In this document: positions 1-64,000 of the stretch, piece after piece
Position numbering within the stretch: the first letter of the stretch is position 1
How the letters are laid out: every line of letters starts with the position of its first letter
Assembly (NCBI GenBank): GCA_944354265.1
Contig: CALVPX010000002.1
Span: 22,944 to 86,943, forward strand
Source of the DNA: an uncultured Clostridia bacterium
GTDB lineage: Bacteria; Bacillota; Clostridia; Christensenellales; Borkfalkiaceae
Length of the DNA: 64,000 nucleotides
Reading direction: 5' to 3'
Translations under genes and position numbers: made by a program
Notes under the pieces: generated by a model
What the model saw: only the letters and a program-made list of their open reading frames with translations
The model's database searches: none
Told to the model about the DNA's origin: nothing

Positions 1-46
1 TATTATAAACTGCCCCGCGGCTCTCTTGCCGCAGGAGGTAAATTTT

Positions 47-391
47 ATGATAAAGCGAGGAGAACTCTACTACGCCGACCTCTCACCCGTTGTCGGCAGC
101 GAACAGGGCGGCGTCCGTCCCGTCCTCGTCGTTCAGAACGACGTCGGCAACAAATTTTCGCCCACGGTCATCGCGGCGGCGGTCACAAGTAAGATAAACA
201 AGGCAAAACTGCCCACGCACATAGAACTGCCCGAGGGCGTCTACGGCCTCAACAAGGACTCCGTAATCCTGCTCGAACAGATTCGTACTCTCGATAAGCG
301 CCGTTTAAAGGAGAGGATAGGCGAACTTCCCACCGAAACCATGTCGCAGGTCGACAAAGCAATTTTAATAAGCTTAGGCTTCATCAAATAG
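47..391 (+). CDS. mazF: MazF/EndoA-type mRNA interferase toxin
   Basis: A type II toxin of the MazF/PemK family. Members of this family (EndoA in Bacillus) are ribosome-independent endoribonucleases that cut single-stranded mRNA at short motifs. The 114-residue protein opens with the family signature [19 protein letters not shown], followed by RPVLVVQND and the TSKINK and [11 protein letters not shown] blocks, so it is full length. The ATG at 47 follows a strong AGGAGG site with good spacing; an in-frame TTG at 26 is less likely. The matching antitoxin normally lies just upstream. It must be outside the window or elsewhere, since only 46 bases precede the gene. A hairpin follows the stop. Family assignment is firm; the cleavage specificity is not known from sequence. 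Confidence 0.95.
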
Positions 392-392
392 A

Positions 393-428
393 GGGGCGCA
401 ACTTTTAAAGTTGCGCCCCCACTCTTTT
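393..428 (+). terminator. Hairpin terminator after mazF
   Basis: A 13-bp perfect palindrome with arms GGGGCGCAACTTT and AAAGTTGCGCCCC (393-405, 407-419), followed by a short T-containing stretch (CACTCTTTTGC). It separates mazF from lspA. The run of T is poor, so efficiency is uncertain. Confidence 0.65.
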
Positions 429-490
429 GCGGCGCCTTATTTTTTACAAAAATTTGCGCCAAAACACTTTTATTCGCCGCCGCGCTGTGT

Positions 491-496
491 TATAAT
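491..496 (+). promoter_or_regulatory. lspA -10 box, 6 nt from the ATG
   Basis: A perfect TATAAT ends 6 nt before the lspA start codon. Transcription normally starts about 7 nt after the -10 box, so the mRNA would begin at or next to the A of the ATG. No Shine-Dalgarno site can be seen. The -35 region (around 468-474) is weak. Confidence 0.6.
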
Positions 497-502
497 CTAA
501 TC

Positions 503-1093
503 ATGGCAAACAAAAAATTAAAACTTCATTTCGGCAAGGTCAGCATAATACTCATCTTTGTGTGCATTGCGCTCATTGCCGTCGACCTAATATTAAAACA
601 CTTCGAGGAGGCGCAGGATTGGCAGTTCACCGTCATTCCCGGCCTCATATGGGTCGAACACGGCCACCACAACACGGGCGCAGCATTTTCCTTCCTTGCA
701 GGGGCGGAGTGGGGGCAGACCTTCCTCACCGTATTCACGATAATTCTCCTCGCTGCGCTCATCACGGCGTTTGTGTTCATTCCCGAGCGCGCCGCCTTCT
801 TAAAGACGGCTCTCGCCATGATCATCGCAGGCGCCATCGGCAACCTCGTCGACAGGGCGGCCTTCGGCTATGTGCGCGACTTCGTTTGGGTGGGCATAGG
901 CTCCTTCGGGGCGTACTGCAACTTTGCCGACTTCTTCATCGTGTTCGGCGTAATTTTTGCCGTCGTCGATTTTCTCTTCCTCAACGAATGGGCCTTAATT
1001 CCCCTCACAAAGCATGCCAAGGCCGCGCAGGCAAAGAATAAGGAGAGCTCCTCATCGGACGGCGACGGAGAGCAAGGGGACGCGGGCGAATAA
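503..1093 (+). CDS. lspA: Lipoprotein signal peptidase (signal peptidase II)
   Basis: An inner-membrane aspartic protease that removes the signal peptide of diacylglyceryl-modified prolipoproteins. The 196-residue protein has about four membrane segments. It shows the family motifs NTGAAF (57-62), GNLVDR with catalytic Asp118, and NFADFFIVFG with catalytic Asp143. After residue 170 there is a Lys/Ala then Ser/Asp/Glu-rich cytoplasmic tail not needed by the family. Likely substrates in this window are the lipoproteins at 8.4, 9.4 and 45.4 kb. It overlaps the next gene by one base (TAATG), so the two are translationally coupled. The -10 box lies only 6 nt upstream of the ATG, suggesting a leaderless transcript. 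Confidence 0.95.
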   Translation: MANKKLKLHFGKVSIILIFVCIALIAVDLILKHFEEAQDWQFTVIPGLIWVEHGHHNTGAAFSFLAGAEWGQTFLTVFTIILLAALITAFVFIPERAAFLKTALAMIIAGAIGNLVDRAAFGYVRDFVWVGIGSFGAYCNFADFFIVFGVIFAVVDFLFLNEWALIPLTKHAKAAQAKNKESSSSDGDGEQGDAGE

Positions 1094-2022
1094 TGCAGAC
1101 CGTCAGCTTTTTTTCGCCCAAAAATTATGAACGGGCGGACATATGCCTCTGCGAACAGCTTGAAGGCCGCACCCGCTCGGCAGTAAAAAAACTGTTCGAA
1201 GGCGGCATGGTCACCATAGGCGGCAGACTCGCCAAGCCCTCGCAGAGCGTGGCGGAGGGGGAAGCGGTGGAGTGCACCCTGCCCGATCCCGTCGAAATTT
1301 CCGCCCGGCCGGAGGATATCCCCCTCGACGTAGTCTACGAGGACGACGACATCGCCGTCATAAACAAACAGCAGGGGCTCACCGTCCACGTCGGCAACGG
1401 CAATCTCGACGGCACTTTGGTCAACGCCCTGCTCTTTCACTTAAAAAATTTAAGCGGCGTCGGCGGCGCTCTGCGTCCCGGCATCGTGCACAGAATAGAT
1501 AAAAACACCTCGGGGCTGCTCGTCGTCGCCAAGAACGACAGCGCTCACCTCAGCCTCGCAAAGCAGATAGAGCAAAAGACCTGCAGCCGCCAATACCTCG
1601 CCCTGTTGGAGGGCAACTTGAAAAACGACAGCGGCACCGTCACCACTTACATAGGCCGCAGCCCGTCCGACCGCGTAAAAATGGCCGTTGTCCCGCCCGA
1701 AAAGGGCAAGATTGCCATAACCGACTATAAAGTCGAACAGCGCAGCTCGGGCTATACCCTCTGCCGCTTCACATTGCACACGGGCAGAACTCATCAGATA
1801 CGCGTGCACGCAAAGTATCTCGGCCACCCCGTCGTCGGCGACGACGTCTACGGCATAAAAAAGCAGCGCTTTGCCCTCAACGGCCAGCTTCTGCACGCCT
1901 GCCGGCTAGAGTTGACTCACCCCCGCACGGGCGAGCGCATGGCATTCACCGCGCCCCTGCCCGACTATTTTGCGGCTGTGCTCAAAAAACTCAGCTTTGA
2001 CGTCGCCTCTATAGTATATTGA
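1093..2022 (+). CDS. RluA/RluD-family 23S rRNA pseudouridine synthase
   Basis: Isomerises uridine to pseudouridine in RNA, most likely large-subunit rRNA. The 309-residue protein has an N-terminal S4-like RNA-binding domain (about 12-65), then the catalytic domain with the signature HRIDKNTSGLLVVAKN, where Asp136 is the nucleophile. The RTHQIRVH motif (about residues 232-239) and the block HPVVGDDVYG are also present. The start overlaps the lspA stop by one base. lspA next to an RluD homologue is the usual Firmicutes arrangement (lspA-rluD). Which rRNA position it modifies cannot be read from the sequence, so no symbol is given. Confidence 0.92.
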   Translation: MQTVSFFSPKNYERADICLCEQLEGRTRSAVKKLFEGGMVTIGGRLAKPSQSVAEGEAVECTLPDPVEISARPEDIPLDVVYEDDDIAVINKQQGLTVHVGNGNLDGTLVNALLFHLKNLSGVGGALRPGIVHRIDKNTSGLLVVAKNDSAHLSLAKQIEQKTCSRQYLALLEGNLKNDSGTVTTYIGRSPSDRVKMAVVPPEKGKIAITDYKVEQRSSGYTLCRFTLHTGRTHQIRVHAKYLGHPVVGDDVYGIKKQRFALNGQLLHACRLELTHPRTGERMAFTAPLPDYFAAVLKKLSFDVASIVY

Positions 2023-2073
2023 CTGCGATAATATCTCCCTTTATGGGAATAATATTTTTAAGGAGTACTCTCT

Positions 2074-2409
2074 ATGGCAAAAAAAAGAACTACTACAAAA
2101 TCTACGACTTCAAACGGTGAAATATTAAGGTTCTGCGCCTTTTGGGGCATGGCGGTTGCCGCCGTGCTCTATCTCATATCGGGGCTCATCGCCTGCATCG
2201 CACAGTGGACGGGCGAAGTGGGCGCAACGCTGCAGCGCATATGCGGCATAATCAGCCTGCTCGGCAGCATTGCAATAGTCATCGCCATCGCCTTCCCCGC
2301 ATATTCATATGTGCGCGGCAAGAGCAAGACGTGGAAAATTTTGTATTGGATTTTCCTCGCGGTGTTCGTGCTCGGCGTGGTATTCGGCGCAATCCCCTCA
2401 ATCGCATAA
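2074..2409 (+). CDS. Small three-helix membrane protein, unknown function
   Basis: I do not recognise a family. The 111-residue protein has a short Lys/Thr/Ser-rich start (about 1-14), then three predicted membrane segments (about 22-42, 55-75, 85-108) joined by short loops, one of which is basic (RGKSKTWK). The ATG follows an AAGGAG site. It lies between the pseudouridine synthase and der with its own terminator behind it, so it may be monocistronic or the last gene of the lspA unit. Confidence 0.7.
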   Translation: MAKKRTTTKSTTSNGEILRFCAFWGMAVAAVLYLISGLIACIAQWTGEVGATLQRICGIISLLGSIAIVIAIAFPAYSYVRGKSKTWKILYWIFLAVFVLGVVFGAIPSIA

Positions 2410-2423
2410 TTAATCGCACTATG

Positions 2424-2462
2424 GCGCCCGCGCTTTTGTAAAAAAGCGCGGGCGCATTTTTC
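2424..2462 (+). terminator. Intrinsic terminator before der
   Basis: A 14-bp GC-rich stem (GCGCCCGCGCTTTT with AAAAGCGCGGGCGC, loop GTAA) followed by ATTTTTC. Confidence 0.85.
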
Positions 2463-2491
2463 TTTACAAATTGCCCCTTTTAAGTTATAAT
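2463..2491 (+). promoter_or_regulatory. der promoter
   Basis: TTTACA (2463-2468), a 17-bp spacer and TATAAT (2486-2491). The 5' leader to the der ATG is about 30 nt. Confidence 0.8.
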
Positions 2492-2526
2492 GTCATTGAA
2501 ATAAACAAAGAGCAGGGTCAATTTTT

Positions 2527-3843
2527 ATGGCAAATCCTTTAGTTGCAATCGTCGGCAGGCCAAATGTCGGCAAAAGCACTTTCTTCAATAAAGTAGTTGG
2601 CCGCAAGGTCTCCATAACCGAGGACAGGCTGGGCGTCACCCGCGACAGACTGTATGCCGACGCCGAATGGCGGGGCAAAAACTTTTCCCTCGTCGATACG
2701 GGCGGCATAGAGCTGAAGTCCGAGGACACCATGTGGAAGGAGATAAAAAAACAGGCCGAAGTGGCAATCGACACCGCGCAGGTCATCCTCTTTTTCGTCG
2801 ACGGAAGGGAGGGGCTCACCGCCGCCGATTACGACGTGGCCGACATGCTCCGCCGCTCCAAAAAGCCCGTCATCCTCGTCGTCAATAAAATCGACGAATA
2901 TTCTGAGGAGAAGGTGTTCGAGTTTTACTCCCTCGGCCTCGGCGAACCCTTCCCCGTCTCAAGCGAACACTCAACGGGCATAGGCGACGTCTTGGATGAA
3001 GCCGTCAGTTGGTTCGAAAAGTACGAAAACGAGGAGGACGACTCCATAAAGATTGCCGTCGTCGGCAAGCCCAACGCGGGCAAGAGCTCGCTCGTCAACA
3101 AGCTTTTAGGCTTCGAGCGCTCAATCGTCACCGACATCGCAGGCACCACCCGCGACGCAATCGATACCAAGTTCACCTACGACGGAAGGAATTACACCAT
3201 AATCGACACCGCCGGCATACGCAAAAAGGCAAAGGTGGAGGACGATGTGGAGTATTACTCGGTAATGCGCGCCTTCGACGCCGTCCGCCGCGCCGACGTC
3301 TGCCTTCTCGTCGTCGACTGCACCGAGGGGCTCACCGAACAGGATACAAAAATAATCGGCTATGTGCACGAACAGGGCAAGCCCTCGGTAGTCGTCATGA
3401 ACAAGTGGGACCTTATCGAAAAGGATACCAACACCATAAACAAGTTTGAGGACAAGCTCAAGGAAGATTTAAAGTTTATGGACTATTTCCGCTCGATCTA
3501 CGTCTCCGCCAAGACGGGTCAGCGCACCGAAAAGATAATGGCGGCGGTGGACGAAGTGTATGCAAACGCCCACTTCCGCGTGCCCACGGGCACTTTGAAC
3601 GACCTCATCTCCGACACAATCCGCGCCAACGAGCCGCCCTCCTACAACGGCAGGCGCTTGAAGGTCTATTATTCCTCGCAGGTGTCCGTCGCCCCGCCCA
3701 CGTTTGTGCTGTTCGTAAATTCAACCGACCTTCTTCATTTCTCTTACGAGCGCTTCCTCGAAAATACTCTGCGCAAGTGCTTCAATTTCTCGGGCACGCC
3801 CATAAGAATTGTCACCCGCGAGCGCGACAAAAAGGAGAACTGA
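2527..3843 (+). CDS. der: Ribosome biogenesis GTPase Der (EngA)
   Basis: An essential GTPase for 50S subunit maturation, with two tandem G domains and a C-terminal KH-like domain. At 438 residues it is standard length. The first G domain starts at GRPNVGKST (10-18) with DTGG and NKID. The second has GKPNAGKSS, DTAGIRKK and NKWD. The C-terminal KH-like part contains FVLFVN. The Shine-Dalgarno is weak. plsY follows almost directly, with its ATG two bases after the der stop; der-plsY is a common Firmicutes pair. Confidence 0.97.
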   Translation: MANPLVAIVGRPNVGKSTFFNKVVGRKVSITEDRLGVTRDRLYADAEWRGKNFSLVDTGGIELKSEDTMWKEIKKQAEVAIDTAQVILFFVDGREGLTAADYDVADMLRRSKKPVILVVNKIDEYSEEKVFEFYSLGLGEPFPVSSEHSTGIGDVLDEAVSWFEKYENEEDDSIKIAVVGKPNAGKSSLVNKLLGFERSIVTDIAGTTRDAIDTKFTYDGRNYTIIDTAGIRKKAKVEDDVEYYSVMRAFDAVRRADVCLLVVDCTEGLTEQDTKIIGYVHEQGKPSVVVMNKWDLIEKDTNTINKFEDKLKEDLKFMDYFRSIYVSAKTGQRTEKIMAAVDEVYANAHFRVPTGTLNDLISDTIRANEPPSYNGRRLKVYYSSQVSVAPPTFVLFVNSTDLLHFSYERFLENTLRKCFNFSGTPIRIVTRERDKKEN

Positions 3844-3844
3844 A

Positions 3845-4573
3845 ATGTTCATATCAATCTCCAACACATGGTATTGGTTTTTGCTCGGCGCTGTCGTCAG
3901 CTATTTTATCGGCTGTTTCAACTTCGCCGTGCTCATCTCCAAGTTAAAGCATAAAGATATCCGCAACGTAGGTAGCGGCAACCCCGGCACAATGAATATG
4001 TCGCGCACATTCGGTTGGAAAATCGGCCTCATCAATTTTCTGTGCGACGCGTTAAAGGGCATCATTCCCGTAATGGTCGGCCACCTCGCCTTTGCAGGCA
4101 TGTATTTTCAGGGCACTTCCTTCGCCGTAACCGATTTTTCGCGCTATCTCTTCGGCCTGTGCGCCGTAATCGGCCACATTTTCCCCGTCACCATGAAGTT
4201 TAAGGGCGGCAAGGGCATCGCAACAACGCTCGGCGTGTTCACCTGCGGCGTCACCTGCGAAGTCGGTTGGTTCTTCCCGCTCGCCTTTGCCCTCCTCGTC
4301 GGCGTCGTGCTCTACATATACGCCTTCGAATGGGGCTCCATGGGCTCTCTGCTCGGCGTTTCGGGCTTCACGATATGGCAGGGCATAATCTTCTTTCTGC
4401 GCTATCAGGCCATGCTCTCCAACGCATGGGTAATTGCTACATTTATGCTGTTGCTCGTCTACAACCTCTTAACGTGGATAGCCCACCGCGTCAACCTCTA
4501 CAAGCTGATGGGGGGAGAGGAGCACCGCACCTCGGTAAAAAAGATGCTCCACAAAAAGAAAAACAAGGCATAA
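3845..4573 (+). CDS. plsY: Acyl-phosphate glycerol-3-phosphate acyltransferase PlsY
   Basis: An integral membrane enzyme that moves an acyl group from acyl-phosphate to glycerol-3-phosphate, the first step of phospholipid synthesis in Gram-positives. The 242-residue protein shows the PlsY signatures GSGNPGTMNMSRTFG and GHIFPVTMKFKGGKGIATTLG and several membrane helices. The ATG at 3845 was chosen over an in-frame upstream start inside der because GGAG lies 7-10 nt before it. It is somewhat longer than the roughly 200-residue norm, with a basic tail (KKMLHKKKNK). Confidence 0.95.
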   Translation: MFISISNTWYWFLLGAVVSYFIGCFNFAVLISKLKHKDIRNVGSGNPGTMNMSRTFGWKIGLINFLCDALKGIIPVMVGHLAFAGMYFQGTSFAVTDFSRYLFGLCAVIGHIFPVTMKFKGGKGIATTLGVFTCGVTCEVGWFFPLAFALLVGVVLYIYAFEWGSMGSLLGVSGFTIWQGIIFFLRYQAMLSNAWVIATFMLLLVYNLLTWIAHRVNLYKLMGGEEHRTSVKKMLHKKKNKA

Positions 4574-4600
4574 TGTCCCATTTAAACGAAGTCAAAAACA

Positions 4601-4637
4601 CGGCGGGCGCAACCTCACGGTTGCGCCCGCCGCTATT
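4601..4637. terminator. Convergent terminator plsY / membrane protein
   Basis: A 14-bp stem (CGGCGGGCGCAACC with GGTTGCGCCCGCCG, loop TCAC) with ATTTT on one side and a T-rich stretch on the other strand. It sits between two convergent genes and probably serves both. Confidence 0.75.
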
Positions 4638-4664
4638 TTCTGATACCTAAATAATTGTTAAAAT

Positions 4665-5156
4665 TTATTTCTTCTTTTTATCATTCTTGTCGTCAGGCGT
4701 GTTCTCCACCGACTGAATGGCATATTCAATGGCGGGGTTAACATCCAAAATTGCCTGCACAAAGTCGGTGTACTGCGAAGGCTTTATCACGATAATAATA
4801 TAGCTCTCGTCCTTGAAGTACACCAAAAGCTTGTCGGTTTCCCTGTCAAGCACAACAATGTCTATCTGCTTTACGTCGTAGCTGCTGCGTATAAACCCGA
4901 ACGCCGTCCTGAGCGTCTTTTGATTGACAGAGTAATAAGATGAGCACAGCACGCTTACAAGCAGTCCGCCCGCGACTATCGTAATGAAGAACATTAAAAT
5001 ATATAGTACGAGCGGCAAAGCGGGGTTGACGGCATAGGATATGCCTTGGGTGATGCAAACATACAGGTTGACTATAAATCCCGCAAGGCATACGGCGAGT
5101 CCTGCAATTATGAGAATAAGCGTCAGCCTCGGGAAGGAGTATTTGAACTTTTTCAT
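4665..5156 (-). CDS. Two-helix membrane protein with PH-like C-terminal part
   Basis: No named family recognised with confidence. The 163-residue protein has two N-terminal membrane helices (about 10-32 and 44-72), then a soluble region of alternating strands (SVNQKTLRTAFGFIRSSYDV, DIVVLDRETDKLLVYFKD) like a membrane-anchored PH-type domain. It ends in a Lys/Asp tail (DDKNDKKKK). The start at 5156 is preferred over one at 5279 because a full promoter lies directly before it. The -10 box is only 6 nt from the ATG, so the mRNA is probably leaderless. It points against all its neighbours. Confidence 0.75.
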   Translation of the reverse strand: MKKFKYSFPRLTLILIIAGLAVCLAGFIVNLYVCITQGISYAVNPALPLVLYILMFFITIVAGGLLVSVLCSSYYSVNQKTLRTAFGFIRSSYDVKQIDIVVLDRETDKLLVYFKDESYIIIVIKPSQYTDFVQAILDVNPAIEYAIQSVENTPDDKNDKKKK

Positions 5157-5162
5157 AGCTCC

Positions 5163-5191
5163 ATTATATACCGCCCCGTTAAAAAAATCAA
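5163..5191 (-). promoter_or_regulatory. Promoter of the 4665-5156 gene, leaderless geometry
   Basis: On the minus strand: TTGATT (5191-5186), a 17-bp spacer, TATAAT (5168-5163), then GGAGCT and the ATG. The predicted start of transcription is the ATG itself. Confidence 0.7.
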
Positions 5192-5238
5192 CCCTTGCCG
5201 TATAAATTTTACATTGTGCCGCGACGGGCAAAAAAACA

Positions 5239-5270
5239 GCGGGGCGCGAAGGCTTGCCTTCGCGCCCCGC
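5239..5270 (-). terminator. Orphan hairpin terminator pointing left
   Basis: A 15-bp stem (GCGGGGCGCGAAGGC and its complement) with a run of seven T only on the minus strand. No minus-strand gene lies to its right, so it may insulate the 4665-5156 gene from antisense transcription. Confidence 0.6.
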
Positions 5271-5324
5271 TTCATACAAACAAAGTCAAAATTGCGTTTA
5301 TTTTTAATTTGCCCCTTCCAGCGC

Positions 5325-5353
5325 TTGAAAAATTTTACATAATATAGTAAAAT
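5325..5353 (+). promoter_or_regulatory. Promoter of the hydratase-traX operon
   Basis: TTGAAA (5325-5330), a 17-bp spacer and TAAAAT (5348-5353), followed by a leader of about 28 nt with a GGGAG site. Confidence 0.7.
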
Positions 5354-5387
5354 AAAATTATTATCGAAATTTACGGGAGTATGGCAC

Positions 5388-7613
5388 ATGATTAAGTTAA
5401 TTAAAAGCGGAGTTTATTACACGGGCGGAAAACTTGTAAAGGAAAATGTCGCCTTCATGCGCGAAGAGCAGAAGAGGGAGGCCATAAAGGGCACGCTCGC
5501 CTATCGCATTCTCTCTGCGCACAACACGGGCAGCGATGACAACCTCAAAATCAAGTTCGACGCCCTCGCCTCGCACGACATAACCTACGTCGGCATAATC
5601 CAGACCGCCAAGGCCTCAGGCCTCACAAAATTCCCCATTCCATACACCCTCACAAACTGTCACAATTCGCTGTGCGCCGTCGGCGGAACTATCAACGAGG
5701 ATGACCACATGTTCGGCCTCTCCGCCGCAAAAAAATACGGCGGCAACTATGTCCCGCCCCACCTTGCGGTCATCCATCAATACATGCGCGAAATGGAGGC
5801 TGCCTGCGGCAAGATGATTTTGGGCTCCGACAGCCACACCCGTTACGGCGCCCTCGGCACCATGGCGATAGGTGAAGGCGGGCCCGAACTTGTAAAGCAG
5901 CTCCTCGGCCAAACTTACGACGTCGCCCGTCCCAAGGTCATCGCCGTATATTTAAGGGGCAAGCTCAAAAAGGGCGTCGGTCCTCACGACGTGGCAATCG
6001 CCTTGGTCGGCGCCACCTTCAAAAAGGGCTTCGTCAAAAACTGTGTGCTCGAATTTATCGGCCCCGGCATCGCCAACCTCTCCATGGATTACCGCTGCGG
6101 GATAGACGTAATGACCACCGAAACGGCCTGCCTCTCGTCCATTTGGGAGGCGGACGATGTAACCCGCGATTACTTTAAAATTCACGGCAGGGAGGAGGCC
6201 TTCAAGCCCCTTCACCCCGCCGACCCCGCCTATTACGACGGCGCCGTCGTCATAGACCTCTCGCGCGTCGAACCCATGATAGCCCTGCCCTTCCATCCCT
6301 CCAACGCCTATACCATCCATGAGGTAATCGAAAATCCCCGCGACATTCTCGGCGCGGTAGAGGAGGCGGGCAACAGGCTCAAGGGCAACAAAAAGCCCTT
6401 CAAGCTGCTCGACAAGGTCCTGCCCGACGGCATACACGTCAGTCAGGGCATAATAGCCGGCTGTGCGGGCGGCACATACGAAAACGTCGCCGAAGCTGCC
6501 GAAATTCTGCGCGGCAAGAGCTGCGGTTTCGACGAATTTTCTCTCTCCGTCTATCCCCAAAGTCAGCCCGTTTTCAAGTGCCTTGCAGATAACGGCTACG
6601 TCTCCGCATTAATGGAGAGCGGCGCCATAGTCAAGACGGCGTTCTGCGGCCCCTGCTTCGGCGCGGGCGACACCCCTGCCGACAACGGCTTCTCCATCCG
6701 CCACACCACCCGCAACTTTGAAAACAGGGAGGGCTCCAAACTCGGCGAACAGCAGCTTGCGGCAGTCGCACTTATGGACGCCCGCTCTATTGCGGCCACT
6801 GCGGCCAACGGCGGCATTTTAACGCCCGCAACCGAGGCAACTTTTACCAAAAAGGTCAAAAAGTATTACTTTGACAAGGCAATTTACGACCACCGCGTCT
6901 ACCGCGGCGCCCTCAACCCCAAGGAGGACGAACAGCTCGTCTACGGCAACAACATCGCCGATTGGCCCGAACAGATCCCCATGGCTAAAAACGTGCTCAT
7001 AAAGGCGGTGTCCGTCATCGACGACCCCGTCACCACCACCGACGAGCTCATTCCCTCGGGCGAAACTTCGTCCTACCGCTCCAACCCCTTAAGGCTTGCC
7101 GAGTTCGCCCTCTCAAGGAAGGACCCCGGCTACGTCGGCAGGGCAAAGCAGGTCAAGGCGGCAGAGGAGGAGAGGAGGTCCACAGGCTCCCTTCCCGAGG
7201 AGGTCTTAAAGGAAGTTGGTATACAGCTCGCGCCCGACACAATGTACGGCAGCTGCGTCATCGCAAGAAAGCCGGGCGACGGCTCCGCACGCGAGCAGGC
7301 TGCCTCCTGTCAGCGCGTACTCGGCGGCGTGGCAAACATCGCTCAGGAATACGCCACCAAGCGCTATCGCTCCAACCTCATCAATTGGGGCATGCTTCCC
7401 TTGATTTCTAAGTCCTTCGACTACAAGGTCGGCGACTATATATATATTGAAAACATAACCGACTATGTCAAGCAAAACGAGCCTACAATCCCTGCAAAGT
7501 TGATAACAAACGGCAAGGTAAAAACTATTTACCTCACTTTGGGCGCGCTCACGGAGGAGGAGAAGAAAATAATCCTCTCGGGCTGCCTCATAAACTACAA
7601 TAAGGTCAAATGA
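5388..7613 (+). CDS. Aconitase-superfamily hydratase (YbhJ-like)
   Basis: A cytoplasmic [4Fe-4S] (de)hydratase of the aconitase superfamily. At 741 residues it is close to the length of E. coli YbhJ, whose substrate is unknown. The cluster ligands are visible: a cysteine in [12 protein letters not shown] (about 361) and the CGPC pair in [12 protein letters not shown] (about 419 and 422). Substrate-side motifs [12 protein letters not shown] and a C-terminal swivel domain ([19 protein letters not shown], then [13 protein letters not shown]) are present. It is not a clear match to canonical AcnA, LeuC or homoaconitase, so the substrate should be left open. The stop overlaps the TraX-like start by 4 bases. 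Confidence 0.82.
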
Positions 7614-8368
7614 ATATAAAATTTTTAAACGGCAACGGGGTCAAGCTTCTCGCTGCCGTTTTAATGGTCATAGACCACATCGGCATGTTTTTTTTCCCTA
7701 CGCTCATGTGGATAAGGTGCATAGGGAGGATTTCCTTACCTCTCTTTGCCTACATGATTTCAGAGGGCTGCCGCTACACAAAAAATAAATTAAAACATAT
7801 ATCGCTGCTCTTCGGCGTGGCGCTCGCCTGTCAGCTTGTCTACTTTTTTGTCGGCAACTCATTGCAGATGAGCATACTCGTCACCTTCACGCTGTCAACG
7901 CTCATAATTTACGCCATGCAGTACTTCAAATATTGTCTCCTTGCCGAAGAAAAGATGAGTAAGGTGCTGCTCTCCGCCGTGCTCTTTATAGGTATGGTTT
8001 TCCTTACTTATTTTCTGAACAGCATAAGCTTCATCGGCGGAATACCTTTTTCCATAGAGTACGGCTTTTGGGGCTGCATGCTGCCCGTGTTCGCTTCAAT
8101 TTTCGATTTCCGCGGCCTGCCGCAGTGCCCGCTCTCTAAGTGGGACAATCATTTTGTCCGTCAGCTGTGCTTCGCCATAGGGCTGTTCTTACTGTGCCTC
8201 ACGCACTATCTCTTCCGCGACAATGTGTGGCAGTGGTTTTCGCTCATCGCGCTCATTCCCCTCGCCTGTTACAACGGGCAAAAGGGAAAGCTCAATTTAA
8301 AGTATTTCTTTTACATATTTTATCCCGCGCACCTCGCGCTCTTTTACATCATCGCTTACTTCATTTAA
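7610..8368 (+). CDS. TraX-family membrane protein
   Basis: A polytopic membrane protein (252 residues, about seven or eight helices) of the TraX family, named after the F-pilin N-acetylase. Chromosomal Firmicutes copies have no known pilin partner. The N-terminal block [27 protein letters not shown], quoted here only as DHIGMFFF and [14 protein letters not shown], is the family hallmark. It overlaps the hydratase by ATGA, so it is translationally coupled, but a functional link is not evident. It is followed by a bidirectional terminator. Confidence 0.85.
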
Positions 8369-8398
8369 AAAATCCGCGCCGTTGAGCGCGGATTTTTT
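8367..8398. terminator. Bidirectional terminator
   Basis: A 13-bp stem (AAAAAATCCGCGC with GCGCGGATTTTTT) with T runs on both strands, between the convergent traX-like gene and the lipoprotein gene. Confidence 0.9.
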
Positions 8399-8408
8399 AA
8401 CGTACTTT

Positions 8409-8771
8409 TCAGTTGTCTGTGTCGGGGTTGATCTCTTCAGGCTGACCGTCGCCTCCGTGTTCGGGGCAATGCGGGCAATCGGGGCAGTCCTGCCCGCTCT
8501 TTTTGCCGAATATGTGCCTCGGTCTGTGCCTGTCTTTGGGGCTGTGAGGAGGGGGAATCTTTCCGTCCGGCCTCTTTTCATCGAGAGGCCGAAGGGGGTC
8601 GACGGGTGTATTTTCATCATCGGGCATCTGCTCCGTGCCGTCGCCCTCGCGTATGATGCGCGTGCCGGGCTCGTCGTTGAGATTTTGTCCGCCCGTCTGT
8701 CCTTCGCCGCAGCCGCACATGGCGGCGGCAGCGCACGTCAGTAAAATTAAGGATAAAGTCTTAAGTTTCAT
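8409..8771 (-). CDS. Small acidic lipoprotein, unknown function
   Basis: A 120-residue predicted lipoprotein. It has a basic start (MKLK), a hydrophobic stretch, and a lipobox ending at the cysteine in AAAMCGCGEG (about residue 20). The mature part is hydrophilic and rich in Asp, Glu, Pro and Gly, with a His/Arg patch (KDRHRPRHIFGKK) and a Cys/His cluster (CPDCPHCPEHGGDG) that could bind a metal. I recognise no family. The ATG at 8771 was chosen; a TTG two codons upstream is possible. Confidence 0.65.
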   Translation of the reverse strand: MKLKTLSLILLTCAAAAMCGCGEGQTGGQNLNDEPGTRIIREGDGTEQMPDDENTPVDPLRPLDEKRPDGKIPPPHSPKDRHRPRHIFGKKSGQDCPDCPHCPEHGGDGQPEEINPDTDN

Positions 8772-8844
8772 ACCCAAAGTTTGCGCCCCTTTTACAAAAT
8801 TATGTAAATCGCTTGCTTTTGCCCCCGTTATATGATAAATTATC

Positions 8845-8960
8845 TGTGCCTGAGTTTGCAGGTTCGCCTAAAAACGAAGGGGTCGTCTTTAATTTACAAG
8901 CGCGCACAATTCCTGTGCGCCCTTAAAGCGTGCTCCCTTCAAGGCAAGGGGGTATTTTTT
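8845..8960 (+). promoter_or_regulatory. Structured leader with terminator over the start site
   Basis: The leader of the TM1266-type gene is about 115 nt long and can fold into several hairpins. They are CCTG/CAGG (8849-8862), a composite stem CTTTAA-GCGCAC / GTGCGC-TTAAAG (8887-8928), and a 7-bp stem CTCCCTT/AAGGGGG (8933-8952) followed by TATTTTTTT. The last is an intrinsic terminator whose 3' arm doubles as the ribosome-binding site. AAGGGG at 8877-8882 could instead pair with CTCCCTT, giving an antiterminator. I do not recognise a known riboswitch class. A candidate promoter (TTGCTT at about 8812, TAAATT 17 nt later) precedes it. Confidence 0.55.
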
Positions 8961-8961
8961 T

Positions 8962-9210
8962 ATGTCGTCAAACCGTTTGGCGGTTATCTCTCTCATCGTT
9001 GAAAACCGCAGCCAAAGCGCCCAAATCAACTCCATTCTCTCCGACTACGCAAATTACGTCGTCGGCAGAATGGGCGTGCCCTACAGGGAGAAGGCCGTCT
9101 CCGTCATCTGCGTCATTGTCGACGCCCCTAACGAGATAATAAATACAATAACGGGCAAAATAGGCATGTTGGAAGGCGTCTCCGCCAAAACTTTAATGAG
9201 CAAAATTTAA
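8962..9210 (+). CDS. TM1266-family iron-only hydrogenase system regulator
   Basis: An 82-residue ACT/NikR-like protein of the TM1266 family. The family is usually found near [FeFe]-hydrogenase maturation genes and is thought to be a regulator. Recognisable blocks are VISLIVENR, VGRMGVPYREKAVSVICVIVDAP and GKIGMLEGVSAKTLM. No DNA-binding domain is present. Here it is followed by an ABC transporter instead of hydE/F/G, and preceded by a structured leader whose terminator overlaps its start codon. The family call is strong; the regulatory target is unknown. Confidence 0.88.
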   Translation: MSSNRLAVISLIVENRSQSAQINSILSDYANYVVGRMGVPYREKAVSVICVIVDAPNEIINTITGKIGMLEGVSAKTLMSKI

Positions 9211-9234
9211 AAATATTTATGCCGTAAATCAAAG

Positions 9235-9255
9235 CCCCCCTTGTGTAAAGGGGGG
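9235..9255 (+). repeat. G/C-homopolymer hairpin
   Basis: CCCCCCTT (9235-9242) pairs with AAGGGGGG (9248-9255), followed by a further run of seven G. It has no T tract. The text resembles degenerate dispersed repeats often seen in clostridial genomes, but no second copy occurs in this window. The rest of 9211-9396 holds no gene I can support. Confidence 0.4.
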
Positions 9256-9396
9256 ATCAAAGGGGGGGGATTGTAGGCGCAACGGCGCAGTGGTAAAAAA
9301 TTAATCCCGCAGCCGTCATTCAGGTGTCAATATTCAATCAATAATAATTTTTGAGGCAAAAGGCAATAACGCCTGATGCCGAAAAGGAGTTTTAAT

Positions 9397-10410
9397 ATGA
9401 AAAAAATAGCAACATTATTAACAGCCGCGGCCCTTGCCGCAACCATACCGTTTGGCTTTTCAGCCTGCGGTGTTGAGGGCGTTCTCGAAGACGTGCGCTT
9501 AATGGCGGTGGATGCAACCGCCGTCGGCACGATGGACACCTGCGATTACTTTGTCGCCGCCGAACCCGCCGCAACCACGCGCGCCAACGCCACGGGCTTA
9601 AACTTTGTGGGCAATTTGCAGGAACTTTACGGCTCCGATAACGGCTATCCACAGGCGGTCATCGTCGCCAAAAATGAAATTATCACGCAAAATCCTTACT
9701 TTTTAGAGCAATTTATGACCGAACTTGAGGTCAACGAGGAGTGGCTCGCCACGGCTCCTGCCCAGACGGTCATTGACGCTGTCGCATCGCATTTGCCCGA
9801 GGGTACCACGCCCACATTCAACGCCAACAACCTCACTTCTTCGGTCATCTCAAACTGCGGCATACACTTTGTCTATGCGCACGAAGATAAGGATAGGGTG
9901 ACAAACTTCCTCGCCGAAATGGCGGAAGTCGATCCCACTTCCGTGGGCGAGGTCTCCGAAACCTTCTTCTGTCAAGGACTTGACGCCTATGTCTCCGACC
10001 CCGGCGAAGTTTCAATCTATGCCCCTGACGGCGCTCCTGCGCTCGCCCTTGCAAAGCTCATGGCGGAAGAAAACCAATTCGGCCAGATTTCGGTTGAGTA
10101 CAACATCGTCCCTGCCGACACAATCGGCGCCCGCGTCACGGGCGAAGACCCCGCCGCAGATATCTGCATTCTGCCCCTGAATGCTGCAAGCAGGCTTTTG
10201 GGCAGCGGCCAGACTTATAAGATGCTCGGCACCGTCACCAACGGCAACCTTTATATCTTGTCAAAGGATGACGAGCAAATCACCAAGGATAATATCGGCT
10301 CACTCCTCGCAGGTAAAACGGTGGGGGTAATTCAACTCGCCAATGTTCCCGGTCTCACCTTAAAAATAATTCTCCAAAAGTACGTAATTCCTTACGATGT
10401 AGTGGGCTAA
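9397..10410 (+). CDS. ABC transporter substrate-binding lipoprotein (NitT/TauT type)
   Basis: A 337-residue extracytoplasmic binding protein. It has a typical lipoprotein signal (MKKIATLLTAAALAAT, lipobox ending at the cysteine of GFSAC) and a periplasmic-binding-protein fold of the SsuA/THI5-like kind. Visible pieces are YPQAVIVAKNEII near residue 85 and the second-domain DICILPLNAASRLLGSG. The ATG at 9397 follows AAGGAG; an in-frame ATG at 9376 lies ahead of that site and is rejected. The permease and ATPase genes follow, so this is a complete importer. The ligand (sulfonate, nitrate, pyrimidine-like or other) cannot be told from the sequence. Confidence 0.8.
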   Translation: MKKIATLLTAAALAATIPFGFSACGVEGVLEDVRLMAVDATAVGTMDTCDYFVAAEPAATTRANATGLNFVGNLQELYGSDNGYPQAVIVAKNEIITQNPYFLEQFMTELEVNEEWLATAPAQTVIDAVASHLPEGTTPTFNANNLTSSVISNCGIHFVYAHEDKDRVTNFLAEMAEVDPTSVGEVSETFFCQGLDAYVSDPGEVSIYAPDGAPALALAKLMAEENQFGQISVEYNIVPADTIGARVTGEDPAADICILPLNAASRLLGSGQTYKMLGTVTNGNLYILSKDDEQITKDNIGSLLAGKTVGVIQLANVPGLTLKIILQKYVIPYDVVG

Positions 10411-10411
10411 A

Positions 10412-11197
10412 GTGAAAACCTTAAAAAAAATAGCAAAACACAATGCACTGTGGGCGGTTGTAGCAGTTGCGGTCATCTTTGCCGTGTGGCAGATAGCCTA
10501 CGCCTGCATAAAAAACGACTACATTCTCCCGGGCATAGGGCAAACGCTCTCGCAGTTCTTCGCCCTGTTCGGCAACGGCTCTTTTTATGTCGCCCTCGGC
10601 AACACCGTCGCCCGCACTTTGATATCCTTCGCCGTGTCGTTTGTCGTGGCGGCGGCCTTTGCCGCGCTCTCCGCGGTGTGCGCGCCCTTCAAGGCCACGT
10701 TCGCCTGCATAATCTCCGTCGTGCGCACTCTGCCCACCATGGCTATAACGCTTATGTTGCTGATATGGTCAAGCCCCCGCGTCGCCCCCGCAATAGTCAC
10801 GGCACTCGTGCTCTTCCCCATGCTCTATTCGCAGTTCATCGCCGCAATAGAGGGGGTGGACGGCAACCTTTTGGAGATGGCAAAGGTGTACAAAATTTCC
10901 CGCAGGGATAAACTTTTAAAGATAATCGCCCCCGCCGTCGCGCCGGAGGTTATCTCGCAGGTGGGCGCGGGGTTGTCTTTGGGGCTCAAGGTCATGGTGT
11001 CTGCCGAGGTGTTGTCCTACACTTTGAACAGCTTCGGCGGCATGATGCAGCAGGCGCGGCTCTATTCCCAAATGCCCCTGTTTGCGGCGCTCACTTTAAT
11101 GTGCATACTCGCAGGTCTCCTGCTCGAACTGCTCTCCTATCTCTTAAGAAAACTTGTCGGCAGGTGGCAGGTAAAGGAGGGGGCAGATGTACATTAA
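10412..11197 (+). CDS. ABC transporter permease (NitT/TauT type)
   Basis: A 261-residue inner-membrane subunit with about six helices and the BPD-transporter cytoplasmic loop (YKISRRDKLLKIIAPAVAP, an EAA-like motif) that contacts the ATPase. Translation starts at GTG 10412, one base after the stop of the binding-protein gene. Its 3' end overlaps the ATPase gene by 11 bases. It is the partner of the 9397 and 11187 genes. Confidence 0.88.
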   Translation: MKTLKKIAKHNALWAVVAVAVIFAVWQIAYACIKNDYILPGIGQTLSQFFALFGNGSFYVALGNTVARTLISFAVSFVVAAAFAALSAVCAPFKATFACIISVVRTLPTMAITLMLLIWSSPRVAPAIVTALVLFPMLYSQFIAAIEGVDGNLLEMAKVYKISRRDKLLKIIAPAVAPEVISQVGAGLSLGLKVMVSAEVLSYTLNSFGGMMQQARLYSQMPLFAALTLMCILAGLLLELLSYLLRKLVGRWQVKEGADVH

Positions 11198-11840
11198 AAA
11201 CCTCAAAAAGAGCTACAAGGATACCCCCGTATTCCAAAATTTCAACCTTGAGGTGCGCGAAGGTCAGGTCACCTGCATCCTCGGCGAAAGCGGGGCGGGC
11301 AAAACCACCCTCTTAGACATAATCGCCGGGCTCACCTCTTACGAGGGTGAAGTGCAAAAGGTCAGGTGCTCCTATATCTTTCAGGAGCCCCGTCTCGTTC
11401 CCAACCTCACGGTGTTCAAAAACTTAAGCCTCGTCTGCAAAGACGAAGGGCAAATCTCTTCCATGCTCGCCCGCGTCGGCCTTACCGAAAAGGCGCAAAG
11501 CTTTCCCATAGCCCTCTCCGGCGGACAGGCTCAGAGGGTGGCAATTGCCCGCGCGTTTCTGTTCCCAAGCGACGTCGTCCTCATGGATGAACCCTTCTCG
11601 TCCCTCGATTTAAAGCTTAAGATCGACATGATGAACGTCTTCAACGAGGTCCGTTCGGCCAACGGCGGCAGAACGGCGGTGTTCGTCACCCACGACATAG
11701 ACGAGGCTCTGTACCTTGCGGACAGAATAATCGTCCTTTCGGGCGGAGAGACAATCTTCGACAGTCCCAATCTCAAGTCGGGTTCCTTCGGTGCGCACTG
11801 CGCCCTGCGCGATCAGATGATAAGCATTCTCACCTCGTAA
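11187..11840 (+). CDS. ABC transporter ATP-binding protein
   Basis: A 217-residue cytoplasmic ATPase. Walker A is GESGAGKTT (about 34-42), the Q-loop is in YIFQEPRLVPNLT, the signature is LSGGQAQRVAIARA, Walker B is VVLMDEPFSSLD, and the switch histidine is in VFVTHDIDEALYLADRI. This is the SsuB/TauB-like branch that pairs with the permease encoded immediately upstream. It is the last gene of the unit, which ends in a strong hairpin. Confidence 0.93.
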   Translation: MYIKNLKKSYKDTPVFQNFNLEVREGQVTCILGESGAGKTTLLDIIAGLTSYEGEVQKVRCSYIFQEPRLVPNLTVFKNLSLVCKDEGQISSMLARVGLTEKAQSFPIALSGGQAQRVAIARAFLFPSDVVLMDEPFSSLDLKLKIDMMNVFNEVRSANGGRTAVFVTHDIDEALYLADRIIVLSGGETIFDSPNLKSGSFGAHCALRDQMISILTS

Positions 11841-11852
11841 TCAGGAAAAATC

Positions 11853-11896
11853 AACAGGCCGCCGTGCCCGCTGAAAGCGGGCGCGGCGGCCTGTTT
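11853..11896 (+). terminator. Terminator of the ABC transporter operon
   Basis: A 19-bp stem with one G-T pair, loop TGAAA, arms beginning AACAGGCCGCCG and ending CGGCGGCCTGTT, then TTACTC. The stem is very stable but the U tract is short. Confidence 0.8.
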
Positions 11897-11993
11897 ACTC
11901 TGTTGTCAACCTCTTGCGCGCGCAATTGTAAAAATTTTGTCGGCAAATTTGTAAAAAACCCGCCTCAAACATTTTTATTTTATGCCTATGTTG

Positions 11994-12002
11994 TGCTATA
12001 AT
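11994..12002 (+). promoter_or_regulatory. Extended -10 promoter antisense to the DUF1294 gene
   Basis: TGCTATAAT is an extended -10 element. The transcript would start near 12007-12009, run antisense through the DUF1294 gene and reach purE at 12376. No better promoter is visible next to purE. The predicted 5' end immediately folds: CGGGCT (12010-12015) with AGCCCG (12047-12052), enclosing TGTTGTG/CACAACA. Confidence 0.5.
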
Positions 12003-12019
12003 TTTTATACGGGCTAAAA

Positions 12020-12039
12020 TGTTGTGTCACAGCACAACA
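12020..12039 (-). terminator. Hairpin overlapping the DUF1294 stop codon
   Basis: TGTTGTG/CACAACA with a 6-nt loop, followed on the minus strand by TTTTAG. It could end the DUF1294 transcript, and the same stem would form in the opposite, purE-directed RNA. Confidence 0.4.
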
Positions 12040-12329
12040 AACGTAAAGCCCGAACGGTATGCAAGTACAATAAACCACACGTTCAGCGCGCCTATCACGG
12101 GCATGAGTATCATGAACAGCATGTTCTTCAGCTTGAATTTTGTAATGAACATGGTAACGTAAATGCCCAAGGCCCCGCCCAAAATTGCGGCAAGTATCAG
12201 CTTGCCGTCGCCGGAGTTGAGTTTATTTTCGTCGGTCAGATATTCGTTCTTCTGCGCAATCAGCAGCATCACCGAATAAAAATTGATGGCGACAATGTAC
12301 ACAGTAAAAACGATATACACTAATATCAT
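12027..12329 (-). CDS. DUF1294 small membrane protein
   Basis: A 100-residue membrane protein with about three helices, matching the DUF1294 pattern: an N-terminal helix ending in NEYLTDENK, then ILAAILGGALGIYVTMFITKF with the downstream KLKNMLF and the final helix. Function is unknown. It is divergent from purE, with only 46 bp between the two ATGs, and is the only minus-strand gene near the purine operon. No Shine-Dalgarno is seen. Confidence 0.75.
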   Translation of the reverse strand: MILVYIVFTVYIVAINFYSVMLLIAQKNEYLTDENKLNSGDGKLILAAILGGALGIYVTMFITKFKLKNMLFMILMPVIGALNVWFIVLAYRSGFTFVVL

Positions 12330-12375
12330 ACATTAAGTATGCCGCAAACTTAAGTTAAACATACAGGAGGATGTT

Positions 12376-12873
12376 ATGCCCAAAGTTGCAATTCTTATGG
12401 GTTCCAAGTCAGATTTTCCCGTGGTAAAACCCGCTGTTTCCGCGCTCAAAAATATGGGCGTGGAGGTAGAAGTGCATGTAATTTCTGCACACAGAACGCC
12501 CGAAGAAGCGCACGCCTTTGCCTCGTCCGCCAAGGATAACGGCATAGAGGTCATAATCTGCGCCGCAGGCAAGGCCGCTCACCTCGGCGGCGTCATTGCC
12601 GCATATACTACCCTGCCCGTCATCGGCCTCCCTGTAAAGACAGACATGATGGGCGGTTTGGATAGCCTGCTTTCAATAGTTCAGATGCCTTCGGGCATAC
12701 CCGTCGCAACCGTCGGCGTAAACGGCGGCGAAAATGCGGGGCTTTTGGCCGCGCAGATTTTAGGCATAAAATATCCTCAGATTGCGGCTGCCCTCGCAGA
12801 CTTCAAGCGCAAAATGCGCGAAAAAATAAACGCGGACGACTGCGCCCTTCAGGACGAATTAAAGGAACTATAA
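12376..12873 (+). CDS. purE: N5-carboxyaminoimidazole ribonucleotide mutase (class I PurE)
   Basis: Converts N5-CAIR to CAIR in purine synthesis. The 165-residue protein shows the PurE hallmarks GSKSDFP, SAHRTPEEA and the GLPVKTDMMGGLDSLLSIVQMP region (quoted in part: DSLLSIVQMPSGIPVATV). It has a strong AGGAGG site. No purK was found in the window, although class I PurE normally works with PurK, so PurK must be encoded elsewhere. It is the first gene of the purine cluster and is followed by a 10-bp stem-loop before purC. Confidence 0.95.
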   Translation: MPKVAILMGSKSDFPVVKPAVSALKNMGVEVEVHVISAHRTPEEAHAFASSAKDNGIEVIICAAGKAAHLGGVIAAYTTLPVIGLPVKTDMMGGLDSLLSIVQMPSGIPVATVGVNGGENAGLLAAQILGIKYPQIAAALADFKRKMREKINADDCALQDELKEL

Positions 12874-12880
12874 TACCTTA

Positions 12881-12907
12881 AATACCCGCAGTGCACCTGC
12901 GGGTATT
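12881..12907 (+). terminator. Stem-loop between purE and purC
   Basis: A perfect 10-bp stem (AATACCCGCA with TGCGGGTATT, loop GTGCACC) followed by a weakly T-rich GCATTTGTTG. It could be an attenuator or processing site inside the operon. Confidence 0.5.
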
Positions 12908-12999
12908 GCATTTGTTGTCAAAGCAATCATTTGCAACGGGTGCAGCAAAAATCATCCAAATTCAAAAATATTTTTTCACAAGGAGCAATTATAAAAGCC

Positions 13000-13725
13000 A
13001 TGGAAAAGAAAGAACAGCTTTACGAAGGCAAGGCCAAAAAGGTCTACGCCACAGAAAATCCCGATTACGTCATCGTGTCATACAAGGACGACGCAACGGC
13101 TTTCAACGGCCTCAAAAAGGGCACCATCGTCGGCAAGGGCGTCATCAACAACAAGATGACTAACATGATGATGAAAATGCTCGAAAAGAAGGGCGTTCCC
13201 ACCCACTTCGTCGAGGAACTCAGCGACCGCGACACCGTCGTCAAAAAGGTTCAGATAGTTCCCTTGGAGGTTATAATCAGGAACGTCGCCGCAGGCAGCT
13301 TCTCCAAGAGGTACGGCGTGCCCGAAGGTACGGCATTCTCCGCTCCCACAATCGAATTTTCCTATAAGAACGACGAGCTCGGCGATCCACTCATCAACGA
13401 CTATCACGCCCTCGCCTTAAACCTCGCCACCAAGGACGAAATCGAAACCATCAAAAAGATGGCCTTCACCGTCAACGACATAATGAAGGAGTTCTTCAAG
13501 CACCTCAACATCGACCTCATCGACTTCAAGCTCGAGTTCGGCCGTTTCCACGGACAGATCGTGCTTGCCGACGAAATTTCTCCCGACACCTGCCGCTTTT
13601 GGGAAGCAGGCACATGGGATACCACAAAGCACACCAGCCTCGATAAGGACAGGTTCCGCCGCGACCTCGGCGGCGTAGAGGACGCCTACAAGGAAATCTT
13701 CAAGCGCCTCACCGAAGGGGAGTAA
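13000..13725 (+). CDS. purC: SAICAR synthetase
   Basis: Joins aspartate to CAIR with ATP. The 241-residue protein has the family start [12 protein letters not shown], the [17 protein letters not shown] motif and the [10 protein letters not shown] and [11 protein letters not shown] blocks. The ATG at 13000 gives the expected length. The upstream AAGGAG site lies about 14 nt away, which is long, and an in-frame ATT is closer to it, so the exact start has slight doubt. Second gene of the purine cluster. Confidence 0.95.
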
Positions 13726-13731
13726 GGATAC

Positions 13732-15153
13732 ATGGGCGGATTTTTTGGCTCGGTCAAAAGGACGAGCGCCGTATTCGACGTCTTCCTCGGCACGGACTAT
13801 CATTCCCACCTCGGCACCAAGCGCGGCGGCATGGCCGCTTACGACTCGGTCATAGGGCTACAGCGCGAAATTCACAACATCGAAAACGCGCCCTTCCGCA
13901 CCAAGTTCGAGCGCACTCTTTCCGAAATGCGCGGCAACGCCGCCATCGGCTGCATATCTGATACCGACCCCCAACCCCTCCTCATGGTGTCAAAGTTGGG
14001 CAAGTACGCAATCTGCACCATCGGCATCATCAACAACACCGACGAGCTGATGGCAAAAATCCTCTCCCGCGGCGGATATTTCGACGCCATGACGGGCAGC
14101 AAGGTCAACTCGAACGAACTCGTCGCCGCCCTCATCAACACTAAAGATTCCTATGTCGAGGGCATACGCTACGCTCAGGATTCGATAGACGGCACCGCGT
14201 CCATCCTGCTGTTGACCGACCGCGGCACTTTGATTGCCGCGAGGGATAAAATGGGCAGATTGCCCATTCAGATAGGCAAGGGGGAGGACGGCTACTGCGC
14301 CTCATTCGAAAGCTTTGCCTACCGCAAATTGGGCTACGCCGACTACCGCGAGCTCGGTCCGGGCGAAATTGTCGAAATTTCGGCCGACGGAGTTGAGCAG
14401 CTCGCCCCTCCGGGAAAAGAGATGCGCATCTGCGCCTTCCTTTGGTCGTATTACGGCTATCCCACGTCCTCGTACGAGGGGGTAAACGTAGAGATGATGC
14501 GCTACAGAAACGGCGAAATTTTTGCCCGCGAGGACGCAAAAACTCACGACATGCACTCCATAGATTACGTCGGCGGCGTGCCCGATTCGGGAACGCCCCA
14601 TGCAATAGGCTATGCCAACGCCTGCAAAATTCCCTTCGCCCGTCCCTATATAAAATATACGCCCACATGGTCGCGCTCCTTCATGCCCGTAAATCAGGAA
14701 GAGCGCAACAAGGTGGCAAAGATGAAGCTCATTCCCGTGCACGAGCTCATAGAGGGCAAACGTCTTCTGCTCGTGGACGATTCTATCGTGCGCGGCACAC
14801 AGCTCAAGGAGACGGTGGACTTCTTATATTCCCACGGCGCAAAGGCTGTCCACATGCGCTCGGCATGCCCTCCCATAATGTACGGCTGTAAGTATCTCAA
14901 TTTCTCCCGCTCCTCGGGCGATATGGATCTCATAACCCGCCGCACCATGGCCGAACTCGAAGGCGACGAGGCCATAAACCATTTGGAGGAGTACAGCAAT
15001 TCCAAAACTCAGCGCGGCAAGGCCATGCGCAAGGCCATCTGCGATAAGTTCCAATTCGAATCTCTCGAATTCCAATCTCTCGAAGGCCTCATCGAAGCCA
15101 TCGGCATTGAGCCGTGCAAGTTGTGTACCTATTGTTGGACAGGTCGTGAATAA
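13732..15153 (+). CDS. PurF paralogue without the catalytic N-terminal cysteine
   Basis: A 473-residue homologue of glutamine-PRPP amidotransferase directly upstream of the normal purF. The N-terminus reads MGGFFGS, where PurF has CGVFG, so the Ntn nucleophile is gone and the ammonia-releasing half should be dead. The phosphoribosyltransferase PRPP loop is intact (LLLVDDSIVRGTQ). Cysteines that line up with the Fe-S ligands of Bacillus-type PurF are kept: MRICAF, MYGCKY and the C-terminal CKLCTYC. The FAR-DS segment of PurF is replaced by YYGYPTSSYEG. I recall similar proteins beside purF in other anaerobes. Role unknown; a regulatory or partner subunit is one guess. Confidence 0.85.
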   Translation: MGGFFGSVKRTSAVFDVFLGTDYHSHLGTKRGGMAAYDSVIGLQREIHNIENAPFRTKFERTLSEMRGNAAIGCISDTDPQPLLMVSKLGKYAICTIGIINNTDELMAKILSRGGYFDAMTGSKVNSNELVAALINTKDSYVEGIRYAQDSIDGTASILLLTDRGTLIAARDKMGRLPIQIGKGEDGYCASFESFAYRKLGYADYRELGPGEIVEISADGVEQLAPPGKEMRICAFLWSYYGYPTSSYEGVNVEMMRYRNGEIFAREDAKTHDMHSIDYVGGVPDSGTPHAIGYANACKIPFARPYIKYTPTWSRSFMPVNQEERNKVAKMKLIPVHELIEGKRLLLVDDSIVRGTQLKETVDFLYSHGAKAVHMRSACPPIMYGCKYLNFSRSSGDMDLITRRTMAELEGDEAINHLEEYSNSKTQRGKAMRKAICDKFQFESLEFQSLEGLIEAIGIEPCKLCTYCWTGRE

Positions 15154-15296
15154 AACTTCGGTCTAAATATATCCCGTTGTTGCCCAAGGTAAGCTTGCAC
15201 AACATACATCATAAAATAAAGTTATAATTGTTATATAATAGAGTATAGAGAGCAGGTATATTTTAAACTTCCTTTACAGGAGAATACAGTAACAAT

Positions 15297-16709
15297 ATGG
15301 ACGAAATCCAAAGCGAAATCCATGAAGAATGCGGCGTGTTCGGCGTGTACTCGCAGGAAAACCGCGACGTGGCATATACCGTCTATTACGGCCTCTATGC
15401 CCTGCAGCACCGCGGGCAGGAGAGCGCCGGCATAGCCGTGTCCTATGCCGATAAAATAACCTATTACAAGGGCATGGGGCTTGTGCCCGATGTCTTTTCG
15501 GGCGGCAACCTCGAAAAACTGCCCGAAGGCGACATAGCCATCGGCCACGTCCGCTATTCAACCACGGGCGCAAGCCAGCTTCTCAACGCCCAGCCCGTGG
15601 TCTTTACGGGCAAGTGCGGCAAAATGGCGCTCGCCCACAACGGCAACCTCACCAATACCAAGCAGCTCCGCGGCGAAATGATTGCCGAAAATGCAGTCTT
15701 TCAGACTACTATCGACTCCGAGGTAATGGCCGTCGCCATCAACTCCATGTCCGACGGCGACATTTTGGAGGGCGTAAAGAGGGCGTGCCCTAGGTTCAAG
15801 GGTTCATATGCGCTCGTGCTCATGACAACAGACAAGCTCATCGCCGTGCGCGACCCCTACGGCATCCGCCCGCTCTGTATAGGCACCATAGTCGACGACT
15901 ACATCGTCGCAAGCGAAACGTGCGCTCTCGATGCGGTGGGGGCAACCTATCTCCGCGACGTAAAGCCGGGCGAAATTGTCGTCATCGATTCGAAGGGCGT
16001 CCATTCGTACATGATGGACAATATTCCTAAAGAGAGCCGCATGTGCATATTCGAATATGTCTACTTCGCCCGCCACGACTCCGTGCTCGACGGATGCAGC
16101 GTATACGAGGCCCGCAAGGAGGCGGGCAAGCTGCTCGCAAGGTATTATCCCGTGGAGGCCGACCTCGTCTCGGGCGTGCCCGATTCGGGCAACGTCGCCG
16201 CGCGCGGCTATGCAGAGGAGAGCGGCATACCCTTTGTAGAAGCTCTCGCCAAAAACAGGTATGTCGGCCGTACCTTCATTCAGCCCGACCAGCGGCAGAG
16301 GGAGAACAGCTTAAACGTAAAGATGAACGCCCTGCGCGCCAACATTGCGGGTAAGAGGGTCATAATCATCGACGACTCCATAGTCCGCGGCACAACCATG
16401 CGCAAGATAATCAAAATGCTGCGCAACGCGGGCGCCAAGGAAGTGCACATACGCATCTGCTCGCCCATAATCAAGCATCCCTGCCACCTCGGCATAGACA
16501 TTCAGACCTACGGACAGCTCATCGGCGCGTATAAAAACGAGGATCAGATATGCGCAAGCCTCGGCGCCGACTCTGTAAGGTATCTTTCAATCGATCAGCT
16601 CGTGCAGACATGTTCGTCGGCAAACGTCAACTTCTGCCTCGGCTGTTTCAACGGGCAATACCCTTACCCGCTCGAAGGTTACGAAGCGGATAAATTAAAA
16701 CTCGAATAA
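15297..16709 (+). CDS. purF: Amidophosphoribosyltransferase
   Basis: First committed step of purine synthesis: PRPP and glutamine to phosphoribosylamine. The 470-residue protein has a short propeptide (MDEIQSEIHEE) before the catalytic CGVFG, then the glutaminase residues in HRGQESAG and HNGNLTN, and the PRPP loop VIIIDDSIVRGTT. Four candidate Fe-S cysteines (RMCIF, HPCHLG, NFCLGC) mark it as the Bacillus-type, cluster-containing enzyme that needs propeptide removal. AGGAGA lies about 13 nt before the ATG. The 143-bp gap before it is AT-rich and could hold a second, weak promoter. Confidence 0.97.
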   Translation: MDEIQSEIHEECGVFGVYSQENRDVAYTVYYGLYALQHRGQESAGIAVSYADKITYYKGMGLVPDVFSGGNLEKLPEGDIAIGHVRYSTTGASQLLNAQPVVFTGKCGKMALAHNGNLTNTKQLRGEMIAENAVFQTTIDSEVMAVAINSMSDGDILEGVKRACPRFKGSYALVLMTTDKLIAVRDPYGIRPLCIGTIVDDYIVASETCALDAVGATYLRDVKPGEIVVIDSKGVHSYMMDNIPKESRMCIFEYVYFARHDSVLDGCSVYEARKEAGKLLARYYPVEADLVSGVPDSGNVAARGYAEESGIPFVEALAKNRYVGRTFIQPDQRQRENSLNVKMNALRANIAGKRVIIIDDSIVRGTTMRKIIKMLRNAGAKEVHIRICSPIIKHPCHLGIDIQTYGQLIGAYKNEDQICASLGADSVRYLSIDQLVQTCSSANVNFCLGCFNGQYPYPLEGYEADKLKLE

Positions 16710-16729
16710 ATTTCAGGAGAATATATAAA

Positions 16730-17749
16730 ATGGCAATATCGTATAAAGACAGCGGCGTCGACGTGGAGAGGGGGTATGAGGCCGTAAGGCTCATGCGCGA
16801 ACACGTTCAGTCGACTTATACCGACGGCGTCCTCGGCGACATAGGCTCATTCGGCGGATTTTTTCAGCTTTCAAAGGGCTATAAGGAACCCGTCCTCGTG
16901 GCAGGCACCGACGGCGTCGGCACCAAGCTCAAGTACGCCTTCCTCGCAAACAAGCACGACACCATCGGCATAGACGCCGTAGCCATGTGCGTAAACGACA
17001 TAGTCTGTCAGGGCGCAAAGCCCCTGTTTTTCCTCGACTATTTCGCAACGGGCAAGCTCTCGCCCGAAGTGGTCGCAACGGTAGTGTCGGGCGTTGCCGA
17101 AGGCTGCCGCCAGAGCGGAGCCGCCCTCATCGGCGGCGAAACTGCCGAAATGCCCGGCTTCTATCCCGACGGCGAGTACGATATCGCCGGCTTTGCCGTT
17201 GGCATTGTCGACAAAAAGAAGGTCATCAACGGCAAGAAAATAAAGTCGGGCGACGTGCTCATCGGCATTAAGTCGAGCGGCGTTCACTCCAACGGCTACT
17301 CTCTCGTCAGAAAGCTGTGGGGCGAAAACCTTGAGGAGCTTGAAGAGTACAACGAAGAGTTGGGCGCAAAACCCATCGACGTGCTCTTAACGCCCACAAA
17401 AATTTACGTCAACTCCATCCTCGCCCTCATTGAAAAGGTAAAGGTCAAGGGCATCGCCCACATAACGGGCGGCGGATTTATAGAAAATATCCCCCGCATC
17501 TTTCCCGAGGGCATAGGCTGCAGAATAAACACCAAGTCCTACGAAGTCCCCGCAATCTTCCAAATCATGCAAAAAAAGGCTAAAATCACCAAACAACAGG
17601 CCTACAACACCTTCAATATGGGCATTGGCATGGTACTATGCGTGGCAAAGAGGGATGTGGAGGCGACTATCGCCCAGCTTGAATCGACGGGCGAACAGTG
17701 CGTCGTGCTCGGCAAGACGTGCAAGGGCAGCGGGGTAAAACTCATTTGA
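16730..17749 (+). CDS. purM: AIR synthetase
   Basis: Phosphoribosylformylglycinamidine cyclo-ligase: FGAM plus ATP to AIR. The 339-residue protein is standard length with GTDGVGTKLK, the DIVCQGAKPLFFLDY motif, GGETAEMPGFY and IAHITGGGFIENIPR. A Shine-Dalgarno (AGGAG) precedes the ATG. The purN start codon overlaps its stop (TTGA). Confidence 0.97.
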   Translation: MAISYKDSGVDVERGYEAVRLMREHVQSTYTDGVLGDIGSFGGFFQLSKGYKEPVLVAGTDGVGTKLKYAFLANKHDTIGIDAVAMCVNDIVCQGAKPLFFLDYFATGKLSPEVVATVVSGVAEGCRQSGAALIGGETAEMPGFYPDGEYDIAGFAVGIVDKKKVINGKKIKSGDVLIGIKSSGVHSNGYSLVRKLWGENLEELEEYNEELGAKPIDVLLTPTKIYVNSILALIEKVKVKGIAHITGGGFIENIPRIFPEGIGCRINTKSYEVPAIFQIMQKKAKITKQQAYNTFNMGIGMVLCVAKRDVEATIAQLESTGEQCVVLGKTCKGSGVKLI

Positions 17750-18360
17750 AACGCATAGCAGTATTTGCCAGCGGCGGCGGCACCGATTTTCAGTCTGTAA
17801 TAGACGCCAACGAAAGGGAGCACTTCTGCGAGATCGCCTGTCTCATCGCCTCAAAGGAGGGCATAGGGGCAATCGACCGCGCTCAAAGGCACGGCATCCC
17901 TCATGCCGTCTACGCCAAGAAGGACTATCCCGATTTGGAGGAGCTGTATAAAAAGCTCGCCTTTCACCTCAACATGCTTGGCGTCGACTACATAGTGCTC
18001 GCCGGTTGGCTCAAAATAATTCCCCAAAGTTTCATAAAGGCCTTTGAGGACAGAATAATCAACATTCACCCGTCGCTCATTCCCGCCTTCTGCGGAAGCG
18101 GCTTTTACGGCCTCAAAGTTCATCAGGCCGTGATCGATTACGGCGCCAAAATTTCGGGCTGCACCGTGCACTTTGTTAACGAAATTCCCGACGGCGGTGC
18201 AATAATCGCCCAGCGCGCCGTCGAGGTAAAGGACGGCGACAGCGCTCAAAGTCTGCAGTCGCGCATTTTGGAGGAGGAGCACAAATTGCTCCCTTGGTGC
18301 GTAAAGCAGCTCTGCCTTGGCAACGTCGTCAAGGACGGAAGAAAAGTAATAATAAAATAA
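17746..18360 (+). CDS. purN: GAR transformylase (formyltetrahydrofolate-dependent)
   Basis: Transfers a formyl group from 10-formyl-THF to GAR. The 204-residue protein starts at TTG 17746 inside the purM stop, giving KRIAVFASGGGTDFQ as the N-terminus. No ATG in the frame fits. Catalytic features are INIHPSLIPAF and VNEIPDGGAIIAQ. The usual nucleotide-site Asn in SG-GSN is replaced, since the motif reads SGGGTDFQS. Translational coupling to purM is expected. Confidence 0.93.
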   Translation: MKRIAVFASGGGTDFQSVIDANEREHFCEIACLIASKEGIGAIDRAQRHGIPHAVYAKKDYPDLEELYKKLAFHLNMLGVDYIVLAGWLKIIPQSFIKAFEDRIINIHPSLIPAFCGSGFYGLKVHQAVIDYGAKISGCTVHFVNEIPDGGAIIAQRAVEVKDGDSAQSLQSRILEEEHKLLPWCVKQLCLGNVVKDGRKVIIK

Positions 18361-18375
18361 GAGAGGTATAGTATT

Positions 18376-19995
18376 ATGGAAATGAAAAAGAGGGCGCTCG
18401 TCAGCGTATCCGACAAGGCGGGCATAGTCGACTTCTGCAAGGGACTTGTAGAGTGCGGGTTCGAAATTATCTCCACGGGCGGTACGGCCAAGGTCTTAAA
18501 GGAGGCAGGCCTTAAAGTTATAGGCATATCCGAAATCACAGGCTTCCCCGAATGCCTCGACGGCAGGGTAAAGACCCTTCACCCCAATGTCCATGCGGGG
18601 CTTCTCGCCATGCGCTCCAATCCCGAACACATGAAGCAGCTCGAAGAGCTTGGCATCAACACGATAGATGTCGTCTGCGTCAACCTCTATCCCTTCAAGG
18701 CTACAATAGCAAGGGGGGCAGACTTCGCCGAGTGCGTCGAAAATATCGATATCGGCGGTCCCACCATGATAAGGGCGGCTGCCAAAAATTATCAGGACGT
18801 AGCCGTCATCGTCGACCCCAAGGACTACGACAAAGTGCTCTCCGAACTCAAAGCGGGCGGCGTTTCGCTTGAAACCAAAAAGTACCTTCAGTACAAGGTG
18901 TTCGCCCACACCGCCGTCTACGACAGCCTCATTTCCAACTACCTCGCCTCACAGCTTGGAATAACCTTCCCCGACAGCGTAACTTTCGCCTACGAAAAGG
19001 CTCAGGATCTGCGCTACGGTGAAAATCCTCAGCAGCAGGCTATGTTCTACAACGAACAGTTCATCCGTCCCGGCTCGCTGTCGTCAGCAAAACAGCTTTG
19101 GGGCAAGGAACTCTCCTACAACAACATCAACGACGCCAACGGCGCTTTGGAACTCTTAAAGGAGTTCGGCTCCACGCCCGCGGTCGTCGCCTGCAAACAC
19201 GCAAATCCCTGCGGCGTAGGCACGGGCGAAACCATTTACGAAGCTTATATGCGTGCATATAACTCCGACCCCGTGTCCGTGTTCGGCGGCATACTCGCCA
19301 TCAACGGCGAAGTCGACGGCGCAACCGCAGCCGAAATAAACAAAATTTTCATCGAAATCGTAATGGCTCCCTCCTATTCAGAGGAGGCGCTCAAAATTCT
19401 CGAAGGCAAAAAGAATATCCGCCTTCTTCAGATAGAAAATATCTCTGCTCCCCGCGCGGCCGACGCCTACGACATGAAGAAGGTCTACGGCGGCCTGCTC
19501 GTCCAACAGTACGACAACACCCTCATAAGAGGCGAGGACATGTCCCTCTTCAGCACAAAGGCTCCTGTCGAGGAAAAGGTGCTCACCTCGGGCAAGACGC
19601 GCACCGTCTACGGCGTCGGCGTCGTCACCGACCGCGCTCCTACCCCCGAAGAGGTGGAGGCGTTGATGTTCGCGTGGAGGGTGGTAAAGCACACCAAGTC
19701 CAACGCCATCGTCATCGGCAAACAGGGCAGAACTACGGGCATCGGCATGGGTCAGACCAACCGCATTTGGGCCGCACAGCAGGCAATCGCCCACGCAGGC
19801 GAGGAGGCAAAGGGCTCCGTCATGGCTTCGGACGCCTTCTTCCCCTTCCCCGACTGCGTTGAGGAGTGCGTAAAGGCGGGCATCACCGCCATCATTCAGC
19901 CGGGCGGCTCCATTCAGGACAAGGCCTCTGTAGACGCCTGCAACGCCGCCGGCATCGCCATGGTATTCGTCGGCGACAGACATTTCAAACACTGA
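18376..19995 (+). CDS. purH: Bifunctional AICAR transformylase / IMP cyclohydrolase
   Basis: Catalyses the last two steps to IMP. The N-terminal cyclohydrolase (MGS-like) part has [19 protein letters not shown] and the [12 protein letters not shown] motif. The transformylase part begins at [12 protein letters not shown], with [10 protein letters not shown] carrying the Lys and His of the active site. At 539 residues it is slightly longer than the common 510-530. It lies 15 bases after purN. Confidence 0.97.
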
Positions 19996-20039
19996 TAACA
20001 CACTAATTTTATTAATACATTTCATTTGACAGGTGAAAA

Positions 20040-21320
20040 ATGAACGTACTCGTCATAGGTAACGGCGGCAGGGAACACGCAATCCTTCTCGCCCTGAAAA
20101 AGAGCCCCAAGGTAGATAAACTCTACTGCATGAAGGGCAACGCAGGCACAGCGCAGATTGCCGAAAATGTAAATGTCGACTACATGGACGCCGAGGCTGT
20201 AAAGCAGTTCGCCCTCGCCAATCCCCAAATCGACTACTACGTCGTCACTCCGGACGACCCTCTCGCAATCGGCATAGTCGACGTGCTCGAAGGCATAGGC
20301 AAGCGCTGCTTCGGCCCCCGTAAAAACGCCGCCATAATCGAGGCAAGTAAGGCCTTCTCCAAGCAGCTCATGGCAAAGTACGGCATTCCCACCGCAAAGA
20401 GCGCCACGTTCGACAACTACGGCGACGCACTTGAGTATGTCCGCGCACAGGGCGCTCCCATCGTCCTCAAGGCCGACGGCCTCGCCCTCGGCAAGGGCGT
20501 GCTCATCTGCAAGACCCTGAAGGAGGCAGAGGAGGGCTTAAAGGAGATCATGCTCGACAAAGCTTTCGGCAAAGCCGGCGAAAAGGTGGTCATCGAGGAG
20601 TGCATGAAGGGCTTAAAGTACGACCCCGGCGAAGAGGTCTCTGTGCTCGCCTTTACCGACGGCAAGACCATCGTCCCCATGATAACCTCCTGCGACCACA
20701 AGCGCGTCGGCGACGGCGACACGGGTTTAAACACGGGCGGCATGGGCACGTTTTCGCCATGCCCCTTTTGGAGCAAGCAGCTCGAAGATGAAGTGTTGAA
20801 CAAAATAATGATTCCCACCATGAACGCCATGAACGCCGAGGGCAGAACTTTCAAGGGCTGTCTCTACTTCGGCCTCATGCGCACTCCCGACGGCATGAAG
20901 GTGGTAGAGTACAACTCCCGCTTCGGCGACCCCGAAACGCAGGTCGTCCTGCCCATGCTCAAGACCGACCTCATGGAAATTTTCGAGGCCGTCACCGACG
21001 GCCGCCTCTCCGACATAAAGATCGAGTGGGACGAAGGCGCCTGCGTCTGCGTCGTGATCGCCAGCGGCGGCTATCCCGTCTCTTACCGCAAGGGCGAGGA
21101 GATCACCATAGGCGACGTCGGAGACTGCACGATAATCCACGCCGGCACCGCAATTAAGGACGGCAAACTTGTCACCAACGGCGGCAGGGTCTTAGGCGTC
21201 GTCGCCAAGGGTAAGGATATCGAGGAGGCACGCCAAAAGGCGTATGCCGCAGTCAAAAATATCAGTTGGAAGGGCATGTATTACCGCACCGATATCGGCA
21301 TAAAGTACCGCGAGGGTTAA
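20040..21320 (+). CDS. purD: Phosphoribosylamine-glycine ligase
   Basis: ATP-grasp ligase making GAR from phosphoribosylamine and glycine. The 426-residue protein has VIGNGGREHAI at the N-terminus, the ATP-grasp lysine region VLKADGLALGKGV, the CDHKRVGDGDTGLNTGGMGTF segment (in parts) and YNSRFGDPETQ. AGGTG precedes the ATG. purL begins two bases after its stop. Confidence 0.97.
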   Translation: MNVLVIGNGGREHAILLALKKSPKVDKLYCMKGNAGTAQIAENVNVDYMDAEAVKQFALANPQIDYYVVTPDDPLAIGIVDVLEGIGKRCFGPRKNAAIIEASKAFSKQLMAKYGIPTAKSATFDNYGDALEYVRAQGAPIVLKADGLALGKGVLICKTLKEAEEGLKEIMLDKAFGKAGEKVVIEECMKGLKYDPGEEVSVLAFTDGKTIVPMITSCDHKRVGDGDTGLNTGGMGTFSPCPFWSKQLEDEVLNKIMIPTMNAMNAEGRTFKGCLYFGLMRTPDGMKVVEYNSRFGDPETQVVLPMLKTDLMEIFEAVTDGRLSDIKIEWDEGACVCVVIASGGYPVSYRKGEEITIGDVGDCTIIHAGTAIKDGKLVTNGGRVLGVVAKGKDIEEARQKAYAAVKNISWKGMYYRTDIGIKYREG

Positions 21321-21322
21321 TT

Positions 21323-24300
21323 ATGATTTACAGAATTTTCGTAGAAAAAAAGGACAATCTTCAGGCCAAAAAGGTCAAAGAGGATATAAAAAATCTGCTC
21401 AAGATAGACGTTGATGACGTCCGCAAGCTCATCCGTTACGACGTCGAGGGCATGACTGAGGAGGAGTTCAAAGCGGCTATCCCCGCCGTATTCTCCGAAC
21501 CCCCCGTCGACGATATCTATTTAGAGGACGTCTCCTTCGGCGATGGCTACAAGGTGTTCGCCGTGGCATACCTCACAGGTCAGTACGATCAGCGTGCCGA
21601 CAGTGCCGCACAGTGCGTTCAGCTCCTCACCCAAAAGGAGAGGCCGCTCATCAAGTGCGCCAATGTCTATGCCGTAAAGGGCGTCTCGGATGACGACCTT
21701 GTCCGCATCAAAAAGCACCTCATCAACCCCGTCGAAAGCGAGGAGGTCACCCTTGAAAAGCCTTTATCCCTCGCCCACGTCACCGTCGAGGCCGAGGACG
21801 TTAAGAGCGTCAAGGGCTTCATAAAGATGATCGACGAGCAGATTGCCGAATACCACGCCCAAATGGGCCTTGCCATGTCGGTTGCCGACCTCGTCTTTGT
21901 GCGCGACTATTTTAAGAGTGAAAAGCGCGACCCCACCGAAACAGAGATCAAGGTCATCGACACCTATTGGTCGGATCACTGCCGCCACACCACGTTTGCC
22001 ACGCGCATAAACAAGGTGGAGGTCAGCTCCAACAACCCCCGCATAAACGAGGCGTTAAAGCTCTACCGCGACCTGTTCAACGAACTGTATGTCGGCAGGC
22101 AGGACAAGTACCCCTGCCTCATGGACATTGCCACAATTGCGGTCAAAAAGCTCAAAAAGGAGGGGCTGCTCAATAATCTCGACGAATCGGACGAGATAAA
22201 CGCCTGCTCCATAAATATAGATGTAACATTGGACGGCAAGCCTGAAAAGTATACCGTCATGTTCAAGAATGAAACACACAACCACCCCACCGAAATCGAA
22301 CCCTTCGGCGGTGCGGCAACCTGCCTCGGCGGCGCCATCCGCGACCCGCTCTCGGGCAGAACTTACGTCATTCAGTCCATGCGCGTCACGGGCGCGGCGG
22401 ACCCCAACGAACCCATCGAAAACACAATGCACGGCAAGCTTCCCCAGCGCGTAATAACCACAACGGCTGCGGCGGGCTTCTCTTCTTACGGCAACCAGAT
22501 AGGCCTCGCCACAGGTCAGGTAGACGAAGTTTACCACCCCGGCTACAAGGCCAAGAGGTTAGAGACGGGCTTCGTCGTCGGCGGCGCCAAGTCGGACATG
22601 ATCTACCGCGCCAAGCCTGTCGAGGGCGACGTCGTCATCCTCTTGGGCGGCGAAACGGGTCGCGACGGCTGCGGCGGCGCAACAGGTTCCTCCAAGGCCC
22701 ACGACGAGCAGTCCGTTCAGACCTGCGGCGCAGAGGTGCAAAAGGGCAACGCCCTCACCGAGCGCAAGCTTCAAAGGCTGTTCTTGAATAAACAGGCCAC
22801 CCGCCTCATCAAGAAGTGTAACGACTTCGGCGCGGGCGGCGTGTCCGTCGCCATCGGCGAACTTGCCGACGGCCTCATAATTGAACTCGATAAAGTTCCC
22901 AAAAAGTACGAAGGGCTCTCGGGCACAGAACTTGCCATCTCCGAATCGCAGGAGCGCATGGCTGTCGTCGTCGACAAAAAGGACGTCGAAAAGTTCGTTG
23001 CCCTCGCCGCCGAAGAAAACCTTTCGGCGACCCCCGTTGCAACTGTCACGGGCAACAGGCGCATGAAGATGTACCACCGCGGCAAGGCCATTGTGGACAT
23101 CTCGCGCGACTTCCTCGATACCAACGGCGTAAAGCAGGTCACCGACGCCCTCATAGAGGACAACAAGACCAACTTCTTCGACGTTACCGACGACATAAAA
23201 AAGACCGACTTTGCAACCGCCATGCAGTCGACTCTCTCACAGCTCAACGTCTGCTCCAAAAAGGGACTTGCAGAGATGTTCGACTCCACAATCGGCGCCC
23301 GCTCTGTCTACATGCCCTTCGGCGGCAAATATCAGCTCACACCCGTAACCGCAATGGCGGCAAAGGTGGTGGGGGGAGAAACTGACGACTGCACCGTCTC
23401 TGCCTATGGCTTCTGCCCCGAACTCATGTCCTCCTCGCCCTTCACAGGCGCAATCTATTCAATTGTCGCCTCGGTGGCAAAGGTAGTGGCTGCGGGTGCT
23501 GACTATAGGAATATCCGCCTCACCCTGCAGGAATTCTTTATGCGCTTAAGGGACGAAAAAGAGCGTTGGGGTGTTCCACTTTCGGCTCTCCTCGGCGCGC
23601 TGTATGCACAGATGCACTTGGGGCTCGGCGCAATCGGCGGCAAGGACTCCATGTCCGGCACGTTCGAACATATCGACGTTCCGCCCACGCTCATCTCATT
23701 TGCCCTCGCTCCCGCCAAGGCCTCACAGCTCATAACCAACGTAGTGGAGGACGACTGCGTAAAGCTCTATCTCCTTCCCATGAAGAAGGACGAGTACGCC
23801 ATCCCCGACTTTGAATATTTAAAGCACTTATACTCCGTCGTCCACAAAAACATCCTCAGCGGCAACATAACCATGGCAACCGTCGTCGAAAAGGGCGGCG
23901 CCGCAGCGGCCGTCGCCAAGAGCTGCTTCGGCAACGGCATGGGCTTTGAGTTTGCCTGCAAAAAGGAGAGGCTGTTTAAGGAGAGCTACGGCGATATCAT
24001 CGTCGCCTGCAAAAATCCCTACGAACTCTCGGGTGTGGAGGTAGTTCTGCTCGGCAAGCCCTCGGGCGACAACCGCTTCTCCCTTGAAGACGGCTTTGTC
24101 ACAATAGACAGCGCACAGAAGAGCTACGTTTCAACCCTCAACGGCGTGTTCCCCGCCACGGCGGCAGCCTCCGGCGAAGTTCCCGCCTGTGACTACAACG
24201 GCGGTCAGAAGTATAAAAACATAGCCACCAAAATCGCTAAACCCCGCGTGTTCATTCCCGCCTTCCCGGGCACCAACTGCGAGCTCGACACCGCCCGCGC

Positions 24301-25036
24301 CTTCAGCCTTGCAGGTGCCGAACCTAAAATTTTGGTGATAAGAAACCGTACCCCGCAGGACATTGAAGAGAGCGTTCAGGCCATAATCAAGGCTATCGAC
24401 AGCTCCAATATAATCGCCTTCCCCGGCGGCTTCTCGGGCGGCGACGAGCCCGACGGCTCGGGCAAGTTCATCGCCACCACCTTCCGCAACCCCGCCGTTG
24501 CAGAGAGCGTAATGAGCCTTTTAAACAAGCGCGACGGCCTCATCCTCGGCATATGCAACGGCTTTCAGGCGCTCATAAAGCTCGGCCTCGTGCCCTACGG
24601 CGAAGTACGTCCCCTCACCGAAGGTTCGCCCACGCTCACGTTCAACAACATATCCCGCCACGTCTCAACCATAGTCAACATAAGGGTGGCCTCCAACTTA
24701 AGTCCTTGGCTGTCCGCCTGCAGGGTGGGCGACGTGTATTCCGTCCCCGTCTCCCATGGCGAGGGCAAGATAGTCGCTCCCCAAAAGGAGCTCGAAATCA
24801 TGCGCGCCAACGGTCAGGTCGCCACGCAGTATGTCGACCTCTCGGGCAAGCCCACCATGGTCAGCCCTTACAACCCCAACGGCAGCATGTGGGCGGTGGA
24901 GGGCATCACCTCGCCCGACGGCAGAATCTTCGGCAAGATGGGCCACGCCGAAAGAATTGGCCAAAACCTCTACAAAAACGTCCACGGAAATTACGACATG
25001 AAGATCTTCCAAAGCGGCGTAAAATACTTCAAATAA
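21323..25036 (+). CDS. purL: FGAM synthase, single-chain
   Basis: Converts FGAR and glutamine to FGAM. At 1237 residues this is the large one-chain form, not the PurS-PurQ-PurL complex of Bacillus. In order: a PurS-like N-terminal domain (about 1-130), a linker with SDHCRHTTFATRI, two AIRS-like ATP domains (MFKNETHNHPTEIEPFGGA region; the second after KYQLTPVTAMA), and a C-terminal glutaminase with PGGFSGGDE and the catalytic cysteine in LILGICNGFQ. The ATG at 21323 is the start consistent with homologues. Last gene of the purine cluster, followed by a 14-bp hairpin. Confidence 0.96.
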   Translation: MIYRIFVEKKDNLQAKKVKEDIKNLLKIDVDDVRKLIRYDVEGMTEEEFKAAIPAVFSEPPVDDIYLEDVSFGDGYKVFAVAYLTGQYDQRADSAAQCVQLLTQKERPLIKCANVYAVKGVSDDDLVRIKKHLINPVESEEVTLEKPLSLAHVTVEAEDVKSVKGFIKMIDEQIAEYHAQMGLAMSVADLVFVRDYFKSEKRDPTETEIKVIDTYWSDHCRHTTFATRINKVEVSSNNPRINEALKLYRDLFNELYVGRQDKYPCLMDIATIAVKKLKKEGLLNNLDESDEINACSINIDVTLDGKPEKYTVMFKNETHNHPTEIEPFGGAATCLGGAIRDPLSGRTYVIQSMRVTGAADPNEPIENTMHGKLPQRVITTTAAAGFSSYGNQIGLATGQVDEVYHPGYKAKRLETGFVVGGAKSDMIYRAKPVEGDVVILLGGETGRDGCGGATGSSKAHDEQSVQTCGAEVQKGNALTERKLQRLFLNKQATRLIKKCNDFGAGGVSVAIGELADGLIIELDKVPKKYEGLSGTELAISESQERMAVVVDKKDVEKFVALAAEENLSATPVATVTGNRRMKMYHRGKAIVDISRDFLDTNGVKQVTDALIEDNKTNFFDVTDDIKKTDFATAMQSTLSQLNVCSKKGLAEMFDSTIGARSVYMPFGGKYQLTPVTAMAAKVVGGETDDCTVSAYGFCPELMSSSPFTGAIYSIVASVAKVVAAGADYRNIRLTLQEFFMRLRDEKERWGVPLSALLGALYAQMHLGLGAIGGKDSMSGTFEHIDVPPTLISFALAPAKASQLITNVVEDDCVKLYLLPMKKDEYAIPDFEYLKHLYSVVHKNILSGNITMATVVEKGGAAAAVAKSCFGNGMGFEFACKKERLFKESYGDIIVACKNPYELSGVEVVLLGKPSGDNRFSLEDGFVTIDSAQKSYVSTLNGVFPATAAASGEVPACDYNGGQKYKNIATKIAKPRVFIPAFPGTNCELDTARAFSLAGAEPKILVIRNRTPQDIEESVQAIIKAIDSSNIIAFPGGFSGGDEPDGSGKFIATTFRNPAVAESVMSLLNKRDGLILGICNGFQALIKLGLVPYGEVRPLTEGSPTLTFNNISRHVSTIVNIRVASNLSPWLSACRVGDVYSVPVSHGEGKIVAPQKELEIMRANGQVATQYVDLSGKPTMVSPYNPNGSMWAVEGITSPDGRIFGKMGHAERIGQNLYKNVHGNYDMKIFQSGVKYFK

Positions 25037-25045
25037 AACAAAATT

Positions 25046-25080
25046 CAACCGCAGGTTGTGTAAAATACAACCTGCGGTTG
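25046..25080 (+). terminator. Hairpin at the end of the purine operon
   Basis: A perfect 14-bp stem (CAACCGCAGGTTGT and its complement) with a 7-nt loop. It lacks a T tract, so it may act as a 3' barrier or a weak terminator. Confidence 0.6.
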
Positions 25081-25102
25081 CGCTATTTCAACCTTTGGTC
25101 GG

Positions 25103-25131
25103 TTGCTTAAAAGCAGAAACGGCGGTATAAT
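25103..25131 (+). promoter_or_regulatory. Promoter of the XRE regulator gene
   Basis: TTGCTT (25103-25108), a 17-bp spacer and TATAAT (25126-25131). The leader is about 25 nt with a GGAGGTG site. Confidence 0.75.
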
Positions 25132-25162
25132 TTAATAAAAAATCCGGAGGTGAAATTTTTAT

Positions 25163-25639
25163 ATGAATACGTTGGGACAAAGAATAGCTTATTACCGCAA
25201 GCGGGCGGGGCTCACACAGGAAGAGTTGGCGGAAAAATGTTCCGTCACCCCGCAGGCCGTCTCCAAGTGGGAAAACGACGTCAGCTCGCCCGATATCTCC
25301 CTTCTGCCCACCATCTCGCGGCTTTTGAATGTCTCTTGCGACGAACTGCTCGGCGCCGTCCGCACGGCGGCGCAGGTCGTTCCCGAAGAACTGAGGGATT
25401 TTGATAAATGCCTCATAAAAATCAGGGTGCTCTCGGCAGACAGGGACGAGGTCAACGTCAACCTGCCGCTGTCCCTTGCAGAGCTCTTCCTCGAAAGTTC
25501 CGATCTCGACGTGGCGGGGGACGCACTCAGCAAAATAGACATATCAAAGATAATCGAACTTGTAAAACACGGCGCAGTCGGCAAGCTGCTCGAGGTTAAA
25601 TCTTCAAAGGGTGACTTGGTGGAGATTTGGGTTGAATGA
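25163..25639 (+). CDS. XRE-family regulator with SHOCT/YvlB-like C-terminal domain
   Basis: A 158-residue DNA-binding protein. The helix-turn-helix is at about 5-60 (LGQRIAYYRKRAGLTQEELA, then VTPQAVSKWENDVSSPDIS). The C-terminal part (KIRVLSADRDEVNVNLPLSL ... GKLLEVKSSKGDLVEIWVE) resembles the domain of YvlB/DUF2089-type proteins. It overlaps the next gene by 4 bases (ATGA), and that small product carries a related domain, so the two may interact. The inducing signal is unknown. Confidence 0.82.
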   Translation: MNTLGQRIAYYRKRAGLTQEELAEKCSVTPQAVSKWENDVSSPDISLLPTISRLLNVSCDELLGAVRTAAQVVPEELRDFDKCLIKIRVLSADRDEVNVNLPLSLAELFLESSDLDVAGDALSKIDISKIIELVKHGAVGKLLEVKSSKGDLVEIWVE

Positions 25640-25869
25640 AAATTTGTATGCGGCGCGGCGGCAAGGCGTTAAAATTCAGGCTTCCCGCAGTCATTGTCGT
25701 CAAGGTGTTGTTCAGACTTTTAAAGAATAAAAGCAGTTGCACTGCTGCACATAAAAAAATTATCCGCAAATTCATCAAAGGCCTAAAGGCCGCAAAAAAG
25801 CAGTGGGGAGGTCTTGAAGTCGTCTCGGTCACTTCAAAGGACGGCGGCATGGTTTCAATAACTCTTTAA
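25636..25869 (+). CDS. Small basic protein with SHOCT/YvlB-like domain
   Basis: A 77-residue basic protein translated from an ATG overlapping the XRE stop. The body (LKFRLPAVIVVKVLFRLLKN ... GGLEVVSVTSKDGGMVSITL) follows the same pattern as the C-terminus of the upstream regulator: LP-rich helix, then a final two-strand motif. Too short for a catalytic domain; a partner or modulator of the regulator is my inference. Confidence 0.6.
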   Translation: MKICMRRGGKALKFRLPAVIVVKVLFRLLKNKSSCTAAHKKIIRKFIKGLKAAKKQWGGLEVVSVTSKDGGMVSITL

Positions 25870-25967
25870 GTTTCTGTGCAAACTGCTTACATTTCCCGCA
25901 ATGTCAATTTATGTTCCGTTTCAATAGTACTCTGTCACGCATAATACAGTATTTTTGTAAAATCCCC

Positions 25968-25996
25968 TTTACAAACACAATATTTTGTGGTATAAT
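25968..25996 (+). promoter_or_regulatory. nrdR promoter
   Basis: TTTACA (25968-25973), a 17-bp spacer and TATAAT (25991-25996). The leader is about 24 nt, with only a weak AAAGGG site. Confidence 0.8.
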
Positions 25997-26026
25997 CTTT
26001 AAAAAGGGCAAAAGGGCAACAAAAAA

Positions 26027-26485
26027 ATGAAATGTTTGTACTGCGGATGTGAAGACAGCAAGGTTATAGACAGCCGCTCTGCCGACGAAGGCAGAACAAT
26101 TCGCCGTAGAAGGGAGTGCGTGCGCTGCGGCAAGCGCTTCACCACCTACGAAACTATCGAAGATACCCCCGTTTTGGTAGTAAAGGCAAACGGCACTCGT
26201 CAGGCGTTCGACGCGGGCAAAATCAAGAACGGCATAGTCAAGGCGTGCGAAAAGCGCCCCGTCTCCATGAGCGCCATCGACGAGCTCGTCGACGGCATAA
26301 CCAAGCGCGTCTACAACTCAATGGAGCAGGAAATCTCCTCCAAGGCCATCGGCGAAATGGTCATGGACGCGTTGAAGGATTTAGACGAAGTCGCCTATGT
26401 CCGCTATGCAAGCGTCTATCGCTCCTTCAAGGACATTTCGTCGTTTATGGCGGAGTTGCAGAAGATGATGGACAGCAAGAAATAA
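26027..26485 (+). CDS. nrdR: Transcriptional repressor NrdR
   Basis: An ATP/dATP-sensing repressor of ribonucleotide reductase genes. The 152-residue protein is full length. It has an N-terminal zinc ribbon (CLYCGCEDSKVIDSR, then CVRCGKRFTTYE) and an ATP-cone domain (VLVVKANGTRQAFDAGKI onward) ending in VRYASVYRSFKDI. No nrd gene is in the window, so it acts in trans. A terminator follows. Confidence 0.97.
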   Translation: MKCLYCGCEDSKVIDSRSADEGRTIRRRRECVRCGKRFTTYETIEDTPVLVVKANGTRQAFDAGKIKNGIVKACEKRPVSMSAIDELVDGITKRVYNSMEQEISSKAIGEMVMDALKDLDEVAYVRYASVYRSFKDISSFMAELQKMMDSKK

Positions 26486-26538
26486 TTTTTGCTCGCATCT
26501 TTTAAATTATTTATTAAATAGCAAAAATCTTATTTACA

Positions 26539-26565
26539 AAGGCAGTTTTAAACTGCCTTCAATTT
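26539..26565 (+). terminator. nrdR terminator
   Basis: A perfect palindrome AAGGCAGTTT-T-AAACTGCCTT (26539-26559) followed by CAATTTTT. It ends only about 10 nt before the ispG start. Confidence 0.8.
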
Positions 26566-26574
26566 TTGGCGTCT

Positions 26575-27627
26575 ATGGGCAAAAATACAAAAAAAATTTC
26601 AGTCGGCGGCGTCCTTATCGGCGGCGGCGAAAGCGTAAAAATTCAATCCATGTGCACCACCAAGACGGCTGACGTGGAGCGCACCGTTGCGCAGATTGCC
26701 TCGCTCGAAGAGGCGGGGTGCGACATAATCCGCGTGTCCGTCCTCGACGAGGAGGACGCAAGGGCCATAAGAGGCATAAGGGATAAAATCCACATTCCCC
26801 TCGTCGCCGACATACATTTTTCTTACAAACTCGCCATTTCTGCAATCGAAAACGGTTGCGACAAGGTGCGCATAAATCCCGGCAACATCGGCGGGGAGGC
26901 GCAGATAAAGGCCGTGGCCGACTGCATAAAGGCTCACGGCATACCCGTGCGCGTGGGCGCCAACACGGGCAGCATAGAGAGGGAGTACCTCGAAAAATAC
27001 GGCAAAAACGAATACTCCCTCGTCGAAAGCGCCCTGCACAACGTGCGCATTTTGGAGAGGGAGGGCGTAAGCGACATTGTCATCTCCGTCAAGGCCTCGT
27101 CCGTCCCCCTCACGGTCGCCGCCTACACGCTGCTCTCTGAGCGCTGCTCATACCCCCTCCATATCGGCGTGACCGAGGCGGGAACTGAGGAGATGGCGGT
27201 CGTCAAGTCGTCCGCCGCACTCGGCGCCCTGCTCCTCAAGGGCATAGGCGACACCATGCGCGTCTCCATAACCGACGACCCCGTAAAGGAAGTTTTGGCC
27301 GCCCGCAGGATCCTTCGCGCCGTCGGGCTCGATAAAAACTTTGTCGACGTAATCTCCTGCCCCACCTGCGGCAGGTGTATGTGGAACTCCATGGAGCTTG
27401 CAAAGAAGATAACAAAAAAGGTAGAAAATGTCCGCAAGCCCTTAAAGGTCGCTGTCATGGGCTGCGTCGTCAACGGCCCGGGCGAGGCGAAGGACTGCGA
27501 CATAGGCATTGCCGGCGCCGCCGACTACTGCGTAATCTTTAAGGGCGGTCAGATATTCAAAAAGATAACCGCTTCAAATGCCGAAGAAATTTTTACCGCG
27601 GAGATAGAAAAACTGATAAATGACTGA
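26575..27627 (+). CDS. ispG: 4-hydroxy-3-methylbut-2-en-1-yl diphosphate synthase
   Basis: A [4Fe-4S] enzyme of the MEP isoprenoid pathway. About 350 residues, with VKIQSMCTTKTADVERTVAQ near the N-terminus (quoted in part), the VADIHFSYKLA barrel motif, and cluster cysteines in ISCPTCGRC plus EAKDCDIGIA. I took the ATG at 26575; a TTG at 26566 is in frame. No Shine-Dalgarno is visible and the nrdR terminator lies directly upstream, so how it is transcribed is unclear. The last 8 bases overlap the PolC-like gene. Confidence 0.93.
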   Translation: MGKNTKKISVGGVLIGGGESVKIQSMCTTKTADVERTVAQIASLEEAGCDIIRVSVLDEEDARAIRGIRDKIHIPLVADIHFSYKLAISAIENGCDKVRINPGNIGGEAQIKAVADCIKAHGIPVRVGANTGSIEREYLEKYGKNEYSLVESALHNVRILEREGVSDIVISVKASSVPLTVAAYTLLSERCSYPLHIGVTEAGTEEMAVVKSSAALGALLLKGIGDTMRVSITDDPVKEVLAARRILRAVGLDKNFVDVISCPTCGRCMWNSMELAKKITKKVENVRKPLKVAVMGCVVNGPGEAKDCDIGIAGAADYCVIFKGGQIFKKITASNAEEIFTAEIEKLIND

Positions 27628-29155
27628 ATTTTTAAAACGCATACACACAATTCCGCCCTTCTGCACGGCGATAATTTCGGGAATAAGTCTGTTCCGCGAC
27701 ACTCATTCCGTCAAAATAAACCTCGTCACCGAAAACCCCTTCACAAAGGACGACGAGAACATGGCTCGTGACATTGCCCGCCAATTTGTGCCCGAGGAGT
27801 TCGATTGCAGCCTTGCAATCTCCAAACTCACTCCCGACACAAAGATGGTCGCCCGCACCATAAAACAGGCGGTCGACAGGTGCAACAAGGCGCTCGCCTG
27901 CCTGCTCACTGACGACGATATCACCGTCGAAAAGACGGAGGACGGCTTCTACTTCACCATCTCGGTAATAGCCGACACCGCCGTTTCGGAGGACGTTGCC
28001 GACAAGGTCATTGCAATCCTGAACAAGACCTACTGCGGCAATTTTTCGGGCAAGTGCGTAAAGAGCGACAAGAAGATAGACTCCATCGAAATCGAGGAGG
28101 AGAAGGAGAATATCGAGTACGATATCCCCGTCCGCACCTTCCACATCGAGGACTTTGAATTTATCGAGGGCGACACCGTCCAAAATACGGCAATCTACCT
28201 CGCCGATGTCAACTTCGAAAGCGAAAACGTCGTCGTCTGCGGCACTATCGAGGATATAGAGGAGCGCACCTATAACCGCAAGTCGGACGGGCAGGAGAGG
28301 GTGTACTTCTCCATAACCATAAACGACACCACCGCACAGATGCGCATGACCTACTTCACCCGCAAGAGCTCTATCGAAAAGATACGCAAGCTCAAGGCGG
28401 GCGACAGCATAGTCTGCACGGGCAAGACCGAAATTTTCCGCGGCGCCGTCCGTTATACGGCGCGGCATATCGACCGCGGCCATATCCCCGACGGCTTCGT
28501 CCCCATAAAGCGCGCCTCAAAGCCCGCGCCCAAGTACTACATGGCGGTCGAACCCCAGCCCTATACCGACTTCACTCAGGCCGACTTCTTCACCAAGAGC
28601 GATCTTCCCGCCTGCCTCAAAAACAACACCTTCGTCGTGTTTGACCTCGAAACCACAGGCCTCAATTCCTCGCCGTCGGGCGGCAACATGGACAGGATAA
28701 TCGAAATCGGCGCCTACAAGATAATCGGCGGCGAAATAAAGGAGAGCTTCTCCACCTTCGTCAATCCCGGCAAGCGCCTGTCCGAGGAGATAGTAAAGCT
28801 TACGGGCATCACGCAGGACATGGTCGACGGCGCCCCCACATACGAGCAGGTCATGCCCGACTTCTTCAAATTCTGTCAGGGCTGCTACCTCGTCGGCCAC
28901 AACATCGCCGGCTTCGACTTCAAGTTTGTTGACTATTACTGCGCACAACTCGGCTACCACCTCGAGCGCAAGGTGTTCGATACAATTCCCCTCTCACAGG
29001 AGCTGCTGTTCCTTTCCAACTACAAACTCAACACCGTGGCGGACCACTTCGGCATAACATTCAACCACCACCGAGCGGTCGACGACGCCTTAGTCACGGC
29101 AAAAATATTTATTGAGCTCATAAAAATAAAAAAATCTCTGCCAAAGCCCATGTAA
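27620..29155 (+). CDS. PolC-like protein: N-domain, OB fold and 3'-5' exonuclease, no polymerase
   Basis: A 511-residue protein at the position where Clostridia carry polC (between ispG and rimP). Residues about 1-160 resemble the PolC N-terminal domain. About 185-295 form an OB fold (VVVCGTIEDIEERTYNRKSD ... YFSITINDTTAQMRMTYF). About 337-500 form a complete DEDD exonuclease: VFDLETTGL, GHNIAGFDFKFVDYY and HHRAVDDALVTAKIF. The PHP domain that normally surrounds the exonuclease and the whole polymerase part are absent. The stop is followed directly by the rimP promoter, with no polymerase remnants in other frames. It may be a domain-reduced PolC or a separate exonuclease family. Confidence 0.82.
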   Translation: MTEFLKRIHTIPPFCTAIISGISLFRDTHSVKINLVTENPFTKDDENMARDIARQFVPEEFDCSLAISKLTPDTKMVARTIKQAVDRCNKALACLLTDDDITVEKTEDGFYFTISVIADTAVSEDVADKVIAILNKTYCGNFSGKCVKSDKKIDSIEIEEEKENIEYDIPVRTFHIEDFEFIEGDTVQNTAIYLADVNFESENVVVCGTIEDIEERTYNRKSDGQERVYFSITINDTTAQMRMTYFTRKSSIEKIRKLKAGDSIVCTGKTEIFRGAVRYTARHIDRGHIPDGFVPIKRASKPAPKYYMAVEPQPYTDFTQADFFTKSDLPACLKNNTFVVFDLETTGLNSSPSGGNMDRIIEIGAYKIIGGEIKESFSTFVNPGKRLSEEIVKLTGITQDMVDGAPTYEQVMPDFFKFCQGCYLVGHNIAGFDFKFVDYYCAQLGYHLERKVFDTIPLSQELLFLSNYKLNTVADHFGITFNHHRAVDDALVTAKIFIELIKIKKSLPKPM

Positions 29156-29158
29156 CGC

Positions 29159-29187
29159 TTGCAAATTTCAAAGCGCCGTGCTATAAT
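29159..29187 (+). promoter_or_regulatory. Promoter of the rimP-nusA-infB operon
   Basis: TTGCAA (29159-29164), a 17-bp spacer and TATAAT (29182-29187), directly behind the PolC-like stop codon. Confidence 0.8.
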
Positions 29188-29217
29188 CTAACTATACTTA
29201 ATACTTATTACTAAGCT

Positions 29218-29245
29218 ATTGAGTGCCTTGCATAAGGCACTCAAT
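29218..29245 (+). promoter_or_regulatory. Hairpin in the rimP leader
   Basis: A 12-bp stem with loop GCAT (core GAGTGCCTT/AAGGCACTC) about 25 nt before the rimP ATG. No T run follows, so it is not a terminator. Leader structures before rimP-nusA are known in other bacteria, so a regulatory role (for example in NusA autoregulation) is possible. Confidence 0.5.
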
Positions 29246-29269
29246 ATTGCTGTAAGGGGGGTAGGCCAT

Positions 29270-29728
29270 ATGAACATAAAACCTCTTTCCGAACTCAAGA
29301 CATTTTTAGAAGGCTACGCCTCGCCCATGGGCATAGAGATTGTCGATATCGAATTTTCCGACAAGGACAAATCTCTCACTATCTTCATAGAGACGGAAAA
29401 TGGGGTAGACCTCGATACCTGCGAGGCCTTCCACAACGCCATCATGGACCCCATCGACGAGTTTGACCCCACCTACGACGCGCCCTACACGCTCAACGTG
29501 TCAAGTCCCGGGCTCGACCGTCCCTTCAAAACGCCGCGCGACTTTGAGCGCAACTTAGGCAAGGAGGTAGAGCTCAAGCTCTACGCCCCCCTGAAGGGCA
29601 AAAAGTTTTTGGAAGGCTTTCTCTGCGCCTTCGACGACAACACCGTGACCATAAAGTCGGGAACGGAGGAGCTCAAAATTCCCCGCAACCGCATAGCAAA
29701 AATCAATAAGGCCATCAAATTCGATTAA
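29270..29728 (+). CDS. rimP: Ribosome maturation factor RimP
   Basis: Assists 30S subunit maturation. The 152-residue protein has the N-terminal domain (IEIVDIEFSDKDKSLTIFI), the LDTCEAFHNAI helix, the YTLNVSSPGLDRPFKTPRDF signature and a C-terminal Sm-like barrel. The ATG at 29270 is chosen because AAGGGGGG precedes it. The longer in-frame start at 29219 would translate the leader hairpin. Confidence 0.95.
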   Translation: MNIKPLSELKTFLEGYASPMGIEIVDIEFSDKDKSLTIFIETENGVDLDTCEAFHNAIMDPIDEFDPTYDAPYTLNVSSPGLDRPFKTPRDFERNLGKEVELKLYAPLKGKKFLEGFLCAFDDNTVTIKSGTEELKIPRNRIAKINKAIKFD

Positions 29729-29793
29729 CTTACTTTGGCGGGCAACTTAAACCCGCATAAAATATACAAACAGTTTTCAGGAGATCAAACAAA

Positions 29794-30882
29794 ATGAAAG
29801 AAGATTTTTTTGCGGCACTTGCTGACCTTGAAAAGGAAAAGGGCATACCCCAGCAGGTATTTTTGGACGCGCTTCAGAATGCGCTCGTCTCCGCATGCAA
29901 AAAGCAGGGCGCGGCAGGCATTGTCGAAATGAAACTGCTCCCCGAAAAAGGCACCATCGAATTCTACACCGTCAGGGAAGTTGTCGACGAGGTAGAGGAC
30001 AGGGAGACGCAAATTTCGCTCGAGGACGCAAAAAATATCAAAAAGAGCTATAAAGTCGGCGACTTTGTAAGGGAAAAGTTTGTCCCCAAGGATTTTTCGC
30101 GCATAGCCGCGCAGACTGCAAAGCAGGTCATAATGCAGAAGCTCCACGAAACTGAACGCGACGCCGCCATGAGCGAGTTCTCCAACAAGGAGGGCGAACT
30201 TCTCGTCGGCACCGTGCGTAAAATCGATATGCGCAACGTCTATGTCGAACTCGGCAAGGGTCAGATAGAGGGCGTAATGCTTCCCTCCGATCAGGTCCCC
30301 GGTGAAACGTATAACGTAAACGATAAAATTAAAGTGTTCGTCAAGCGCGTAAAGAGCGGCTTCAAGGGCGCGCAGGTGCTCGTCAGCCGTTCGTCCGCAG
30401 GCCTCGTGCGCAAATTGTTTGAGGAGGAAGTGCCCGAAATCAAGCAGGGCACGGTAGTCATCAAGGCCATCAGCCGCGAAGCCGGCGCAAGGACAAAGAT
30501 GGCCATTTGGTCGGAAGACCCCCGCGTCGACGCCATCGGCGCCTGCGTGGGCAACAAGGGCGCAAGGGTCAACGCCGTCGTCGACGAACTTCACGGCGAA
30601 AAGATAGACATCATCCCTTGGAGCGAAAATCCCCTCGAATTCATCGCCAAGGCTCTCTCCCCCGCAAAGGTCATCTCCGTCACTCAGCTCGACGGCGAAA
30701 AGACGGCCATGGCAGTCGTCCCCGACGACAAACTTTCGCTTGCAATCGGCAAGGACGGTCAGAATGCCCGCCTCGCCGTCAGACTTACGGGTTGGAAGAT
30801 AGACGTCAAAAGTCAGTCCGCTGCGCAAAAGCTCGGCATAACCGCAGGTGCGGAGGAAGAACAGGACGGGGAAGATGCCTAA
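29794..30882 (+). CDS. nusA: Transcription termination/antitermination factor NusA
   Basis: Binds RNA polymerase and modulates pausing, termination and antitermination. 362 residues: N-terminal polymerase-binding domain (1-125), S1 domain (about 130-200; GTVRKIDMRNVYVELGKG), then two KH domains (AIGACVGNKGARVNAVVDEL and LAIGKDGQNARLAVRLTGWK). The acidic E. coli C-terminal repeats are absent, as usual in Firmicutes. It overlaps ylxR by 8 bases. Confidence 0.97.
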   Translation: MKEDFFAALADLEKEKGIPQQVFLDALQNALVSACKKQGAAGIVEMKLLPEKGTIEFYTVREVVDEVEDRETQISLEDAKNIKKSYKVGDFVREKFVPKDFSRIAAQTAKQVIMQKLHETERDAAMSEFSNKEGELLVGTVRKIDMRNVYVELGKGQIEGVMLPSDQVPGETYNVNDKIKVFVKRVKSGFKGAQVLVSRSSAGLVRKLFEEEVPEIKQGTVVIKAISREAGARTKMAIWSEDPRVDAIGACVGNKGARVNAVVDELHGEKIDIIPWSENPLEFIAKALSPAKVISVTQLDGEKTAMAVVPDDKLSLAIGKDGQNARLAVRLTGWKIDVKSQSAAQKLGITAGAEEEQDGEDA

Positions 30883-31147
30883 AACTAAAAAGATACCCTT
30901 GAGGCAGTGTATCGCCTGCCGCGAGCTCAAGCCCAAAAAGGAGATGCTCCGCATCGTAAAAAATAAGGAAGGGGAAATCTTCCTCGATTTTTCGGGCAAG
31001 GCAGCGGGCAGGGGCGCTTACATCTGCGACAACGAGGATTGCATAAAAAAACTGAGAAAACAGCGCCTTATCAACAAGGTCTTTTCGTGTGAGGTGGACG
31101 ATAAGGTCTACACCGCAATCGAGGAGGAGTACTTTGGCAAGAGATAA
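30875..31147 (+). CDS. ylxR: YlxR (RnpM) family RNA-binding protein
   Basis: A 90-residue basic protein with the family hallmarks PLRQCIACRELKPKKEMLRIV and GRGAYICDNEDCI. In Bacillus, YlxR has been linked to regulation of transcription and to RNase P. The ATG at 30875 overlaps the nusA end (ATGCCTAA), giving tight coupling. It carries the GRGA segment and four cysteines as expected. Confidence 0.94.
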   Translation: MPKTKKIPLRQCIACRELKPKKEMLRIVKNKEGEIFLDFSGKAAGRGAYICDNEDCIKKLRKQRLINKVFSCEVDDKVYTAIEEEYFGKR

Positions 31148-31460
31148 GGTAAACACCTTCATCGGTTTTTGCGTAAAGGCGCGCAAAATTACACTCGGGT
31201 CGGGCGCGATAGAAACCCTCCGCGGCGGCGTGTACCTCATAATCGTATGTTCCTCCGCGGCAAAGAACACCTTCAAGCTCGCACTCAAATACAAAAACCG
31301 CTTTTCCTGTCCGCTCATGATATGCAACTGCGGGCTCGAAAATGCAGTCAATAAACAGGGCTGCAAAATTGCGGCCGTAAAAGATTTAAACTTGGCAAAC
31401 GCGATAATCGCCAATGCCTGTGAAGAATATGAAATATATGCCGGAGGCGTAGAAAGTTAA
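31134..31460 (+). CDS. L7Ae-family ribosomal/RNA-binding protein (YlxQ-like)
   Basis: A 108-residue kink-turn-binding-type protein, in the position of ylxQ in Bacillus. The start is TTG 31134, overlapping ylxR by 14 bases. GAGGAGGAG lies just upstream and the resulting start (LARDKVNTFIGFCVKARKIT) aligns with the family. Visible features are GSGAIETLRGGVYLIIVCSS and a C-terminal hydrophobic helix. It precedes infB by 3 bases. Confidence 0.88.
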   Translation: MARDKVNTFIGFCVKARKITLGSGAIETLRGGVYLIIVCSSAAKNTFKLALKYKNRFSCPLMICNCGLENAVNKQGCKIAAVKDLNLANAIIANACEEYEIYAGGVES

Positions 31461-31463
31461 ATT

Positions 31464-34004
31464 ATGGCAAATAAGTATGTAAACATCGAAGAAATCGGAA
31501 AGATCCTGTCGGGCGGAAAACTCAACGAGCTCGGCAAAAAGGTATCCACCGCCGAACGGAGCGTGCAGGATATCTTAAAAAAGCTTTCCGATCTCGACAG
31601 CGCGCAGACTGCTAAAAAGCTCGAAGAAGAACAGCGCCTCGCGCAGGAAAAACAGGCGGAGGAGCAAGCGTTAAAGGCAAAGCAGGAAGCCGAACTCGCC
31701 GAAAAGAAAAAGCAGGAAGAGGAGCAAAAGGCAGAGGAGGCCAAGGCTCAACAGCCCGCCCCCGAACAGCCCGCGCCCAAGGATGAGGAGAAACCTGCAA
31801 AGCCCGCTTCAAAGCCTGCCGAACAGCCCCGCCCCGCGCCCAAGGCAAAGCAGAGCGAAAAGCCCGTTCAGGGCAAGCCCCCCGTGGGCAAAACTTTCGT
31901 CAATTCGGACGGCTCAAGGCAGAAGTCCGACCGTCCCTCACGCCCCCAGCAGGGCGGCGCAAACCGTGCGCCTCAGCAGTCCCGCCCTCAGCAGGGAGCA
32001 AGGCCTGCGGCTCCCGCGCCCGCAGCATCTTCAAGCAAGCCCGCGGCAAAGAACTTCGGCCCGGACAAGAAGAAGGGCGGATATGAAAAAACTTACGTCG
32101 AAAAGGAGCGCCGCGCCCCCTCAAAGCGTTCGCTTGCAAAGCAGCAGGGACCCACGGTTGCCGACTTCGACGAGGACAAGAGCGGCTACAGAAAGCTGCG
32201 CGTAAAGAAGGATAAAAAACAGCAGAGCGCGCAGACTATCAAAATCGAGCACGCCGTCGTCACCACAAGCGAAATCCCCATCAAGGTCCTGTCTGAAAAG
32301 TTGGGCATCACCGCCGTTGAAATCACAAAGCGCCTCTTCAAAGAGGGCATCATGAAGACGGTCAACGAGAGCATAGATTACGACACCGCAGCCCTCTTGG
32401 CTGCAGGTATGGGCATCGAGCTCGAATACAAGCCCGAAAAGACGGCCGAGGAGATCCTCTCCGAAAAGCAGGCCGACACCGTTGAGGAGATCGAAAGCCT
32501 CGTTCCCCGTGCGCCCGTCGTCACCGTCATGGGTCACGTCGACCACGGCAAGACGTCCCTTCTCGACTATATCCGCCGCCAGAACGTCGCCGCAGGCGAG
32601 GCGGGCGGCATCACACAGCATATAGGCGCATACTCTGTAAGCGTCAACGGCAAGAGCATCACCTTCATCGATACCCCCGGCCACGAGGCGTTCACCGCAA
32701 TGCGCGCCCGCGGCGCACAGGTCACCGATATCGTAATCCTCGTCGTCGCCGCAGACGACGGCATCATGCCACAGACTGTTGAGGCCATCAACCACGCCAA
32801 GGCGGCAAATGTTTCAATCATTGTTGCCATCAACAAAATCGATAAAGCGGGCGCCAATCCCGAAAAGGTAAAGCAGGAGCTCATGAAGTACGACCTCGTC
32901 CCCGAAGAGTGGGGCGGCGACACTCCCGTCTGCCTCATCTCGTGCAAGACGGGACAGGGCATAGACGAGCTTTTGGAAAACGTCCTTCTCGTGGCAGAGA
33001 TGAAGGAGCTCCTTGCCAACCCCGCAAGGGAGGCCCGCGGCACCGTCATCGAAGCTCAGCTCGACAAGGGCAAGGGTCCCGTCGCCACCGTGCTCATTCA
33101 GAACGGTACACTTCATACAGGCGACAACATTATATCAGGTACTATTACAGGCAGAGTACGCGCCATGATAGACGACAAGGGCAGAACTGTCAAGGAGGCA
33201 GGCCCCTCCGCAGCCGTCTATGTGCTCGGCTTCGAACAGGTTCCCAACGCAGGCGACAGCATGTTCGCCGTCTCGCAGGAACTCATGAAGTCTGTCATCG
33301 AGGAAAGAAAGAGGAAGGAATCTGACGCAATGGTCAAGGCCGCCTCAAAAATTTCCCTCGACGAAGTTTTCGGCAAGATTGCCGAAGGCAACATGAAGAC
33401 TTTGAACCTCATCGTCAAGGGCGACGTTCAGGGCTCGGTCGAAGCGGTCAAACAGTCGGTCGTCAAACTCTCCAACGACGAAGTGCAGGTCAAGGTAATT
33501 CACAGCGGCGCAGGCGCCATAACCGAATCGGACGTAATGCTCGCCGACTCGTCCAACGCCATAATCCTCGGCTTCAACGTCCGTCCGGACGCCAAGGCAA
33601 AGGCCACTGCCGAGCGCAGCAAGGTTGATATCAGACTCTACCGCATAATCTACGACCTTCTTGACGACGTGGAGGCCGCATTAAAGGGCATGCTTGCCCC
33701 CAAGTATCAGGAAGTTTACCTCGGCAAGTGCGAAGTGCGCCAAACCTTCAAAATCACAGGCGTCGGCACCGTTGCAGGCTGCTATGTCAAGGAGGGCAAA
33801 ATCGTCCGCGGCGGCAAGCTGCGCATCTATCGCGACAATGTCCTCATCGTCGAAGGCAACGTTCAGCAGCTCAAGCGCTTCAAGGACGACGTCAAGGAAG
33901 TCAACTACGGCTACGAATGCGGCTGCGCCATCGAAGGCTTCAACGATATCCATGTCGGTGATATCATTGAGTGCTACATGATAGAGCAGGTGCAACCCAA
34001 ATAA
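31464..34004 (+). CDS. infB: Translation initiation factor IF-2
   Basis: GTPase that brings fMet-tRNA to the 30S subunit and promotes subunit joining. 846 residues: an IF2-N domain at the start (KYVNIEEIGKILSGGKLN), a long Lys/Glu/Gln then Pro/Ala/Gln-rich linker (about 55-240), a second IF2-N, and the G domain (VTVMGHVDHGKTSLLDYIRR at about 353, DTPGHEAF, NKIDKAG). Domains II-IV follow, ending in GYECGCAIEGFNDIHVGDII. The linker is lower in complexity but stays in frame. Confidence 0.97.
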   Translation: MANKYVNIEEIGKILSGGKLNELGKKVSTAERSVQDILKKLSDLDSAQTAKKLEEEQRLAQEKQAEEQALKAKQEAELAEKKKQEEEQKAEEAKAQQPAPEQPAPKDEEKPAKPASKPAEQPRPAPKAKQSEKPVQGKPPVGKTFVNSDGSRQKSDRPSRPQQGGANRAPQQSRPQQGARPAAPAPAASSSKPAAKNFGPDKKKGGYEKTYVEKERRAPSKRSLAKQQGPTVADFDEDKSGYRKLRVKKDKKQQSAQTIKIEHAVVTTSEIPIKVLSEKLGITAVEITKRLFKEGIMKTVNESIDYDTAALLAAGMGIELEYKPEKTAEEILSEKQADTVEEIESLVPRAPVVTVMGHVDHGKTSLLDYIRRQNVAAGEAGGITQHIGAYSVSVNGKSITFIDTPGHEAFTAMRARGAQVTDIVILVVAADDGIMPQTVEAINHAKAANVSIIVAINKIDKAGANPEKVKQELMKYDLVPEEWGGDTPVCLISCKTGQGIDELLENVLLVAEMKELLANPAREARGTVIEAQLDKGKGPVATVLIQNGTLHTGDNIISGTITGRVRAMIDDKGRTVKEAGPSAAVYVLGFEQVPNAGDSMFAVSQELMKSVIEERKRKESDAMVKAASKISLDEVFGKIAEGNMKTLNLIVKGDVQGSVEAVKQSVVKLSNDEVQVKVIHSGAGAITESDVMLADSSNAIILGFNVRPDAKAKATAERSKVDIRLYRIIYDLLDDVEAALKGMLAPKYQEVYLGKCEVRQTFKITGVGTVAGCYVKEGKIVRGGKLRIYRDNVLIVEGNVQQLKRFKDDVKEVNYGYECGCAIEGFNDIHVGDIIECYMIEQVQPK

Positions 34005-34023
34005 TTTTTTGAAAAATATCTGC

Positions 34024-34071
34024 GTCGCGCGTCGCGACAGACTGCATTTACAGCAATATGCGCATAGCGCA
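34024..34071 (+). repeat. Hairpin cluster after infB
   Basis: Two small stems: GTCGCG/CGCGAC (34024-34038) and TGCGC/GCGCA (34059-34071). They lie in the 244-nt gap between infB and rbfA, just before the hairpin repeat at 34102. No T run follows. Probably part of a degenerate intergenic repeat. Confidence 0.4.
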
Positions 34072-34101
34072 CATTGCAAGGCATTTCGCCGTCGCTCCTT
34101 T

Positions 34102-34128
34102 TCGCGCAAATACTACAGTTTTGCGCGA
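34102..34128 (+). repeat. TCGCGCAAA hairpin repeat, copy 1
   Basis: A 9-bp stem (TCGCGCAAA/TTTGCGCGA) with loop TACTACAGT. The same 27 nt and several flanking bases recur at 40144-40170. The right arm TTTTGCGCGAG is also found at 43060-43070. Confidence 0.75.
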
Positions 34129-34192
34129 GAGAATGAATAAAAATATAGATATATAATTAGTTTGTTAGTTTAATTATTGGTATTTTGCTGTT

Positions 34193-34220
34193 TTGTACAG
34201 TGCTATGACAGACATAATAT
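34193..34220 (+). promoter_or_regulatory. Possible rbfA promoter
   Basis: TTGTAC (34193-34198), a 16-bp spacer and TAATAT (34215-34220), 28 nt before the rbfA ATG. Confidence 0.4.
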
Positions 34221-34248
34221 AAGATTTGATTTTTAAGAGTAAATTACA

Positions 34249-34620
34249 ATGAAAGGTTTAAGAGGAGAACGGCTTGCCAGCCAGTTCCGCGAAGAAATTT
34301 ACAAAGTAATATCAACCAAGCTCCGCAACAGATATTCGTCGCTCAGCGCCATAATAAGCATAACGCAGGCGGATGTCGCGCCCGATTTAAAGACGGCAAA
34401 GGTGTATGTCAGCATTTACGACCCCGATACCGCCCGCAAGGATGCCAGCTTTGAAATTTTAAAGCAGAACGCCGGCTTTATCCGCCACGAGCTGTCGCAG
34501 GTGTTGCACCTTCGCACCGTGCCGGAGCTGACTTTTATCCTCGACGGCAGCATGGAATACGGAGCCAAGATAGATAAAATTATCGAAAGTTTGGAAGAGC
34601 AAGAAAAGAAAGATGACTGA
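34249..34620 (+). CDS. rbfA: Ribosome-binding factor A
   Basis: A KH-fold factor for 30S maturation and 16S 5'-end processing. The 123-residue protein has RGERLASQFREEIYKVIS, the VSIYDPD region and the terminal ELTFILDGSMEYGAKIDKII motif. The Shine-Dalgarno is weak. Unlike most relatives it is separated from infB by 244 bases with hairpin repeats and a possible promoter. It overlaps nrnA by 8 bases. Confidence 0.95.
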   Translation: MKGLRGERLASQFREEIYKVISTKLRNRYSSLSAIISITQADVAPDLKTAKVYVSIYDPDTARKDASFEILKQNAGFIRHELSQVLHLRTVPELTFILDGSMEYGAKIDKIIESLEEQEKKDD

Positions 34621-35575
34621 AAGCACTCTCGCACGCATAGTGTCACAACTTAACAGCGCAATGGCGGTGGGCGTCATATGTCACGTCCGCCCCGACGGCG
34701 ACGCCCTCGGCAGCGGGCTCGCCCTCGTCCTCGCGCTCAAAAATGCCGGTAAAGATGCTTACATGCTGTGCGAAGAACCCGCCCCCGAGCGGCTAAAAAT
34801 CTTTCCCGCCCTCAGCGACGTGTCAACTTCTCTCCCCGCGGGGGTCGACTTCGATCTGTTGATCTCTGTCGACTGCGCCGATTTGACCCGCCTCGGAACA
34901 TTCGCCCAAGCTTTCAGAAAGTTCAAGGGCAACACAATAAATATCGACCACCACATCTCCAACGACAAGTTTGCAAAAATAAATTATGTCCGCGACTGCA
35001 CGGCCACCTGCGAGATAATTCCCGAAGTTTTAAAGGCCGCAGGCATGCCAATTGATAGGGACATAGCCAACCTGCTCACGATGGGACTTCTCACCGACAG
35101 CGGAAATTTCTCCCATCAGGACGTATCTGCAAACACATTTGCCGTTGCGGCCGAACTGCGCGCCGCAGGCGCCGATTTTGCAGGCATCGGCTACGAAATG
35201 TTCACCCGCCAGTCCAAAAACCGCGCCATGCTCTATGTGCGCGTGCTCAATTCAATGCGCTTCTGCCTCGACGACAGGCTCGTCTTTCTCACCGTCACCC
35301 AGAAGGATTTTGCGGAGACTGACACCGACAAGAGCCAGACCGAAGGCTTTGTCGACTATCCCCTTTCAATCGAGGGGGTGGAAGTCTCCATCGCCTTAAT
35401 GGAGGTAAAAAAGGGTCAGTACAAGGCGTCTCTCCGCAGCAAGCGCATAAGCGTAAACGCCGTCGCCTCCGAATTCGGCGGAGGCGGCCACATCCTCGCC
35501 AGCGGCTGCATGCTCTTCGGCGAGTACGAGGAAGTCATCGAACGCCTCACTTACGCAGTGTATAAACAGCTATGA
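34613..35575 (+). CDS. nrnA: DHH-family nanoRNase / pAp phosphatase NrnA
   Basis: Degrades short oligoribonucleotides and dephosphorylates pAp, with manganese. The 320-residue protein has the DHH-phosphoesterase motifs: HVRPDGDALGSGLAL, SVDCADLTRLG, NIDHHISNDKFA and a C-terminal DHHA1 domain with the substrate-binding GGGGHILASGC. Typical position between rbfA and truB. It overlaps both neighbours (8 and 4 bases). Confidence 0.94.
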   Translation: MTESTLARIVSQLNSAMAVGVICHVRPDGDALGSGLALVLALKNAGKDAYMLCEEPAPERLKIFPALSDVSTSLPAGVDFDLLISVDCADLTRLGTFAQAFRKFKGNTINIDHHISNDKFAKINYVRDCTATCEIIPEVLKAAGMPIDRDIANLLTMGLLTDSGNFSHQDVSANTFAVAAELRAAGADFAGIGYEMFTRQSKNRAMLYVRVLNSMRFCLDDRLVFLTVTQKDFAETDTDKSQTEGFVDYPLSIEGVEVSIALMEVKKGQYKASLRSKRISVNAVASEFGGGGHILASGCMLFGEYEEVIERLTYAVYKQL

Positions 35576-36420
35576 CGGGATTTGTAAATATCGATAAAGC
35601 TCAGGGCGCAAGTTCCGCAAGGGAAGTGGCAATAGTCAAGCGCCTCACAGGTTCGCCCTGCGGCCACATGGGCACCTTGGACCCCATGGCAAGCGGCGTT
35701 CTGCCCATAGGCATAGGCAACGCCTGCAGGCTGTTCGACTACTTTTTGTCCAAGCGCAAAACCTACCTTGCAACCTTCCGCTTCGGTGCCGCGTACGACA
35801 CTTTGGACACCACGGGCACGGAAGTTGCCTCGGGCGGCAGAGTGCCCGGCGAGGAGGAAATAGAAGCCATTCTTCCCTCGCTCACGGGCGAAATTATGCA
35901 AATTCCCCCCAAGTACAGCGCAAAAAATATCGGCGGTAAGAGGGGGTACGAACTCGCCCGCGCGGGCGTAGACTTCGAACTTGCCCCCAAAAAGGTTTCA
36001 ATCTACGGCATAAGTCTCGTTTCCCGCCCCTCGCCAAGCGAATATAACTTCCGCATAGAGTGCGGCGGCGGCACATACGTCCGCTCGATCTGCCGCGACA
36101 TGGCAGAAAAACTCGGCACCTTGGCCGCCATGAGCGCCCTCGTCAGGGAGCAGAGCGGCCCGTTCGCCTTAAAGGACGCGGTCAAAAGCTGCAATCTCAC
36201 CAAAGACAATATTTCATCTTATATAATACCCGCTCAAAGCGTTCTGCCCTTCGACGATATTTTTGTCGACGGCGAACAGCAAAAAAAGCTTCTCAACGGC
36301 ATGTCTGTTCCCACAGATCTCGCCGACGGAATTTATAAAATATTTTTGGGGGACGGCACGTTTTACGGCTCAGGCATAGCCCAAAGCGGCCGTTTAAAGG
36401 TAAAAACAAAGTTATGTTAG
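35572..36420 (+). CDS. truB: tRNA pseudouridine-55 synthase
   Basis: Makes pseudouridine 55 in the tRNA T-loop. The 282-residue protein has the family start GFVNIDKAQGASS, the catalytic aspartate in HMGTLDPMASGVLPIGIG, YLATFRFG and the later RIECGGGTYVRSICRD. Standard length. Coupled to nrnA (ATGA) and overlapping ribF by 7 bases. Confidence 0.96.
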   Translation: MTGFVNIDKAQGASSAREVAIVKRLTGSPCGHMGTLDPMASGVLPIGIGNACRLFDYFLSKRKTYLATFRFGAAYDTLDTTGTEVASGGRVPGEEEIEAILPSLTGEIMQIPPKYSAKNIGGKRGYELARAGVDFELAPKKVSIYGISLVSRPSPSEYNFRIECGGGTYVRSICRDMAEKLGTLAAMSALVREQSGPFALKDAVKSCNLTKDNISSYIIPAQSVLPFDDIFVDGEQQKKLLNGMSVPTDLADGIYKIFLGDGTFYGSGIAQSGRLKVKTKLC

Positions 36421-38030
36421 AAATTATTGAATACGGAAAGGACGAATACGCTTTCCCCTCGCTCATCGTGCTCGGCTGTTTCGATGCCATTCACGTCGGC
36501 CACAGGGAGCTGTTCAAAAAGGCCAAGCTTCAGGCCAAGATAAACGGCCTCGACCTCGGCGTCATGATGTTCAGGGACGGCAAGGGCGGCAGGCAGATCT
36601 ATTCCTTTGAAGAGCGCGTCGCCATGCTCTCCGCCTACAACGTGAAGTTTGTGCTCGTCATCGATTATACTCCCGAATTCAAGCAGATAATGCCCCTCGA
36701 TTTTCTCGCCGCCATCGAGGATAAAATAAATGTCAAAGCCTACATGAGCGGCAAAGACTTCCGCTTCGGCAAGGGCGCAAAGGGCAAGTCCTCAACGCTC
36801 AAAAACTATGCCGAAGACGAGGAAAACGGCGTGTGGTACATGCCCGTCAAGGACGTTATGTCCGATGGCGAAAAAATTTCCACCACGCTCATCAAGTCCT
36901 GCCTCGACAGCGGCAACGTAAGGCGCGCCTCTGAGCTCCTCGGCGAAAATTTCTTTGTCGAAGGTCAGGTGGTGGAGGGCGCCCACCGCGGCACGGGCAT
37001 TTTGGGCTTCCCCACCGTCAATATACATTATCCCGAATGGAAATATCCCGTAAAGCACGGCGTCTATAAAGTCGCCGTCGAAATAGACGGCTCCACATAC
37101 TCCGGCATCGCCAATTTCGGCGGCCGTCCCACCTTCGGCGACGATTCCGAAGTGTTGGAGGTACATATCAAGGACTTCGAAGGCGACCTCTACGGCAAGA
37201 CTGTCAATGTCGGCTTTGTCGGCTACATGCGCTCCATACGCAAGTTCGATAGCGCTCAGGCTCTCGCCGATCAGCTCTCGCAGGACAAGTCCGCTCTCGA
37301 CCTCTCTGAAGAGCAGTTCTTTGCGCTCTATCCCCTTGAAGAGCCCGTCGAAGCCGTCGAAGAACACGTCACCGAACAGCTCGCCGAAGACATTCAACCT
37401 CCCGCAGAGGTGTTCGAAGGTGCGCCCGCCGTTCAGCCCGAAGCCGAAGTCTCCGCCCCCGTGCAGGAGCCGGAGGAGGAGATACTCACTCAGGACGAGG
37501 TCGCCGAAAGCGCCCTCGCGCAGGACATCGTTCCCGCATGGAAACTGCTCAACGAGCCCGTCGACTGCCGCATAACCGAGTTTGCCTCCGCACATGTCTC
37601 CGACGAGGTATCGGCTCCCGCCCAACTTTTCGAACAGACTGAGGAGGGTCAGGTCGTAGAGACCGCCTGCGTCGAACAGGAAGAGAAAGAGCAACCTCAG
37701 CCCGCCGAAGAAGTAATCGGCGAAATAGCTCAGGAGCTCTCTGCTCAGGCCGTTGAGCAGACGACCACCCGGCCCGAAGAACAGCCCGCGGCTGTATCCG
37801 ATGAAGAACTCCCCACGGTTGAGGAAGAAGAGCTTCCCGCGACAGAGGGCGAGGAACTTCCCGCGGTTGAAGGTGAAGAGCTCCCCGCGGTCGAAAGCGA
37901 AGAACTCCCCACAGTTGAACTCGCCGCAGAGGACGGCGACGGGCAGGAGCCTGTCGCAGACAGCGACGAACAGATTACAGAAAGTTCAGAAGATCCCGAA
38001 AGCTCAGAAAATAAGGAAGATAATGATTAA
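36414..38030 (+). CDS. ribF: Riboflavin kinase/FAD synthetase with acidic repetitive tail
   Basis: Makes FMN and FAD from riboflavin. Residues 1-300 are an ordinary RibF: the nucleotidyltransferase with LGCFDAIHVGH and STTLIKSCL, then the kinase with GFPTVNIHYP and GIANFGGRPTFG. From about residue 305 to 538 a Glu/Pro/Ala-rich extension has no match known to me. It contains five tandem 8-residue repeats of the form EELPxxEx, encoded by 24-nt DNA repeats at 37803-37922. Normal RibF is about 310 residues, so this is an unusual fusion or expansion. It overlaps truB and the following TIM-barrel gene. Confidence 0.92.
   Translation: MLEIIEYGKDEYAFPSLIVLGCFDAIHVGHRELFKKAKLQAKINGLDLGVMMFRDGKGGRQIYSFEERVAMLSAYNVKFVLVIDYTPEFKQIMPLDFLAAIEDKINVKAYMSGKDFRFGKGAKGKSSTLKNYAEDEENGVWYMPVKDVMSDGEKISTTLIKSCLDSGNVRRASELLGENFFVEGQVVEGAHRGTGILGFPTVNIHYPEWKYPVKHGVYKVAVEIDGSTYSGIANFGGRPTFGDDSEVLEVHIKDFEGDLYGKTVNVGFVGYMRSIRKFDSAQALADQLSQDKSALDLSEEQFFALYPLEEPVEAVEEHVTEQLAEDIQPPAEVFEGAPAVQPEAEVSAPVQEPEEEILTQDEVAESALAQDIVPAWKLLNEPVDCRITEFASAHVSDEVSAPAQLFEQTEEGQVVETACVEQEEKEQPQPAEEVIGEIAQELSAQAVEQTTTRPEEQPAAVSDEELPTVEEEELPATEGEELPAVEGEELPAVESEELPTVELAAEDGDGQEPVADSDEQITESSEDPESSENKEDND
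37803..37922 (+). repeat. 24-nt tandem repeat in the ribF tail
   Basis: Five imperfect units encoding EELPTVEE, EELPATEG, EELPAVEG, EELPAVES and EELPTVEL. Units differ mostly by single bases, which suggests slippage or unequal recombination. Confidence 0.85.
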
Positions 38031-38877
38031 ATTCGGACCGAGCGGCAACAGCGCCAGCTTCTATGCAATGGGCTACAAGCACACCGTGCAGGCGCCCGAA
38101 TATTTGAATAAATTTGGCCTCGACTGCTTTGAATATTCCTTCGGCAGGGGCATAACCCTCTCTGAGGACAAGGCCGTGCAGATAGGTGCAGCCTTCGCCG
38201 AGGCAGGCAAGGAGATAAGCGTCCACGCGCCCTACTTCATCAACTTCGCCAATCCCGACGACGAAGCCGTTCAAAAGTCTTACGCCTATGTCCTCAACAG
38301 TGCAAAGTTTTTAAAGCTTTTCGGCGGAAGGCGCCTCGTCTTTCACCCCGCTGCGCAGGGCAAGGCCTCCCGTGAAGAGGCAGTATCCCGCACGGCAGAC
38401 CGCCTAAAAATTCTGCGCGACATGATCTATGAAAGTGACATGCAGGATTTGATGTACTGCCCCGAAACCATGGGCAAACTCGCCCAGATAGGCACTCTCG
38501 AAGAGGTGGTAGATTTCTGCAAAATCGACAATATTTATACCCCCACAATAGATTTCGGCCACCTCAACGCCCGCGAACAGGGCAGTTTAAGGACGGTTGC
38601 CGACTATAAAAGCCGCCTCGAGTACGCCATAGGCGAGCTCGGCTACGGCAGAATGAAAAATTTCCACGTCCATTTCTCAAAAATAATGTACGGCGGAAAG
38701 GGGGAGATAAAGCACCTCACGTTTGAGGACACCGTCTACGGCCCCGAGTTCGAACCGCTCGCCGTCGCCCTGCACGATTTAAAGCTTCAACCTTACATCG
38801 TCAGCGAATCGGACGGCACTCAGGCAGAGGACGCCCGCGCAATGAAAGATATTTATTTAAGCGTCGCCGGGTGTTGA
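38023..38877 (+). CDS. Endonuclease IV-like TIM-barrel protein
   Basis: A 284-residue AP-endonuclease-family-2 barrel. Residues matching the endonuclease IV metal ligands are visible: His in SVHAPYFINFAN and LVFHPAA, Glu in YCPETMGKL, Asp and His in PTIDFGHLNAR, His in NFHVHFSK, and Glu in YIVSESDGTQ. DNA repair at abasic sites is likely, but the family also includes sugar isomerases, so activity is inferred. The ATG at 38023 overlaps the ribF stop by 8 bases and follows AAGGAAG. Confidence 0.85.
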   Translation: MIKFGPSGNSASFYAMGYKHTVQAPEYLNKFGLDCFEYSFGRGITLSEDKAVQIGAAFAEAGKEISVHAPYFINFANPDDEAVQKSYAYVLNSAKFLKLFGGRRLVFHPAAQGKASREEAVSRTADRLKILRDMIYESDMQDLMYCPETMGKLAQIGTLEEVVDFCKIDNIYTPTIDFGHLNAREQGSLRTVADYKSRLEYAIGELGYGRMKNFHVHFSKIMYGGKGEIKHLTFEDTVYGPEFEPLAVALHDLKLQPYIVSESDGTQAEDARAMKDIYLSVAGC

Positions 38878-38902
38878 CATGCAGTATTATTTTTGGTAAA
38901 AT
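38874..38902 (+). promoter_or_regulatory. Promoter of the Xaa-Pro peptidase gene
   Basis: A perfect TTGACA (38874-38879), a 17-bp spacer and TAAAAT (38897-38902). The ATG is 12 nt after the -10 box, so the leader is at most about 5 nt. Confidence 0.85.
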
Positions 38903-38914
38903 ATAGTCATAAAT

Positions 38915-39967
38915 ATGAAGAATTTGCTTACAGATAAAATTTTGGGCGCCACGGGTGCGGATGCGCTCGTCGTCACACAGCCCGATTACAGATTTTATTT
39001 GACGGGCTTTGAAAGTTCCTTCGGTGTGGTCATCGCCGATAGTGACGGCGCCAGATTTTTGACCGACAGCCGCTATCTCGAGGCCGCAAAATCAAAGGTC
39101 AACGGCGGAATAGAAGTTTCAGAATATCCCCGCGGCGAAAGCCTTGCCTCCCTCTTAAAGGGTTACAAGTCGCTCGGCGTATCGCTTTCAAAAACTTTTG
39201 CCTCCGAGTACCTCTCGTTGAAGGAGGCGGGCTTTGAAATAGTCGACAGCACCCCCGCGTTTGAAAAATCGATGGCGGTTAAGTCCAAGGACGAGCTGCA
39301 AAAAATACAGGCCGCGTGCGTCGCTGCCGATAAATCTTTTACGTCTCTTCTGTCCCAAATCAAAGAGGGCATGACCGAAAACGACGTCGCCGCCCTGCTC
39401 GAATATTTAATGAGGCAAAACGGCGCCTCGGGCACGAGTTTTTCCACCATATGCGCATTCGGCGCAAACGCCAGCGTTCCCCATCACGAAACTGACGAAA
39501 CCAAGCTTAAGTTCGGCGACATTGTCCTCATAGACTTCGGCTGTAAAGTCGGCGGCTACTGCTCTGACTGCACGCGCACATTCCTGTTCGGCGACGACGG
39601 CAAACATGAACAGTTCAAACAGGCGTATGAACACGTCTTAAAGGCTCACATGCTCGTAAAGGAACAGTTCGCCGCAGGCATGACGGGTCGCGCAGGCGAC
39701 GCAATCGCCCGCGATTACCTTGCAAAGTTCGGCCTCGATAAATACTTCACCCACTCTCTCGGTCACGGCATAGGCATAAATATTCACGAAGCCCCCAACC
39801 TTTCGCCCAAGAGCGAAAGCGTCTTTGAGGACGGAATGGTATTCTCGGACGAGCCCGGGGTATATTTCGAAGGCAACTTCGGCATAAGAATAGAGGACAC
39901 CGTCACTCTCGAAGGCGGCAGGGTAAAGAGCCTCACCAACAGCGACAAAACTCTCACAATCTTGTAA
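38915..39967 (+). CDS. Xaa-Pro aminopeptidase / M24 metallopeptidase
   Basis: Removes N-terminal residues next to proline. The 350-residue protein has an N-terminal creatinase-like domain (1-125) and a pita-bread catalytic domain with the five metal ligands: Asp in VLIDFGCKVGGYCSDCTRTF (two Asp), His in HSLGHGIGINIHEAP, Glu in FSDEPGVYFEG and Glu in GIRIEDTV. efp follows, the usual pepP/Q-efp pair in Firmicutes, but here 429 bases of repeats separate them. The mRNA should have almost no leader. Confidence 0.93.
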   Translation: MKNLLTDKILGATGADALVVTQPDYRFYLTGFESSFGVVIADSDGARFLTDSRYLEAAKSKVNGGIEVSEYPRGESLASLLKGYKSLGVSLSKTFASEYLSLKEAGFEIVDSTPAFEKSMAVKSKDELQKIQAACVAADKSFTSLLSQIKEGMTENDVAALLEYLMRQNGASGTSFSTICAFGANASVPHHETDETKLKFGDIVLIDFGCKVGGYCSDCTRTFLFGDDGKHEQFKQAYEHVLKAHMLVKEQFAAGMTGRAGDAIARDYLAKFGLDKYFTHSLGHGIGINIHEAPNLSPKSESVFEDGMVFSDEPGVYFEGNFGIRIEDTVTLEGGRVKSLTNSDKTLTIL

Positions 39968-40025
39968 AATATAAGTGTGCTGTGGCATAAAGTTAATTTA
40001 ACTAAGCCTATATGTGCAAAAAACA

Positions 40026-40070
40026 GCGCACAATTTTTGTGAATAAATAATTTACGTTGCAAGGCGAATT
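40026..40070 (+). repeat. 5' fragment of the structured element
   Basis: GCGCACAATTTTTGTGAA, then AATAATTTACGTTGCAAGG. This matches the text before and at the start of copy B (43094-43137: ACTTTTGTGAAC, AATAATTAACGTCGCAAGG), so a truncated copy seems to precede copy A. Confidence 0.6.
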
Positions 40071-40094
40071 TCGTCGGAATAAACTTCGCTCTCT

Positions 40095-40118
40095 GCAAGT
40101 TGTATGCATACAACTTGC
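40095..40118 (+). repeat. Perfect 24-nt palindrome
   Basis: GCAAGTTGTA-TGCA-TACAACTTGC, a 10-bp stem with a 4-nt loop, in the peptidase-efp gap. Confidence 0.6.
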
Positions 40119-40143
40119 AACTGTGCTACGTTTTTCCTCCTCT

Positions 40144-40170
40144 TCGCGCAAATACTACAGTTTTGCGCGA
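40144..40170 (+). repeat. TCGCGCAAA hairpin repeat, copy 2
   Basis: Identical to 34102-34128 in stem and loop, and lying just before structured element copy A. Confidence 0.75.
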
Positions 40171-40181
40171 GATTGAAGTTA

Positions 40182-40369
40182 AAATAATTAACGTTTTAAC
40201 CCGAAACCACGCTTTCGGGTTAAAGGACACAATTTGTTGCGCAAGCAACCTCAGCTGAGGGGAATTTGCGCGATTATATAATACGAGTGCCCTAAGGCAT
40301 CGCGCAAAGGGGAGCGGAGCTCCCCCGATTACACAAAATTGTTGTGCGACGCCAGCACACAATTTTTGT
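40182..40369 (+). repeat. Structured intergenic element, copy A (about 188 nt)
   Basis: Six blocks in order. (1) A 12-bp stem TTTAACCCGAAA/TTTCGGGTTAAA (40195-40224). (2) GTTGC-GCAA-GCAAC (40236-40249), a GNRA tetraloop. (3) The conserved block CTCAGCTGAGGGGAATTT (40250-40267). (4) A 10-bp stem TTTGCGCGAT/ATCGCGCAAA (40265-40308). (5) GGGGAGC-GGA-GCTCCCC (40309-40325). (6) A long bulged hairpin ending GCACACAATTTTTGT (40333-40369). All are matched at equivalent places in copy B with different bases. It ends about 14 nt before the efp ribosome-binding site. Confidence 0.8.
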
Positions 40370-40396
40370 AAAAAATTAATTTAGGAGAATAAGTAT

Positions 40397-40972
40397 ATGG
40401 CATCCATTTTAGCAGGCGACATCAGAAAGGGCGTAACTTTCGAATACAACAACAAAGGCGTTTACACCGTAACCGACTTCCAGCACGTTAAGCCCGGCAA
40501 AGGCGCCGCATTCGTCCGCGCAACGCTCAAAAACGTAGTCACAGGTCAGGTCCTCTCGGATATAACCTTCAACCCCACGACCAAGCTCGAAACCGCTCAG
40601 GTCGAAACGAGAAAGATGACCTATTCTTACACCGACGGCGAATTCTATTACTTCATGGATCCCGACACTTTCGAAATGACTACGCTCAATTACGATCAGG
40701 TTGAAGACGCCCTCAAATACATCAAGGAAAACGACCCCGTAACCATCAAATTCCTCTATGGCAACGCTTTCTCGGTTGAACCCGAAAACTTTGTAGAACT
40801 CAAAGTCATCGAGTGTGAACCGGGCGTCAAGGGCAACACCGCAACCAACGCCATGAAGAACGCCAAGGTCGAAACGGGCGCAACCATTCAGGTTCCCATG
40901 TTCATCGAAGAGGGCGAAGTCATCCGCATCGATACTCGCAGCGGCGAGTATATGTCCCGCGTAGGCAAATAA
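40397..40972 (+). CDS. efp: Elongation factor P
   Basis: Relieves ribosome stalling at polyproline stretches. The 191-residue protein has the three barrel domains expected: KOW-like N-terminal domain with the loop lysine in [12 protein letters not shown] (the modification site in other bacteria), then the central OB and C-terminal OB domain ending [14 protein letters not shown]. Strong AGGAG site. Its leader region is occupied by structured element copy A. No EF-P-modifying enzyme is in the window. Confidence 0.97.
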
Positions 40973-40982
40973 AAAAGAACCA

Positions 40983-41083
40983 TCGCGCCATGCTGTGTCA
41001 AGTTTGCGCACTCCTCGGTCATGTACTTCATTGTACACTCCCGTCGTCGCTTGCGCACTTTCCTTGCCTGCCGCGCGACTATT
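40983..41083. repeat. Intergenic inverted-repeat region after efp
   Basis: TCGCGC near 40983 and GCGCGA near 41073 can close a long stem, with TGTAC-TTCAT-TGTACA near 41011 at the tip and CAAG/CTTG within. It has no open frame with coding character and no T run. It looks like another dispersed palindromic repeat. Boundaries are approximate. Confidence 0.4.
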
Positions 41084-41117
41084 CTCTTTAACACACCATA
41101 TTAATATATATAGATAA

Positions 41118-41555
41118 ATGAAAGCTGTAATTCAGCGGGTCAGGCAAACTACTCTTTCGGTAGATGGCAAGCTCATCTCGTCAATCCCCTTTGGTCTCGC
41201 AGTCTATCTCGGCGTCAAAACGGGCGACGTGGAGGAGCTGTGCGCCCAAATGGCGGGCAAAATCGCACGCATGCGCATCTTTGAGGACGCCAACGGCAAA
41301 ATGAATCTGTCCGTTCAGGACGTCGGCGGCGAGGTGTTGCTCATATCTCAGTTCACTCTCTACGGCGACTGTTCGCACGGCAACCGCCCTGGCTTCACCA
41401 TGGCAGAGCGTCCCGAGCGCGCAAACCAACTCTATCAAAAGGTGGGGGAAGAACTGCGTTCTTTGGGCGTGACCGTCAAAACGGGCGTGTTTGGCGCCGA
41501 TATGAAGATCGAGCAGTTCAACGACGGTCCCGTTACAATTATTTACGAAATTTAA
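41118..41555 (+). CDS. dtd: D-aminoacyl-tRNA deacylase
   Basis: Hydrolyses D-amino acids (and glycine mischarged on tRNA-Ala) from tRNA. The 145-residue protein has MKAVIQRVRQ, the LISQFTLYGD motif (SQ-x-TLY) and the NRPGF/NDGPVTI cross-subunit Gly-cisPro region. Full length. No Shine-Dalgarno is visible and TATATA lies 7 nt before the ATG, but no good -35 is seen, so the promoter is uncertain. Confidence 0.95.
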   Translation: MKAVIQRVRQTTLSVDGKLISSIPFGLAVYLGVKTGDVEELCAQMAGKIARMRIFEDANGKMNLSVQDVGGEVLLISQFTLYGDCSHGNRPGFTMAERPERANQLYQKVGEELRSLGVTVKTGVFGADMKIEQFNDGPVTIIYEI

Positions 41556-41558
41556 AAC

Positions 41559-41590
41559 GCAGGGCGAATCACTCGCCCTGCTTATTGTTG
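41559..41590 (+). terminator. dtd terminator
   Basis: A 9-bp stem (GCAGGGCGA/TCGCCCTGC) with loop ATCAC, followed by TTATTGTTGTT, which runs into the next start codon at 41593. Confidence 0.65.
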
Positions 41591-41592
41591 TT

Positions 41593-42429
41593 ATGAAAGT
41601 TTATTTCTTAGGCACAGGCGCGGCCGAAGGTGTGCCCGCCATGTTCTGCATTTGCGACTTCTGCAACTCAGTCCGTAGAATGGGGCTGCAAGAGGTGCGC
41701 ACACGCACTCAAATTCTCATCAATGACGACCTGCTGATAGATTTTCCGCCGGAGGCGTACTATCATTCCTTTGCAATGGGCGTCGACCTCTCGGCAATAA
41801 AATCGCTGCTCGTCACCCATTCGCACATGGATCACTTCTACGCGCACGATTTCATCCTACGCGGCTACAAATACGCTCAGCTCAAACAGCCCCTCTTGAA
41901 TATCTTCGGCAACGAAGAGGTCAAAAAGGTGTTCGCCGAGTGCACCGCGCGCGAAATGAAGCCGCAGGTCGCCCCGCATATAAGCTTTACGCAGCTTGAA
42001 CCCTATTCTGTCTTTGAAACTGACGGCTACAGGGTCATTGCCATTCCCGCCGAGCATGTAAAAACCGAGCAGGCCCTCTTATATTATGTAGAAAGAGGGG
42101 GCAAGGGCTATCTTCACCTGCACGACACGGGCAATGTCAGCGACGAGGCCATCGCCTTCCTCGCCCAAAACGGCGCCAAGGCAAACGCCGTCGCGTACGA
42201 CTGCACCTTCGGCAGGGACGGCGGCAATCTTTCCGCCCGCCACATGGGCATACCCGATATCGCCATCGTCCGTTCAAAACTTGCCGCCGCGGGCGTCATC
42301 AACGGCACAACGGTGGGGGTTATAACTCATTTTTCCCACAACTGCAAACCTTACCGCGCCGACATGCAAAAGCTCGCGCAGGACAACGGCCTCGTCGCCG
42401 CTTACGACGGTTTAACGCTGAATGTATGA
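41593..42429 (+). CDS. Metallo-beta-lactamase-fold hydrolase (PhnP/RNase Z-like)
   Basis: A 278-residue MBL-fold phosphodiesterase-type protein. It opens with FLGTGAAEGVPAMFCICDFC, resembling PhnP with its zinc-site cysteines (CICDFC). It carries the metal motif THSHMDHFYAHD, a later histidine in AEHVKTE, Asp in LHDTGNVSD and the C-terminal THFSHNC. The substrate is unknown; cyclic phosphate or nucleic-acid phosphodiesters are typical of the family. No ribosome-binding site is seen. It overlaps the next gene by 4 bases. Confidence 0.82.
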   Translation: MKVYFLGTGAAEGVPAMFCICDFCNSVRRMGLQEVRTRTQILINDDLLIDFPPEAYYHSFAMGVDLSAIKSLLVTHSHMDHFYAHDFILRGYKYAQLKQPLLNIFGNEEVKKVFAECTAREMKPQVAPHISFTQLEPYSVFETDGYRVIAIPAEHVKTEQALLYYVERGGKGYLHLHDTGNVSDEAIAFLAQNGAKANAVAYDCTFGRDGGNLSARHMGIPDIAIVRSKLAAAGVINGTTVGVITHFSHNCKPYRADMQKLAQDNGLVAAYDGLTLNV

Positions 42430-42953
42430 AACTTATTAAACACTTTATAACAATCACCCGCCACAGGCACAAGGTAATGCGCCTCTGCTTTAAGGTCGGG
42501 CTGTATAAGCAGGGGCTATTGCACGACCTCTCAAAATATACCCCGTCTGAATTCATCCCCGGCGTAAAGTACTTTCAGGGCAACCGCAGCCCGCAGGTGA
42601 GGGAGAGGGAGGTGTTCGGCTATTCCGCCGCTTGGCTGCACCACAAGGGTAGGAATAAACATCACTTCGAATATTGGGTAGACTCGGGCGCAGACAACAA
42701 CTTTGTCTTTGTAAAGATGCCCGCAAAATACTTCGGCGAAATGATTTGCGACCGCATCGCCGCAAGCAAGATTTATATGGGCAAGGACTACAACGACGGC
42801 AAGCCGCTCGAATACTTCAAAAACCGCACTCACAAGGCGGGCATGAACAAGCAGACTTGCCGCGACCTTGAATACTTCCTTACAATGCTTGCAGAGCACG
42901 GCGAAAAGTACATGTTTACTCAACTCAAGCGCTTCATAAAGGACAATAAATAA
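42426..42953 (+). CDS. DUF5662 family protein
   Basis: A 175-residue protein of the DUF5662 type, sometimes mislabelled catalase. Conserved His/Asp-rich segments are visible: LLHDLSKYTPSEF, AWLHHKGRNKHHFEYW and the MICDRIAASKIYMG helix. The HD-like arrangement suggests a metal-binding helical fold, but no activity is known. Coupled by ATGA to the MBL-fold gene. A strong terminator follows. Confidence 0.78.
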   Translation: MKLIKHFITITRHRHKVMRLCFKVGLYKQGLLHDLSKYTPSEFIPGVKYFQGNRSPQVREREVFGYSAAWLHHKGRNKHHFEYWVDSGADNNFVFVKMPAKYFGEMICDRIAASKIYMGKDYNDGKPLEYFKNRTHKAGMNKQTCRDLEYFLTMLAEHGEKYMFTQLKRFIKDNK

Positions 42954-43008
42954 GGAATACAATGAATTCCTTACATAATTACATAGCCATTAGTAATAGT
43001 AGTAATAA

Positions 43009-43049
43009 AAAGCCCGCGGTGAAAACAATACGTTTTCACCGCGGGCTTT
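43009..43049. terminator. Strong bidirectional terminator
   Basis: An 18-bp perfect stem (43009-43026 with 43032-43049, core AAAGCCCGCGGTGAAAAC) with a 5-nt loop. Copy B of the structured element begins about 65 nt further on. Confidence 0.85.
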
Positions 43050-43116
43050 ATGCGTGAAGTTTTGCGCGAGTGCTAAGGTTAATTAAATGCGCCGTCAAGA
43101 CTTTTGTGAACATAGA

Positions 43117-43300
43117 AATAATTAACGTCGCAAGGGGAATTCATTTCCCTGCCAGCGGCCACAATTAGTCGCGTAAGCGAGCTCACCTGAGGGGAATTTT
43201 TGCGATTAAATAATGGAGAGCCATTAAAAATCGCAAAAAGGGGAGCAGAGCTCCCTAAATCACGAAAAGTCGCAGGCGTCACCAGCCAAGACTTTTGTGA
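43117..43300 (+). repeat. Structured intergenic element, copy B (about 184 nt)
   Basis: The same order of blocks as copy A. (1) AGGGGAA/TTTCCCT (43133-43150). (2) TCGC-GTAA-GCGA (43169-43180). (3) CTCACCTGAGGGGAATTT (43182-43199). (4) An 11-bp stem TTTTTGCGATT/AATCGCAAAAA enclosing AATGG-AGAG-CCATT (43197-43239). (5) GGGAGC-AGA-GCTCCC (43241-43255). (6) TCAC-GAAAAGTC with GACTTTT-GTGA enclosing GGC/GCC (43260-43300). It lies between the DUF5662 gene and the 3' end of aspS, so unlike copy A it is not in a 5' leader. Confidence 0.8.
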
Positions 43301-43309
43301 GAGTATTTT

Positions 43310-44641
43310 TTATGGCGTAACTCTGTTTATGTCTCTCGGGAACATGGTGGCATAGCGCACGTTCTTGAATCCCAAGAGGTGCATCGTCACTCTCTCAAGA
43401 CCGATGCCAAGTCCGCCGTGGGGTGGTGCGCCGTATTTGTGCAGCATTAGGTAGGTCTCAAATTCGTCGGGGTTCATGCCAAGCCGCTTCATCTTCTCAA
43501 CCTGCATATTGTAGTCGTGTATACGCTGTCCGCCTGAAGTTATCTCCAATCCCCTGAACAGAAGGTCGAACGAAAGGGTAACTTCGGGATCTTCGGGGTC
43601 ATCCATGGTGTAGAAGGGCCTCTTTGCGCTCAGGTAGTGCGTCACGAACAGAAAGTCGGAATTATACTGCTGCTTTGCCCATTTGCCCAAAAATGCCTCT
43701 TCCTCGGGTTCGAAGTCCTTCATGTCTGTTATGTTCTTGAGCTTTTTAATGCAAAGTTCCTTGGCGTCCTTAAAGCGTATGCAGGGGATAGATTTAATTT
43801 CGGGAATATCCACCTTCAAAAGTTCAACTTCGGGCGCGTACTCGGTCTTGAGCAGGTTCATAATATACTGCAATGCGCCCGTCTCCATGTTCATTATGTC
43901 CGTAAAATCTTCAATAAATCCCATTTCAAAGTCCATTGAAATGTATTCGTTGAGGTGGCGGGAGGTATCGTGGTGCTCCGCTCTGAAAACGGGACCTATT
44001 TCAAACACCCTCTCAAATACGGGCACAAGCGCCTGTTTGTATAGCTGAGGGCTCTGCGCAAGGTATACGGTTTTGCCGAAGTAGTCAAGCTTGAACACGT
44101 TGGTTCCGCCCTCGGCACCGGCAAAATTTATCTTGGGGGTATGAACTTCCGTGAAATTCTGACTTGTAAGGAATTCACGGAATCCGCGCTGAATACCTTC
44201 CTGAATCTTGAATATTGCCCTCTCCTTGGGGTTCCTCAAAGTAACGGGACGGAAGTCGAGGTTGGTGTTCAAATCGCAGTTTATCTGCTTTTTGGAAATT
44301 ACAACGGGGGGAATGGCGGCGGGGGTGGAGAGTATCTCAATGTTCGAAATCTGCAGTTCATATCTCTCGCTGCCGTCGCGCGTCTCGCTAGGAACAACCT
44401 TGCCCGTAACTTTGGCCGAGCACTGCTCCACAACGTCGGGCGTAAGCCTGTAGCCGGAAAATTCGGGCGAGTACACGCACTGAATAAGTTCGCGCGCCGT
44501 GCGCACCAAAATAAAAGCAAAGTCGCTCATATCTCTTATATTGTGAATAGCGCCCTTAATTGTCACCTGTTCGCCGACGTGGTTTCTGAACTGTGAATAG
44601 GGCATGCTTGTTATGGGCACGATGCCTGTCATATCTTGCAT
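43310..44641 (-). CDS. aspS: Aspartyl-tRNA synthetase, archaeal-type (possibly non-discriminating)
   Basis: A class II synthetase of 443 residues. This is the short archaeal/eukaryotic-type AspRS: an N-terminal OB anticodon domain (VTIKGAIHNIRDMSDFAFIL) followed directly by the catalytic core, with motif 2 FRAEHHDTSRHLNEYISMD and motif 3 GGLGIGLERVTMHLLG. The GAD insertion of the usual bacterial AspRS (about 590 residues) is absent. Enzymes of this type are often non-discriminating and charge tRNA-Asn with Asp for GatCAB, which would fit if no AsnRS is encoded elsewhere. AGAGGT precedes the ATG. Confidence 0.92.
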   Translation of the reverse strand: MQDMTGIVPITSMPYSQFRNHVGEQVTIKGAIHNIRDMSDFAFILVRTARELIQCVYSPEFSGYRLTPDVVEQCSAKVTGKVVPSETRDGSERYELQISNIEILSTPAAIPPVVISKKQINCDLNTNLDFRPVTLRNPKERAIFKIQEGIQRGFREFLTSQNFTEVHTPKINFAGAEGGTNVFKLDYFGKTVYLAQSPQLYKQALVPVFERVFEIGPVFRAEHHDTSRHLNEYISMDFEMGFIEDFTDIMNMETGALQYIMNLLKTEYAPEVELLKVDIPEIKSIPCIRFKDAKELCIKKLKNITDMKDFEPEEEAFLGKWAKQQYNSDFLFVTHYLSAKRPFYTMDDPEDPEVTLSFDLLFRGLEITSGGQRIHDYNMQVEKMKRLGMNPDEFETYLMLHKYGAPPHGGLGIGLERVTMHLLGFKNVRYATMFPRDINRVTP

Positions 44642-44673
44642 AATCTACCTCTGAAAATTAATTTTCACAAATA

Positions 44674-44702
44674 ATTTTACTTTAAACGCAGTCAAAAATC
44701 AA
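44674..44702 (-). promoter_or_regulatory. aspS promoter
   Basis: On the minus strand: TTGATT (44702-44697), a 17-bp spacer and TAAAAT (44679-44674), about 25 nt of leader. Confidence 0.75.
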
Positions 44703-44739
44703 GCGTTTACAGGCTTTATTTGCATAATCATGACAATAA

Positions 44740-44770
44740 GCGGCGCGCCCATGTAACATGGGCGCGCCGC
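44740..44770. terminator. Large GC hairpin upstream of aspS
   Basis: A 15-bp inverted repeat, arms GCGGCGCGCCCATGT and ACATGGGCGCGCCGC around a single A. It lies just upstream of the aspS promoter and could stop transcripts arriving from the right on the minus strand (TTATTG follows). Confidence 0.55.
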
Positions 44771-44806
44771 CTTTCCCGCTCTCTCAGGTAAACGGGGTGG
44801 GTATTG

Positions 44807-44849
44807 TTTCCGCATATGCGGTAAAATTTCAAAAATAAATCCGCTTATA
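44807..44849 (-). repeat. A/T-rich repeat with CCGC hairpin, copy 1
   Basis: On the + strand: TTTCCGC-ATAT-GCGG, then AAAATTTCAAAAATAAATCC and GCTTAT. It recurs at 44923-44965 with a different 4-base loop (TTCA). Each copy lies beside a long GC hairpin. Confidence 0.65.
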
Positions 44850-44866
44850 GCTGATTTATATTTATG

Positions 44867-44895
44867 ATTATATCATGTCGCCAAAGCTTTTTAAA
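44867..44895 (-). promoter_or_regulatory. Second minus-strand promoter upstream of aspS
   Basis: On the minus strand: TTTAAA (44895-44890), 17 bp, then TGATATAAT, an extended -10 (TATAAT 44872-44867). It could give a short RNA ending at the 44740-44770 hairpin, or a longer aspS leader. Confidence 0.45.
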
Positions 44896-44896
44896 C

Positions 44897-44919
44897 CGCC
44901 GCCCGCGTTGCGGGCGGCG
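44897..44919. repeat. GC hairpin between the two repeat copies
   Basis: CGCCGCCCGC/GCGGGCGGCG with loop GTT, a 10-bp stem. No clear T run on either side. Confidence 0.5.
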
Positions 44920-44922
44920 TAA

Positions 44923-44965
44923 TTTCCGCTTCAGCGGCAAAATTTCAAAAAATAAATCCGCTTAT
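44923..44965 (-). repeat. A/T-rich repeat with CCGC hairpin, copy 2
   Basis: On the + strand: TTTCCGC-TTCA-GCGG, then AAAATTTCAAAAAATAAATC and CGCTTAT. See the copy at 44807. Confidence 0.65.
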
Positions 44966-44976
44966 GCCGTGTTATG

Positions 44977-45136
44977 AAAAAGTATTAACCCGCTTCTCGC
45001 AGGTGGGTGCGCCGAAGCGGAAATTATTCGGACTTTCCGTATATAATACAGACCTTGCCTATTCCCGCGAACAAAACGCTCCCGTAAATTATCTGTGGAT
45101 TACGAATTTCCCATACCACGCACACAGCAGACTTAA
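44977..45136 (-). ncRNA. Candidate small RNA (6S-like) upstream of aspS
   Basis: A consensus-like minus-strand promoter precedes about 160 nt without a convincing ORF, ending at a run of five T. The RNA can form a rod. UUAA at both ends pairs, then UCU/AGA and GUGUGC/GCGCAC. GGAAAUU pairs with AAUUUCC across a bulged middle, and ACAGA with UCUGU near the tip. A long bulged rod beside aspS recalls the 6S RNA of Bacillus, which I remember as lying next to aspS. I cannot confirm the 6S consensus by eye, so the class is a suggestion only. Confidence 0.45.
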
Positions 45137-45140
45137 TCAT

Positions 45141-45169
45141 ATTATACCACCGACATAGCAAAAAATCAA
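45141..45169 (-). promoter_or_regulatory. Promoter of the candidate small RNA
   Basis: On the minus strand: TTGATT (45169-45164), a 17-bp spacer and TATAAT (45146-45141). Transcription would start near 45134-45136. Confidence 0.7.
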
Positions 45170-45319
45170 CGGAATTATCAAAATTTGTCTGTATGGCTAT
45201 ATTTGGCAGTAAAATTGCGGTTTTGTAAAATTATTAAACAAAGTGTGTAAAAAATGTTATGGCTTGCGCAATTGCTGAAAATGTCTTACACAATATGGTG
45301 AATTTTTATCATTTGCAAT

Positions 45320-45348
45320 TGACATTACAAAAGTCTTGTGGTACAATT
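45320..45348 (+). promoter_or_regulatory. Promoter of the lipoprotein-pectate lyase operon
   Basis: A perfect TTGACA (45320-45325), a 17-bp spacer and TACAAT (45343-45348). A hairpin AAGGGGC/GCCCCTT (45363-45382) lies in the leader, upstream of a GGAGG site. Confidence 0.85.
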
Positions 45349-45407
45349 ACCGTGTATGAATCAAGGGGCGGCTTGCCCCTTACATAATTTAAAATTGGAG
45401 GAATGTA

Positions 45408-46418
45408 ATGAAAAAACTCAAAGTTCTGCTCTCCGCAGTATTGACTTGTGTTTTGGCGTTCTCGCTCGCGGGTTGTACAGACAACACCGAAGAACCGCAG
45501 CCCGGCGAAGAAGAACCCGCTATCGAGCTTTTAGAGTTCAGCATCGATGCAACCGAAGCCAAAACCGAGTTTTTCGTCGGGGAATCCTACAGCTCGGAAG
45601 GGCTTATAGCCTACAGAGGCACCCGCAACAATGAGGATAATACCTTTACGTACGATGAAGAGATCTCGATAAGCGAATGCACAATCGACTCTTCTGAATA
45701 CAACGCCAATGTTGTCGGTGAGTACCAAATCAATGTAAGCTATACGTTGGAGGGACAAACCTTATCCGATTCCTACACGGTAAGCGTAGTTCGCTCAGTC
45801 CGCGTAAATACCCTTTCGCTTGAACTTGTAAACGTCAAAACTTTGTACGACCTCGGCGATGAATTTACTTACGAAGGCCTTGTGGCAACGGCTATAGACC
45901 ACAATTTTGCCGACGGCACAAATTCAGCGCCCTACGATGTTTCCGATAGCGTAGTAATCGATTCGTCTCAGTTTAACAGCGATGTAGTGGGCACTTACAC
46001 AATAACTGTAAGTTACACCAAGGATGAAACTACTGTACAGACGACGTATAATGTAGAAGTAAGACTCGCAGCAGGTCTTGTCCTCGCTCTTCCCGATGGG
46101 CAGGGAGATACATATACCCTGTCCGCCGGCGGCACAGAAATAGACGTTACCAATTTCGCTGTTTATGCGGCAAACGCAAATGGACAGTATGGTGACCCTA
46201 TCACCGAAGGCATTACGTTCAAAGCTTTCCGCGGCAACGTTGAATATACCATAACCGACGGTAAGTTTACTGCAGATCAGGCAGGCGCCTATAACATTTG
46301 GGCTTATTGCGAAGATTACAACATTCCCGGTACGGATATCGTCGTCGATATAAACGGCTTTATTATCATTTACGTCGTCGACAACGCCGGCGCCGCCACC
46401 CAAGGCGAGGAGGTGTAA
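45408..46418 (+). CDS. Lipoprotein with bacterial Ig-like (Big_3-type) domains
   Basis: A 336-residue surface lipoprotein. The signal is [20 protein letters not shown] with lipobox LAGC (Cys about 23). An acidic linker (EEPQPGEEEP) leads to two similar Ig-like domains. Each has a YxxGExxxxEGL-type opening (FVGESYSSEGLIA; YDLGDEFTYEGLVA) and a closing VVGEYQINVSYT or VVGTYTITVSYT segment. A third beta-rich region follows. The gene lies 3 bases before the pectate lyase in one operon, so a role as cell-wall or sugar-binding partner of that enzyme is plausible. The substrate is not deducible. Confidence 0.82.
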   Translation: MKKLKVLLSAVLTCVLAFSLAGCTDNTEEPQPGEEEPAIELLEFSIDATEAKTEFFVGESYSSEGLIAYRGTRNNEDNTFTYDEEISISECTIDSSEYNANVVGEYQINVSYTLEGQTLSDSYTVSVVRSVRVNTLSLELVNVKTLYDLGDEFTYEGLVATAIDHNFADGTNSAPYDVSDSVVIDSSQFNSDVVGTYTITVSYTKDETTVQTTYNVEVRLAAGLVLALPDGQGDTYTLSAGGTEIDVTNFAVYAANANGQYGDPITEGITFKAFRGNVEYTITDGKFTADQAGAYNIWAYCEDYNIPGTDIVVDINGFIIIYVVDNAGAATQGEEV

Positions 46419-46421
46419 ATA

Positions 46422-49400
46422 ATGGTTAACAGCAAAAAGAAAAAGATCTTATCTACATTAGCAGTAATCGCCGTTGCGGCTACTGCAACTCTCGGCGGAT
46501 TGTCTCTCGTCGGCGGCTCAAATGTGCCCTTCAACATAGCCAATGCAGACACTGAGATAATAAATAAAACACCTGAATCCGAAGCTACCAAATATTATGT
46601 CGGTACTCCTTCCGAGGGTGCCGCAGGAACGGGCACTTCGGCGGACGATCCCATGTCTCCCGATAGTTTCACGGCGGTACTGTCAAGCTTAAAGCCCGGC
46701 GATATTGTTTATGTCATGCCCGGCATGCACTCCGTTTCCGCTACATGGGCTGTGGGCAGACTGTCCGACAGTGAATCTACGGGCAACTATGTCAACGGCA
46801 CTTACGACGACTACATCGTTTTCAAAGCTTACGACGAATCGCAGCAGACAGTTTTGGATTTCAGCAACATGACGTTTGTTTCCACAAACCGCGGCGTTCA
46901 CATCTACGGCAGCTACTATTATTGGAGCGGCATAGATATCTGCGGCGCGGGCGACAACGGCATGTACATAGGCGGCAACTACAACGTCGTCGAAAACTGC
47001 GAATTCTACAACAACCGCGACACCGGCCTGCAGCTCGGCCGTAACTTCTCGTCTAACGGCACGATCAATACATGGCCCAATTACAACCTTATCAGAAATT
47101 GCACGTCGCATAACAACTACGATAACGAAACCAAGGGCGAAAACGCCGATGGCTTCGCGGCAAAACTTACGGTAGGTTACCATAACATATTTGACGGCTG
47201 CGTTGCATACCGCAACTCGGACGACGGTTGGGACCTCTACGGCAAGGAAGATACCGGCATAATCGGCACGGTCTACATGTATAACTGCGTCGCATTCGAA
47301 AACGGCTTCCTTGAAACTACTCAGGGCGAGTTCAACGAAAGCGTAAACTCTCTCGAAAGCGCCCTTGAAACCACACCCGACTCATACACAACCCAGAACG
47401 GCGACGGCAACGGCTTCAAACTCGGCGGTTCCACGCTCGAAGGCGACGTGTATATGTACAACTGCTATGCGTTCAATAACCGCATGCACGGCGTAACCGA
47501 TAACTCCAACCCCGGCGTTATCTCGCTGACAAACGTCATCTCATACAACAACTCTGCTTCTATCGATAACAATTCGACAAGCGAAACATTCGGACAGATA
47601 ACAAGATGGACGACTACGCACAACAACATCGACATCGCGCGTTCCGAATCGAGCTACAACAACATGACGGGTGTTCTCTCCGTTTACAACGGCAGGAATG
47701 GCATTGACGCCTATATGGCTGCGGCTGAAAATTGTCTGCTTGCGGGCGGAAGCAACAGATGGTACAGAATAGACGATTCCATCGACGCCAATACAATTTT
47801 CGGCAATCCCGGCGAAAGCGTTGATACGGTAGCTGCCGCAGATATCTTTGCCGCGCTCCCCGCAAACGACCTCGGCGTAAGCGGTATCGATATCCACTCT
47901 GCATGGCGCAATGAAGACGGCTCTCTGAATTTGGGCGACATTCTCAGAATCAAGGATTATTCGGTTCTCGGCTTTGAAGAGGGAGAGATAGGCGCAAACC
48001 TTTCTCAGGATTCGCAGGCAGATTACGTTCTTCCCGATTATACCTTCCTCACGGACGACAGCCTCACCTCTGACGAGGCAGCTCGCGCACAGGCGATCGA
48101 AGATATGATATATGTCCCCGTAAAGGCAGATTCCGTATATCAGGACTTCGACCTCACAGCCTCTCTGTTGGGCAGCGTTAACGTCTCATGGACATCCTCC
48201 GATCCCGAAATCATCGATATAGCCGATGAAGGCACGCCCTCCGTTTCGGGTGTAAACCACATCCGTGCAGTCGTTTACCGCGATATAAACGGCGACCATG
48301 ATGTAACCCTCACCGCAACGGCTACCGTCGGCAGTACGCGCGTTGAAAAGACATTCACTCTGACGGTAAAGCAGAACGAATATATCGTCGGCGATATCAT
48401 CGTCGAAGGCGTAAACATCAGTAATGATTCCTACATCACTACGCAGTTCTCCCTCATTGACGAACCCGTTGTCAACGTTCTCAATCAGGCCGACTATAGC
48501 GGCAAGCTTCTTCCCGAAGGTTCCTATACTGTAGAAACAACTTATATGTATGCTCCCGTAAAGGGCGCCGACATGGTGCAAGTTGCAGCCTTCACGCCTT
48601 CTAATGCAGGTATATTTGAAATAACCAAAAATGTAACCTGCGGCTCAACGTCCAACAGCTACACATACACGTTGTATGTAGTCAGCCAGAATGCCGACGT
48701 TGAATTCCTCGGCGAACCTTCCATAGGCGTAACTTATGGCGGATTTACCATCGGCGGCGAATTGAACAACGTCTCCGGTACACTGTACGCCATGGCGGCA
48801 GAAGAGGTACCCACCGTTTCAGAGCTCAAGCTCTACGGTCAGAGCTACGATATCACTACCGATAACATTACGGCTCAGTTTGAAGCTGAAAACGCAGGCG
48901 GATACACAGTTTACTATGTAATCTGCAATCCCGCAGGCGCCGCTACTACCGATGTGCTGTCTACAACCATCACGACGCAGTCCATCTCCACTATAGATGA
49001 ACTGCAGGAACTCGTTTTAACCGGCGGTCAGCCCAACGTAATTTATCAGTTGGCAAACGATATAAGCTTTGCAGACTACACAGGCACATGGGATAACGGC
49101 GGTTCCGAAGGCTTCGTCGGCTATCTCGACGGCAACGGCCACACCATTTCAGACCTTACAATAAATGCAACTTCCACAGGCGAAGGCGCGTTCATACAGC
49201 GTCTGTATGGCGGCACGCTCATCAACATCAACTTCGACGAAATACACATTACAAGCACTGCAAACCGTGCCGGTATCTTCGCCGAGGCATACAGCGGCAA
49301 CCTCATCAACATCAAGATGACCAATGTCGATGTTCATTCAAACGGCCAGCGCGTAGGCGGTCTCATCGGTCAGGTATTCGAAGCTAAGGGCACGCTGCCT

Positions 49401-50087
49401 CTCATCATCGACAGAGTATCCCTCGTCAACGATGAGTTCCACGCCATCACAAGCAACGACAGGCGCGCCGCAGGTATCGTGGGCTTCTTGCAGGTCAACA
49501 CCAGCCCCGAGTCCGCGCTTGTAGACATACGTATCTCCAACTGCTATGTAGATTCCATAATAGGCGACAGAGATGCGGTATACACCATGGATGACGACGG
49601 CAACGCTATTGCGCCCACCGCAAGCACATATTCCGGCGAACAGTTCAGCGGTATATTCGGTACGTTCGATGCCACTAACTCGGGCGCTCCTTATATCGAA
49701 AGCTACAGCCTCACCATCGACAGGTGCTACTTCGTTGGTACTGTAGCGGGTGCAAACAGAGTCTCGGGTATAATCGCTTATCAGCAGGGCACATCGCCCA
49801 TCGCAGTATCCAACTGCATAAGCTTCGGCGATATATATTATCAGGCTTCGGACGCTCCTCTTACGATTGCAGAAAAGAACGCTTCCGGCATATTCGGCGG
49901 CTATGTGGCAACAGCGGCAACAACCGTCCGCAACTGCTTCGCTAAGCTTGCCGAAGATAACGAAGTTTACTCTGTAGCCGTTATCTACGCGTCGAACATT
50001 GGCGACCTGTCCTTCTGGACCGACAGAGCTACCTTCGATATGGAAAATATTTGGCAGTTTGTCGACGGAGTGGTAACCTTAAGATAA
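46422..50087 (+). CDS. Large secreted pectate lyase-like protein (PL9 family)
   Basis: A 1221-residue secreted protein. The signal peptide is about 1-42 (NSKKKKILSTLAVIAVAATA, cleavage near ANADTE). Residues about 55-470 form a right-handed beta-helix of the PL9 type: YYVGTPSEGAAGTGTSADDP at the start, then the calcium/catalytic block ENADGFAAKLTVG and YRNSDDGWDLYGKED, where the family's Lys base and Asp cluster are present. An Ig-like domain (VSWTSSDPEIIDI) and further beta domains follow. A C-terminal GLUG-like stretch (EGFVGYLDGNGHTISDLTIN) begins near residue 885. No LPXTG anchor is seen. It should cut polygalacturonate outside the cell, implying plant-pectin use. Confidence 0.85.
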   Translation: MVNSKKKKILSTLAVIAVAATATLGGLSLVGGSNVPFNIANADTEIINKTPESEATKYYVGTPSEGAAGTGTSADDPMSPDSFTAVLSSLKPGDIVYVMPGMHSVSATWAVGRLSDSESTGNYVNGTYDDYIVFKAYDESQQTVLDFSNMTFVSTNRGVHIYGSYYYWSGIDICGAGDNGMYIGGNYNVVENCEFYNNRDTGLQLGRNFSSNGTINTWPNYNLIRNCTSHNNYDNETKGENADGFAAKLTVGYHNIFDGCVAYRNSDDGWDLYGKEDTGIIGTVYMYNCVAFENGFLETTQGEFNESVNSLESALETTPDSYTTQNGDGNGFKLGGSTLEGDVYMYNCYAFNNRMHGVTDNSNPGVISLTNVISYNNSASIDNNSTSETFGQITRWTTTHNNIDIARSESSYNNMTGVLSVYNGRNGIDAYMAAAENCLLAGGSNRWYRIDDSIDANTIFGNPGESVDTVAAADIFAALPANDLGVSGIDIHSAWRNEDGSLNLGDILRIKDYSVLGFEEGEIGANLSQDSQADYVLPDYTFLTDDSLTSDEAARAQAIEDMIYVPVKADSVYQDFDLTASLLGSVNVSWTSSDPEIIDIADEGTPSVSGVNHIRAVVYRDINGDHDVTLTATATVGSTRVEKTFTLTVKQNEYIVGDIIVEGVNISNDSYITTQFSLIDEPVVNVLNQADYSGKLLPEGSYTVETTYMYAPVKGADMVQVAAFTPSNAGIFEITKNVTCGSTSNSYTYTLYVVSQNADVEFLGEPSIGVTYGGFTIGGELNNVSGTLYAMAAEEVPTVSELKLYGQSYDITTDNITAQFEAENAGGYTVYYVICNPAGAATTDVLSTTITTQSISTIDELQELVLTGGQPNVIYQLANDISFADYTGTWDNGGSEGFVGYLDGNGHTISDLTINATSTGEGAFIQRLYGGTLININFDEIHITSTANRAGIFAEAYSGNLINIKMTNVDVHSNGQRVGGLIGQVFEAKGTLPLIIDRVSLVNDEFHAITSNDRRAAGIVGFLQVNTSPESALVDIRISNCYVDSIIGDRDAVYTMDDDGNAIAPTASTYSGEQFSGIFGTFDATNSGAPYIESYSLTIDRCYFVGTVAGANRVSGIIAYQQGTSPIAVSNCISFGDIYYQASDAPLTIAEKNASGIFGGYVATAATTVRNCFAKLAEDNEVYSVAVIYASNIGDLSFWTDRATFDMENIWQFVDGVVTLR

Positions 50088-50112
50088 TTTGGTACAAAGT
50101 ATCTTAAAAAAT

Positions 50113-50152
50113 AAAATACCCGGCTGGCAGAAAAGCCCGCCGGGTATTTTTT
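50113..50152. terminator. Terminator after the pectate lyase
   Basis: A 10-bp outer stem AATACCCGGC/GCCGGGTATT with TTTTTT after it and A-rich text before it, so it can work on both strands. Confidence 0.85.
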
Positions 50153-50153
50153 A

Positions 50154-50183
50154 CATAGGCCGCGCAATTTTGCGCGGCCTATG
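50154..50183. repeat. Perfect 14-bp inverted repeat
   Basis: CATAGGCCGCGCAA and its complement around TT. It lies between two terminators of convergent operons and has no T run. Confidence 0.5.
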
Positions 50184-50215
50184 TAATATGGTAAGTCACC
50201 GCAATACAATCAAAC

Positions 50216-50242
50216 GGGGCGCAGGATCTAATCCTGCGCCCC
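50216..50242 (-). terminator. Terminator of the minus-strand tkt operon
   Basis: GGGGCGCAGGAT/ATCCTGCGCCCC with a 3-nt loop, followed on the minus strand by GTTTGATTG. Confidence 0.65.
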
Positions 50243-50269
50243 GCAATTCATGCAATTAAATTATTAAGT

Positions 50270-51022
50270 TCAACACTTAACAGCTCTCATCCTCAGGCGC
50301 ACATAGTCGGCATACCATTTGCCGCCCGTATACAGCTTGCCCCTCAGGTTCTCGGCGGCCGCACGGCGTATCTCGTCGCACAAGTCGGCGTCGATGCCTT
50401 CAAAGGGTTTGCGGACAAACATCTTCATCCATTCTTCAAGTCCGTTGTCGCCTTCAAGAGGAGTGGGGCGGGGGAAGAGGCGGGCGTGAGTCACAAACAA
50501 TCCCGTGCCCTCTAAAAGTGAGGAGTACTGCCCCACAGTGGGGAAGTAGAAGGGCATAACATACTTTAACCCCCGCGCCTCAAACTGCCTTTGCAACTCT
50601 TCGTGAATGAGCTCGTTGTTGCTGTATCCGCCCATTTCAAACACAAATTGTCCGCCCTTTTTAAGGCAGTTCTTCACGCACAGCATCATGTCGGGCTGTC
50701 TGTCCCCGTCTATCCAATGCAGAACCGCGTTCGAAAAAACAACGTCAAACTGTTCGTCAAAGTTAAAATCGGTAGCGTCGCCCTTTACAAATTCAAGCTG
50801 AGGGTACGTCCTGCGCGCCAAGGCAAGCTGACTGTCGGACGAGTCCATGCCCGTGACCTCATGCCCGAGGTCGGCGAGCGCCTTAGTCAGCGTCCCGTTG
50901 CCGCATCCGAGGTCGAGCACGCGCAGCTTTTCGCCCTTGATGAGTTTGATGACTTCCCGCCCGTAGTCGGGCACAAACGAAAAGTGTGCCGCGTAGGTCT
51001 CTGCGTTCCAATCAGCGCTCAT
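50270..51022 (-). CDS. Class I SAM methyltransferase (trans-aconitate methyltransferase-like)
   Basis: A 250-residue cytoplasmic methyltransferase. The SAM motifs are VLDLGCGNGTLTKAL (motif I), VTGMDSSDSQLALAR (Asp/acid loop), FVKGDATDFNF and FDVVFSNAVLHWI. The order and the HWI motif resemble Tam. The presence of an aconitase-like hydratase at 5.4 kb is suggestive but not proof of a trans-aconitate substrate. Its ATG overlaps the tkt stop (TGATG), so it is the last gene of the operon. Confidence 0.8.
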   Translation of the reverse strand: MSADWNAETYAAHFSFVPDYGREVIKLIKGEKLRVLDLGCGNGTLTKALADLGHEVTGMDSSDSQLALARRTYPQLEFVKGDATDFNFDEQFDVVFSNAVLHWIDGDRQPDMMLCVKNCLKKGGQFVFEMGGYSNNELIHEELQRQFEARGLKYVMPFYFPTVGQYSSLLEGTGLFVTHARLFPRPTPLEGDNGLEEWMKMFVRKPFEGIDADLCDEIRRAAAENLRGKLYTGGKWYADYVRLRMRAVKC

Positions 51023-53019
51023 CAGTGGCTGAACCTTCCCAAAGCAACGTTTTCCATCGAGCGTTTTGCCGCCGCAACGACGTTCTGTCTTGTAAATCCA
51101 AAGTACTCAAACAGTTGTTTTGCCGGTCCCGAAACGCCGAACGACTTCATGGCAATGACCTCGCCGTAGTCGCGGCTGTAGCGGTACCAACTGTAGTGCG
51201 AGGCCGCTTCAACGCACACCCTCGCCATAACGTCCCTGTTGATTATCCAATCGCGGTACTCCTGACTCTGCTGTTCAAACTTTTCAATGCTGACCATCGA
51301 AATTACTTTGGCCTTTATTCCTTCGGCGGCAAGGTCGTCCTTTGCCTGCATGCACAGCTCAACTTCCGAGCCGCTCGCAATGAGCAGCACGTCGGGTCTG
51401 CCTATGCAGTCGGAGAGGACGTATGCGCCCCTCTCGGCGCCGTCGGGCGTGTGGTCGTATGCGGGCAAATTCTGCCTCGTCTCCACGATGACGGTGGGGC
51501 ACTTGTCGGTAAAGGCGCACTTGAACGCCGCAAAAGTTTCAGTGCCGTCGCAGGGGCGGAATACGTTTATGTTGGGTATGGAGCGCAGAGATATAAGCTG
51601 CTCCATGGGCTGATGGGTGGGGCCGTCCTCGCCCACGCCTATCGAATCGTGCGTCATTATATAGAGCACGGGTATGTTCATGAGTGCGGTCATCCTTATG
51701 CCCGCCTTCATATAGTCGGTAAAGGAGAAGAAGGTGGAGCAAACGGCCTTAAGTCCGCCGTGCAGCTGAATGCCGTTGCATATGGCGGCCATGGCGTGCT
51801 CGCGTATGCCGAAGTGTATGTTGCAGCCCTCCCTGTGCTCGGGCGAGAAGTATTCCTGCCCCTTGAGTTCGGTCTTGGTGGAGGGGGCAAGGTCGGCAGA
51901 GCCGCTCATAATGTTGGGCATGCACTGCGCGATGGTGTTGAGTATCTTTCCTCCGCACGAGCGGGTCGCCTCGGGCTTGTCAAAGAAGGGCAGCTTGGCC
52001 TGAACGGCGTCCCAATCGGGTTCGATTCCCTTCATAAAGGTCTTGTACTGCGCCGCAAGTTCGGGATAAGCCTCCTCGTAGCGCGCGAACAGTTGCTTCC
52101 ATTCGTCCTCTTTCTTGGCGCGTTCTTCGGCAATGGCAAGGCAGTGCGCCTTTACGTCGTCGGGCACCTTGAAGGGGGGGTAAGCCCAATTGAGGTTTTC
52201 TTTCGTAAGCTGAAGGTTGACTTCACCCAAAGGCGCGCCGTGGCAGTCGGCCTTTCCCGCAAGGGGGGAGCCGTAGCCTATCACCGACCTGCATATAATT
52301 ATCGTCGGCCTCTCCTTTTCGGCCTTTGCCCTCGTAATGGCGTTGTTTAAAGTATACAGGTTGTTTGCGTCCTGCACTCTCAGAACCTGCCAGCCCTGCG
52401 CAATAAATCTCGTCGCCACGTCCTCAGAGAAGGTGTTTTTCATGTTGCCTTCAATGGTCGTGTCGTTGCAGTCATATAGGAGTATTAGCTTCCCAAGCTT
52501 CTGTGTGCCCGCAAAGGAGCAGGCCTCGTAGCCTATGCCCTCTTCAAGGCAGCCGTCGCCCGTGAGAACGTAGGTGTAGTGGTCAACAATGGGGAATCCG
52601 GGTCTGTTGAACAGAGCGGCAAGGTGAGCTTCCGCAACGGCAAATCCCACCGCGTTGCCAACGCCCTGACCGAGGGGACCGGTGGAAGTTTCAACGCCGG
52701 CCGTCTTTTCGTATTCGGGGTGTCCGGGCGTGCGCGAACCGAGTTGACGGAAATTCATGATATCCTCTTTTGTCACGTCGTATCCGAACATATGCAAAAG
52801 TGAATATAAAAGCATGGAACCGTGTCCCGCGGAAAGCACAAACCTGTCCCTGTTGTCCCATTTGGGGTCTTTGCAGTTAAAGTTGAGGTGGTTTGCAAAA
52901 AGTTCGTAGCCTATGGGTGCAGCGCCCATACAAATTCCGGGGTGACCGGATTTTGCCCTTTCAATGGCTTCCGCCGAAAGGATTCTTATTGTGTCTATGC
53001 TTTTCTGCTCAACTGACAT
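51022..53019 (-). CDS. tkt: Transketolase
   Basis: TPP enzyme of the pentose phosphate pathway moving two-carbon units. The 665-residue single chain has the TPP motif GDGCLEEGIGYEACSFAG with N later in the stretch, LSAGHGSMLLYSLLH near the start, a pyrimidine domain with FGIREHAMAAICNG and the C-terminal domain. It follows the phosphohexomutase gene on the same strand, with GGAG 6-10 nt before the ATG. With no other carbohydrate enzymes nearby it is likely housekeeping. Confidence 0.97.
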   Translation of the reverse strand: MSVEQKSIDTIRILSAEAIERAKSGHPGICMGAAPIGYELFANHLNFNCKDPKWDNRDRFVLSAGHGSMLLYSLLHMFGYDVTKEDIMNFRQLGSRTPGHPEYEKTAGVETSTGPLGQGVGNAVGFAVAEAHLAALFNRPGFPIVDHYTYVLTGDGCLEEGIGYEACSFAGTQKLGKLILLYDCNDTTIEGNMKNTFSEDVATRFIAQGWQVLRVQDANNLYTLNNAITRAKAEKERPTIIICRSVIGYGSPLAGKADCHGAPLGEVNLQLTKENLNWAYPPFKVPDDVKAHCLAIAEERAKKEDEWKQLFARYEEAYPELAAQYKTFMKGIEPDWDAVQAKLPFFDKPEATRSCGGKILNTIAQCMPNIMSGSADLAPSTKTELKGQEYFSPEHREGCNIHFGIREHAMAAICNGIQLHGGLKAVCSTFFSFTDYMKAGIRMTALMNIPVLYIMTHDSIGVGEDGPTHQPMEQLISLRSIPNINVFRPCDGTETFAAFKCAFTDKCPTVIVETRQNLPAYDHTPDGAERGAYVLSDCIGRPDVLLIASGSEVELCMQAKDDLAAEGIKAKVISMVSIEKFEQQSQEYRDWIINRDVMARVCVEAASHYSWYRYSRDYGEVIAMKSFGVSGPAKQLFEYFGFTRQNVVAAAKRSMENVALGRFSH

Positions 53020-53065
53020 TTTATTTTCTCCTTATATCTGCCTTCCGCCGTACTTAATTGGGCCT

Positions 53066-54577
53066 TCAGGCATTTTGTATAAATTTTTCAAGGTTAGCCG
53101 TATCAAGGAAGGGATATCCTTTAATAAGCCCGTAAAGCTTTGCGGCGATAATTTTATTGCCGCCCGCTCTGTTGCTTTCAAAGTTGATGGGCAAAACGGG
53201 GTCGTGCACGCTCATTCGTATCAAAAACCACCCGTCGCCGTCGTCCTTGCCGAAGCTTATTTTTACGCCTTCGTAGTTGTCGGGCGCAAGCGCAAGGTTA
53301 TTTTCCTTTGCTTTGCGCTTCAAGTCCTCTATTACCATATTGCCTTCCGCGCGGAAATCTTTTGAGGAGGAGTTGAAGGAAATCCTCACCTCGTTTTCTT
53401 CGGCGGGATGCTCAAGTCCCTCAATCAAACCGCCAAGCGTCTGTCCCTTTTTAGTTTGTTTCGCAAGGCATATGAGTATGCGCGTTACAAGGTATGCGCC
53501 GTCGTCCAAAAAATAATTGTCGGCAAATGCGGCGTGGCCGCTCGTCTCTATGGCAAGGGGGCAGAATTCGCCCTCGGCATTGCGCCTTATGGCCTCGTCT
53601 ATAACGTTTCTGTAGCCGCGCTTAAAGCGCAGGTGCTTTCCGCCGAGGCTCTCAATAAACTTTGTCAGACCGTCGCTCGTCACGCTGTCGGTAACAATGG
53701 TGCCCTTTTTGCCGTCGAGCGCCATGACTGCCGCCAAAGCTATCAGGTCGTTTCTGTTTATCTCCCGTCCGTCGCAGTCAACGGCGCCCGCCCTGTCTAC
53801 GTCCGTGTCAAAGATAATGCCAAGGTCGGCATGTTCCTTGAGCACCGCGTCCCTCAGGCAGTCTATCGCGCCCTTATCCTCGGGGTTGGGCACATGGTTG
53901 GGGAAGGTTCCGTCCGGTTCAAGGTATATGCTCCCCGCCGTATCTGCGCCAAGGGGCTTTAACACCATGTCGCAGAAAAATCCTCCTGCGCCGTTGCCCG
54001 CGTCAACGATTATCTTTTTGCCCTCAAGCGGCCTTTCCTCGCCGCAGGCGGTACGCACTTTGTCGATAAGCGACAGGCAGTAATAGGGCAAAAACGAACG
54101 GTTGGTCACGCTGCCGAGCTTTTTGCTGACTTCAAAGTTGCCTTCGGCGGCGATCTTTAATATGTGTTCAATATCTTCTTCCTTAAGTCCGCCGTCGGGC
54201 GTAAAAAATTTAAGTCCGTTTCTGTCGGCGGGCAGGTGGGAAGCGGTTATCATCACCGAGGCGTCGCACCCGAACTTGCTCTTTAAGAGCATAAACATGG
54301 AGGGGGTGGAGCACAGTCCGCAGTTTACTGCGTCAATGCCTGCGTCGGTCACGGCGTTGAGCACCTGTTTTAAAATTCTGTCGGTGGATATGCGCACGTC
54401 GTGCCCCACGGCTATGGCCTTCGGTTTTTTGTCATATTTTTGTTCGCACCACGCGCAAAAAGCGCGCATTATAATGTAGACGGCTTCATCGGTGAGCGTC
54501 ACGGGCTTAAAAATGTCGCTCGCAATGCCTCTTACGTCGCTGCCGCTCTTTAATTTAATTAAATCACAGTAATTCAT
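53066..54577 (-). CDS. Phosphohexomutase (phosphomannomutase/phosphoglucomutase family)
   Basis: A 503-residue alpha-D-phosphohexomutase. The catalytic phosphoserine loop is MITASHLPADRNGLKFF, the metal loop is DTDVDRAGAVD, the sugar-binding loop is IETSGHAAF, and a C-terminal phosphate-binding domain is present. Substrate (mannose, glucose or glucosamine phosphates) is not fixed by these motifs. The SGSDVRGIA start and the length suggest the PMM/PGM branch. The -10 box lies 9 nt before the ATG, so the leader is about 2 nt. Confidence 0.88.
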   Translation of the reverse strand: MNYCDLIKLKSGSDVRGIASDIFKPVTLTDEAVYIIMRAFCAWCEQKYDKKPKAIAVGHDVRISTDRILKQVLNAVTDAGIDAVNCGLCSTPSMFMLLKSKFGCDASVMITASHLPADRNGLKFFTPDGGLKEEDIEHILKIAAEGNFEVSKKLGSVTNRSFLPYYCLSLIDKVRTACGEERPLEGKKIIVDAGNGAGGFFCDMVLKPLGADTAGSIYLEPDGTFPNHVPNPEDKGAIDCLRDAVLKEHADLGIIFDTDVDRAGAVDCDGREINRNDLIALAAVMALDGKKGTIVTDSVTSDGLTKFIESLGGKHLRFKRGYRNVIDEAIRRNAEGEFCPLAIETSGHAAFADNYFLDDGAYLVTRILICLAKQTKKGQTLGGLIEGLEHPAEENEVRISFNSSSKDFRAEGNMVIEDLKRKAKENNLALAPDNYEGVKISFGKDDGDGWFLIRMSVHDPVLPINFESNRAGGNKIIAAKLYGLIKGYPFLDTANLEKFIQNA

Positions 54578-54586
54578 ACATCAATA

Positions 54587-54615
54587 ATTATACAATATTT
54601 GCGCCCCATTGACAA
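54587..54615 (-). promoter_or_regulatory. Promoter of the phosphohexomutase-tkt operon
   Basis: On the minus strand: TTGTCA (54615-54610), a 17-bp spacer and TATAAT (54592-54587). The ATG follows 9 nt later, giving near-leaderless geometry. Confidence 0.75.
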
Positions 54616-54727
54616 CTATATGAAAGGCTTTTGCCCGCAATTTTTTGCCTTCAGCCCTTCCGTCAATTTGTATTTTAAAGTTTATCAAAATGCCCTCTAA
54701 ATATTTTGTTTTTGCGGTCGGGTATGT

Positions 54728-54733
54728 TATAAT
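54728..54733 (+). promoter_or_regulatory. proS -10 box
   Basis: TATAAT with a weak TTGTTT 16 nt upstream. Leader about 25 nt with GGAGAG. Confidence 0.55.
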
Positions 54734-54764
54734 ATTGCGGAAAATAATTTACACGGAGAGATTT

Positions 54765-56201
54765 ATGTCAAACAGCGAAAACAAAAATTTCGTCGAACAG
54801 ATAGCAGACATCAACACCAATTTTCCTCAGTGGTATACCGACGTGGTAATAAAGACTCAGCTCGTCGACTACGGCCCTGTCAAGGGCACCATGGTCATCC
54901 GTCCCTACGGCTATGCCATATGGGAAAATATACAGCACGAGCTCGACAAGCGCTTCAAGGCCACGGGTCATAAAAACGCCTATTTCCCCCTGCTCATTCC
55001 CATGTCATTCTTCGCCAAGGAGGCGGAGCATGTCGAAGGCTTCGCCCCCGAAGTCGCAGTCGTCACCCACGCGGGCGGTGCAGAGCTTGCAGAACCCCTC
55101 GCCGTCCGTCCTACTTCCGAGACCATGTTCGGCACCATGTATTCCAAGTGGATTCAGTCCTACCGCGACCTTCCCGTCCTCATCAATCAGTGGGCAAACG
55201 TGATGCGTTGGGAAAAGACCACCCGCCCCTTCTTAAGAACTTCCGAATTTTTGTGGCAGGAGGGTCACACCGCCCACGCCACCGAGGAGGAGGCGCTTGA
55301 AGAGACCATGAGAATGCTCGGCGTCTACAAGGAGTTCGCCGAAAACTGCCTTGCAATCCCCGTAATCACGGGCCGCAAGACCGAAAAGGAAAAGTTTGCG
55401 GGCGCCGTCGCCACCTTCGGCATGGAGGCAATGATGAAGGACGGCAAGTCCCTTCAGGCGGGCACTTCGCACTACTTCGGCCAAAACTTCGCCAAGGCGT
55501 TCGACATCAAGTATCTCGATAAGGACGGCACGCAGAAGTACGTCTACACCTCAAGCTGGGGCGTTTCAACCCGCCTCATCGGCGCGCTCATAATGGCGCA
55601 CGGCGATCAGCGCGGCCTTGTCATCCCTCCCGTCGTGGCTCCCTATCAGGCAGTAATCGTGCCCATCGCAGCCAAAAAGGGCGGCGTAATGGAGGCCTGC
55701 AGGGACATTTACGACAAGCTCACCGCCGCAGGCGTAAGGGTGCTGCTCGACGATTCGGACAATTCCCCCGGTTGGAAGTTCAACGAGTGGGAGATGCGCG
55801 GCGTTCCCGTCCGCATAGAGGTCGGCCCCCGCGACTTAGAGCAGGGCAAAGTCGTCCTCTTCCGCAGGGACATATGCGAAAAGGATTTCTATTCGCTTGA
55901 AAATGTCGTTGGAGAGGTGGAGGCCCTCCTCAAGACCATTCAGAAGGACATGCTCGAAGCCGCAAGGGTGCGCCGCGACGGCCGCATAATCGACGCGGAC
56001 GACATGGCAGGCATTTTAAACGGTGTTGAAACGGGCAACTTCGTCAAGGCGGGTTGGTGCGGCTGCCGCGAGTGCGAGGACGAAATCAAAGCTCAGACTG
56101 CCGCTACCGCGCGCGTATTCGCCCCCGAAAACACCCACGAAAAGTGTGCCGTCTGCGGCAAGCCGTCAAAGCACACGGTAATCTTTGCCCGCGCATATTG
56201 A
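54765..56201 (+). CDS. proS: Prolyl-tRNA synthetase, eukaryote/archaeal-type
   Basis: A class II synthetase of 478 residues, the short type without the bacterial editing insertion. Visible features are the start NTNFPQWYTDVVIKTQLVDY, motif 2 around NVMRWEKTTRPFLRTSEFLW, motif 3, and the C-terminal zinc-like domain (GWCGCRECEDE, later CAVCGK). The ATG at 54765 was chosen because ACGGAGAG precedes it. The longer in-frame start at 54645 would run over the promoter. No T-box leader is present. Confidence 0.95.
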   Translation: MSNSENKNFVEQIADINTNFPQWYTDVVIKTQLVDYGPVKGTMVIRPYGYAIWENIQHELDKRFKATGHKNAYFPLLIPMSFFAKEAEHVEGFAPEVAVVTHAGGAELAEPLAVRPTSETMFGTMYSKWIQSYRDLPVLINQWANVMRWEKTTRPFLRTSEFLWQEGHTAHATEEEALEETMRMLGVYKEFAENCLAIPVITGRKTEKEKFAGAVATFGMEAMMKDGKSLQAGTSHYFGQNFAKAFDIKYLDKDGTQKYVYTSSWGVSTRLIGALIMAHGDQRGLVIPPVVAPYQAVIVPIAAKKGGVMEACRDIYDKLTAAGVRVLLDDSDNSPGWKFNEWEMRGVPVRIEVGPRDLEQGKVVLFRRDICEKDFYSLENVVGEVEALLKTIQKDMLEAARVRRDGRIIDADDMAGILNGVETGNFVKAGWCGCRECEDEIKAQTAATARVFAPENTHEKCAVCGKPSKHTVIFARAY

Positions 56202-56249
56202 TTTAAAGTTTTTGCCCGATCGGCGAATATAATTTAAAGATAAGCTCTT

Positions 56250-56281
56250 AGGGGCGCAACCTCAGCGGTTGCGCCCCTTTT
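56250..56281 (+). terminator. proS terminator
   Basis: A 12-bp stem AGGGGCGCAACC/GGTTGCGCCCCT, loop TCAGC, followed by TTT. Confidence 0.8.
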
Positions 56282-56299
56282 GCTATAAAAATATTTTTT

Positions 56300-56313
56300 G
56301 TTGATTTATCAAC
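56300..56313 (+). promoter_or_regulatory. Operator-like palindrome, site 1
   Basis: GTTGATTTATCAAC, a 6-2-6 perfect dyad, 9 bp upstream of the -35 box. The identical 14-mer recurs at 56359. Confidence 0.7.
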
Positions 56314-56321
56314 GCATTTTG

Positions 56322-56350
56322 TTGACAAAGCCGTCACACAGGCGTATAAT
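56322..56350 (+). promoter_or_regulatory. Consensus promoter of the amidohydrolase gene
   Basis: TTGACA (56322-56327), a 17-bp spacer and TATAAT (56345-56350). Both boxes match consensus perfectly, which usually means a strong promoter that needs a repressor. Confidence 0.9.
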
Positions 56351-56358
56351 CACACAAG

Positions 56359-56372
56359 GTTGATTTATCAAC
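56359..56372 (+). promoter_or_regulatory. Operator-like palindrome, site 2
   Basis: A second identical GTTGATTTATCAAC at the predicted transcription start. The two sites are 59 bp apart and flank the promoter. Confidence 0.7.
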
Positions 56373-56431
56373 CGTTTTGTGCGGCAGACCCGCCGTTTAC
56401 CACGTTATAATTTTTTTAACAAGGAGTATAT

Positions 56432-57685
56432 ATGGAAAACACCAAACCTAAAAAGCGCATATGGCTGCGCGTGCTGTGCATTGTGCTCGCCGTCATAGTA
56501 GTCATCGCCGCCGCGCTCGGCATCACCGTGTGGTGTGTATGGGGCAACGAAATTTCCACCGTTGCAAGCTTCACACATCTCCGCGGCCGCAACGATGACA
56601 ACAACGAAGGCTCTGTCTACAGCATGGAGGTAAAGGGAGGCTTCTACTTCGACGATTACCTCGCTCAGGGCGGCGCTTCAAGCGACACCGAACTCATCAA
56701 CTTCATCACACAAAACATAACCAAAGGCCTCATCGACATGACGATAGAGGAGACCGATATCGGCTGCTCGTCATTCATCGCGCAGACGGCCGACGGCGAC
56801 ATCCTCTTCGGTCGCAATTACGACTTCGACAAGACAAATGTCTGCCTCACCCTCACCAATCCCGGCAACGGCCGCCACGCTTCATTCTCGACCGTCGACC
56901 TCAACTATGTCGGCATGGATATCAACACCGACGTTGAAGGCCTCATGAACAAGATAACCTGCCTCGCGGCGCCCTATGCCCCCTTGGACGGCATCAACGA
57001 TGCGGGCGTCAGCTGCGGCATCTTCATGTCCTATCAGGGCGAAGAGACGGTTGCCACAAATCAGCAGCAGGCAGAAATGGACAACATAACTTCCACAACC
57101 ATGCTCCGCATGATTTTGGACTACGCCGACGACGTCGACGAGGCAGTTGAACTCATCAGCAATTACAATCTTCACGACTCGGCAAATACTTCCTTTCACT
57201 ACATGATTGCCGATGCCTCAGGCCGCAGCGCAATAGTGGAGTGGGTTCCCGCCGAGGGCATAACCGACGGCGAGGACAACGACGGCTCTGCCCGCACCCT
57301 CAACGTCATCTACAACGACGACCCCATGTACGACGAAGTCCGTTCATCCTCGGCCTTCCCCTATCAGGCGATTACCAACTTCATCATCACGCCCGGTTAT
57401 TATGACGATGTGGTCAGCGAAGGCCCCGGTTATGACCGCTACACTTACATAAATTCCGAACTTGCCAAGGTCGACGGCGTCGTCGCCGACGAACAGGCCG
57501 CCATGGATATCCTTCAGGCCGTAGGCAGAAGAACGTGGAACGGCGGTGGCGGAGTTACCGTTCACAGCGCCGTCTACAACCTCACGCAAAAGACGGTCTA
57601 TTGGGTCGCCAACGAAAATTACGGCGATGCCACTGCAACATGGCACTACTCTTTTGCGACGGGTCAACTCACTCAGGGACTATAA
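56432..57685 (+). CDS. Membrane-anchored Ntn hydrolase (choloylglycine/linear amide hydrolase family)
   Basis: A 417-residue protein with an N-terminal membrane anchor (about 11-36, RVLCIVLAVIVVIAAALGIT) and an extracytoplasmic Ntn-hydrolase domain. The likely nucleophile is Cys111 or close, in DIGCSSFIAQTADGDILFGR, followed by NYDFDK and the later SFHYMIADASGRSAIVEW. Family members hydrolyse amide bonds in bile salts, penicillin V or N-acyl compounds, and the nucleophile normally becomes N-terminal by processing. AAGGAG precedes the ATG. The two palindromes at its promoter suggest substrate- or stress-responsive control. Confidence 0.82.
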   Translation: MENTKPKKRIWLRVLCIVLAVIVVIAAALGITVWCVWGNEISTVASFTHLRGRNDDNNEGSVYSMEVKGGFYFDDYLAQGGASSDTELINFITQNITKGLIDMTIEETDIGCSSFIAQTADGDILFGRNYDFDKTNVCLTLTNPGNGRHASFSTVDLNYVGMDINTDVEGLMNKITCLAAPYAPLDGINDAGVSCGIFMSYQGEETVATNQQQAEMDNITSTTMLRMILDYADDVDEAVELISNYNLHDSANTSFHYMIADASGRSAIVEWVPAEGITDGEDNDGSARTLNVIYNDDPMYDEVRSSSAFPYQAITNFIITPGYYDDVVSEGPGYDRYTYINSELAKVDGVVADEQAAMDILQAVGRRTWNGGGGVTVHSAVYNLTQKTVYWVANENYGDATATWHYSFATGQLTQGL

Positions 57686-57706
57686 TTTGGCGTTAAAAGT
57701 TTAAGA

Positions 57707-57745
57707 TAGCCGCGCGGGCGACCGCCCGCGCGGCTAATTTATTTT
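57707..57745 (+). terminator. Terminator after the amidohydrolase
   Basis: A 14-bp stem TAGCCGCGCGGGCG and its complement, then ATTTATTTTTTG. Confidence 0.85.
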
Positions 57746-57756
57746 TTGATAACCCA

Positions 57757-57785
57757 TTGATTTTTTGCAAATTACATATTAAAAT
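57757..57785 (+). promoter_or_regulatory. Promoter of the Fe-ADH/ALDH operon
   Basis: TTGATT (57757-57762), a 17-bp spacer and TAAAAT (57780-57785), then AAGGAA before the ATG. Confidence 0.7.
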
Positions 57786-57804
57786 AAAATAAAAAAGGAA
57801 TAAA

Positions 57805-59001
57805 ATGAATATCTTTAAACGCATTTTTTGCCGTGCCTACCAAACCGTCTTTTATCTCGCCCTGCCCTTTCTGCCCTACCGTCAGCCCAAGCCCCTCGGC
57901 GGCAGCGGCGAAGCTGCCCAATTGCTCAAATCAAAGGGCAAGCGCAGGGCGCTCATAGTAACCGACCCCACCGTCTACAAGCTCGGCCTGTGCGACAGCC
58001 TCATCTCCGCCATGAAAAAGGAGGGTATTTCCGCCTGTGTGTATTCGGATACCGTGGCAAACCCCACCGTGTCCAACGTTCAGGCCGCGGCCGATATGTA
58101 TAGAAGGGAGGGGTGCGACTGCCTCATCGCCGTCGGCGGCGGTTCGGCTATGGACTGCGCCAAGGCCGCGGGCGCCCTCATAATCAAGCCCAAAAAGTCC
58201 ATCTATAAGATGCGCGGCGTCTTAAAGGTGTTCGGCAAACTGCCCCTGTTCATTGCTGTGCCCACCACGGCGGGAACGGGCAGCGAAACTACCATCGCCG
58301 CCGTCATCACCGACGACAAGACGCGCGACAAGTTCACCATAATTTCCTTCTGCCTCGCGCCCCATTACGCCATTTTAGACCCTGCAATGACGGTAGGTCT
58401 TCCGCCCTCGGTGACGGCAACTACGGGCATGGACGCCCTCACCCACGCGGTGGAAGCTTACATAGGCCGCTCAACCACCCGCATGACCCGCCGTCTCGCA
58501 GTCGAGGCGGTCAGCATAATCCGCTCCAACCTCTACACGGCCTATACCGACGGCAAGAATGAGCAGGCACGCCGCCGCATGCAGTACGCGGCGTACTGTG
58601 CAGGCCTCGCCTTTACAATCTCGTATGTCGGTTACGTCCACGCAGTCGCCCATTCCCTCGGCGGCAAGTACAACACTCCCCACGGCCTCGCAAACGCCGT
58701 CATTCTTCCCTATGTGTTGAAGAGGTACGGCAAGAGCGCCCAAAGAAAGCTTGCAAAGCTATCCCGCAAGAGCGGCGTTTCCGACGCAATGACTGCCGAT
58801 AAGCAGGCCGCAGCCGAGTTCATAGCCTTTATAGAGGAGCTCAACGCAAAGATGAACATTCCCACAAAGCTGCATGTGGAGGAGGGGGATATACCCGAAC
58901 TCGCCCGCCATGCGGACAGGGAGGCCAATCCTCTCTATCCCGTCCCCAAGCTCATGAATGCCAAGCAGCTTGAGGCCATCTATCACGACATAAAGGAGTA
59001 A
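57805..59001 (+). CDS. Iron-containing alcohol dehydrogenase
   Basis: A 398-residue group III (Fe-dependent) alcohol dehydrogenase. The NAD site is VGGGSAMDCAKA, with PTTAGTGSETT. The metal ligands lie in TGMDALTHAVEAY, then HAVAHSLGGKYNTPHGLANA. The first 35 residues (FKRIFCRAYQTVFYLALPFL) are hydrophobic and unusual for the family. Followed 4 bases later by an aldehyde dehydrogenase, so the pair probably interconverts an alcohol, aldehyde and acid. The natural substrate is unknown. Confidence 0.92.
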   Translation: MNIFKRIFCRAYQTVFYLALPFLPYRQPKPLGGSGEAAQLLKSKGKRRALIVTDPTVYKLGLCDSLISAMKKEGISACVYSDTVANPTVSNVQAAADMYRREGCDCLIAVGGGSAMDCAKAAGALIIKPKKSIYKMRGVLKVFGKLPLFIAVPTTAGTGSETTIAAVITDDKTRDKFTIISFCLAPHYAILDPAMTVGLPPSVTATTGMDALTHAVEAYIGRSTTRMTRRLAVEAVSIIRSNLYTAYTDGKNEQARRRMQYAAYCAGLAFTISYVGYVHAVAHSLGGKYNTPHGLANAVILPYVLKRYGKSAQRKLAKLSRKSGVSDAMTADKQAAAEFIAFIEELNAKMNIPTKLHVEEGDIPELARHADREANPLYPVPKLMNAKQLEAIYHDIKE

Positions 59002-59005
59002 TTTT

Positions 59006-60367
59006 ATGCAACAACTTTTAGACAAACAAAAGGCCTACTTTCAGACGGGCGCAACCCTGCCCGTAAAGGGCAGAATAGCCGCTTTGAAGCGCCTCCGCAT
59101 GGCCATTCTTTCCAACGAACAGCGCATCTACGAAGCCCTCAAAGCCGACCTCGGCAAGAGCGCCACCGAAAGTTACATGTGCGAAGTGGGCATGACTCTG
59201 TCGGAAATCAACTTCATGATAAAGCATGTCAAAAAGTACGCCAAAGACAGGCGGGTTAGGACGCCCCTTGCGCAGTATGTGGCAAAAAGCTATGTAAAGA
59301 ACTCGCCCTACGGCTGCGTGCTCGTAATGAGCCCGTGGAACTACCCCTTCATGCTCTCGCTCGAACCGCTTGTAGACGCAATTGCGGCGGGCAACACGGT
59401 TATTTTAAAGCCCTCGGCATACTCGCCCGCCACAAGCGCTCTCCTCGCCGAAATTGTAAAGGAGGCTTTCCCTCCCGAACTTGCCACCACCGTCCTCGGC
59501 GGCAGGGCGGAAAATTCGGCTCTATTGGATATGCCCTTCGATAAAATTTTCTTCACGGGCTCTGTCTCTGTCGGCAAGGAGGTAATGCGCCGCGCCTCCG
59601 AGCGCCTCATTCCCGTCACATTAGAGCTCGGCGGCAAGAGCCCCTGCATAGTCGATAAATCTGCCAATATCAAACTCGCCGCAAGGCGCATAGTTTTCGG
59701 CAAGTTCTTAAACTGCGGGCAGACCTGCGTCGCGCCCGACTACATCCTCGTTCACTCGTCCGTAAAGGAACAGCTCATATCGGCAATCGGGGCTGAAATT
59801 ACAAAACAGTTCGGCGAATATCCCCTTGAAAATTCGGCTTACGGCAAAATAATTTCTCCAAAGCACTACAACAGGGTGTGCTCGCTCATCGACGACAAAA
59901 AGGTCGTAATAGGCGGACAGAGGGAGGACGATACTCTTCGCATCGCGCCCACCGTGATGGACAACGTCACACGCGCCGATGCCGTCATGGGCGAGGAGAT
60001 CTTCGGCCCCGTTCTCCCCGTGATGACCTACGAAAACCTGTCCGATGCCATAGCCGACGTAAACGCACAGCCCCATCCGCTCGCCCTCTATGTGTTCGGC
60101 GATAAAAAGGTGGCGGGGGAGGTCGCTTCCCGCTGTCAGTTCGGCGGCGGCTGCGTAAACGATACCATAATTCACCTCGCCACATCTCACATGGGCTTTG
60201 GCGGCGTGGGCGCAAGCGGCATGGGCGCCTACCACGGAAAGGAGGGGTTCGACTGTTTCACCCACAAAAAATCCATCGTCGACAAGGCCACCTTCTTCGA
60301 CCTCCCCGTGCGCTATCAGCCCTATACATCCTTCAAAAGCGCGCTTATAAAGAAGTTTATGAAGTAA
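59006..60367 (+). CDS. Aldehyde dehydrogenase (class 3-like)
   Basis: A 453-residue NAD(P)-dependent dehydrogenase of the ALDH3/fatty-aldehyde type. Visible features are the SPWNYPFMLSLEPLVDAIAA block, the FTGSVSVGKEV turn, catalytic Glu in TLELGGKSPCIV and the catalytic cysteine in NCGQTCVAPDY. The C-terminus is basic and hydrophobic (SFKSALIKKFMK), consistent with membrane association in some ALDH3 enzymes. Operon partner of the Fe-ADH. Confidence 0.93.
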   Translation: MQQLLDKQKAYFQTGATLPVKGRIAALKRLRMAILSNEQRIYEALKADLGKSATESYMCEVGMTLSEINFMIKHVKKYAKDRRVRTPLAQYVAKSYVKNSPYGCVLVMSPWNYPFMLSLEPLVDAIAAGNTVILKPSAYSPATSALLAEIVKEAFPPELATTVLGGRAENSALLDMPFDKIFFTGSVSVGKEVMRRASERLIPVTLELGGKSPCIVDKSANIKLAARRIVFGKFLNCGQTCVAPDYILVHSSVKEQLISAIGAEITKQFGEYPLENSAYGKIISPKHYNRVCSLIDDKKVVIGGQREDDTLRIAPTVMDNVTRADAVMGEEIFGPVLPVMTYENLSDAIADVNAQPHPLALYVFGDKKVAGEVASRCQFGGGCVNDTIIHLATSHMGFGGVGASGMGAYHGKEGFDCFTHKKSIVDKATFFDLPVRYQPYTSFKSALIKKFMK

Positions 60368-60388
60368 TATGTCACGCATAATACCTGC

Positions 60389-60424
60389 GCCCGACCGCCA
60401 ATTAGGCGGTCGGGCTTAAAATTT
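60389..60424 (+). terminator. Terminator after the ALDH gene
   Basis: An 11-bp stem GCCCGACCGCC/GGCGGTCGGGC, loop AATTA, then TTAAAATTTT. Confidence 0.75.
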
Positions 60425-60464
60425 TAAACTGATTATGTAAAATATTTCATTTTTTCAATATCAG

Positions 60465-60493
60465 TTGCCATATTTTCCGATATGTGCTAATAT
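60465..60493 (+). promoter_or_regulatory. Promoter of the MocR gene, leaderless geometry
   Basis: TTGCCA (60465-60470), a 17-bp spacer and TAATAT (60488-60493), with the ATG 6 nt later. Transcription should start at the ATG. Confidence 0.75.
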
Positions 60494-60499
60494 GTTTTC

Positions 60500-61861
60500 A
60501 TGCTCACTTATAACCTCGACGGCAAAAATAAATATTACACCCTCTATTGCCGTATACGCGACGATATCTTAAGCGGCAATCTCAAGGGGGGTGAAAGGCT
60601 CCCTTCAAAGCGGGCTCTCGCCCTCAATCTCTCCGTAAGCGTAATAACCGTGCAGACGGCCTACGAACAACTGCTCGCCGAGGGGTACATAATCTCAAAG
60701 GAGCGCAGCGGCTACTTTGTCGCCGACGTCGACGCGCATGTCGGCGCAGGCAGTGCCGCCGTCACGGTCGAACGCCGCCCCCCTTCAAGTTACAAATACG
60801 ACCTCGTTTCGGGCTCTACTCCTGCGGGGCTATTTCCCTTTTCGGTGTGGGCGCGGCTCATGCGCTCGGTGCTGTCGCAGGAGGGGGAACACCTCCTCGA
60901 GCGCGTTCCCTGTCAGGGCGAGTTGTCCCTGCGGCGGGAAATCTCTGCCTATCTCTACCGCATGCGCGGCGTAACTGTGCAGCCCGCCCGCATAGTCGTC
61001 GGCGCCGGCGCTGAGTATCTGTACGGCATAATCGTCCAGCTTCTCGGCAGGGACAAGCTCTTCGCCGTCGAAAACCCCGGCTATGGCAAAATTTATTCAA
61101 CTTACAGCCTGTACGGCGCCCGGTGTGCCTTCATTCCCGTCGGTGCAAATGGTGCGGAAGTGGACGCCGTGCAGTCCTCGGGCGCGCAGGTTGCGCACAT
61201 TTCGCCCTCCCACCAATTTCCAACGGGCGCCGTCATGCCCGTTTCCGACAGGCTCTCCCTCATTAAATGGGCGCGCAAATCTTCGGCTTTCATCGTCGAG
61301 GACGACTACGACAGCGAATTCCGCCTCGTCGGCAAGCCGCTGCAGTCCATGCTCGAACTGTGTCCCGACAGGGTCATCTATGTCAACACCTTTTCAAAGT
61401 CGCTCGCACCGTCCATGCGCATGGGCTACATGGTGCTCCCGCCCGAACTCATGGGGCGCTTCCTCGGCATATTTTCAAAGAGCGCCAACGTCGTTCCCCT
61501 GTTCGAGCAAAAGACCCTCGCCGCCATGATAGGCGGGGGACACTTCGAGCGGCACATAAACAGATTAAAAAATTATTACCGCTCCGTCCGTCAGGAGGTG
61601 CTTGCCGCAATCTGCTCGCTGCCCTTTACGGCGCAGGTAAACGACACGGGTTCGGGCCTGCACATGACGGTCAAATTTCCCTCGGCCGACTCCGATGACC
61701 AAATCAGGCGCATGGCGGAGGAAAGGGGTATAAATATCCGCTGCCTCGGCGATTACCTCCTGACCCCCCAAAGCGGCTACGAAAAAGTCGCCGTAATCAA
61801 CTACAGCGGCCTCAAAAAGGGGGAGGCAGCCCAAATCGCCGCCCTGTTCCATAAATCGTAG
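60500..61861 (+). CDS. MocR/GabR-type regulator (GntR HTH fused to aminotransferase fold)
   Basis: A 453-residue chimeric regulator. An N-terminal GntR winged helix (about 5-75; IRDDILSGNLKGGERLPSKR, VQTAYEQLLAEGYI) is joined to a type I aminotransferase domain. The PLP lysine lies in VNTFSKSLAPSMRMGYMVLP, with the aspartate in IVEDDYDSEFR and the arginine-like HMTVKFPS region near the end. MocR proteins sense PLP or amino compounds and often control vitamin B6 or amine genes. The target may be itself or genes outside the window. No Shine-Dalgarno; the -10 box is 6 nt from the ATG. Confidence 0.93.
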   Translation: MLTYNLDGKNKYYTLYCRIRDDILSGNLKGGERLPSKRALALNLSVSVITVQTAYEQLLAEGYIISKERSGYFVADVDAHVGAGSAAVTVERRPPSSYKYDLVSGSTPAGLFPFSVWARLMRSVLSQEGEHLLERVPCQGELSLRREISAYLYRMRGVTVQPARIVVGAGAEYLYGIIVQLLGRDKLFAVENPGYGKIYSTYSLYGARCAFIPVGANGAEVDAVQSSGAQVAHISPSHQFPTGAVMPVSDRLSLIKWARKSSAFIVEDDYDSEFRLVGKPLQSMLELCPDRVIYVNTFSKSLAPSMRMGYMVLPPELMGRFLGIFSKSANVVPLFEQKTLAAMIGGGHFERHINRLKNYYRSVRQEVLAAICSLPFTAQVNDTGSGLHMTVKFPSADSDDQIRRMAEERGINIRCLGDYLLTPQSGYEKVAVINYSGLKKGEAAQIAALFHKS

Positions 61862-61882
61862 ACAAATTCCATATCCTGCGTC

Positions 61883-61911
61883 TTGTATTCCATGTCGTTA
61901 AAATGTAGAAT
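61883..61911 (+). promoter_or_regulatory. Promoter of the XRE membrane protein gene
   Basis: TTGTAT (61883-61888), a 17-bp spacer and TAGAAT (61906-61911); GCAGAGGTGA lies before the ATG. Confidence 0.65.
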
Positions 61912-61938
61912 TAAAGAAAAAAAGCAGAGGTGAACTAA

Positions 61939-63327
61939 ATGAAACAATCTATAGGTGAATTCCTCGCCACGCTCCGCCGCGCCAACGGCTACACTCAGCA
62001 GGAGGTGGCCGATAAACTCGGCATCTCCAACCGCACGCTGTCGTCGTGGGAATGCGGCACTACTATGCCAGACATACTACTCCTGCCCGCCCTCGCCGAT
62101 CTCTACGGCGTCACTGTGGACGAAATTCTGCGCGGCGAGCGGGGAGAGAACGTGCAAAAGCCCTCGGTAACGCGCAAGTCTATGGAAAATATTTACAAGA
62201 GCAAATACGCCCGCTTCACCATGTGGGCATATATTTTGTGCGGTATTCTGTGCCTTGGACTTCTCCTCTTTTATATAGGTATGCATGTCAACATTATGAC
62301 TATCGCTTGGGTGGGATGGCGGTGGTGGCTGTTCCTTCTCTACTTAGGCCTCATAGTTGCCGTCGCCTGCGCGGTGTTGCTGTTTGCCGTTTGGCGCAGC
62401 TATGAAAATGCCGCCGATGACGAAGCTGACAGTTATCGCCTGTCGCTAAGATTGTGCATAAGCTCGTGCATGCTCGTCGTCTGCATCGTCGCCATAATTT
62501 TAATGTGCGTCAGCATAAGTCTTTTAACCTACCCCTACGGCGATGAGGGCATTCTTCCCTTTATAGTATTTTTGCTCATTGCAGTAGCTTCTTTAATCTT
62601 CGCGATAATTGCCCGCCACACCGCCTATAAAAAGTGGGGCAGCGAAGAGCAACACGCCAAAATTAAAAAGAACAACGCCTTTTTAAAAAAGTATTCGCTC
62701 TACTGTCTCATTCCCATCGGCCTCTCAATAGTCGCCATGGTGCTCTTTTCGCTGTGGTGGCCCACTTCGATCGATGTGCTGTACAGCAATACCGACGCCG
62801 AACAATTCGTCCGCTATCTGCAGACCGCCCGCTTAGATGAGCATGATGAGATAATAGTGGGGGACGACTACGTTGAATTTGACGACGAGGAGCTCTATAT
62901 TGACTTTCAGGCCTATGCCGATGGCGCAACGCCATGGGAGCACATAACCGTTGCCGACGGCATAGAGGTAAGCTTCCCCGACGAAGGCGATTTCTGTTGG
63001 CTGTACTTGCGCACTGGCGGCCCCGAGGAAGATCCCACATTCCAAGCCATACTCGTCGATAAATACACCACGGCCGATGGCTCGCTGTCTGCCTACAACC
63101 TGCGTTTTAACGCTTACTTTGATATTGGTCTAGGCGGCATGGCGCAGGGCACCACCTACCACAACGGCAGTGAAATAAGGTATGAAGGCGGCGAATACCG
63201 CTTCGTAGATGTCTACTACAACAACTATCAGGAGATGGCCTGCGGCTTCGGCGGCATACTTATCGGTTTAACTGTTTTCTCTGTTCTGATAGTGTATTTT
63301 GTATTGCAGCTAAAGCTCAAAAAATAA
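61939..63327 (+). CDS. XRE-type HTH fused to a multi-span membrane domain
   Basis: A 462-residue protein. The N-terminus (about 1-65) is an XRE helix-turn-helix (FLATLRRANGYTQQEVADKL, NRTLSSWECGTTMPDI). Five predicted membrane helices follow (about 92-115, 128-153, 172-198, 205-228, 255-276). Next is a soluble, Asp/Glu/Tyr-rich domain of about 155 residues, and a final helix (about 436-458). The design suggests a membrane-bound one-component sensor, possibly with the 280-435 domain outside the cell. I recognise no family for that domain. Confidence 0.75.
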   Translation: MKQSIGEFLATLRRANGYTQQEVADKLGISNRTLSSWECGTTMPDILLLPALADLYGVTVDEILRGERGENVQKPSVTRKSMENIYKSKYARFTMWAYILCGILCLGLLLFYIGMHVNIMTIAWVGWRWWLFLLYLGLIVAVACAVLLFAVWRSYENAADDEADSYRLSLRLCISSCMLVVCIVAIILMCVSISLLTYPYGDEGILPFIVFLLIAVASLIFAIIARHTAYKKWGSEEQHAKIKKNNAFLKKYSLYCLIPIGLSIVAMVLFSLWWPTSIDVLYSNTDAEQFVRYLQTARLDEHDEIIVGDDYVEFDDEELYIDFQAYADGATPWEHITVADGIEVSFPDEGDFCWLYLRTGGPEEDPTFQAILVDKYTTADGSLSAYNLRFNAYFDIGLGGMAQGTTYHNGSEIRYEGGEYRFVDVYYNNYQEMACGFGGILIGLTVFSVLIVYFVLQLKLKK

Positions 63328-63344
63328 CGCAAAACAAGCGGCGA

Positions 63345-63368
63345 GCCCTCTGCAATTGCGCAGAGGGC
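63345..63368. terminator. Hairpin between convergent genes
   Basis: GCCCTCTGC/GCAGAGGGC, a 9-bp stem, between the XRE membrane gene and the minus-strand gene. No strong T run. Confidence 0.5.
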
Positions 63369-63400
63369 GCGCCTTCATGTGCAATAAGTTCCCGCTAACC

Positions 63401-63757
63401 TTATTTGTTCAAAAGTTCGTCCGAAAGGGCCAAAATGCGCTTTGCGTATTTTGCCTTGCGCCTCTTCAAAATGGCCTTGTAAATAAAGTAATTCAGGCTG
63501 ACAAGCGAAATGCCCACAACGCCGATAACAATACCCGCGGTGAAAGCCCAGCTCAGGCTTGAGCCTATTACGCCCATGGCAAGGCACATGCCCACGCCCA
63601 AGACGAGCGCGCCTGCGCAGCCGAAGGTGTAGGCAAAAATCTCTGCGGGACGGCGCACCTTCGCGTCAAGTGCAGTCAGCTCTTCAAATTTATTTTGTTC
63701 GTCAGTCTTGGGCGCGTAACTTTCAGCTATGTTTTCTACTATGCGTAAATTTTCCAT
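63401..63757 (-). CDS. Small two-helix membrane protein, unknown function
   Basis: A 118-residue protein with a soluble acidic N-terminus (about 1-38), two membrane helices (about 40-62 and 68-92), and a basic C-terminal helix (LKRRKAKYAKRILALSDELL). Similar proteins are often mislabelled dihydropteridine reductase; nothing here supports an enzyme. On the minus strand AAGGAG lies before the ATG. Confidence 0.7.
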   Translation of the reverse strand: MENLRIVENIAESYAPKTDEQNKFEELTALDAKVRRPAEIFAYTFGCAGALVLGVGMCLAMGVIGSSLSWAFTAGIVIGVVGISLVSLNYFIYKAILKRRKAKYAKRILALSDELLNK

Positions 63758-63887
63758 ATTTTTTTAAACTCCTTGTTTTAAGAGGTTTCCCTCATTTATT
63801 TTGTGTCTTAAGTATAACAGCCGCATATTAAATATTTGATAACGCACAGTAAATGTATTGTAAAGCAAATGTTAAAGTTATGTTAAC

Positions 63888-63930
63888 GCGGGTGCGGCGG
63901 GCAATTTTGCCCGCCGCACCCGCATTTTTG
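63888..63930 (+). terminator. Orphan 17-bp hairpin with T run
   Basis: GCGGGTGCGGCGGGCAA and its complement around TT, followed by ATTTTTG. No + strand gene lies upstream of it after 63327. The final bases hold another small inverted repeat (CCACACGC/GCGTGTGG near 63952) and no gene I can support. Confidence 0.65.
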
Positions 63931-64000
63931 TATAACGAAAACCACACGCTGAGCGTGTGGTCAGTAAAAAAGCGGAAGCGTTGCAAATAAAAACCTCCGA

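Follow-up and report, generated by a model that had tools for sequence, protein, structure and literature searches.

The attC sites of integrons are folded strands with an extrahelical base, built of an R box with an AAC...GTT core, a spacer and an L box, and they are found near stop codons and in arrays. The element described here resembles them in its folding, its extrahelical base, its proximity to stop codons and its arrays, and one class of copies ends in TAAC...GTTA. However, its stem consists of 4 bp plus one bulge without R, spacer and L boxes, and the TCAC...GTGA class lacks the GTT core. With one class ending in GTGA and a stem of 4 bp plus a bulge, the element does not qualify as an integron attC site.

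Several other small intergenic repeats are comparable. In the portions of the BOX report used here, BOX of Streptococcus pneumoniae is a dispersed intergenic multi-stem repeat, clustered or nested with other repeats, which supplies the stop codon at its extreme 3′ end in 36 of 58 overlapping genes (PMC3049150). According to the excerpted review text, REPs are single palindromes of 20–40 bp tagged GTAG or CGTC, and MITEs (ERIC, RUP, Correia and bcr1) carry terminal inverted repeats of 15–30 bp and a target duplication (PMC3733652). The present element is a dispersed structured repeat of the BOX/ERIC/REP kind and, by the description in those portions, is closest in style to BOX, with which it shares a dispersed, intergenic, multi-stem nature and clustered and nested repeats (PMC3049150). 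Compared by description, it differs from BOX in that it belongs to another lineage, no boxA/B/C number variation was seen, and its right end lies at stop codons and Shine-Dalgarno sequences. As far as the excerpted review goes, it shares with REP/BIME sequences and their RAYTs covarying hairpins at gene ends and a presumed mobilisation in trans, but it has 185 nt and six hairpins, and Y1 genes do not track its copy number; like the MITEs it is small, non-coding, dispersed and folded, but it has neither terminal inverted repeats of 15–30 bp nor a clear target duplication (PMC3733652). It is thus distinct in having no long inverted-repeat ends, no clear target duplication and a polar attachment to gene starts and stops. 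The element family was described in none of the titles or abstract starts of the open-access literature searched.

Two full copies, A and B, are the only ones in the window, a stretch of 64,000 nucleotides from an uncultured Clostridia bacterium, and both lie where the initial annotation had placed them, with stems as it had written them. Its fold of five hairpins plus a near-invariant block stands as to the hairpins, but their number becomes six: the block forms a weak hairpin 3, and there is an extra stem GGGGAGC/GCTCCCC. The features are as follows (window coordinates).

40035..40070, + strand: left-end remnant of another copy, left of copy A (blastn match to B 6-45, in L012)
40183..40372, + strand: copy A, full element upstream of efp (start codon 40397); C2:63126-63315 in contig coordinates (covariance model match of 152.9 bits, sequence reading)
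40194..40225, + strand: copy A hairpin 1, an unusual, replaced stem (folding, alignment)
40237..40248, + strand: copy A hairpin 2 (sequence reading, alignment, covariation)
40265..40308, + strand: copy A hairpin 4, with the conserved TTATATAA loop (sequence reading, alignment, covariation)
40309..40325, + strand: copy A hairpin 5 (sequence reading, folding)
40329..40371, + strand: copy A terminal hairpin 6 (sequence reading, alignment, terminal-hairpin survey)
43099..43111, + strand: remains of an older terminal hairpin (its 3′ half) to the left of copy B, with the letters of B's right end (sequence reading)
43117..43301, + strand: copy B, full element; C2:66060-66244 in contig coordinates (covariance model match of 194 bits)
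43127..43159, + strand: copy B hairpin 1, outer and inner stem (folding)
43169..43180, + strand: copy B hairpin 2 (folding)
43182..43191, + strand: copy B weak hairpin 3, in the near-invariant block (folding)
43197..43239, + strand: copy B hairpin 4 (folding)
43240..43256, + strand: copy B hairpin 5 (folding)
43260..43300, + strand: copy B terminal hairpin 6, with a bulged G at 43264 (folding, terminal-hairpin survey)

Copy B has on its left a + strand gene ending at 42953 and on its right the 3′ end of asnS on the − strand, with the stop codon at 43310-43312. Genes were called by a purpose-made caller, whose calls around A and B are long ORFs and one false call inside the 6S gene. This 6S RNA gene (44951-45136, − strand; 58 bits, gathering score 46.4) lies beside asnS, near copy B. 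In agreement with the initial annotation, which had recognised no described RNA in the element, 6S was the only Rfam family to match the window at gathering score, elsewhere than A and B, and at E ≤ 5 no Rfam family matched the element in 17 loci of the same genome except for a 9-nt overlap with a sub-threshold BSnc120 match (L021). Gut-1 RNA matches were seen near copies at L005:457-567 (52 bits, above gathering) and L008:2316-2398 (32.7 bits, below).

Architecture and covariation

The unit is approximately 185 nt long, non-coding and composed of six hairpins. From left to right it consists of the left end AAATAAWTAACG, hairpin 1 (outer stem, internal loop and inner stem), hairpin 2, the weak hairpin 3 formed by the near-invariant block, hairpin 4 with a large conserved loop, hairpin 5 and the terminal hairpin 6. 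Compared with 200 shuffles, RNA folding gave z scores of −5.26 for A and −5.51 for B, and DNA folding of the two strands of B gave −6.23 and −5.69. The consensus structure was derived from alignments, and the free minimum-energy fold of copy A departs from it in the middle part.

Among 17 copies of the own genome aligned by MAFFT, 93.3% of the cells of a 42-pair structure are paired, compared with 75.7 ± 1.0% after shuffling and 33.6–47.1% when the structure is slid. Double changes occupy 131 cells (43.1 in shuffled alignments) and occur at 32 of the 42 pairs; of five measures, four were equalled by none of 500 shuffles, and the remaining one, further pair types, was equalled by 69. Hairpin 3 is without any double change and the other five hairpins covary. 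A second alignment comprised 43 copies from other contigs, namely every second of 85 loci with a copy of 178–194 nt, which were found with the covariance model and aligned by MAFFT without it. Here, for a structure of 41 pairs that was predicted separately, 93.4% of cells are paired (68.4 ± 0.7% when shuffled), with 426 double-change cells against 131.4, double changes at 38 of 41 pairs, and each of the five measures reached by 0 of 500 shuffles. The covariation is very strong, and the structure is under selection in the element family, as had been proposed from copies A and B; the double changes and the pairing in both alignments support it. At the efp site, copy A and the orthologous copy in a relative (G054) differ by one pair-keeping double change in each of hairpins 2 and 6, and hairpin 1 is wholly different between them.

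G–U cells are rare. When 125 of 145 rows were kept in an alignment fitted to the covariance model, 85 of 5090 cells were G–U, 37 were A–C and 113 were otherwise unpaired, and a small tRNA sample used as a yardstick (84 acceptor-stem cells of 12 tRNAs) contained 4 G–U and 0 A–C cells. The low G–U share fits DNA hairpins but is not decisive, given the model-fitted alignment and the small yardstick.

Distribution of copies and signs of mobility

A covariance model was built from the 17 own-genome loci and searched against related genomes, a check that the initial annotation had put forward; 23 of 41 genomes matched, all of the own genus. Within this genus the element is present in 23 of 25 genomes (none in G008 and G012), with 0 to at least 64 matches per genome, and 0 of 16 genomes, each representing a different one of 16 further families in the order, contain it. 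Of 121 genomes drawn from the family, 31 match, and they fall in 5 of 18 genera. The number of candidates scored per genome was limited to 65 in the first survey and to 22 in the family draw, so that the per-genome counts are lower bounds. A pattern scan of genome contigs returned 98 stretches, and the 80 listed belong to Candidatus Coproplasma species and Clostridia/Clostridiales MAGs. The element family is lineage-restricted, and the repeats appear to be spread through a group of gut bacteria. The range from 0 to at least 64 copies within one genus makes the family open to comparative testing.

Copies are dispersed in the own genome (G000), where a DNA search with copy B gave 36 matches and the model, applied to 150 of 501 candidates, gave at least 68 (E ≤ 0.01), with 56 exceeding 80 bits. 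The copies are mostly old, with a median pairwise identity of 69% and a best of 90% among 29 of them. Tandem arrays occur as well, e.g., three units in L170 separated by linkers of 7 and 8 nt and 71% and 98% identical. In 16 of 23 adjacent same-strand pairs, selected by hand from the match listings, the gene-side copy scores higher (one-sided P = 0.047), which weakly hints that arrays gain their new units next to the gene.

The same positions were also compared between genomes. The pepP-efp gap holds a match in 3 of 30 loci read (G000, G054 and a decayed one in G045) and none in 27. When the right-hand flanking sequences of 24 G000 copies were searched for in four relatives, 90 matches came up; 15 of the 89 loci read there hold an element match, one of them very weak. 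In nine pairs, a G000 copy and a relative's copy share a gene boundary and the side on which they lie. Only in two of these (efp, 80%; dnaK, 93%) does the relative's copy match the local G000 copy best, and in seven it matches another G000 copy best; therefore, gene boundaries are used repeatedly. No base-exact empty site was found, since the intergenic DNA is too diverged.

We infer mobility from this distribution of copies. The reading of the element as a structured mobile repeat, offered at the outset as one of two options, gains support from the covariation, the at least 68 own-genome matches and the patchy distribution among congeners. With a probability of roughly 0.6, we regard the element as a non-autonomous, non-coding mobile DNA of ~185 nt; it does not look like a fixed RNA gene, because its copy number ranges from 0 to at least 64, it forms tandem arrays, and boundaries are common to unrelated copies.

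Under the other option, selection would act on the transcript of a structured RNA present in many copies (a small RNA, leader or 3′ UTR element). This could explain the strong covariation and the conserved loops, and the double changes at the efp site keep pairs between the G000 and G054 orthologues, so that the structure may be kept in place. Terminator-like sites also fall inside A and B, and effects of the element on transcripts are possible. However, the copies lie in both orientations to transcription (flanking gene orientations are 53 (+,+), 58 (−,−), 14 (+,−) and 5 (−,+)), their number varies among congeners down to none, and G–U pairs are rare. The region contains 4 promoter-like sites, where 4.1 are expected, and none lies within A or B. 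It is therefore unlikely that a structured non-coding RNA is the primary nature of the element.

The gap DNA of L049 (element at 1500-1687) and L209, which contains a hairpin repeat with TGTCCCTTTTTGTC ends and the element, is 98–100% identical between two species, and the adjacent gene is 86% identical. This identity probably reflects recent transfer or conversion confined to the gap.

Attachment of the right end to gene boundaries

What sets the element apart most is its polar attachment to gene boundaries of both kinds, which was beyond the view of the initial annotation. Of 141 copies, 105 have their right end at a start codon (no more than 30 nt away) or a stop codon (no more than 14 nt away), whereas the left end is so placed in 15 of 137 (10/72 and 5/65) and random gap points in 233 of 1359. 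When the gene on the right is on the + strand, 43 of 64 copies have its start codon no farther than 30 nt away, 27 of them at 7–13 nt, that is, against the Shine-Dalgarno sequence; when it is on the − strand, 62 of 77 copies have its stop codon no farther than 14 nt away, 46 of them at 0–6 nt. With the purpose-made gene caller, copies were found inside genes in 0 of 151 cases. Only 4 copies of another repeat family were usable as a control for the anchoring. The family unites a sharp, one-ended attachment at gene starts and stops with very strong covariation, seen across tens of copies in a genome.

It is rather unlikely that the copies inserted anywhere in the gaps and that the right spacer was later deleted up to the Shine-Dalgarno sequence or stop codon, with the anchoring as a by-product. 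Such deletion would account for starts and stops both serving as boundaries, for the stop codon within the element's own last bases (offset −4) in 9 of 77 copies, and for the part of the Shine-Dalgarno sequence that some copies supply. Nevertheless, it requires a one-sided deletion bias, the left end being free, and terminators persist to the left of copies such as L057 and L059. The right end is also the nearer one in 30 of 34 gaps with 30–150 free nt (P = 6×10−6). If targeting is true, there would be an integration mechanism that reads gene boundaries; if deletion or selection is responsible instead, the family would be a clean natural experiment for studying the influence of repeats on translation starts and mRNA ends.

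As a mobile DNA, the element might move as follows. An enzyme acting in trans would recognise the folded strand, probably as single-stranded DNA and chiefly by its bulged terminal hairpin, and the right end would be joined beside a gene start or stop without target duplication. New copies would tend to be added on the gene side of old ones. The folding requirement for mobilisation would keep the stems paired while the letters drift, and selection would remove copies that break a coding sequence, a Shine-Dalgarno sequence or a stop codon. The single observation pointing to a single-stranded DNA route is the small number of G–U cells, judged against the small tRNA yardstick.

Element ends and candidate enzymes

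The ends were analyzed in 151 of 174 copies, with lengths of 170–200 nt. The right end is sharp, because the information drops to background directly past GTTAA/GTGAA. In 124 of 151 copies, the terminal hairpin can be drawn as a stem whose 5′ side has a single bulged base, although the survey scored the 5′ side and a 3′-side bulge is also possible in 51 of 151. This extrahelical base is G in 113 of the 124, and four outer pairs precede it in 110. Terminal hairpins standing alone were considered as targets, which gave no lead: of the 104 terminal hairpins found, 95 are in full elements and 9 are alone, with 0 in shuffled controls. Matches of a guide-like kind between the element interior and its own flanks gave nothing in 18 tests (largest z 2.8).

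A classic MITE, mobilised by a DDE transposase, would likewise be small, non-coding, dispersed and strongly folded, but it is highly improbable here. The ends have no terminal inverted repeats of 15–30 bp: AAATAAWTAACG and GTTAA/GTGAA share at most 6 nt, TTAACG/CGTTAA, in one class only, and no pair of end positions shows a complement excess above z 2.7. There is also no clear target duplication, the largest of 1287 cells having z 3.9 (151 copies) and the comparison by length with shuffled flanks giving z 0.0–2.7 (148 copies); the slight excess of left-right matches among 5-mers (z 2.7) cannot be dismissed entirely.

The conserved-bulge hairpin, the lack of a clear target duplication and the single Y1 gene in G000 would suit a REP-like element moved by a Y1 (RAYT/IS200-type) transposase. 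However, Y1 is present in 7 of 25 genomes and was not found in the copy-rich G002, G006, G014 and G016, and this partner was rejected; the reading is very unlikely and already largely refuted, barring loss or oversight of the gene in these four draft assemblies. Because every genome used is a draft, an absent enzyme means one not found. Reverse transcriptases (PF00078; group II intron, retron) were rejected as well, with 12 of 25 genomes positive and none found in the copy-rich G002, G006 and G016, as were IS110/bridge-RNA systems (DEDD recombinase, PF01548), with 0 of 25 genomes over the cut-off and 3 weak matches. Y1, reverse transcriptase and IS110 genes do not track element copy number. 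Serine recombinases occur in 21 of 25 genomes, and none was found in G000 itself (85.9% complete). The Y2 transposase model (PF04986, IS91/ISCR) matched 0 of 25 genomes and 0 in the control genomes as well. Searches for these enzymes and for tyrosine recombinases thus identified no mobilising enzyme.

Tyrosine recombinases are present in 25 of 25 genomes. A XerS-like recombinase was read in six genomes and is the only tyrosine recombinase found in the copy-rich G002; it does not discriminate, because it is also present in the copy-free G008, and it is a candidate by availability only. Two of the XerS-like proteins matched XerS best in NCBIfam, below its cut-off. It is quite improbable, though conceivable, that the element represents a new class of mobile DNA, which would be joined as a folded single strand, right end first, to stop codons or Shine-Dalgarno sequences without target duplication, perhaps via a host recombinase of the XerS-like kind, in arrays growing on the gene side. 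The XerS-like recombinase has ~353 aa (L319:1413-2483 and L320-L324) and is possibly the genus's single chromosome-dimer recombinase; in four of the six genomes it lies beside a gene that we take to be hflX.

The own genome carries several repeat families. A further hairpin, TGCGCCNNNGGCGCA, often lies directly left of the element in a module-like manner (left flanks of L034, L043, L044, L046, L047 and L053), and other small repeats (GACGAACAACGCAC... and GACGAGCAAGG...) are nested within the element copies L010, L011, L025 and L027.
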